A stretch of 34,086 bases of DNA from an uncultured Alphaproteobacteria bacterium. GTDB taxonomy: Bacteria > Pseudomonadota > Alphaproteobacteria > HIMB59 > GCA-002718135. Positions within the stretch are counted from its first letter, which is position 1; every line of letters starts with the position of its first letter. Positions 1 to 34,086 of the stretch are shown piece by piece. The position numbers and the translations under genes are program-made. The DNA is taken from contig CACHLW010000012.1 of NCBI GenBank assembly GCA_902580765.1, positions 1-34,086 on the forward strand, given 5' to 3'. The notes beneath the pieces were generated by a model. That model saw nothing but the letters and a program-made list of their open reading frames with translations, was not told the origin of the DNA and searched no databases.

Positions 1-39
1 TACGTATTTTGCAAAGGTGAAGTTGCTGTTTTAGATTGA
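1..39 (+). CDS. Possible 3' end of an upstream gene
   Basis: Frame 1 is open from the window edge to a TGA at 37-39 and reads YVFCKGEVAVLD. The stop overlaps the TTGACA promoter element of the tRNA operon. Twelve residues are too few to name a family, and an open frame of this length can occur by chance. It is listed only because the upstream flank of a tight operon is usually coding. Confidence 0.25.
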   Translation, partial: YVFCKGEVAVLD

Positions 40-65
40 CATATATACTAATTTATTAGTATTGG
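36..65 (+). promoter_or_regulatory. Candidate sigma-70 promoter for the tRNA-Tyr/tRNA-Gly/tuf operon
   Basis: A perfect TTGACA lies at 36-41. The -10 is less clear: TAGTAT at 57-62 gives a 15-nt spacer, and TATTGG at 60-65 gives 18 nt. Transcription would begin at about 70, roughly ten bases before the mature tRNA-Tyr 5' end. The spacer is filled by a palindrome with arms 45-52 and 55-62, and a second palindrome, ATTGGCCAAT, covers 61-70. The call rests on motif and position only. Confidence 0.55.
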
Positions 66-80
66 CCAATTTCTTCAAAC

Positions 81-166
81 GGAGGGGTGGTCGAGTGGTT
101 AAAGGCAGCGGACTGTAAATCCGCCCGCGTGAGCGTACGTAGGTTCGAATCCTACCCCCTCCACCA
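81..166 (+). tRNA. tRNA-Tyr (anticodon GTA)
   Basis: A class II tRNA with a long variable arm. The acceptor stem pairs GGAGGGG (81-87) with CCCCTCC (156-162), the discriminator is A163, and CCA is encoded at 164-166. The anticodon stem GCGGA/TCCGC encloses a loop with GTA at 115-117, which reads Tyr codons. The T-loop GGTTCGAATCC is canonical. It heads a transcript with tRNA-Gly and tuf. Confidence 0.97.
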
Positions 167-223
167 TTTGGAGGTAATGGGATGAAAGCAATAAAGTGAG
201 TGTGTGAAGCAGTCAGTTTAGTT

Positions 224-297
224 GCGGGTGTAGCTTAGTGGTAAAGCTCCAGCCTTCCAAGCTGGCTACGAGGGTTCGATTCCCTTCACCCGCTCCA
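224..297 (+). tRNA. tRNA-Gly (anticodon TCC)
   Basis: The acceptor stem pairs GCGGGTG (224-230) with CACCCGC (287-293), the discriminator is T294, and CCA is encoded at 295-297. The anticodon loop CTTCCAA (254-260) carries TCC at 256-258 and reads GGA/GGG. The T-arm GGGTTCGATTCCC is canonical. It lies 57 bp after tRNA-Tyr and 27 bp before tuf, so processing of this tRNA would help form the tuf mRNA 5' end. Confidence 0.97.
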
Positions 298-324
298 TAA
301 CAAAATATTATTGGGGTAAAAAAA

Positions 325-1515
325 ATGGCTAAAGCAAAATTCGAAAGAAACAAACCGCATTGTAACATAGGAACTGTTGGTCACGTTGACCATGGTAAAA
401 CAACATTAACCGCTGCTATAACAAAAATATTAGCAGAGTCAGGCGGAGCAGAGTTTACTGATTACGCAAACATAGACAAAGCACCTGAAGAAAGAGAACG
501 TGGTATTACAATTTCTACTGCACATGTAGAATATGAAACTGAAGCAAGACATTATGCTCATGTAGATTGTCCTGGACACGCTGATTATGTTAAGAATATG
601 ATTACCGGTGCAGCTCAAATGGATGGCGGTATCTTAGTTGTTAACGCAGCTGATGGGCCAATGCCTCAAACAAGAGAACATATACTTTTAGCTAGACAGG
701 TAGGTGTACCTGCTCTCGTAGTATATATGAACAAAGTTGATCAAGTAGATGACAAAGAACTAATTGATCTAGTTGAAATGGAAATTAGAGAACTTCTAAC
801 ATCATATGAATTCCCTGGTGATACTATCCCAATCATTAAGGGTTCAGCTTTAGCAGCTCTTGAAGGTAGAGACGATGAAATTGGAAAAAATTCAATTATG
901 GAATTAATGAAAGCAGTTGATGAACATATACCACAACCTAGCCGACCTGTAGATCAACCTTTCTTAATGCCAGTTGAGGATGTATTTTCAATTTCTGGTA
1001 GAGGTACAGTTGTAACTGGAAGAATTGAGCAAGGTCAAGTTAAAGTTGGAGAAGAAATTGAAATCTTAGGAATAAGAGATCCTCAAAAAACTACTTGTAC
1101 TGGAGTTGAAATGTTTAGAAAACTTCTAGATTCTGGTGAGGCTGGAGACAACGTTGGTGTTCTTCTTCGTGGTACAAAAAGAGAAGAAGTAGAGCGTGGT
1201 CAAGTATTAGCAAAACCTGGTTCAATTAAACCTCATACAAAATTTAAAGCAGAAGCATATGTATTAAAAAAAGAAGAAGGTGGAAGACATACCCCATTCT
1301 TTTCAAATTACAGACCTCAATTCTACTTTAGAACAACTGATGTAACTGGAACAATTAAATTACCAGAAGGAACTGAAATGGTAATGCCTGGTGATAATAT
1401 TGCTATGGAAGTTACTCTTCTATCTCCAATTGCAATGGACAAGGGTCTAAAATTTGCAATTAGAGAAGGTGGAAGAACAGTTGGTGCTGGAGTTGTTGCT
1501 GAAATTATTGAATAG
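325..1515 (+). CDS. tuf: Translation elongation factor Tu
   Basis: EF-Tu is the GTPase that delivers aminoacyl-tRNA to the ribosomal A site. The 396 residues are full length. GTP-binding motifs are GHVDHGKT at 19-26, DCPGH at 81-85 and NKVD at 136-139, followed by beta-barrel domains 2 and 3. The ATG is preceded by GGGG about eight bases upstream. The gene sits between tRNA-Gly and tRNA-Trp, directly ahead of secE-nusG. No copy occurs at the usual second site between fusA and rpsJ, so this may be the only tuf gene in the genome; that is an inference from this window. Confidence 0.98.
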
Positions 1516-1550
1516 TTTTAGAGACCGCTCTATCTGTTAGCCAATACTTT

Positions 1551-1626
1551 AGGAGTGTAGCTCAACTGGTAGAGCACCGGTCTCCAAAACCGGGGGCTGC
1601 GGGTTCAAGTCCTGCCACTCCTGCCA
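1551..1626 (+). tRNA. tRNA-Trp (anticodon CCA)
   Basis: The acceptor stem pairs AGGAGTG (1551-1557) with CACTCCT (1616-1622), the discriminator is G1623, and CCA is encoded at 1624-1626. The anticodon stem CCGGT/ACCGG (1577-1581, 1589-1593) encloses CTCCAAA with anticodon CCA at 1584-1586. The tuf-trnW-secE-nusG order is a widely conserved proteobacterial arrangement. Only 14 bp separate it from secE. Confidence 0.97.
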
Positions 1627-1640
1627 AACGAAATGAAAAT

Positions 1641-1856
1641 ATGAATATTGAAAAAAAGAAAACATCACCAGCCCTTTTTGTAAGACAAGTAAGGCAAGAA
1701 TTACAAAAAGTTACATGGCCTCAAAGAAGAGACACGTTTATTTCTTCAGCAATAGTAATATTATTGATAATATTATTTTCTTTATTTTTTCTCTTAACTG
1801 ATCAAATTTGGTCTTTTTCAATAAAAAAAATAATTGAAATTGGAGCTGGATTTTAA
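1641..1856 (+). CDS. secE: Preprotein translocase subunit SecE
   Basis: SecE is the small essential subunit that clamps SecY in the SecYEG protein-export channel of the inner membrane. The protein has 71 residues. An amphipathic N-terminal part carries the family motif VRQELQKVTWPQR (17-29), followed by one hydrophobic membrane helix at about 35-53. This is the short single-helix form common in alphaproteobacteria, unlike the three-helix E. coli protein. Its stop overlaps the nusG start as TAATG, which suggests translational coupling. Confidence 0.95.
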   Translation: MNIEKKKTSPALFVRQVRQELQKVTWPQRRDTFISSAIVILLIILFSLFFLLTDQIWSFSIKKIIEIGAGF

Positions 1857-2389
1857 TGAATAAAGCAAGATGGTACGTTCTTCACGCCTACTCCGGTTAT
1901 GAAAAAAAAGTTGCTGACAGTATTTTAGATCAAGCAACAAAACTTGGTATTAAAGAACATATTGAAGAAATATCTGTTCCAGTTCAAAACATCACTGAAG
2001 TTAAAAGAGGTGTTAGGGTTAATACAGAAAGAAAAATTTTTCCTGGATATATTCTTATTAAAATGAATTTAAATGATGATACATGGCATATAATTAAAAC
2101 AACACCAAAACTAAGTGGATTTTTGGGTAATAAAGGTCAACCAGTACCAATAAGTAATGCTGAAGCAAAAAGAATCTCTGAACAAGTTATTGATGGTGTA
2201 GAAAAATCTAGACCAGCAATTATGTATGATGTTGGTGAGCAAGTAAAAGTAATTGATGGACCTTTTGCTTCATTTAATGGAGAGGTCGAACAAATTGATG
2301 AAGATAAAGCAAGACTAAGAGTAGCTGTTTCAATTTTTGGAAGATCAACACCTGTTGATTTAGAATACTCTCAGGTAGAAAAGGTATAA
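1856..2389 (+). CDS. nusG: Transcription termination/antitermination protein NusG
   Basis: NusG binds the RNA polymerase clamp, suppresses pausing and links polymerase to Rho or to ribosomal protein S10. The protein has 177 residues. The N-terminal NGN domain opens with RWYVLHAYSGYEKKV (5-19) and includes FPGYILIKM (62-70). A C-terminal KOW domain covers about 125-175, with VKVIDGPFASFNG. The length is normal for the family. The start overlaps the secE stop by one base and rplK follows after 3 bp. Confidence 0.97.
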   Translation: MNKARWYVLHAYSGYEKKVADSILDQATKLGIKEHIEEISVPVQNITEVKRGVRVNTERKIFPGYILIKMNLNDDTWHIIKTTPKLSGFLGNKGQPVPISNAEAKRISEQVIDGVEKSRPAIMYDVGEQVKVIDGPFASFNGEVEQIDEDKARLRVAVSIFGRSTPVDLEYSQVEKV

Positions 2390-2392
2390 ATT

Positions 2393-2821
2393 ATGGCTAA
2401 AGAAATTTTAGGATTAATAAAATTACAAATTCCTGCAGGTGGGGCAAATCCTTCACCTCCCGTCGGTCCAGCATTAGGACAAAGAGGGCTCAACATCATG
2501 GATTTTTGTAAGGCATTTAATGATAAAACTAAAGATTTAGAAAAAGGTGCCCCAATTCCAGTTATTATAACAGCATACAAAGATAGAAGTTTTGATTTTA
2601 CTACAAAATTACCACCAGTAAGTTATTATTTAAAAAAAGCAGCTAAAATAAAAAAAGGAAATTCAACCCCAGGTAGAACACTAGTAGGAAAAGTTTCAAT
2701 TCAAGATATAGAAAAAATTGCAAAAGAAAAAATGCAAGATTTAAATGCTATTGATTTAAATGGAGCAATGAACATGGTTAAAGGATCTGCCGTTTCAATG
2801 GGTATGGAGGTAGTAGGTTAA
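2393..2821 (+). CDS. rplK: 50S ribosomal protein L11
   Basis: L11 binds the GTPase-associated region of 23S rRNA and forms the base of the stalk where translation factors act. The protein has 142 residues. The proline-rich N-terminal signature [19 protein letters not shown] (14-32) is the family hallmark. The C-terminal rRNA-binding domain contains [16 protein letters not shown]. The start follows nusG by 3 bp, and the stop overlaps rplA as TAATG, so L11 and L1 are probably made from one coupled message. Confidence 0.97.
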
Positions 2822-3510
2822 TGAAAATGACAAAAAATAGAAAGCAAATGTTAAATAATTTTGACACTTCAAAGGTTTATGAGCCGCTAGAAGCAATCAA
2901 AATTTTAAAAGAAAAATCATATGTAAAGTTTGAAGAAACAATTGATATTTCAATTAATCTTGGAATTGACAGTAACAAAACTGATCAAAATATTAAAGGT
3001 GTTGTGAATCTTCCTAATGGAACAGGAAAAACTGTAAAGGTTGCAGTAATTGCAAATGAGGATAAACAAAACGATGCAAAAAATAATGGCGCAGACTTGG
3101 TAGGAAGTGATGATTTAATTGAAACAATTTCTAAATCAAAAATAGAATTTGATATTCTAATTGCTACTCCAGATATGATGTCTAAGTTAGGTAAAGTAGC
3201 AAAAATACTTGGTCCTAAAGGATTAATGCCAAATCCTAAGCTTGGTACTGTAACAAATGAAATTTCTCAATCAGTAAAAGACGCTAAATCAGGTCAAGTC
3301 AAATTTAAAAATGATAAATCTGGTATCGTTCACGCTGGTGTTGGCAAACTAGATTTTAGCGAAGAAGATTTGTTAGAAAATATTAAAACATTTTATTCTT
3401 CAGTTAGTAAAAGTAAACCTGATGCTGTTAAGGGTTCTTTTATAAAAAAGGTTACCATAGCTTCAACTATGGGAGTTGGATTAAATATTAATCAAGCTAG
3501 CTTGCGTTAA
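2821..3510 (+). CDS. rplA: 50S ribosomal protein L1
   Basis: L1 forms the mobile L1 stalk that releases E-site tRNA. In many bacteria it also represses its own operon by binding the mRNA. The 229 residues match the usual length. The signature GPKGLMPNPKLGTVT begins at 131, and the protein starts [10 protein letters not shown]. The last codons form the perfect palindrome CAAGCTAGCTTG (3493-3504). A 183-bp gap with the L10 leader follows. Confidence 0.97.
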   Translation: MKMTKNRKQMLNNFDTSKVYEPLEAIKILKEKSYVKFEETIDISINLGIDSNKTDQNIKGVVNLPNGTGKTVKVAVIANEDKQNDAKNNGADLVGSDDLIETISKSKIEFDILIATPDMMSKLGKVAKILGPKGLMPNPKLGTVTNEISQSVKDAKSGQVKFKNDKSGIVHAGVGKLDFSEEDLLENIKTFYSSVSKSKPDAVKGSFIKKVTIASTMGVGLNINQASLR

Positions 3511-3521
3511 TTAATCCAATA

Positions 3522-3538
3522 GATGATCTTTGATCATC
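3522..3538 (+). other. Short perfect hairpin after rplA
   Basis: GATGATC (3522-3528) pairs with GATCATC (3532-3538) around a TTT loop. It lies 12 bp after the rplA stop and just ahead of the L10 leader. There is no following T-run, so it is more likely a 3'-end or RNA-processing structure than an intrinsic terminator. Confidence 0.4.
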
Positions 3539-3540
3539 AC

Positions 3541-3616
3541 CTGTCAAAGACTGCAGGAGCTTTTAGCTTAATTTCCTGCATAGACTGAAGCGAGTCATTG
3601 ATTTGCTTCTTGACAG
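3541..3616 (+). ncRNA. Ribosomal protein L10 leader (autoregulatory mRNA structure)
   Basis: This is the mRNA site where the L10-L7/L12 complex binds to repress rplJ-rplL translation. The closing stem is CTGTCAA (3541-3547) with TTGACAG (3610-3616). The core helix is GCAGGA (3553-3558) with TCCTGC (3574-3579). The flanks AAGACTGCAGGAGC and TTAATTTCCTGCATAGAC match the conserved bulged, kink-turn-like elements of the E. coli rplJ leader. It lies 78 bases ahead of rplJ. The match is by eye to the known family. Confidence 0.88.
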
Positions 3617-3621
3617 GCTTT

Positions 3622-3648
3622 AAATTAGTTTGGTGGGCAAACTAATTT
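3622..3648 (+). promoter_or_regulatory. 11-bp hairpin between the L10 leader and rplJ
   Basis: AAATTAGTTTG (3622-3632) pairs perfectly with CAAACTAATTT (3638-3648) around a GTGGG loop. Only a short T-tract (TTTTA) overlaps its 3' end, so it is a weak intrinsic terminator at best. Its place between the leader and the rplJ ribosome-binding site suggests an attenuator or a structure that responds to L10 binding. That role is inferred. Confidence 0.5.
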
Positions 3649-3693
3649 TAGCTAATATTGGATCTTTAGGATTCAATTAAAACCGAGGTTGAC

Positions 3694-4215
3694 GTGAAAC
3701 GTTCTGAAAAAAAAGATTTTGTAAGTAATCTCAAAGAAGACTTTTCAAATGCTACTTCTGTAATTGTGGCAGAATATTCTGGGCTAACAGTTAATGAAAC
3801 AGAGCAACTCAGAAAAGAAATGAGAGATAATGGAGCAAAATTTAAAGTAACTAAGAACAGACTCACTAAACTTGCTATATCTGAAACTCATTTTAAAGAT
3901 ATTTCAGAACTTTTCAAAGGTCCAACAGCGATTGCTTATTCTGATGATGCAGTAGCACCAGCAAAAGTAGCTGTTAGTTTTGAGAAAAAATTTGAAAAGT
4001 TTAAAATTATTGGCGGAGGTTATAACGGAGAGAAAATTGATAAAGAAAGAATTGATTTTCTTGCAAAATTACCTTCTTTAGATGAATTAAGAGGAAAAAT
4101 AATAGGATTAATTTCTGCACCTGCTCAAAAGATAGCTTCAATTACAGCTGAACCTGGCGCACAAGTTGCAAGATTAATTAGTTCTAACAGTAGCAATAAA
4201 CAAGAGTCGAACTAG
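3694..4215 (+). CDS. rplJ: 50S ribosomal protein L10
   Basis: L10 anchors dimers of L7/L12 on the ribosomal stalk and, bound to them, represses its own mRNA. The protein has 173 residues. It starts MKRSEKKDFVSNLKEDF, contains GPTAIAYSDD in the middle, and ends in the helical L7/L12-binding tail. The start is GTG at 3694 with GAGG six bases upstream. No ATG in this frame fits the family N-terminus better. The L10 leader RNA precedes it and rplL follows after 18 bp. Confidence 0.96.
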   Translation: MKRSEKKDFVSNLKEDFSNATSVIVAEYSGLTVNETEQLRKEMRDNGAKFKVTKNRLTKLAISETHFKDISELFKGPTAIAYSDDAVAPAKVAVSFEKKFEKFKIIGGGYNGEKIDKERIDFLAKLPSLDELRGKIIGLISAPAQKIASITAEPGAQVARLISSNSSNKQESN

Positions 4216-4233
4216 GTAAATAAGGAGAAATAA

Positions 4234-4611
4234 ATGGCTGATTTGAATAAAATTGTTGAAGATCTATCTTCCCTTACAGTCCTTGAGGCAGCTGAATTAA
4301 GTAAAATGCTTGAAGAGAAATGGGGTGTTTCTGCAGCTGCTCCTGTGGCAGTCGCTGCAGCACCAGCAGCTGGTGGTGGAGAAGCTGCCGCTGAAGAGAA
4401 AACAGAATTTGATATTGAGTTATCTGAGTCTGGATCAAACAAAATAGCAGTTATTAAAGAAGTTAGAACCATTACTGGTCTAGGTCTGAAAGAGGCAAAA
4501 GATTTAGTAGAGGGCGCACCAAAACCACTAAAACAAGGGGTTAAGAAAGAAGAAGCTGAAGAAATGAAAAAATCATTAGAGGCAGCTGGTGCAAAAGTTA
4601 CACTGAAATAA
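4234..4611 (+). CDS. rplL: 50S ribosomal protein L7/L12
   Basis: L7/L12 is the multicopy stalk protein that recruits and stimulates the translational GTPases. The protein has 125 residues. A dimerisation domain covers 1-31, and an Ala/Gly-rich flexible hinge covers about 32-54. The globular C-terminal domain contains [20 protein letters not shown] strong AAGGAG ribosome-binding site lies eight bases before the ATG, consistent with a product needed in several copies per ribosome. A perfect hairpin follows immediately. Confidence 0.98.
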
Positions 4612-4638
4612 ATTGTAGGCCTTTAATAGGCCTACAAT
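4612..4638 (+). other. Perfect 10-bp hairpin between rplL and rpoB
   Basis: ATTGTAGGCC (4612-4621) pairs with GGCCTACAAT (4629-4638) around a TTTAATA loop, starting one base after the rplL stop. No T-run follows, so full termination is unlikely. In E. coli the same gap holds a partial attenuator and an RNase III site that lower rpoBC expression relative to rplJL. This hairpin is a good candidate for the same job by analogy. Confidence 0.65.
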
Positions 4639-4668
4639 ACTTAAATATGAATATACAAAGGAAGCAAA

Positions 4669-7600
4669 ATGAGTTTAGACCATATAAATCTTAAAAAAAT
4701 TAGAAAATCATTTGGTAAAATACCGTTAGTAACATCCTTACCAAATTTGGTTGAAGTTCAAAAAAGATCCTTTGATAATTTTTTACAACTTAGATCTGAC
4801 CCTGAAAAAAGAGAAAATACTGGACTACATTCAATTTTTAAATCTGTTTTTCCAATCCATGATTATGCTGAGAGAGCAACGGTTGACTATGTAAGTTATA
4901 ATCTTGGAGTCCCTAAATATGATGTTGAAGAGTGTTCTCAAAGAGGAATGACCTATGGCACTCCTCTCCTTGTAAATTTTAGATTAATTATTTGGGACAT
5001 TGATGAAATTGCAGGAACAAAATCAGTAAGAGACATAAAAGAACAAGAAGTTTATATGGGAGATATTCCTTTAATGACTAAAAATGCTACGTTTGTAGTA
5101 AACGGTACTGAAAGAGTTGTTGTAAGTCAAATGCATCGATCACCTGGAGTTTTTTTTGACCATGACTTTGGAAAGACTCACACAAGTGGCAAATACTTAT
5201 TTAATGCAAGAATTATTCCTTACAGAGGTTCATGGTTAGATTTTGAACATGATGCTAAAAATAATATTCATGCAAGAATCGATAGAAAAAGAAAATTCCC
5301 AGTTACTACTTTATTCAAATGTCTTTTAAGTGAACAATCTGAAAAATACATCAATGAATGTGAATCAAATAAAATAGAACCTGATTCAAAAAAAATTCTT
5401 GGAATGACTGGTGAAGAAATTCTTTCGTTATTCTATGATAATGTACAATACAAAAAAAATGAATTTGGTTGGTCTTTCAAGCAAGAACTAAGCTTCTTTA
5501 AAGGAAAAATTTTAAATTTTGATATTTTAGATTCTAAAAATGGTAAAATAATTTTAACTAAAGGTACCAAAGTTAATCAAAAAAAAATCAATGATTTAAA
5601 AAAGAAAAATTTATCTAACTTGACTATAAATGAAGAGTCACTTTTAGGTTTTTTCTTATCATCAGATATAATTGATGAAAAAACAGGAAAAATATTTTTT
5701 GAAGCAGGTTATGAAATTGATGAAATATTTATAGAGTTTTTGAAACAAAATAAAATAAACAGATTAGATATTCTTAAATCTGACAATATCGAAATTGGTT
5801 CTTACATTAGAAATACATTACAGTTAGACAAAGCTCGTTCTAGGGAAGAGGCTCTTTTTGAAATATTCAAAATTCTTAGACCAGGGGAGCCACCTACTAT
5901 AGAAACTGCAGAAAATCTTTTTAATAATCTTTTTTTTAACGCTGACAGATATGATTTGTCGTCAGTAGGAAGACTTAAGATTAATGCAAAATTTAAAAAA
6001 ACGACAGATATTGATCAAAGAATTTTAGACAAAAGTGACATATTAGATGTTGTAAATCATATGCATAATCTAATTGACGGAAAGGGCGAGATTGATGACA
6101 TCGATCATTTAGCAAATAGAAGAGTTAGATCTGTTGGAGAGTTGCTAGAAAATCAATATCGAATTGGTTTATTAAAAATGGATAGAGCAATAAAGGAAAG
6201 GTTAAGTTCTTTAGAAGTTGATAATATAATGCCGCAGGATATTGTTAATGCAAAACCTGTTGTTGCTTCGATTAAGGAATTTTTTGGACTAAGTCAGTTG
6301 AGTCAGTTTATGGATCAAACAAATCCACTAAGTGAAATAACTCATAAAAGAAGAGTTTCAGCACTTGGACCAGGGGGATTAAATAGAGAAAGAGCAGGTT
6401 TTGAAGTAAGGGATGTTCACCAAACACACTATGGAAGAATTTGTCCAATTGAAACACCTGAAGGAGCTAATATTGGACTCATAAATAGTTTAGCTTCATA
6501 TTCAAGAATAAATAAATATGGTTTCATTGAAACTCCATATAGAATAGTTAATTCTGGAAAAGTTACTGATAAAGTAATATATTTAAGTGCCATTGATGAA
6601 GAAGATTTTGTAATTGCACAAGCCAACGCAGAAATTGACTCAAAGGGTAAATTTTCAAACAGTATAGTTAGTTGCAGAAAAAATGGTGAATTTATAAATG
6701 TGGATATCGAAGCAATTGATTTAATGGATGTTTCTCCACAACAACTTGTTTCTGTTGCATCTTCCTTAATTCCTTTCTTGGAAAATGATGATGCGAATAG
6801 AGCATTGATGGGTTCAAATATGATGAGACAGGCAGTACCATTAATTAAACCAAAAGCACCACTAGTTGGTACTGGTATGGAATACACCGTAGCGAATGAT
6901 AGTGGCTCAACAATTGTTGCAAAAAGAGAAGGCATAGTAGATCAGCTTGATGCACAGAGAATAGTAATCAGAATTACTGATAAGAATGATAAATCTCTAA
7001 ACAAAATTGATATTTATAATCTTGCTAAGTTTCAGAGATCAAACCAAAACACTTGTATAACCCAAAGACCGCTTGTAAATGTAGGTGACAAGGTAAAGAA
7101 AAACCAAGTTATAGCTGATGGACCAGCTACAGATTTAGGAGAGCTTGCTTTAGGAAGAAATGTTCTCGCTGCTTTTATGCCTTGGAATGGATACAATTTT
7201 GAAGATTCAATTCTAATTTCGGAAAAAGTTGTACAAGATGATGTATTTACATCAATTCATGTTGAAGAATTTGAGGTTATGTCACGAGATACAAAACTTG
7301 GTCCTGAAGAAATAACTCGAGATATACCAAATGCCAGCGAGGAAATGTTAGTTAATTTAGATGAAACAGGAATAGTTTACGTTGGAGCTGAAGTTAATTC
7401 TGGAGATATATTAGTTGGAAAAGTTACTCCAAAGGGAGAGTCACCAATGACCCCAGAAGAAAAATTATTAAGAGCAATATTTGGAGAAAAAGCAGCAGAC
7501 GTTAAAGATACTAGTTTAAGGGTTCCTCCAGGGGTTAAAGGAACTATTGTTGAAATAAGAGTATTTTCAAGAAGGGGTATTGAAAAAGATGAAAGAGCCA

Positions 7601-8874
7601 TAAGTATTGAAAATAATCAAATTGAAGTAATAGCTCGAGACAGAGATGATGAATTAAAAATTCTTGAGAAAAGTTTTGGAAATCACCTAAGAGAATTACT
7701 AACAAATCAAATTTTTATTTCAGGCTATGAAGGTCTAAATAAAAATGCCGAAATTAAATTTGAAGATGTTGAGAAATTAAATTTAAGTGACTTACTTAAA
7801 ATAAATATTTCTGATGATAATAAAACTAATGAAATTGAAACGTTAGTGAAAAATTATGAAAATCAACTTGGAAATATTAATCAAAAATTTGAAAATAAAA
7901 TAGATAAGATTCAAAGTGGAGATGAATTATTGCCAGGCGTATTAAAACTTATAAAAGTTTTTATATCTGTCAAAAGAAAACTCCAACCTGGAGATAAAAT
8001 GGCAGGAAGACATGGAAATAAAGGTGTAATTTCTAAAATTTGCCCTGTTGAGGATATGCCATACCTAGAAGATGGTACTCCTGTTGATATTGTTTTAAAC
8101 CCCTTAGGAGTTCCAAGTAGAATGAATATAGGTCAAATATTGGAAACACATTTAGGTTGGGCTTCTGCTTCTTTGGGAAGACAAGTTAATGATATGATAA
8201 AAAATATTCAATCAGAAGGTCAAACTAAAAACTTAAAAAATAAACTTTTAGAAATTTATAATCTCGAAAAACATCAAAAAATTATCAAAAATATGAACGA
8301 TGATGAAATTTTAGAACTAGGTAATAATTTGAAAGAAGGCATTCCTTTTGCAACACCTGTATTTGATGGAGCAAAAGAAAAAGATATTACGAATTTGCTC
8401 TCTATATCAGGTGTTTCTAAAACTGGTCAAGAAATATTATATGACGGCGTAACTGGTCAAAAATTTGATAGACCTGTAACTGTGGGTTACATGTACATGC
8501 TTAAATTACATCATCTTGTGGACGAAAAAATACACGCTCGATCTATCGGTCCTTACAGCTTAGTTACTCAACAACCACTTGGTGGTAAGGCTCAATTTGG
8601 TGGTCAAAGATTTGGTGAGATGGAAGTGTGGGCTTTAGAAGCATATGGAGCTGCATATACCCTTCAAGAAATTCTTACAATTAAATCTGATGATGTAGCT
8701 GGTAGAACAAAAGTATATGAATCTATTGTAAAAGGAGATAACAATTTTGAATCAGGAACCCCTGAGTCTTTTAATGTAATGGTAAAAGAACTTAGATCTC
8801 TTGGTTTAAACTTAGATTTTAAGGAAAATGCTAAAGAAAATAATTTAACTAACTTAATAGGATCAAATGAATAA
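4669..8874 (+). CDS. rpoB: DNA-directed RNA polymerase subunit beta
   Basis: RpoB is one of the two large catalytic subunits of RNA polymerase and forms the rifampicin-binding pocket. The protein has 1401 residues, within the range for alphaproteobacteria. The rifampicin region [20 protein letters not shown] starts at 542. Residues aligning with E. coli Q513, D516, H526 and S531 are Q546, D549, H559 and S564, the usual sensitive types. The conserved [10 protein letters not shown] lies near 1110. Lys-rich, less conserved segments at about 280-375 and 1010-1080 mark lineage inserts. The ribosome-binding site is AAGGAAG, and the gene overlaps rpoC by 8 bp. Confidence 0.98.
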
Positions 8875-11800
8875 AGAACTTACAAATATTTTTAATCAGA
8901 ATCAAGGTGTACAAAATTTTAATAGTCTAAAGATTTCAATAGCCAGTCCTGATGATATAAGATCATGGTCTTTCGGTGAAATAAAAAAACCTGAGACAAT
9001 TAACTATCGTACTTTTAAACCAGAGAAAGACGGATTATTTTGTTCAAGGATTTTTGGTCCTGTAAAAGATTATGAATGTCTTTGTGGAAAATACAAAAGG
9101 ATGAAATTTAGAGGAATAATTTGTGAAAAATGTGGAGTAGAAGTTACACTTTCAAAAGTAAGAAGAGATAGAATGGGTCACATAGAGTTAGCAGCTCCTG
9201 TATCGCACATCTGGTTTATGAAATCTTTACCAAGTAGAATTGCGACTCTTTTAGACATGACAATTAAAAATCTTGAAAAAGTTTTATATTTCGAACAATT
9301 TATAGTTGTTGAACCAGGTTTAACAGACTTAAAAAAAGGCGAAATTATTTCTGAAGAGCAATTTATTGATTATCAAGATGAGTATGGTGAAGATTCTTTC
9401 AGCGCTGCAATTGGAGCTGAAGCAATCGAACAAATGTTATTGAGTATAGATTTAGACACAGAATATAATCAACTGAAAATTGATTTAACTGAGACTAAAT
9501 CAGAGTTAAAGAAAACTAAAATTACTAAACGATTAAAATTAATTGAGTCATTTATTTTATCAAAAAATAAACCAGAGTGGATGATATTAAGAGTACTACC
9601 TGTTATTCCACCAGAATTAAGACCTTTGGTTCCACTTGATGGAGGAAGATTTGCAACAAGTGACTTAAATGATTTATACAGAAGAGTAATTAATAGAAAT
9701 AATAGATTAAAGAGATTAATTGATCTCAGAGCCCCAGATATAATTATTAGGAATGAAAAAAGAATGCTTCAAGAGTCAGTTGATGCTCTATTTGACAACG
9801 GAAGAAGAGGAAGGGTAATAACCTCGACAAATAAAAGACCTCTAAAATCATTATCTGACATGTTAAAAGGTAAACAAGGAAGGTTCAGACAAAATCTTCT
9901 TGGTAAAAGAGTAGATTATTCTGGAAGATCTGTAATAGTAGTTGGTCCTAACTTAAAACTTCATCAATGTGGTATTCCCAAAAAAATGGCTCTCGAATTA
10001 TTCAAGCCATTTATTTTCCATAAACTTGATATTTATGGATGGGCTAACACAATTAAAGCTGCAAAAAAACTAGTTGAGAAAGAGGATCCCAGAGTCTGGG
10101 ATATTTTAGAAGAAGTAATTCGAGAACATCCTGTACTTTTAAATAGGGCACCCACATTACACAGACTTGGAATTCAAGCATTTGAACCAACTTTGATCGA
10201 AGGTAAATCCATACAACTACATCCTTTAGTTTGTACAGCATTCAATGCTGATTTTGATGGTGATCAAATGGCTGTACATGTACCACTTAGTCTTGAAGCA
10301 CAATTAGAAGCAAGAGTTCTAATGATGAGTACTAATAACATTTTGTCTCCTTCTAGTGGAAAGCCTATCATTGTGCCTTCACAAGATATAGTCCTCGGAA
10401 TTTATTATCTATCTATCATCAGGGAAAGTCAAAAAGGACAAGGAAGAATTTTCGTAGATTTAAATGAGATAGAAAAAGCTTTAGAGAATGGAGATGTAAG
10501 TCTTCACACAAAAATAAACGCAAGAATTAGAAATCATAATGATGAAAAGCAAATAGTTCAGACTACGCCAGGTAGAATGATATTAGGAGATATTCTTCCA
10601 AAAAACAAAAATATAAGTTTTGAAATGATTAATAAAATACTTACAAAAAAAGAAGTAAGTAATATCATTGACTCAGTCTATAGGTTTTGTGGTCAAAAAG
10701 AAACAGTACTATTTGCAGATCATATTATGCAAATAGGTTTTAAGTACGCAGCAATAGCTGGTATATCATTCGGAAAAGACGATTTAATTATACCGTCTGA
10801 TAAAGATAGTTTATTAAACGCAACTCAGCTTAAAGTTCAAGAATATGAAAATCAATATCAGGACGGCTTAATTACCCAAGGGGAAAAATACAATAAAGTT
10901 GTTGACGCATGGTCTGAATGTACAAACAAAGTTGCAGATAAAATGCTTGATGTTATTTCCAACCCTGCTGATGATGAACCAATAAATTCTGTTTATATGA
11001 TGGCTCATTCTGGTGCAAGAGGTTCTGCTGCACAACTAAAGCAATTATCAGGAATGAGAGGCCTTATGGCTAAACCTTCTGGCGAAATTATTGAAAATCC
11101 AATTAAATCCAATTTTAAAGAAGGCTTGTCTGTTTTAGAATATTTTACTTCAACACATGGAGCAAGAAAAGGACTTGCTGATACGGCATTAAAAACTGCA
11201 AGTAGTGGTTACCTAACTAGAAGACTTGTTGATGTTGCTCAAGACGCAGTGATTCGAGAAGAGGATTGCAACACAAAAAATGGAGTTATTGTTGAAGAAA
11301 TTGTAGAATCTGGAAACATTACTTCTCCATTAACAGAAAGAGTTTTAGGTAGAACTCCAGTTGAAGATATAATAGATGAAAACAATACTACTATAGTTAA
11401 GTCTGGAGAAATAATTTCTGAAAGCCACTTAGACCCTATTTCTAAACTTGGTATCAGATCTTTAAAAATAAGATCAGTTTTAACTTGTGAAACTGAAGAT
11501 GGTATTTGTTCAAAATGTTATGGTAGAGATCTTGCAAGGGGTACACCAGTAAATGTTGGTGAAGCAGTAGGCATAATTGCTGCTCAATCAATTGGAGAAC
11601 CAGGTACGCAGCTAACAATGCGTACTTTTCATATAGGAGGTGCGGCTAGTTCATCAGTGGAACAATCAAATGCTTCTTCACCAGTAGCGGGAAAAATCAA
11701 ATTTGAAAATATAAAAATTATAGAGGATCGTTTTAAAAACAAAATAGTTTTAAGTAGAAATGGTAAAATAAAAATTATTGATGAAAATATTGAAAAATAT

Positions 11801-12985
11801 ACTTCAAATATTCCTTTTGGTTCTAAAATACTAGTAAATGATGGAGAAAATGTTGATAATAATAAAATTATTGCTGAATGGGACCCTTATACTTTACCCA
11901 TCATTGCAGAGAAAAATGGTTTTATTAAATATAATGATTTGAAACAAGGTGTTTCCTTTAGAGAGTCTATTGATGATACTACTGGAATTTCAAGTAAAAT
12001 AGTAATTGATTGGAGTCAAAACCAAAAAAGTAAAAATTTTAAACCAGCAATTAATATTTTAGAAAATTTAACTGAAGATCAGAAAGATACTAATTTTTCT
12101 AATTATCCAATGTCAATTGATTCTATATTGAGTGTTGAGGACGGACAAGAAGTCTCAGCTGGTCAGGTTATAGCAAGAATTCCAAAAGAGTCTTCAAAAA
12201 CAAAAGATATTACAGGTGGTTTACCAAGAGTTGCTGAATTATTTGAAGCTAGAAAACCTAAAGATCCTGCAATAATGTGTGAGATCGATGGAAAAATTTC
12301 TTTTGGTAAGGATTATAAAAATAAAAGAAGAGTTATTATTACTTCTCTTGATGAAGAAGAGAAATTTGAAATATTAATTCCAAGATCAAAGTATTTAAAT
12401 GTACAAGAGGGAGATTTTGTTAAAAAAGGGGATATTTTAGTTGAAGGTACTCCTGTTCCTCATGATATTCTTAGAATCTTAGGTATTGAAGAATTAGCAA
12501 GATATCTAGTTAGAGAAGTACAATCTGTCTATAAACTTCAAGGAGTTTATATTAATGATAAGCATATTGAAACCATTGCTAGACAAATGCTTCAGAAAGT
12601 TCTTATCAAAAATTCTGGAGATTCAAATTTAATTGTCGGAGAACAAATTCAAAGAAGAGATGTTCTAAAATTAAATAAAATACTTTCTAGTGAAGGTAAA
12701 AATGAAATTAAATATGAGCCTGTATTATTAGGAATTACCAAGGCTAGTTTACAAACTAACTCCTTTATTTCAGCTGCTTCATTTCAAGAAACTACAAAAG
12801 TGCTAACTGATGCAGCTACGTTAGGTAAAATAGATACATTAAATGGTTTAAAAGAAAATGTCATAGTTGGGAGATTAATTCCTGCTGGGACTGGAAAGAT
12901 GACTACAGATTATGAAAACATTGCATTTGAAAGAGATAAGGAGATAATTGAAAAAAATCAGACAGAAAATATAGAAAATTCCTAA
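8867..12985 (+). CDS. rpoC: DNA-directed RNA polymerase subunit beta'
   Basis: RpoC carries the catalytic Mg of RNA polymerase. The protein has 1372 residues. The N-terminal zinc finger uses C71, C73, C86 and C89. The active-site loop NADFDGDQM begins at 460, with D462, D464 and D466 as the three Mg ligands. A second zinc site uses C801, C874, C881 and C884. The trigger-loop region [12 protein letters not shown] follows. The ATG overlaps the rpoB end by 8 bp, and both frames continue without interruption. Confidence 0.98.
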
Positions 12986-13002
12986 TTTTATAGGATATCT
13001 GC

Positions 13003-13029
13003 TTGACTTTATTGCAATCAATTTATAAA
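13003..13029 (+). promoter_or_regulatory. Candidate promoter upstream of rpsL
   Basis: TTGACT (13003-13008) and TATAAA (13024-13029) are separated by 15 bases, slightly shorter than ideal. They lie in the 104-bp rpoC-rpsL gap, where a separate str-operon promoter would be expected. A short leader hairpin follows: CTACGA (13035-13040) with TCGTGG (13052-13057), including one G-T pair. Confidence 0.45.
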
Positions 13030-13089
13030 GACCCCTACGATTTGTTAAAGGTCGTGGATTAAATTCCAAACACTTAACTAGAGGATAAA

Positions 13090-13461
13090 ATGCCAACTAT
13101 TAACCAACTTGTTAGAAAAGGTAGAAACACAGTAAAAAAAAGGAACAAAGTTCCTGCTTTAGATAAAAGTCCTCAAAAACGTGGAGTTTGCACTAGGGTG
13201 TATACAACAACACCAAAAAAGCCAAATTCAGCATTAAGAAAAGTTGCAAGGGTCAAGCTTACTAATGGTCAGGAGGTATCAGCTTACATTCCTGGAGAAG
13301 GCCATAATTTGCAAGAGCATTCTGTAGTCTTAATAAGAGGAGGTCGTGTTAAAGATCTTCCTGGTGTAAGATATCATATTTTAAGAGGAACTCTTGATAC
13401 TCAAGGTGTTTCAGCAAGAAAACAAAGACGCTCCCTTTATGGAGCAAAACGTCCAAAATAA
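13090..13461 (+). CDS. rpsL: 30S ribosomal protein S12
   Basis: S12 lies at the decoding centre and affects accuracy. The protein has 123 residues and begins [12 protein letters not shown]. The sequence [13 protein letters not shown] places the conserved streptomycin-related lysines at K43 and K88, both unchanged. The segment [10 protein letters not shown] around 87-96 is intact. The start follows GAGGATAAA. It opens the str/S10/spc block and is followed by rpsG after 2 bp. Confidence 0.98.
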
Positions 13462-13463
13462 TT

Positions 13464-13934
13464 ATGTCTAGAAGAAGAGCGGCAGAAAAAAGAACAATCC
13501 TTCCAGATCATAAATATAAAGACCTAGTTTTAGCAAAATTTATGAATAGAATTATGTTAGATGGTAAAAAATCCATTTCAGAAAAAATAGTTTATGGCGC
13601 TTTTGATATTGTATCTAAAAAATCAGATAAGACACCAATTGATTTTTTTCATGAAGCATTAAATAATGTAAAACCATCATTAGAAGTTAGATCACGTAGA
13701 GTCGGTGGAGCTACTTATCAAGTTCCAATGGAAGTCAGACCGAAGAGAGCTCAAACTTTAGCAATGAAATGGATAGTGGACTCAGCCACTAAAAGAAACG
13801 AAAAAACAATGAGAGAAAGAATTGCTAATGAAATTATAGATGCGTTTAACAACAAAGGAAATGCAGTTAAAAAAAGAGAAGAAACTCATAAAATGGCTGA
13901 TGCAAATAGAGCCTTCTCACACTTTAGATGGTAA
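13464..13934 (+). CDS. rpsG: 30S ribosomal protein S7
   Basis: S7 nucleates assembly of the 30S head and contacts E-site tRNA. The protein has 156 residues and starts [10 protein letters not shown]. It contains [19 protein letters not shown] and ends [10 protein letters not shown], all family signatures. The ATG follows the rpsL stop by two bases with no clear Shine-Dalgarno sequence, so it probably depends on coupling to rpsL. In E. coli, S7 represses this operon; no matching mRNA structure is apparent here. Confidence 0.97.
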
Positions 13935-13940
13935 AAATAT

Positions 13941-16019
13941 ATGAATAGAACTCATCCATTATCAAAATATAGAAATATAGGTATCATGGCACATATCGAT
14001 GCTGGTAAAACAACAACCACAGAAAGAATACTATACTATACAGGTAAGTCTCACAAAATTGGTGAAGTTCATGATGGTGCGGCAACTATGGATTGGATGG
14101 AGCAAGAACAAGAAAGAGGTATCACTATTACTTCAGCAGCAACAACATGTTTTTGGAAAGATCATCGCATAAATATAATTGATACTCCGGGGCACGTAGA
14201 TTTTACAATTGAGGTTGAAAGATCTTTAAAAGTATTGGATGGAGCGGTAGCTGTATTTGACGGGGTTGCTGGAGTAGAGCCACAATCTGAAACAGTGTGG
14301 AGACAAGCTGACAAATATAAAGTCCCAAGAATGTGCTTTGTAAACAAATTAGATAGAACCGGCGCAAACTTTTTTATGTGTGTGGACATGATTTCAGAAC
14401 GTTTAGGTTCTTATCCTTTAGTGACTCAATTACCAATTGGAATCGAAAGCAGCTTAAAAGGTGTTGTAGATTTAGTTTCAAACAAAGCTATTATTTGGCA
14501 AGATGAAAGTCTTGGAGCAAAATTTGACATTGTTGATATACCTGAAGATTTGAAAGAACAATCCTCTGAATATAGATTAAAATTAATAGAAAAAGCCGTT
14601 GAAGAAGATGATAGCATCATGGAGAAATATCTTGAGGGGAATGAACCATCTATAGAAGAATTAAAGCTATGTATTAGAAAAGGTACTTTAAGAGGAACTT
14701 TTGTTCCTGTTTTGACAGGATCAGCATTTAAAAATAAAGGTGTGCAACCACTTTTGGATGCAGTTATTGACTATATGCCCTCTCCAACAGATGTTTCAAG
14801 TGTAAGGGGAGTTGACATAAATGATGATTCAAAAGAATTAATAAGAAAATGTGAGGATAATGAACCATTTAGTGCTCTAGCATTTAAGATTATGACTGAC
14901 CCATTTGTAGGAAGTCTTACTTTTGCAAGAATTTACTCTGGATCAATTAATACAAAAGATTCAGTTCTAAATTCAAATTCTGGAAAAAAAGAAAACATTG
15001 GAAGAATGCTTTTAATGCACGCTAATAATAGAGAAGAAATAAAAACTGCAAATGCTGGCGATATTGTTGCGTTGGTTGGTTTAAAAGATGTAACAACTGG
15101 TGAAACTTTATGTGCCTCTGATAATCCAATAGTATTGGAAAAAATGGATTTTCCAGATCCTGTAATAGAAGTTGCTGTTGAACCTAAAACTAAAGTTGAT
15201 CATGAAAAAATGGGTCAAGCACTTGGAAGATTAGCTCAAGAAGATCCAAGTTTTAGAGTAACTACCGACCATGAAAGCGGTCAAACAATTATAAAAGGTA
15301 TGGGAGAGCTACACCTTGAAATATTGGTAGACAGGATGAAAAGAGAGTTTAAGGTTGAGGCAAACGTTGGTGCACCTCAAGTTGCTTACAGAGAAACAAT
15401 TTCAAGCTCATTTGATGTTGACTACACACACAAAAAACAATCAGGTGGAGCTGGTCAATTTGCTAGGGTAAAAATTAAATTCGAACCTGGTGAACCCGGA
15501 AGTGGTTATGAATTTGTAAACCAAATTAAAGGTGGGAACATACCTACAGAACATATTCCTGGAGTTGAAAAGGGTTTAGTAGCTCAACAACAGACCGGAG
15601 TTATAGCTGGTTTTCCTTGTATAGATTTTAAAGCAACATTATATGATGGAGCTTATCATGATGTTGACTCTAGCGTTCTAGCTTTCGAAATTGCTGCAAG
15701 GGCAGCTTTTAGGGAAGGTATCTCAAAAGCAAAACCTGTTTTATTAGAACCCATGATGAAAGTTGAGGTTGTAACACCTGAAGAATATATGGGTGATGTA
15801 ATTGGAGATCTTAACAGCAGAAGAGGTCAAGTACAAGAGATGTCCACAAGAGGAAATGCAAACGTAGTAGATGCAATGGTACCACTTGCAAATATGTTTG
15901 GCTATGTAAATAATTTAAGATCACTCTCACAAGGTAGAGCAAATTATTCAATGCAATTTGATCACTACGAGGAAGTTCCATCAAATGTAGCTGAAGAAGT
16001 AAAGGCAAAGTTAGCATAA
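13941..16019 (+). CDS. fusA: Translation elongation factor G
   Basis: EF-G is the GTPase that drives tRNA-mRNA translocation and ribosome recycling. The 692 residues are full length. Motifs are AHIDAGKT at 17-24, DTPGH at 82-86 and NKLD at 136-139, with domains II-V following, including [18 protein letters not shown]. Its stop overlaps the rpsJ start as TAATG. In most proteobacteria tuf would sit between these two genes; here there is no room for it. Confidence 0.98.
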
Positions 16020-16327
16020 TGGATAATCAAAATATCAGAATTAGACTTAGAGGTTTTGATAGTTCACTTTTAGACACTAGTACTCAAGATATTATTAATA
16101 CAGCAAAGAGAACTGGAGCAAAAGTAAAGGGACCTATTCCACTACCTACAAGATTTGAAAGATTTACTGTAAATAAATCTCCTCACATCGATAAAAAAAG
16201 CAGAGATCAACTAGAAATAAGAACACATAATCGCCTTCTAGATATAATTGATCCAACACCTCAGACAGTAGATGCCTTAATGAAATTAGATTTATCCGCT
16301 GGGGTAGAAGTGGATATAAAAATTTAA
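16019..16327 (+). CDS. rpsJ: 30S ribosomal protein S10
   Basis: S10 is a 30S head protein that, as NusE, also takes part in antitermination and binds NusG. The protein has 102 residues. The signature [20 protein letters not shown] is followed by [20 protein letters not shown]. The start overlaps fusA by one base, so no separate S10 leader exists between them, unlike in E. coli. rplC follows after one base. Confidence 0.97.
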
Positions 16328-16328
16328 C

Positions 16329-16973
16329 ATGTTAAGATCTGGCCTTATAGCAACTAAAATGGGTAACAGTTCCTACTACTATGATGATGGAACAAACACT
16401 CACGTAACAGTCCTTAAAGTAGATGAGTGTATAGTATCAGGCGTCAAAACTATAGAAAAAGACGGGTACAATGCAGTTCAATTGGCTTCTATTGATACAT
16501 TAAAAGATATTTCTAATATAAAAAAACCACAAAGAAAAATTTTTTCTTCAATTAAGATTAACCCAAAACAAATTTTGAAAGAGTTTAAAGTTGATAATGA
16601 AAATATCTTAGAAATTGGAACAAAATTAGATGCAAGTCATTTTAAGGTTAATCAATTTATTGATGCAAGTAGTTTTTCTATTGGAAAAGGTTTTGCAGGG
16701 GTTATGAAAAGACATAACTTTGGGGGATTAAGAGCTTCACATGGAGTATCCATTTCACATCGTTCTCACGGTTCAACAGGTCAAAATCAAGATCCTGGAA
16801 GAGTTTTTAAAGGAAAGAAAATGGCTGGTAGAATGGGTAATAGAAAGGTTACAAAACAAAATTTAAAAATAATTCAAGTCGATAATGAAAATAATCTTTT
16901 AATAGTTAAAGGATCAGTACCTGGAAAAAAAAATTCGATTATATATTTAAAAGATTCAGTTAAAAGGTCATAA
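16329..16973 (+). CDS. rplC: 50S ribosomal protein L3
   Basis: L3 is an early-assembly 50S protein with a loop reaching toward the peptidyl transferase centre. The protein has 214 residues and starts MLRSGLIATKMG. The loop GSTGQNQDPGRVFKGKKMAG contains the Gln that PrmB methylates in E. coli. The middle, at about 60-110, is Lys/Ile-rich and less conserved, in line with the AT-rich genome. rplD begins immediately after the stop. Confidence 0.96.
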   Translation: MLRSGLIATKMGNSSYYYDDGTNTHVTVLKVDECIVSGVKTIEKDGYNAVQLASIDTLKDISNIKKPQRKIFSSIKINPKQILKEFKVDNENILEIGTKLDASHFKVNQFIDASSFSIGKGFAGVMKRHNFGGLRASHGVSISHRSHGSTGQNQDPGRVFKGKKMAGRMGNRKVTKQNLKIIQVDNENNLLIVKGSVPGKKNSIIYLKDSVKRS

Positions 16974-17597
16974 ATGAAAAAAGAAGTTCTAAATCTAAAA
17001 AATAAAACTGTAGGTGATATCGATTTAGATACAAGTATATTTGGCATAAAAAATCTTCCTGATTTAGTTCACCAGTATATTAGATATCAAAATGCTAAAT
17101 CCAGACAAGGTTCGCATAAGACGAAATCTAGATCTGAAGTTAATGGAAGAAGTAAAAAACCTTTTTCTCAAAAAGGTACCGGAAATGCTAGGCAAGGTAG
17201 TAATAAACCTCCTAATTTTAGGGGTGGAGCAGTTTCTATGGGTCCTTTAAATAGAGATCATTCATTTTCTTTAAATAAAAAGGAGAAGAAATTAGCTTTA
17301 AAATCAGCATTATCAATTAAAAATAAAGAAAATAAAATTATAATAATTGATACTTTTGAGATCAAAAGTTTCAAAACCAAGGATTTATTTTCAGATTTAA
17401 AAAAATTTGAATATGAATCTGCACTATTTATTCATTCTGAAAATGGATTAGATAAAAATTTCAAGCTTGCTTCCTCAAATTTACCCAAAGTATCTATATT
17501 AAACCAAAAAGGTATAAATGTTAAAGATCTTATTACTTTTGATAAAATTTTTATTGAGAAAAATTCTATAAATGAAATTTCAAAGAGGCTATCATGA
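16974..17597 (+). CDS. rplD: 50S ribosomal protein L4
   Basis: L4 binds 23S rRNA and lines the exit tunnel. The 207 residues include the extended loop KSRSEVNGRSKKPFSQKGTG and NFRGGAVSMGP, both diagnostic. In E. coli, L4 also represses the S10 operon through the S10 leader, but no such leader is visible here. The C-terminal half is less conserved. The gene abuts rplC with no gap and overlaps rplW by 4 bp. Confidence 0.95.
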   Translation: MKKEVLNLKNKTVGDIDLDTSIFGIKNLPDLVHQYIRYQNAKSRQGSHKTKSRSEVNGRSKKPFSQKGTGNARQGSNKPPNFRGGAVSMGPLNRDHSFSLNKKEKKLALKSALSIKNKENKIIIIDTFEIKSFKTKDLFSDLKKFEYESALFIHSENGLDKNFKLASSNLPKVSILNQKGINVKDLITFDKIFIEKNSINEISKRLS

Positions 17598-17905
17598 TAA
17601 ATAAAAACGTTTCTCTTGAAAGAGCTTATGAAATTATAAAGAAGCCTGTAACAACTGAAAAATCTACAAATCTTCAACAATTTAATCAATATTCATTCCT
17701 AGTAGCTAAAGATACAAACGCATTTGAAATCAAAAATGCTATAGAAAAAATTTTTAAAGTTAAGGTTATTAAAGTCAATACATCTATTTTACGTGGTAAA
17801 GGTAAAACTTTTAAAGGACAATTCGGTTTCCGTAAAGATACAAAAAAAGCAATTGTAACGCTAAACGAAGGCAATACTATTGACTCCTCATTGGAGATTA
17901 AATAA
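17594..17905 (+). CDS. rplW: 50S ribosomal protein L23
   Basis: L23 sits at the tunnel exit and is the docking site for trigger factor and SRP. The protein has 103 residues. The N-terminal [15 protein letters not shown] is typical, followed by [16 protein letters not shown] and the loop [20 protein letters not shown]. The ATG lies four bases inside the end of rplD, and the stop overlaps rplB as TAATG. Confidence 0.95.
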
Positions 17906-18726
17906 TGCTTATTAAATTCAAACCTACCACCCCAGGTCTAAGAGGAACTGTTTTAGTTTCAAAAAAGGATTTATCAAAAGATAAGCCCTTTAAATCTCTT
18001 ACCAAAAAACTCAATTCTACAGGTGGTAGAAATAATCAGGGTAGAATAACTTCAAGAAGAATGGGTGGAGGAGTTAAACGAAAGTACAGATTAATTGATT
18101 TTAAAAGATCCAAAATTGATATCTTAGGAGAAGTTATAAGAAATGAGTATGATCCAAATAGATCTGCATTTATTTCTCTAGTGAAATATGAAGATGGCGA
18201 ACACAGCTATATTATATCACCAAAAAATATCAAAGTTGGTGAAAAAATAATATCTGGTGAAAACGTTCCAATTAAAAATGGTAACTGTTTACCTATAAAT
18301 AATATTCCAGTTGGTACAAACATTCATAATATTGAACTTAAACCTGGTGCAGGAGCACAATTAATAAGATCAGCAGGTACCTCAGCTCAAATAGTATCAA
18401 AAGAACTACCATATGTTCAAATTAAACTAATTTCTGGAGAAATTAGACATATAAATAAAAATTGTAAAGCTACAATTGGCGAAGTATCTAATGCTGATCA
18501 AAAAAATATTAAATTAGGTAAAGCAGGTAGAAAAAGATATCTAGGTTTTAGACCCAAGGTAAGGGGTGTTGTCATGAACCCAGTCGATCATCCTCATGGG
18601 GGTGGCGAAGGAAGAACTTCAGGAGGTAGAGATCCAGTTACTCCTTGGGGTGTTTCAACTAAAGGCAAAAAAACAAGAAATAACAAAAGAACGAATGTAT
18701 TTATTATCAAAAGGAAGAAAAAATAA
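17905..18726 (+). CDS. rplB: 50S ribosomal protein L2
   Basis: L2 is a large 50S protein near the peptidyl transferase centre, needed for subunit association. The 273 residues are normal. It starts [14 protein letters not shown] and contains [20 protein letters not shown]. The conserved C-terminal [20 protein letters not shown] includes the essential His of the family. TAATG overlaps join it to both rplW and rpsS. Confidence 0.98.
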
Positions 18727-19007
18727 TGTCTAGATCAATTTGGAAAGGTCCATTTGTTGATGTAACTCTAATTAAAAAGGCTGAAAAGTTATCTCAGTCT
18801 GGTAGAAAAGAAGTATTAAAAACTTGGTCTAGAAGATCAACAATACTTCCACAATTTGTAGGGCTAACATTCGGCGTTTATAATGGGCAAAAGTTTGTTC
18901 CAGTAACAGTTAATGAACAAATGGTCGGGCATAAGTTAGGTGAATTTTCACCAACTAGAACATTCAAAGGGCACACAGCTGCAGATAAAAAGGCGGAACA
19001 AAAATGA
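18726..19007 (+). CDS. rpsS: 30S ribosomal protein S19
   Basis: S19 is a 30S head protein that contacts the bridge to the 50S subunit and the A-site finger. The protein has 93 residues and starts [12 protein letters not shown]. It contains IKTW-type ([17 protein letters not shown]) and [15 protein letters not shown] signatures. It overlaps rplB by one base and rplV by four. Confidence 0.97.
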
Positions 19008-19372
19008 ATCAAAACTTAACTGCTATTGCAAGAGATAATATGGTTAGAATTAGTCCTTCAAAGCTATCACTATTAGTTAATAGTATTGTAAATATGAAAG
19101 TTAGTTCAGCAATTAATCAGCTTAAATTTTCTTCTAAAAGAATATCAAAAACAATACTAAAAGTTTTAAATGCTGCTATCGCAAATGCCGAGAATAACAA
19201 ACAACTAGATATAGATAAACTATTTGTAAAAGAAGCATTTGTAGGAAAAAGTTTAAGAATGAAAAGATGGAGACCTAGAGCTAAAGGAAGAGCCGCATCT
19301 ATCATTAAACCGTTTAGTAAAGTAACTATAGTTCTTGAAGAAAGATCTGAAATAAAAAAGGAAAAAAAATAA
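19004..19372 (+). CDS. rplV: 50S ribosomal protein L22
   Basis: L22 lines the exit tunnel with its long beta-hairpin. The protein has 122 residues. The N-terminal [18 protein letters not shown] is typical, and the hairpin tip segment [19 protein letters not shown] is the family signature. The C-terminus adds a short Lys/Glu tail. It overlaps rpsS by 4 bp and rpsC by one base (TAATG). Confidence 0.96.
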
Positions 19373-20049
19373 TGGGACAAAAAGTTAATCCTTACGGTAT
19401 TAGGCTTGGTATTAATAAAACTTGGTCATCAAGATGGTTTTCAAAAAACCAATACACTAAATTGCTTCATCAAGATTTAAGAATTAAAAACTACGTTGAG
19501 AAAAAATTAAAAAATGCAAGCATATCTAAGATTAATATAGAAAGAGCAGCAAAAAAATTAAGACTTTCAATTTACAGTTCTAGACCCGGTATTATTATCG
19601 GAAAAAAAGGTGCTGATATCGAAACATTAAAAAATGATCTTTCAAAAATGTCAAACCTTGAAGTTTTTTTAGATATTAAAGAAGTTAGAAAGCCAGAAGT
19701 TGAAGCAAAATTAGTTGCTGAAAATATTGCTTCACAATTAGAGAAAAGAATTTCATTTAGAAGAGCAATGAAAAAAGCTGTTCAATCTGCGATGAGATTA
19801 GGAGCGAAAGGAGTTAAGGTTGTTTGTAGTGGAAGATTAGGTGGGGCTGAAATAGCAAGAACTGAAAAATATCATGAAGGAAGTGTTCCACTTCATACAC
19901 TTAGAGGGGATATAGATTACTCTACAGCTGAAGCTGAAACAACATACGGAATTTGTGGAATTAAGGTCTGGATTAATAAAGGTGAGATATTGTTAAAGGA
20001 TCCATACGCAAGTGAAAAAAAACAAATTGATCAAGGTAGTGTCAGATAA
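19372..20049 (+). CDS. rpsC: 30S ribosomal protein S3
   Basis: S3 lines the mRNA entry tunnel and has helicase-like activity with S4 and S5. The protein has 225 residues and starts [16 protein letters not shown] domain has its GxxG loop in IIGKKGAD (75-82). The C-terminal domain contains [17 protein letters not shown]. It is coupled by TAATG to rplV upstream and rplP downstream. Confidence 0.98.
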
Positions 20050-20465
20050 TGAATATGTTATCTCCTAAAAAAACAAAATTTAGAAAACAGTTTAAAGGTA
20101 GAATACATGGCAGTTCTAAAGGAAATTATAAATTAAACTATGGTAGTTTTGGTCTTAAGGCTATGGAACCTGAGAGGGTTACATCTAGACAGATTGAAGC
20201 TGCAAGAAAAGCAATCACAAGATATTTAAAAAGAGCTGGAAGAATGTGGATTAGAATATTTCCTGATGTACCAGTCTCAAAAAAACCTGCTGAGGTTAGA
20301 ATGGGCAAAGGTAAAGGTTCAATTGAATATTGGGCTTGTAGGGTTAAGCCAGGAAGAATTATGTTTGAAGTTGACGGCGTTAATATAAATGATGCTAGAA
20401 AAGCCATGACTCTTGCTGCTGCAAAACTTCCAATTAAATGTAAATTTGTTGAAAGAAATATATAA
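20049..20465 (+). CDS. rplP: 50S ribosomal protein L16
   Basis: L16 binds near the A-site tRNA acceptor arm and organises the 50S active site. The protein has 138 residues. It starts [18 protein letters not shown] and includes [38 protein letters not shown] and KLPIKCKFV, all conserved. TAATG overlaps link it to rpsC and rpmC. Confidence 0.97.
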
Positions 20466-20659
20466 TGAACAAAAAAAATAGTCTAGATAGCAAAAAAATC
20501 CAAGAAGAAATATTAAACCTAAAAAAATTAATATTAAATTTGAATTTTCAAAAATCTTCTGGTCAATTAGAGAAGACATCTCAAATCAGAAATACTAAAA
20601 AAGAGATTGCTAGATTAAAAACTAAACTATCAAATACAAATGGAGTTAAGAATGCCTAA
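20465..20659 (+). CDS. rpmC: 50S ribosomal protein L29
   Basis: L29 is a small helical protein at the tunnel exit next to L23. The protein has 64 residues. The core SSGQLEKTSQIRNTKKEIAR matches the family pattern around its conserved (A/S)xxxxxxxxIRxxKKxIAR stretch. The N-terminal half is Lys/Leu-rich and degenerate. It overlaps rplP by one base, and its last eight bases overlap the start of rpsQ. Confidence 0.92.
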   Translation: MNKKNSLDSKKIQEEILNLKKLILNLNFQKSSGQLEKTSQIRNTKKEIARLKTKLSNTNGVKNA

Positions 20660-20897
20660 GAGAGTTTTATCTGGTATAGTTGTTTCTTCAAATTCTAATA
20701 AAACGATAACTGTTGATGTTACTAGAAGAATTAGACATAAACTTTATAAAAAAATTATTAGACAAACTAAAAAATATCACGCCCATGATGAAAATAACGA
20801 ATTTAGTGTTGGAGATACTGTATCTATAATAGAGTCAAAGCCTATTTCTAAATTAAAAAAATGGAAAGTCTTGTCTAATACTGGAGATAAAACATGA
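20652..20897 (+). CDS. rpsQ: 30S ribosomal protein S17
   Basis: S17 is a primary 16S rRNA-binding protein with an OB fold. The protein has 81 residues from ATG 20652, giving the family start [13 protein letters not shown]. An in-frame ATG at 20640 would add MELR. GGAG at 20642-20645 is correctly spaced for 20652, so the shorter form is chosen. [19 protein letters not shown] and the [20 protein letters not shown] segment are typical. It overlaps rpmC by 8 bp and rplN by 4 bp. Confidence 0.95.
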
Positions 20898-21262
20898 TAC
20901 AGATGCAATCAAATCTTTTTGTAGCTGATAATTCTGGAGCTAGAAAAATTCAATGTATAAAGGTTTTAGGTGGATCTAAAAGGAGATCCGCTTCAATAGG
21001 TGACATAATTGTAGTTTCAATTAAAGACGCACTTCCAAGAGCAAAAGTAAAAAAAGGTGATGTTTATAAAGCTGTAGTAGTTAGAACATCAAAAGATTTT
21101 AAAAGATCAGACGGTACAGCAATAAGGTTTGATAAAAACGCAGCTGTTTTATTAGATAAACAAGAGGAGCCAATAGCAACAAGAATATTTGGACCAGTTA
21201 CTAGAGAACTTAGAGGCAAAAAATTTATGAAAATAATTAGCTTAGCACCTGAGGTAATATAA
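20894..21262 (+). CDS. rplN: 50S ribosomal protein L14
   Basis: L14 lies at the subunit interface and binds the silencing factor RsfS in many bacteria. The 122 residues are standard. It starts [20 protein letters not shown] and contains [22 protein letters not shown] and [20 protein letters not shown]. It overlaps rpsQ by 4 bp and rplX by one base. Confidence 0.98.
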
Positions 21263-21576
21263 TGAGTATAAAATTTAAATTAAAAAAAGGTGATGAAGTC
21301 ATTGTCTTAACTGGAAAAGACAAAGGTAAAACTGGAAAGATTATTAAAATGATCCCAAAACAAAATAAAGCTATAGTTTCTGAAATAAATAAAGTTAAGA
21401 AAAATCAAAAACCAGATAATAATCAGCCTGGAGGTATTATTGATAAAGAAATGCCTATGCATATCTCTAATCTTTCATTCTATGATACAAATTTAAAAAA
21501 AGGAATAAAAATAGGTTATAAAATAGATAAAGACAAAAAACTTAGAATAAACAAATCATCAGGAAAAGAGATTTAA
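21262..21576 (+). CDS. rplX: 50S ribosomal protein L24
   Basis: L24 is a KOW-domain protein that starts 50S assembly. The protein has 104 residues. The KOW motif KKGDEVIVLTGKDKGKTGKI lies near the N-terminus, followed by KKNQKPDNNQPGGIIDKEMP and HISNLSFYD. It overlaps rplN as TAATG and directly abuts rplE. Confidence 0.96.
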   Translation: MSIKFKLKKGDEVIVLTGKDKGKTGKIIKMIPKQNKAIVSEINKVKKNQKPDNNQPGGIIDKEMPMHISNLSFYDTNLKKGIKIGYKIDKDKKLRINKSSGKEI

Positions 21577-22128
21577 ATGACAAGACTTTTAGATCAATAT
21601 AACAACCAAATTAAAAGTGAATTAAAAACAAAGCTTGGATTAAAGAATACTTTTGAAGTTCCAAAGATTCAGAAAATTATTTTAAACATGGGGGTTGGTG
21701 AAGGAAAAGATGATTCTAAATTAATTGATAAGGCTCTTGAAGATTTAACTCTTATATCAGGACAAAAAGCAATTAAAACAAAATCAAAAAAAGCTATATC
21801 TGGTTTCAAAATTAGAGAAGGTATGCCTCTTGGTGTAAAAGTAACTTTAAGAAATAAAATAATGTATGAGTTTCTCGATAGATTAGTTAATATTGCGATA
21901 CCAAGAATACGAGATTTTAGAGGTTTAAATCTAAAAAGTTTTGACGGTAATGGTAATTTCTCAATGGGTATTAAAGAACACGTTATATTTCCAGAAATTA
22001 ACTTTGATAAAGTAGATAAAATAAGAGGTATGGACATTACAATTTGTACTTCTGCAAAAAATAATAATGAGGCATTAGAATTATTAAAAAGTTTTAATAT
22101 GCCTTTTAATGATAATAAAATTAATTAA
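21577..22128 (+). CDS. rplE: 50S ribosomal protein L5
   Basis: L5 binds 5S rRNA and forms part of the central protuberance. The protein has 183 residues. [18 protein letters not shown] (29-46), [21 protein letters not shown] and [20 protein letters not shown] are family signatures. The ATG follows the rplX stop with no gap. rpsN follows after 8 bp with its own strong ribosome-binding site. Confidence 0.97.
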
Positions 22129-22136
22129 GGAGAAAA

Positions 22137-22442
22137 ATGGCAAAACTGAGCTCAATCCAAAAAAACTTATTTAGACAAAAACTAATTCAGAAATACAGAA
22201 GTAAAAGAGAAGTTCTTAAATCAAAAATTAAAAATAAGAATATCTCTTTAGAAGAAAGAATATCTTATCAGAATAAACTTAATGATCTCCCAAGAAATGG
22301 ATCCTCAATTAGACATAGAAATAGATGTGAAATAACTGGTAGGCCAAGAGGTAATTATAGAAAATTTGGATTATCAAGAATAAAACTAAGGGAACTTTCA
22401 ATGACTGGTGATTTACCAGGAGTTGTAAAGTCAAGTTGGTAG
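22137..22442 (+). CDS. rpsN: 30S ribosomal protein S14
   Basis: S14 is a 30S head protein. The protein has 101 residues, the long zinc-independent form: it lacks the paired CxxC motifs of the short zinc-binding type. [22 protein letters not shown] and the C-terminal [11 protein letters not shown] are diagnostic. AAGGAG lies just ahead of the ATG. Confidence 0.97.
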
Positions 22443-22451
22443 GAGGATATT

Positions 22452-22850
22452 ATGGCTTTTAACGACTCTCTTTCAGATATGCTAGCTAGAATTAAAAATG
22501 CCCATCAAGCAAATAAAGTTTCAACTTTATGTCTCAAATCAAAATTGAATATGAATGTTCTTAGTGTACTTAAAGATGAGGGATATATTAGAGATTTCAA
22601 AGATATCGAAGAAAGAAAAGGCATTAGTTCAATTCAAATCGATTTAAAATATTATAATGGTAATCCTGTTATAAAAAAAATAAAAAGAATTTCTAAACCA
22701 GGTATCAGAAAATATTCTAAAATTAGTGAATTAAATAAACCTTTTGGAGGATTAGGTATATCAATTCTTTCCACTCCAAAAGGGGTAATGTCAGATCATC
22801 AAGCAAAGAAAAATAATGTTGGTGGCGAAGTTTTATGCGAGGTTTTCTAA
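22452..22850 (+). CDS. rpsH: 30S ribosomal protein S8
   Basis: S8 is a primary 16S rRNA binder and, in E. coli, the repressor of the spc operon. The protein has 132 residues. It starts MAFNDSLSDMLARIKNAH and ends GLGISILSTPKGVMSDHQAK... with the conserved GGEVLCEVF. AGGAGG precedes the ATG, one of the strongest ribosome-binding sites in the window. The stop overlaps rplF as TAATG. Confidence 0.97.
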   Translation: MAFNDSLSDMLARIKNAHQANKVSTLCLKSKLNMNVLSVLKDEGYIRDFKDIEERKGISSIQIDLKYYNGNPVIKKIKRISKPGIRKYSKISELNKPFGGLGISILSTPKGVMSDHQAKKNNVGGEVLCEVF

Positions 22851-23380
22851 TGTCAAGAATAGCAAAAAATCCTATTAAAATATCCAAAGAAACTGAATGC
22901 AGCTTCAAAGAAGGTATTTTTTCTGCAAAAGGTAAATTAGGTCAAATTCAAATAAATATAAATTCTGACTACAATGTTAATATAAATGAAGATGAAGTCA
23001 CCGTACATCCTATAAATGAAGTAAATAATGACCCAAATTGGGGCACTACAAGAGCCATAGTAGCAAATATAATCAATGGTGTAACAAATGGTTTTAGTAA
23101 AACACTGGAATTAAATGGAACAGGTTACAGAGCAAGCGTTTCAGGTTCAAAATTAAAGTTAGAACTCGGATATAGCCATGACATAAATTTTGAAATTCCG
23201 ACTGATGTAAAAATTGAATGCCCAAAACAAAATTTAATTAAACTTACTAGTATTAATAAAGAAAAATTAGGTGCAGCAGCAGCTAAGATAAGATCTTTTA
23301 GAAAACCAGAACCATTTAAAGGAAAAGGAATAAAATATATTGACGAATATATTTTTAGAAAAGAAGGTAAAAAGAAATAA
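22850..23380 (+). CDS. rplF: 50S ribosomal protein L6
   Basis: L6 lies near the sarcin-ricin loop and the stalk base. The protein has 176 residues from ATG 22850, giving the family start MSRIAKNPIKI. An in-frame ATG at 22835 would add MRGFL inside rpsH and is less likely. NGTGYRASVSGSKLKLELGYSH and the C-terminal FRKPEPFKGKGIKYIDE are typical. It is joined to rpsH by TAATG, the arrangement most common in this cluster. Confidence 0.96.
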   Translation: MSRIAKNPIKISKETECSFKEGIFSAKGKLGQIQININSDYNVNINEDEVTVHPINEVNNDPNWGTTRAIVANIINGVTNGFSKTLELNGTGYRASVSGSKLKLELGYSHDINFEIPTDVKIECPKQNLIKLTSINKEKLGAAAAKIRSFRKPEPFKGKGIKYIDEYIFRKEGKKK

Positions 23381-23382
23381 TC

Positions 23383-23715
23383 ATGAAAGATAGAAAAGAA
23401 AGAATTAGATACAAAGCAAAAAAAGTATCAAACAGAAAGAGATTGACCGTGTTTAGATCAAATAATCACATTTACGCACAGTTAATTGATGACGAAATGG
23501 GTGTAACATTAGCAAGTTCATCATCACTAGAAAAATCGATAAAGGAAAAAAATCTTTCAAGAAAAGAGTTGGCTGAGCTGATTGGCAAAAATATTGCAAA
23601 AAAAATAATTTCCAAAGGTATAGAGAAAGTAGCCTTTGATAGAGGTAAATATAAATATCATGGATTAATAAAAATACTTGCTGAAGCGGCAAGGGTAGAA
23701 GGTCTTAATTTTTAG
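23383..23715 (+). CDS. rplR: 50S ribosomal protein L18
   Basis: L18 binds 5S rRNA with L5 and L25. The protein has 110 residues. [19 protein letters not shown] is the N-terminal signature, and [20 protein letters not shown] plus ARVEGLNF form the C-terminal one. It follows rplF by 2 bp and is followed by rpsE after 8 bp. Confidence 0.97.
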
Positions 23716-23723
23716 AGGTATAT

Positions 23724-24233
23724 ATGTTTGATAATGATAAATCTGAATTAACTGAACATTTAGTCACAATCAATAGAGTAGCAAAGGTTGTTAAGGGCGG
23801 TAGAAGATTTGGTTTTGCAGCTATTATGATAGTTGGCGATAACAAAGGTAGAGTAGGGATTGGAACTGGTAAAGCAAAAGAAGTTCCAGAAGCAGTAAAA
23901 AAAGCAACTGAAAACGCAAAAACTAAGATGATCAGAGTTCATCTTAAAGAAAATAGAACTATTCATCATGATACAATTGGACGTTTTGGTGCTGGAAAAG
24001 TAATTCTAAGATCTGCTGCTCCAGGAACTGGTATTATTGCAGGTGGACCAATGAGAGCATTATTTGAGTCTTTAGGTATAAAAGATGTAGTTGCTAAATC
24101 TACTGGAACGTCCAATCCTCATAATATGTTAAAGGCAACATTAAATGCTTTCAAAATGTCAGAATCACCCAAATCTGTGGCTGCAAAAAGATCAAAAAAA
24201 ATTAATGAAATAAATAACAGTAAGAATAATTAA
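23724..24233 (+). CDS. rpsE: 30S ribosomal protein S5
   Basis: S5 lies near the decoding site and mRNA entry. The protein has 169 residues. The N-terminal dsRNA-binding-like domain includes [20 protein letters not shown] and [20 protein letters not shown]. The C-terminal part includes [22 protein letters not shown] precedes the ATG. In most alphaproteobacteria rpmD would follow; here rplO begins 2 bp after the stop. Confidence 0.97.
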
Positions 24234-24235
24234 AT

Positions 24236-24694
24236 ATGAAAATTAACGAATTAAAATCTACATTGACTTCAAGTAAAAAAAGTAAAAGAAGGGGAAGAGG
24301 ATCTGGATCAGGTTTAGGAAAAACTTCTGGAAGAGGAGTAAAAGGTCAGAAATCAAGATCTGGTGTTTCTATAAATGGTTTTGAAGGCGGTCAAATGCCA
24401 ATATATAGACGTTTACCAAAAAGGGGTTTTAAAAACCCTTTTAAAATCAAAATTCAAAATATTAGTTTTAATACCATTAACAATTTAATTAAAAAATATA
24501 AACTAGATCCAAAACAAATAAATGAAGAAGATTTATTTAACAAAAAATTATTTAAAAAATCTAAAGGATTATTAAAATTATTAAACGTTGGTAAACCTGA
24601 AAATACTACCAATCTAGAAATTTCTTATGCGTCAAAAAAAGCAATAGAAAATTTGGAAAAAAATGGTGGTAAAATTAAATTAACAAAGAAGTAA
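24236..24694 (+). CDS. rplO: 50S ribosomal protein L15
   Basis: L15 is a late-assembly 50S protein. The protein has 152 residues. The Gly/Arg-rich N-terminal [20 protein letters not shown] is diagnostic, as is [13 protein letters not shown]. The codons for KRGFKNPF form a near-palindrome, which the conserved amino acids largely explain. It directly abuts secY and follows rpsE by 2 bp. Confidence 0.97.
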
Positions 24695-26035
24695 ATGGCA
24701 ACTGCTGCAGATAGATTAGCAAATAATTTAAATTTTGGTGCTCTTGGTAAAGCTACAGAACTGAGGCAAAGATTATTATTTACTTTAGGGGCACTAATTG
24801 TTTTTAGACTAGGTACTTTCTTACCAATTCCAGGAATTAACCCACTAGCTCTTCAACAATTTTTTGAACAACAATCATCAGGTATTTTAGGTATTTTTGA
24901 TACTTTTTCTGGAGGTGCATTGGGAAGGATGGGTATATTTGCTTTAGGAGTAATGCCTTACATTTCTTCATCAATAATCATGACATTAATGCAATCAGCA
25001 ATTCCCTTCCTTAAGTCTCTAAAAGAACAAGGCTCAAAAGGCAGAAGACAATTACTTCAATATACCAGATATGCGACTGTTATTATTGCTGCTGTTCAAG
25101 GTTATGGGGTATCAATTGGTTTAGAGTCAATGCAGACAACATATGGCAACATCGTGTTTGAACCAGGACTCTTCTTTAGATTAACAACAGTGATAACTTT
25201 AGTGGGTGGAACAATATTTTTGATGTGGTTAGGTGAGCAAATATCTTCAAGAGGTGTTGGAAACGGTATATCACTGATAATTACAGCGGGAATTATTGCA
25301 AACTTACCTAGTGCATTTGTTAGTACTCTGCAATTAGGTAGAACTGGTGAATTAAGTATAGCTTTCATTTTAGGTATTTTGATCTTAATATTACTCTTAA
25401 TAATATTTATTGTATTTGTTGAGAAAGCTCAAAGAAGATTACCCGTTCAATATCCAAAAAGGCAAGTTGGAAATAAAATTTACGGAGGTCAAAGCTCACA
25501 TTTACCTCTTAAAATAAATACAGCTGGTGTAATTCCTGTAATTTTTGCATCTTCAATTCTCCTTCTACCTAATACAATGTCTGGATTTGGCGCTGGTTCT
25601 TCAAGTGATATATTTATATTTATTTCTAGTTACTTAGGTAGAGGACAACCTTTGTATTTAGCATTCTATGCAGCAATGATTATATTTTTTGGTTTTTTTT
25701 ATACTTCAATAGTTTTTAATCCTGATGAACAAGCAGAAAATTTAAGAAAATATGGAGGCTTTATTCCAGGTATAAGGCCTGGAGAAAATACTGCTAAATA
25801 TATTGAATTTGTCTTGATAAGATTAACAACTATTGGCACAATTTATTTAACATTTGTTGCATTGTTGCCAGAATTTTTGCTATCAAGAACCTCTATACCA
25901 TTTTACCTTGGAGGAACTGCGTTATTAATTGTTGTTGTTGTTATGATTGATTTTATCACTCAAGTTCAATCACATCTATTCCAACATCAATATGAGGGAT
26001 TACTTAAAAAAACTAAGTTAAAAGGTAGAAGATAA
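24695..26035 (+). CDS. secY: Preprotein translocase subunit SecY
   Basis: SecY is the channel-forming subunit of SecYEG in the inner membrane. The 446 residues are consistent with ten transmembrane helices. Signatures are FRLGTFLPIPGINP in helix 1 and its approach, the plug-region SGGALGRMGIFALGVMPYIS, the helix-5/6 loop VEKAQRRLPVQYPKRQ, and the cytoplasmic loop with GFIPGIRPGENT. The ATG follows the rplO stop directly. secE lies about 23 kb upstream in this window, so two of the three core subunits are seen here; secG is not. Confidence 0.98.
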   Translation: MATAADRLANNLNFGALGKATELRQRLLFTLGALIVFRLGTFLPIPGINPLALQQFFEQQSSGILGIFDTFSGGALGRMGIFALGVMPYISSSIIMTLMQSAIPFLKSLKEQGSKGRRQLLQYTRYATVIIAAVQGYGVSIGLESMQTTYGNIVFEPGLFFRLTTVITLVGGTIFLMWLGEQISSRGVGNGISLIITAGIIANLPSAFVSTLQLGRTGELSIAFILGILILILLLIIFIVFVEKAQRRLPVQYPKRQVGNKIYGGQSSHLPLKINTAGVIPVIFASSILLLPNTMSGFGAGSSSDIFIFISSYLGRGQPLYLAFYAAMIIFFGFFYTSIVFNPDEQAENLRKYGGFIPGIRPGENTAKYIEFVLIRLTTIGTIYLTFVALLPEFLLSRTSIPFYLGGTALLIVVVVMIDFITQVQSHLFQHQYEGLLKKTKLKGRR

Positions 26036-26037
26036 AG

Positions 26038-26610
26038 TTGAACAACTTAATTTTTTTTGGCCCTCCTGGAGCAGGAAAGGGCACTCAGGCAAGCATAATA
26101 TCTGATTATTTAAAAGTGCCTCATCTTTCAACAGGTGATATTTTAAGAAAAAAATTATTGGATAAAGATGATCTTGCAAACAAGTTAAAAATTATAATGT
26201 CTTCAGGAAATTTAGTATCTGATGATATCCTTAATTCTATTGTTTCATCAAGATTAAAAAAAGAGTCAGATAATGGCTTTATATTAGATGGCTATCCTAG
26301 AACTTTAAAGCAATCTCAATTTCTTGATAGTTTTCTATTAGAAACATCAAGTAAAATAAATTATATATTTAATATTCAAATTAACTTTTCAATTTTGAAG
26401 GAAAGAATTTTAAAAAGATCTTCTGAAGAAAGTAGAGATGATGACAAAATCGATGTTATTGAGACTAGATATAATGAATATATTAATTCAACTCAAAAAG
26501 TATCCAACTTCTACAAAGATAAATATTCTTCTATTTTTTATGAAATAGACGGATCATTACAAATTAATGAAATTACTGAGAAAATTAAGCAAATAATAAA
26601 AAAATCATGA
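26038..26610 (+). CDS. adk: Adenylate kinase (short-lid form)
   Basis: Adk interconverts ATP + AMP and 2 ADP. The protein has 190 residues. The P-loop GPPGAGKGT lies at 8-16, LSTGDILR at 30-37, and the AMP-binding DGYPRT at 84-89. After LKERILKRS (120-128) only a short SEESRDDDK segment replaces the long zinc-type lid, as is usual in alphaproteobacteria. The start is TTG at 26038, giving MNNLIFFGPPGAGKG. The secY-adk-rpsM order is an alphaproteobacterial trait. An 87-bp gap with a candidate promoter follows. Confidence 0.96.
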   Translation: MNNLIFFGPPGAGKGTQASIISDYLKVPHLSTGDILRKKLLDKDDLANKLKIIMSSGNLVSDDILNSIVSSRLKKESDNGFILDGYPRTLKQSQFLDSFLLETSSKINYIFNIQINFSILKERILKRSSEESRDDDKIDVIETRYNEYINSTQKVSNFYKDKYSSIFYEIDGSLQINEITEKIKQIIKKS

Positions 26611-26639
26611 AAATCTGCCAAAATTTTAGATATCTTTTC

Positions 26640-26669
26640 TTGACTAAATATATAATTATCATGTATTCA
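26640..26669 (+). promoter_or_regulatory. Candidate internal promoter upstream of rpsM
   Basis: TTGACT lies at 26640-26645. The best -10 options are TATTCA at 26664-26669 (18-nt spacer) and TGTATT at 26662-26667 (16-nt spacer). They fall in the largest gap between rplO and rplQ, the logical place for an alpha-operon promoter. A perfect TATAAT at 26651-26656 has no matching -35. Confidence 0.4.
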
Positions 26670-26697
26670 CCCTCATTCATTTTTTTTGGATTTCTGT

Positions 26698-27078
26698 ATG
26701 GCTAGAATATCAGGTGTTAACATTCCTACTAATAAAAAAGTAAACATAGCTCTTACGTACATATTTGGAATAGGAAAAAAAATAGCTACTGATATATGTA
26801 ATACCGCATCTATTGATGTTACCAAGCGAGTAAGCGAATTAAACGATGATGAAATTAATAAAATTCGAGATATAATTGACAATGGCTACTCTGTTGAAGG
26901 AGATTTAAGAAGAAAGATTTCTCTTGATATAAAAAGATTAAATGATTTGGGTTGTTACAGAGGATTAAGACACCGAAAAAAATTACCTGTGAGAGGACAA
27001 AGAACTCACACAAATGCTAGAACAAGAAAAGGTAAAGCAGTTGCAATTGCTGGAAAGAAAAAAGTTACAAAAGGTTAG
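26698..27078 (+). CDS. rpsM: 30S ribosomal protein S13
   Basis: S13 lies in the 30S head and contacts the P-site tRNA and the 50S. The protein has 126 residues from ATG 26698, giving the family start [17 protein letters not shown] at 26686 would add MDFC and is unlikely. [25 protein letters not shown] and [20 protein letters not shown] are signatures. Upstream lies only a weak GGA. rpsK begins one base after the stop. Confidence 0.96.
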
Positions 27079-27079
27079 C

Positions 27080-27460
27080 ATGGTTGAAAAGAAAAAATCA
27101 AAAGTAAAGAAAAAATTGTCATCAGGAGTTGCTCATATTGTTTCATCCTTTAACAATACAATTATAACTATTACTGATGAAAAGGGAAATGCATTAGCTT
27201 GGTCATCTTCAGGTCATAAAGGCTTTAAAGGATCAAGAAAATCAACACCATATGCAGCTCAAATAGCAGCAGAAGATGTTGGGAATAAGGCTAAGGAATA
27301 TGGTTTAAAAAATCTTAAAGTTGAAGTTTCTGGTCCTGGTTCTGGGAGAGAATCAGCTTTAAGATCTCTACAGTCAATTGGATACGTCATTACTTCAATT
27401 AAAGATGTCACTCCAATACCTCATAATGGTTGTAGGCCAAGAAAAAGAAGAAGAGTTTAA
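27080..27460 (+). CDS. rpsK: 30S ribosomal protein S11
   Basis: S11 forms part of the 30S platform at the mRNA exit. The protein has 126 residues from ATG 27080 ([16 protein letters not shown]), one base after the rpsM stop. The frame stays open upstream to 27014 inside rpsM, but that extension has no family counterpart. [49 protein letters not shown] and [11 protein letters not shown] are conserved. Confidence 0.96.
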
Positions 27461-27475
27461 AAAAGGAGCATTTAC

Positions 27476-28498
27476 GTGTTACAAAAAAATTGGAGTGAAT
27501 TAATTAAACCTACTAAGATGGAAGTCAATGTAGAAGAAAGTAATGGAAGAATAGGTAAACTAACTGCAGAACCACTAGAACGTGGATTTGGTCTAACGTT
27601 AGGTAATTCAATAAGAAGAATATTACTTTCATCATTACAAGGTGCAGCTATTACTTCAGTAAAAATAAAAGGTGTGGTTCATGAATTTTCAACAATACCT
27701 GGTGTTAAAGAAGATTTAACTGACATACTTTTAAACTTAAAATCTGTGGGAGTAAAAGTGCACTCTCCAGGACTAAAAAAAATGTATCTTAAATCAACTG
27801 GCTCAGGTGAGTTGAGAGCAGGAAATTTTGAAACAGATTCTGAAACTGAAATCATGAATCCCGATCAGTTGATCATGACTCTTGATACTAATGCAGACAT
27901 TGAAATTGAAGCAAATGTAGAGACTGGAAAGGGATATGTTTCTGCAGAGGTTGCTGAAGATGAAGATAAAATTATAGGAGAGATCAAATTGGATGCAATG
28001 TTTAGTCCTGTTGTTAAAGCATCATACAAAGTAGAAAATAGTAGGGTTGGACAAGTTACTGATTTTGATAAGTTAATTTTTGAAGTTGAAACCAATGGAG
28101 CAATTTCTCCAGATGATGCTATTGCTTTAGCAGCAAGAATTCTGCAAGACCAATTACAACCTTTTATTAATTTTGATGAACCTGAAGTATTACCTGATCA
28201 ATCTAATGTTGAAGCTTTATCTTTCAATTCAAATTTATTAAAAAAGGTTGAAGAGCTAGAGCTGTCAGTTAGATCAGCTAATTGTCTAAAAAATGATAAT
28301 ATTATCTACATTGGGGATCTAGTACAAAAATCTGAGTCTGAAATGTTAAGAACACCTAACTTTGGAAGAAAGTCTCTAAATGAAATTAAAGAGGTTCTTC
28401 AACAAATGGAGTTAAATTTAGGGATGTCCGTTCCTGATTGGCCACCCGAAAATATTGACGAATTAGCTAAGAAATATGAGGATCCTTTTAATAAATAA
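27476..28498 (+). CDS. rpoA: DNA-directed RNA polymerase subunit alpha
   Basis: RpoA dimerises to start polymerase assembly and contacts UP elements and activators. The protein has 340 residues. The N-terminal domain contains [20 protein letters not shown] (34-53). The C-terminal domain, about 255-315, has [12 protein letters not shown] and the helix-hairpin-helix segment. The start is GTG at 27476, preceded by AAAGGAG. It follows rpsK by 15 bp, and rplQ follows after 5 bp. Confidence 0.98.
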
Positions 28499-28503
28499 TT
28501 ATT

Positions 28504-28941
28504 ATGAAACATAATATAAAAAATAAAAAATTAAATAAAACTTCTTCTCATAGAAAAGCAATGTTTATGAATATGTCAAATGCACTTATTAAACATGAGC
28601 AGATTACAACTACTTTAGCAAAGGCAAAAGAACTTAGAAGATTTGTCGAAAAAATAGTAACATTGGGTAAAAAAGGTAGTTTGTTATCACGAAGAAAAAC
28701 TGTTTCTATTTTACAAGATCAAAAAATGTCAAAAAAAGTTTTTGATGTTCTTGCTGAAAGGTATAAGAATAGAGCTGGTGGTTACACTCGTATTATAAAA
28801 CTTGGAAACAGATTTGGTGATAATGCACCTACAGCGGTAATAGAATTTGTTGACAGAGATGAAAATGCTAAAGGACAAGACAGCGGCCCTGTTATTGAAA
28901 AAAAATCTACTGAAGAAGTAGAGCCACAACCTCAAATTTAG
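28504..28941 (+). CDS. rplQ: 50S ribosomal protein L17
   Basis: L17 lies near the tunnel exit. The protein has 145 residues. [40 protein letters not shown] and [18 protein letters not shown] are family signatures. A C-terminal acidic/polar tail of about 25 residues (from about 120) extends beyond the E. coli length, as in other alphaproteobacteria. It ends the ribosomal cluster; crcB starts 6 bp later, so the two are probably co-transcribed. Confidence 0.96.
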
Positions 28942-28947
28942 AAACTA

Positions 28948-29322
28948 TTGTTCAACATATTTTTTATAGCAACTGGTGGTGCAACAGGGGCTGTCTTGAG
29001 ATATATCTTAACCAGCTTCAGCAAAAATTTATTTACATCCAGTATCTACGGTACACTTTCTGTAAATATTTTAGGTTCTTTTTTAATTGGATATCTAATT
29101 ACCTCTGATTATGCAAAAAGTTTATCTGAAGATTTCGTAAAGTTTTTTTTAATAATTGGCTTACTTGGTTCCTTTACAACTTTTTCTGCCTTTTCTTATG
29201 AAGTAGTAAATTTAATAAATTCAAAAAAAATGTTTATATCTTTTTTTTATATCTTTATTTCAATTCTTATGTGCATCTTGTATTTGTTGAAGTGTAATCA
29301 ATTTAAACCCTATTTAATGTAA
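28948..29322 (+). CDS. crcB: Fluoride ion channel CrcB/Fluc
   Basis: CrcB (Fluc) exports fluoride as a dual-topology membrane dimer. The 124 residues suggest four hydrophobic helices. Signatures are GGATGAVLRY (10-19), NILGSFLIG (40-48) and GLLGSFTTFSAFSYE (71-85), which carries the pore phenylalanines and the central Na site region. The start is TTG at 28948 with no good ribosome-binding site. Residues 106-118, the end of helix 4, are encoded by one arm of a perfect 38-bp inverted repeat whose other arm is the start of the next gene. The natural C-terminus may therefore have been overwritten. No fluoride riboswitch is apparent upstream. Confidence 0.92.
   Translation: MFNIFFIATGGATGAVLRYILTSFSKNLFTSSIYGTLSVNILGSFLIGYLITSDYAKSLSEDFVKFFLIIGLLGSFTTFSAFSYEVVNLINSKKMFISFFYIFISILMCILYLLKCNQFKPYLM
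29264..29301 (+). repeat. 38-bp inverted repeat, left arm (inside crcB)
   Basis: These 38 bases are the exact reverse complement of 29395-29432 and begin TTCTTATGTGCATCTTG. Matching stops abruptly at both ends: 29263/29433 and 29302/29394 do not pair. The arm encodes CrcB residues 106-118. It is read directly from the sequence. Confidence 0.97.
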
Positions 29323-29332
29323 TTTAAATAGG
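29309..29332 (+). other. Hairpin across the crcB stop codon
   Basis: CCTATTTAA (29309-29317) pairs with TTAAATAGG (29324-29332) around TGTAAT. The crcB stop at 29320-29322 lies in the loop. The stem can be lengthened with one bulged C. It sits inside the 93-bp spacer of the 38-bp inverted repeat. No T-run follows, so a terminator role is uncertain. Confidence 0.5.
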
Positions 29333-29394
29333 TTACCAAAACCATCAATTTTTTGATTAATATTAGATAATCTTAATGAATCCCAAATAATAGC

Positions 29395-29432
29395 TTGATT
29401 ACACTTCAACAAATACAAGATGCACATAAGAA
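29395..29432 (+). repeat. 38-bp inverted repeat, right arm (start of eutB)
   Basis: This arm starts TTGATTACACTTCAAC exactly at the TTG start codon of the next gene and covers its first 12.7 codons. It is the exact reverse complement of 29264-29301, with a 93-bp spacer. In a read-through mRNA the eutB start would be buried in a 38-bp duplex. The encoded peptide fits the EutB family N-terminus, so this arm is probably the original and the crcB arm the copy. Confidence 0.97.
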
Positions 29433-30357
29433 AATTTTACCTTATGTTAATTATACACCATTAATTAATTCTAATTTCTTATCAAAAAATACTACAGTAA
29501 AACTAAAGTTAGAAAATTTTCAAATCACTGGTTCATTTAAGTTAAGAGGCGCTGTTAATAAACTTCTTTCTTTAAGTGAAGATGACAAAAACAAAGGAGT
29601 CATTGCAGTTTCTACAGGCAATCACGGCAAAGGTGTTGCTTATGCTTCAAAAGTATTAGGCATTCAATCAACAATATATATGTCTTCAATGGTACCAGAA
29701 TATAGAAAAGAGGCTATTGAAAAATTAGGAGCTAAAGTAGAAATTATTGGAAAGAATAGTGATGAAGCTGATTTGTATGCTAAACAAATTGCGAAAGAAA
29801 AAAATATCCCATTAATTCATCCTTTTGATGATGAAGATATTATAATAGGCCAAGGTACAGTTGGACTTGAAATGCTTACTGAATTTCCTGAAGTTGATAC
29901 AGTAATTATACCAACATCTGGTGGCGGTCTTATATCTGGAATTGCTCAGGCTATTAAACTTCAAAAACCTAACACAAAAATTATTGCCGTATCTATGGAA
30001 AGAGGCCCTTCAATGTATGAAAGTCTAAAAGAGGGTAAGCCTGTTGATGTAGAAGAAACTGAAACTTTAGCCGATTGTTTAGGAGGTAGTATTGGTTTAG
30101 ATAATAAATTTACATTTAATATTGTACAACAATACGTTGATGACTTTGTTTTAGTAAGTGAAGAAAAAATAGCTGAGGGAATTAGAATTAACTTTTTAGA
30201 ACATAAAATTGTATCTGAAGGTGCTGCAGCAACAAGTGTTATGGTTGTTAAAGAAAAATTAACATCGCACTTAGGAAAAAATATAATTTGTTTAATTTGT
30301 GGTGGAAATATTGACTCGGAACTATTTAATAAAGTTTTAAGCCATGCTCATCCTTAA
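29395..30357 (+). CDS. eutB: EutB/BhcB-type PLP-dependent hydroxy-amino-acid dehydratase
   Basis: This is a fold-type-II PLP enzyme of the serine/threonine dehydratase group. The protein has 320 residues. SFKLRGA places the Schiff-base lysine at K49. STGNHG (73-78) binds substrate, and TSGGGL (174-179) is the phosphate loop. VSMERGPSM and LADCLGGSIGLDN match the hydroxyectoine-utilisation EutB group rather than IlvA; that group also includes the beta-hydroxyaspartate dehydratase BhcB. It probably converts a 3-hydroxy amino acid to an imine for the next gene. The start is TTG at 29395; an in-frame TGA at 29377-29379 excludes a longer ATG start, and no ribosome-binding site is seen. It overlaps eutC by 14 bp. 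Confidence 0.87.
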   Translation: MITLQQIQDAHKKILPYVNYTPLINSNFLSKNTTVKLKLENFQITGSFKLRGAVNKLLSLSEDDKNKGVIAVSTGNHGKGVAYASKVLGIQSTIYMSSMVPEYRKEAIEKLGAKVEIIGKNSDEADLYAKQIAKEKNIPLIHPFDDEDIIIGQGTVGLEMLTEFPEVDTVIIPTSGGGLISGIAQAIKLQKPNTKIIAVSMERGPSMYESLKEGKPVDVEETETLADCLGGSIGLDNKFTFNIVQQYVDDFVLVSEEKIAEGIRINFLEHKIVSEGAAATSVMVVKEKLTSHLGKNIICLICGGNIDSELFNKVLSHAHP

Positions 30358-31318
30358 TAAAAATGATATTATTCAACATGTAAATTTGAATAAAAATCTC
30401 ATACCAATAATAGAGGAGGCTTTCATAAGTTTATCAAAGGGATTGGTAATGATGCCACCTATAATGAGAATTGATATTGAAAAATATCATGGTGAATCAG
30501 ATGTTAAAGCTGCATACGTTGAAGGTCTTGATAGTTTTGCAATAAAAATTGCCTCAGGTTTTTTTGATAATCCAAAACTTGGTTTGCCATCTAGTAATGG
30601 ACTGATGGTTTTATTAGATTCAAAGACTGGAGTTGTAAAATCTGTTTTATTAGATGAAGGTTATCTTACAGATACTAGAACAGCTATAGCAGGAGCAATA
30701 GCTACAAAATATTTATCAAATCAAAATGCTAATTCTGTTGGTATTATTGGGGCTGGAATTCAAGCCAAATTACAACTTCAAGCAATAATGTTAGTTAGAA
30801 AAATAAATAAAATTATAGTCTGGGCAAGAGATGAGACAAAAGTGAATCAATTTATAGAAAGTTTCAAAAATTTAGATATAGATTTGTATACAGCTTCTTC
30901 TTGCAAAGAATTGGCAAGCTTATCAGAAATAATTGTTACAACGACTCCTAGTAAAAAACCGCTTTTGGAATTTGATTGGATAAATAAAGGAACTCACATA
31001 ACAGCAATGGGATCAGATGCAGAACAAAAAAACGAATTAGATCCTCAGATGTTAAAACATTGTGATCAATATGTACCTGACAATCAATTACAAACAAGTG
31101 TTATGGGTGAATTACATCATGCTTTAAAACAAAATATAATTTCTTCCAAAGAAAAATTTAATGAACTCGGCGATATAATTAACGATCCAAGTTTAGGAAG
31201 AAAAAATAAAGAAGATATAACTATATGTGATTTGACAGGAACTGGTGTACAAGATACTGCAATAGCTAGATTTGCTTATAATCTTTGTAAAAAAAATAAT
31301 TTAGGCATCAATATTTAA
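30344..31318 (+). CDS. eutC: EutC/BhcD-type imine reductase (ornithine cyclodeaminase family)
   Basis: This NAD(P)H-dependent enzyme belongs to the ornithine cyclodeaminase/mu-crystallin family. The protein has 324 residues. The Rossmann motif GIIGAGIQA lies at 133-141. DNPKLGLPSSNG (75-86), YLTDTRTAIAGA (107-118), AMGSDAEQKNELD (221-233) and DLTGTGVQDTAIA match the EutC subgroup. Its relative BhcD is iminosuccinate reductase. Next to the dehydratase, the likely job is to reduce the imine product to an amino acid such as aspartate. The 14-bp overlap with eutB implies coupled translation. True ornithine cyclodeaminase activity is less likely. Confidence 0.87.
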   Translation: MLILNKNDIIQHVNLNKNLIPIIEEAFISLSKGLVMMPPIMRIDIEKYHGESDVKAAYVEGLDSFAIKIASGFFDNPKLGLPSSNGLMVLLDSKTGVVKSVLLDEGYLTDTRTAIAGAIATKYLSNQNANSVGIIGAGIQAKLQLQAIMLVRKINKIIVWARDETKVNQFIESFKNLDIDLYTASSCKELASLSEIIVTTTPSKKPLLEFDWINKGTHITAMGSDAEQKNELDPQMLKHCDQYVPDNQLQTSVMGELHHALKQNIISSKEKFNELGDIINDPSLGRKNKEDITICDLTGTGVQDTAIARFAYNLCKKNNLGINI

Positions 31319-31321
31319 TTT

Positions 31322-32764
31322 ATGAGTCAAGTAATAGTAAAAAAAACGTCTGATTATTTCAAATCAAAAGGAGTTGTCTTACCTAGTATAAGTGAACTTC
31401 AAGATCCTCAAATTATTAATGATGATATTAAAAATTCTCTAAAAAAAATAAATAATAATGATATCAATCCTCTTAACCTTTTTAGAGTTCATTGGTTTAA
31501 TAAAAGAGATCAATCAGGTTTTGGAAATGAGCCTGAATATATTGTGCTTCCAACAGAATTCACAGGTGTAAAGGCAAAGATAATTGTAAATATGGGACGA
31601 TATTTTCCCTTAATAACAGCTCATAAAGTTTTGGCAGCTTACGGTTGTTTGCTTCCAAGAATATTGAATGGCACTTTTGATTATGAAAAACATAAAGCGG
31701 TTTGGCCTTCTACAGGAAATTATTGTAGGGGTGGAGTGGCAATATCTCGGATAATGGGTCTTAATAGTATTGCAATACTTCCTGAAGGAATGAGTAATGA
31801 GAGATTTGAATGGTTGAATAATTGGGTTGAAGATAAAAAAAATATCATCAAGACAAAAGGCTCAGAAAGTAATGTTAAAGAAATATATGATGCTTGTAAT
31901 GAACTAAAAAAAAATAATCAAAATGATATAATAAATCAATTTGATGAGTATTATAATTACGGTATTCATCGTTCTGTAACTGGTCCATCGTTTGAAAAAT
32001 CATTTCTTAAAGTTAAAGGTAGCAGCAATTTAACTCCTAGGTTTTACGTAAGTGCTTCAGGATCTAGTGGTACTCTAGCAGCAGGAGATTATCTTAAAGA
32101 CAAATTACAGACTAAGATTGCAGTTGTTGAAGCTTTGGAGTGTCCAACATTGCTTCATGGAGGTTATGGTGAACATAATATACAAGGAATTGGTGATAAA
32201 CACATTCCCCTTATTCATAATGTAATGAATACAGATTTTGTCGTAGATGTTTCTGATCAAGCTACCAATAATTTAAATATGATTTTTAATACTGCAATTG
32301 GAAAAAATTTTTTAATTGAGAAAAAAAATTTTGACCCTGATTTTGTTTCTCGACTTCCTGAATTTGGTTTCTCAGCAATAGCAAATATATTAGCATCAAT
32401 AAAACTAGCTAAATATATGGATTTAAATAGTGATGACGCAATTATAACGGTTGCTACTGATGGTGCAGATTTATATATGTCAGAGTTAAACAAGACCATT
32501 GCTGATTTTAAAAATAATTATGATGAAATAGTTTGTGCTGAACTATTTGGAAAACACTTATCAGGAATATCTACTGATAATATGCTTGAACTCTCTCACA
32601 TCGATAAGAAAAGAATATTTAATTTAGGGTACTTTACTTGGGTAGAGCAACAAGGAGTTAGTCTTGAAGAATTTGAAAAAAGAAAAGATCAAAAATTTTG
32701 GAATTCACATTATGAATATATGCTTTCTCTAGACAATAAGATTAAAGAATTTAATAATATGTAG
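31322..32764 (+). CDS. Divergent fold-type-II PLP enzyme, unassigned function
   Basis: The 480 residues are longer than typical cysteine synthases (about 310). An N-terminal extension of about 75 residues precedes the PLP fold. Family-like elements appear in order: ITAHKVLAAYG, with K102 as the probable Schiff-base lysine; STGNYCRGG (130-138) at the substrate-loop position; SASGSSGTLAAG (244-255) as the phosphate-binding loop; and NIQGIGDKHIP (286-296), which resembles the cystathionine-synthase EGIGxxxIP segment. The usual SxKDR sequence is replaced by TAHK. The gene lies 3 bp after eutC and 3 bp before an M20 hydrolase, so it probably acts in the same pathway, perhaps as a lyase or beta-replacement enzyme. 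The substrate cannot be read from the sequence. Confidence 0.75.
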   Translation: MSQVIVKKTSDYFKSKGVVLPSISELQDPQIINDDIKNSLKKINNNDINPLNLFRVHWFNKRDQSGFGNEPEYIVLPTEFTGVKAKIIVNMGRYFPLITAHKVLAAYGCLLPRILNGTFDYEKHKAVWPSTGNYCRGGVAISRIMGLNSIAILPEGMSNERFEWLNNWVEDKKNIIKTKGSESNVKEIYDACNELKKNNQNDIINQFDEYYNYGIHRSVTGPSFEKSFLKVKGSSNLTPRFYVSASGSSGTLAAGDYLKDKLQTKIAVVEALECPTLLHGGYGEHNIQGIGDKHIPLIHNVMNTDFVVDVSDQATNNLNMIFNTAIGKNFLIEKKNFDPDFVSRLPEFGFSAIANILASIKLAKYMDLNSDDAIITVATDGADLYMSELNKTIADFKNNYDEIVCAELFGKHLSGISTDNMLELSHIDKKRIFNLGYFTWVEQQGVSLEEFEKRKDQKFWNSHYEYMLSLDNKIKEFNNM

Positions 32765-32767
32765 GTT

Positions 32768-33922
32768 ATGAAAACTCAGTCATTACATAACCAATTAGTA
32801 GAATGGCGTCATGATCTTCATATGCATCCACAATTAAGTTTTGAAGAAGAGTACGCTGCAGCAAAAGTATCAACACTTCTAAAAGAGTTTGGAATAGAAG
32901 TTCATTCTGGTATCGCCAGAACTGGAGTAGTTGGAATTTTAAAAAAAGGAAATAGTTCAAAATCAATAGGTATAAGAGCTGACATGGATGCTCTTCCTAT
33001 ACATGAAACTAATAAGTTTAGTTATAAGTCCAAGTTTGATAACAGAATGCATGCATGTGGACATGACGGTCACACAACAATGTTATTAGGTGCAGCAAAA
33101 TATTTATCAGAAAAAGGTAACTTTAACGGCACAGTATATTTTATTTTTCAACCTGATGAAGAAAATACTTTTGGTGCAAGAACAATGATAGATGAGGGCT
33201 TGTTTGATAAATTTAACATTGATGAAGTTTATGCTATGCACAATATTCCTAACATGGAAATTGGAACATTTGGTACTAGAAAAGGGGCAATCACAGCAAG
33301 TGAAAATTTATTCGAAATTGAAATAAAAGCCAAAGGTGGGCACGCTGCATTGCCTCATATGGGGGTAGATGCAATAACTGTTGGCTCTCAAATAGCAGTA
33401 GCACTTCAATCGATAGTCTCTAGGAAATTAAATCCTGCAGATAATGGTATAGTTTCTATTACTGAATTTATAACCGATGGTAAAAAAAACGTTCTGCCAG
33501 GTATGGTTAAAATGACTGGTGATGCAAGAGCTTTATCAAAAGAAACAAATGAAAAAATTGCTTCAAAAATGTTACAAATCGTCGAAGGCATTTGCAATGC
33601 ACATGGTGTTAGTGGTAGTGTTAAATATGAAACAGCCTGTCCTGTAACCTTTAATTCAAAAAACCAAACTGAGTCTGCAACAAAAGCTGCAGTTTCATTA
33701 CTTGGTAACGATAAATGTAATGGTGATATTGAACCACGTTTATTCTCAGAAGATTTTTCTGTTATGGCAAATGAAAAACCTGGCTGCTTTGTTTTAATGG
33801 GTAACGGCACATCAGAGCAGCATTCTAGACCTTTACATGCTGACAATTATGATTTTAATGACGAATTATTAGTCATAGGTTCTTCATATTGGATTGAATT
33901 GGTAGAACAACAATTAAAATAA
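32768..33922 (+). CDS. M20D-family metallo-amidohydrolase (HipO-like)
   Basis: The protein has 384 residues, normal for N-acyl-amino-acid amidohydrolases such as hippurate hydrolase and N-acetyl-diaminopimelate deacetylase. Likely dimetal ligands are C97 and H99 in HACGHDGH, the E131-E132 pair in QPDEE, H158 in AMHNIP and a C-terminal His in SRPLHAD. GGHAALPHMGVDAI belongs to the dimerisation domain. Having no signal peptide, it should act in the cytoplasm on an acylated amino acid. In ectoine pathways the deacetylase EutE/DoeB is of a different (aspartoacylase-like) family, so this could be a non-homologous stand-in; that is speculative. The M24 gene starts directly after its stop. Confidence 0.9.
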   Translation: MKTQSLHNQLVEWRHDLHMHPQLSFEEEYAAAKVSTLLKEFGIEVHSGIARTGVVGILKKGNSSKSIGIRADMDALPIHETNKFSYKSKFDNRMHACGHDGHTTMLLGAAKYLSEKGNFNGTVYFIFQPDEENTFGARTMIDEGLFDKFNIDEVYAMHNIPNMEIGTFGTRKGAITASENLFEIEIKAKGGHAALPHMGVDAITVGSQIAVALQSIVSRKLNPADNGIVSITEFITDGKKNVLPGMVKMTGDARALSKETNEKIASKMLQIVEGICNAHGVSGSVKYETACPVTFNSKNQTESATKAAVSLLGNDKCNGDIEPRLFSEDFSVMANEKPGCFVLMGNGTSEQHSRPLHADNYDFNDELLVIGSSYWIELVEQQLK

Positions 33923-34086
33923 ATGTTTTCTGAAAATTTAAATAAATTAAAGAAAAAAATGTCTGAGAATAATATTGATCTCTCAATTATAACAGATGAT
34001 GACTCGATATATTATTTCACAGGATACCATGACTTCCTTCATATGGATTTTTATCGACCAACATTATTAGTTGTTTCAAATGATCA
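33923..34086 (+). CDS. M24 peptidase-family protein, N-terminal fragment
   Basis: The gene begins at the base after the M20 stop and runs off the window with 54 codons seen. NLNKLKKKMSENNIDLSIIT, then DDDSIYYFTGYHDF, is the creatinase/prolidase N-terminal pattern found in Xaa-Pro dipeptidases, creatinase and the ectoine hydrolase EutD/DoeA. The segment after TGY does not obviously match the EutD consensus I recall, so the substrate is open. The catalytic pita-bread domain lies outside the window. Confidence 0.75.
   Translation, partial: MFSENLNKLKKKMSENNIDLSIITDDDSIYYFTGYHDFLHMDFYRPTLLVVSND

Follow-up and report, generated by a model that had tools for sequence, protein, structure and literature searches.

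The perfect inverted repeat that joins the end of crcB to the start of eutB in the window (the whole stretch of DNA analyzed here, 34,086 nucleotides, which is contig C12 at full length) is best explained as a double strand-switch chimera of single-cell whole-genome amplification (MDA, with a phi29-type polymerase) that was carried into the contig, and we hold this explanation with high confidence. Most likely, then, the feature is not part of the biology of the organism, and there is no regulatory element to explain. The original prediction had left three options for the repeat, a recent mutation, a selected regulatory structure or an assembly artefact, and on present evidence the artefact is favored. 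The genome to which the window belongs is a draft of 1,122,540 bases in 50 contigs, with a completeness of 66%.

The repeat itself exists as first described, with two arms of 38 nt each (29264-29301 and 29395-29432) that are 100% complementary and are separated by 93 nt, and a match of this length is far above the chance level. A census of perfect inverted repeats of at least 20 nt with arm starts within 20 kb, covering 47 of the 50 contigs (C1-C47, of which C2, C7 and C9 were included short of their tails), returned two in 1,112,436 bases of the window's genome, namely the 38-nt crcB/eutB repeat and one of 24 nt on contig C3; the same census over 800 kb of the congener G077 returned one, with a length of 20 nt. 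Also, the right arm does open at the TTG start codon of eutB. This start is not peculiar to the window's genome, TTG being found at the same position in 90 of the 90 eutB loci of relatives that were compared. These loci comprise L005-L033 (29 loci) and 61 of those in L167-L231 (L167-L227), the count excluding four distant loci (L228-L231) and more diverged eutB matches; as genomes are often present twice, they amount to 61 distinct sequences. Read along the window, the junction is composed of the following pieces:

28948-29268, plus strand: genuine part of crcB, collinear with the crcB of relatives; its native 3' end is lost, the breakpoint lying somewhere in 29264-29276.
29264-29301, minus strand: left arm, the reverse complement of nucleotides 1-38 of eutB.
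29302-29394, minus strand: spacer, matching in reverse complement the 93 nt that natively precede eutB, made up of a 12-nt gap and the last 81 nt of eutA.
29395-29402, no strand assigned: TTGATTAC, the 8-nt homology at the fold-back join, where both homologous segments overlap exactly.
29395-29432, plus strand: right arm, the native start of eutB, identical in six of eight relatives.
29395-30357, plus strand: eutB-like gene, matching Pfam PALP; its top NCBIfam match is the hydroxyectoine utilization dehydratase EutB, below the cut-off of that family.

Alignment of the window to the corresponding intervals of eight congeners shows a match to crcB that runs to 29276-29286 and a match to eutB from 29395 on. 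The right arm is identical in G089, G039, G040, G037, G077 and G014, whereas G064 and G012 differ from it at one or two positions; eutB is the normal side of the junction, as had been supposed. On the opposite strand, the stretch 29264-29402 matches the native end of eutA together with nucleotides 1-38 of eutB, at 97.8-100% in all eight relatives, and the left arm does not correspond to native crcB, whose end is different in the eight relatives aligned. The idea of an inverted copy of the eutB start at the crcB end is therefore borne out, and template switching is a fair description of the route. However, the copy is not confined to 38 nt, since the arm and the spacer, plus 8 nt more, entered together as one flipped eutA/eutB piece of 139 nt. 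This piece includes the first 38 nt of eutB, which are repeated next in forward orientation, and hence a perfect inverted repeat is produced. A 38-nt copy slipped between adjoining crcB and eutB genes, within an otherwise intact junction as first pictured, is ruled out: the spacer shares the inversion, and crcB and eutB are not native neighbors, their native distance being ~10.3 kb. The CrcB C-terminus in the record (from about residue 106) and the crcB-eutB adjacency should be disregarded.

In congeners, the native order is crcB, about 10.3 kb, eutA and eutB, and 10,273-10,306 nt separate the crcB breakpoint from eutB in all eight intervals, which were chosen among the listed genomes having crcB and eutB on one contig. 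For example, at locus L034 (G089) crcB is followed by a gene for an RluA-family pseudouridine synthase (rluC for short, all of its NCBIfam matches being below the cut-offs), and the eutA-like ORF ends 12 nt before eutB. The eutA-eutB join is native in each of the 90 eutB loci, and none of these shows an exact inverted repeat of at least 14 nt when nucleotides 1-38 of eutB are compared with the 300 nt upstream (or less where the upstream sequence is shorter). The comparison with close relatives that the original prediction proposed accordingly finds the arm in 0 of 90 loci, with crcB and eutB not being neighbors in any of the eight intervals. A pattern search allowing up to 3 mismatches detected the fold-back join in one of 102 genomes of the genus, the window's own, and the same result was obtained for the crcB join; this last search is the weaker of the two, since crcB is divergent within the genus and the majority of the genomes are incomplete, and a diverged crcB join could escape it. 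The fold-back join also occurs in no record of the genome_contigs collection, which may leave out the window's genome. An element common to the relatives is rejected on these grounds.

The ~10 kb "missing" between crcB and eutB is present in the same genome as a separate contig, C21, which over its whole length of 9,697 bases matches positions 267-9963 of the 10,401-nt stretch of G089 at 97%. A comparison with 800 kb of G077 gives the collinear order C5, left part of C12, C21, right part of C12, C11 and C10. Among the 16 contigs (618,507 bases) of which more than half is aligned, C12 alone passes over a stretch present on another contig, and the remaining skips, of 1.0-2.9 kb, are present on no other contig; this test covers 16 of the 47 contigs, those more than half aligned to the 800 kb of G077, and the comparison was made without chaining. 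Contig C3 shows a strand flip that comes from a single 615-nt match, inside a stretch absent from G077 at that place, and contigs C1 and C4, most of whose length falls beyond the 800 kb, give scattered matches to G077. These were taken for probable paralogue matches. Neither the inverted-repeat census nor the G077 comparison of 16 contigs reveals a second clear chimera of such kind. An origin by amplification might have predicted more of them, and thus the single clear case is mildly against it.

The ends of C21 face the two breakpoints at different distances. One end lies 116 nt from the fold-back point, a distance that falls to 16 nt on the assumption of a 100-bp trim at this end. The other end lies ~340-360 nt from the crcB breakpoint, or 240-260 nt after undoing a 100-bp trim, and is therefore not at the breakpoint. 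The seven gaps between neighboring contigs measure 196, 219, 259, 261, 332, 931 and 4,656 nt, and the smallest of the 47 contigs has 2,339 bases. In a search with the G089 interval, neither the native crcB-rluC join nor the native eutA-eutB join was found on any contig of the window's genome, both of them falling in contig gaps.

Along the junction, the orientation changes from crcB (plus) to eutB/eutA (minus) and then to eutB (plus), so that both joins invert. The right join contains an exact 8-nt match, TTGATTAC at 29395-29402, common to the flipped piece and forward eutB; given that GTAATCAA is native 93 nt upstream of the eutB start, this 8-nt inverted repeat pre-existed. At the left join (29264-29276), the minus strand of eutB and the crcB of G089, G012 and G039 agree at 11 of 13 positions, the near-match being weaker in the crcB of the five more distant relatives; this homology is judged from the crcB of relatives, the genome's own native crcB end being absent from the assembly. 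The distance bridged is 93 nt at the fold-back join and about 10.3 kb at the crcB join. In the mechanism that we propose, a displaced 3' end would have primed again, on two occasions, on a displaced strand that lay nearby and had the opposite polarity, the re-priming sites being the 13-nt near-match of the crcB end with the eutB minus strand and the pair TTGATTAC/GTAATCAA. The window sequence passes from crcB into the flipped 139-nt eutA/eutB piece and, at the 8-nt homology, back to forward eutB. Hairpin self-priming as the sole mechanism is ruled out, because the sequence beyond 29432 is native eutB and not reverse-complement crcB, and hence priming by the 3' end must have taken place on a different copy.

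We infer that the source DNA probably came from an MDA-amplified single cell from the names of the relatives, the sizes of the contig gaps and the smallest contig. Isolate names of the AG- or AH- type are carried by 60 of the 61 close eutB loci (protein identity of 89-100%); the titles of 33 of the 61 relatives begin with "MAG:", and 32 of these also have AG- or AH- names. AG- names are used for the GORG-Tropics single amplified genomes (PMC11247762). In the single-cell workflow of the Bigelow center, as outlined in two reports, 100 bp are trimmed off each contig end and contigs under 2,000 bp are dropped (PMC5519541, PMC9771814). With such trimming, gaps of about 200 nt or slightly more are expected; five of the seven contig gaps (196-332 nt) and the smallest contig (2,339 bases) fit the 100-bp trimming and the rule of more than 2,000 bp.

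Among 475 chimeras of this amplification chemistry, obtained from a single E. coli cell, Lasken and Stockwell (2007) counted 406 inversions; of these, 337 joined segments less than 10 kb apart and 69 joined segments beyond 10 kb (PMC1855051). Complementarity of 2-21 nt was reported there for 76.8% of all 475 joins and, for inversions beyond 10 kb, for only 34.8%; the frequency was about one chimeric join per 22 kb of amplified DNA, and hairpins were argued against as a major route (PMC1855051). The junction in the window resembles the chimeras of that account in the inverted orientation at each join, in the short complementarity (8 nt exact at one join and a short near-match at the other) and in the origin of the segments from one genome neighborhood. 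As is expected of MDA chimeras, which independently amplified cells should not share, each join is found in one of 102 genomes (at up to 3 mismatches), with 90 of 90 loci native, and the complementarity falls in the range of 2-21 nt, the 11/13 near-match being judged from G089, G012 and G039. Nonetheless, differences are also observed with respect to the same source (PMC1855051). Here there are two joins, ~130 nt apart, which leave the orientation direct overall and form a short inverted repeat; the distance at the crcB join is slightly above 10 kb and outside the favored range, the fold-back of 93 nt being within it; and the chimera became contig sequence. A published benchmark of the single-cell workflow gives a mean of 1.5 misassemblies per 100 kb, from any cause (PMC11247762).

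Three other explanations have to be weighed against amplification. Short template-switch or microhomology-mediated rearrangements occur in living cells, and one of them could yield an identical sequence, with a local segment inserted in flipped orientation between two joins. A genuine event of this kind in the cell or in its recent ancestry, in which microhomology template switching moved the 10-kb interval and left the flipped 139-nt insert, is nevertheless improbable. The joins do have short homologies of the type that such events use, and the native joins are on no contig of the genome. On the other hand, a living-cell mutation is heritable and the 10-kb interval would be elsewhere or lost, whereas this interval is intact as one contig with its ends facing both breakpoints; had it moved, it should continue into other sequence. 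The rearrangement would also separate eutB from eutA and alter the end of CrcB. Moreover, a search of the genus (up to 3 mismatches) found neither join in the 101 remaining genomes, and the 90 loci are all native. The corresponding biological scenario, in which a recent microhomology rearrangement in one marine cell would have set a flipped eutA/eutB junction behind crcB, moved 10 kb, brought the catabolic genes behind the ribosomal-protein operon and created a 38-bp hairpin over the start of eutB, is even more improbable.

Still less probable is a mere misjoin by the assembler that does not go back to a chimeric molecule. A draft assembly of 50 contigs, at the misassembly rate of the published benchmark, could contain one, and de Bruijn assemblers work with words of 21 nt or more; the words shared at the joins (8 nt exact, 11 of 13 nt) are too short for such an assembler to connect them unless reads run across the joins.

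The weakest explanation, which we consider to have practically no chance, is a selected hairpin in a read-through mRNA, where a 38-bp duplex over the eutB start would lead to RNase III cleavage or to a block of translation. The fold of the mRNA, which had been proposed as a check, is indeed very stable (predicted -68.3 kcal/mol compared with -20.15 for shuffles, z = -14.12), but a stable fold comes with any perfect inverted repeat and says nothing on function. The hairpin is kept in 0 of 90 relatives' loci, neither join was found in the other 101 genomes, the genes are not neighbors in any of the eight intervals, and a search of 28400-30900 against Rfam gave 0 matches at the gathering threshold. 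The regulatory hairpin or RNase III site is rejected for this lack of conservation, and the earlier proposal that the duplex separates transcription of the ribosomal operon from that of the catabolic genes is left unsupported.

If the junction is an amplification chimera, its biological significance is probably none, and its use lies in caution. A perfect inverted repeat across genes that are non-adjacent in relatives, combined with a missing interval on a contig of its own, would serve as a chimera marker for single-cell genomes, and claims on gene neighborhood made across such a join are untrustworthy.

Regarding the other repeat of the census, the perfect 24-nt inverted repeat of C3 (G000:C3, 26255-26278 and 26969-26992, in L078 and outside the window) has 690 nt between its arms and sits in the part of C3 from about 16.7 to 31.9 kb, for which the 800 kb of G077 contain no long counterpart. 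A further chimera and a natural repeat are both possible origins.

Finally, the genes downstream of the junction (29395-33922) form a set that resembles those for ectoine or hydroxyectoine utilization. Neither the EutB-like protein nor the EutA-like protein encoded at L034 reaches its NCBIfam cut-offs, and the cyclodeaminase is above one of these (PRK08291) and below that of EutC; given these scores, the substrate assignments are uncertain. Also, a gene for a 480-aa protein (31322-32764), with below-cut-off similarity only, to PLP-dependent enzymes of the cysteine-synthase type, is placed between the cyclodeaminase-like gene and the M20 amidohydrolase gene.
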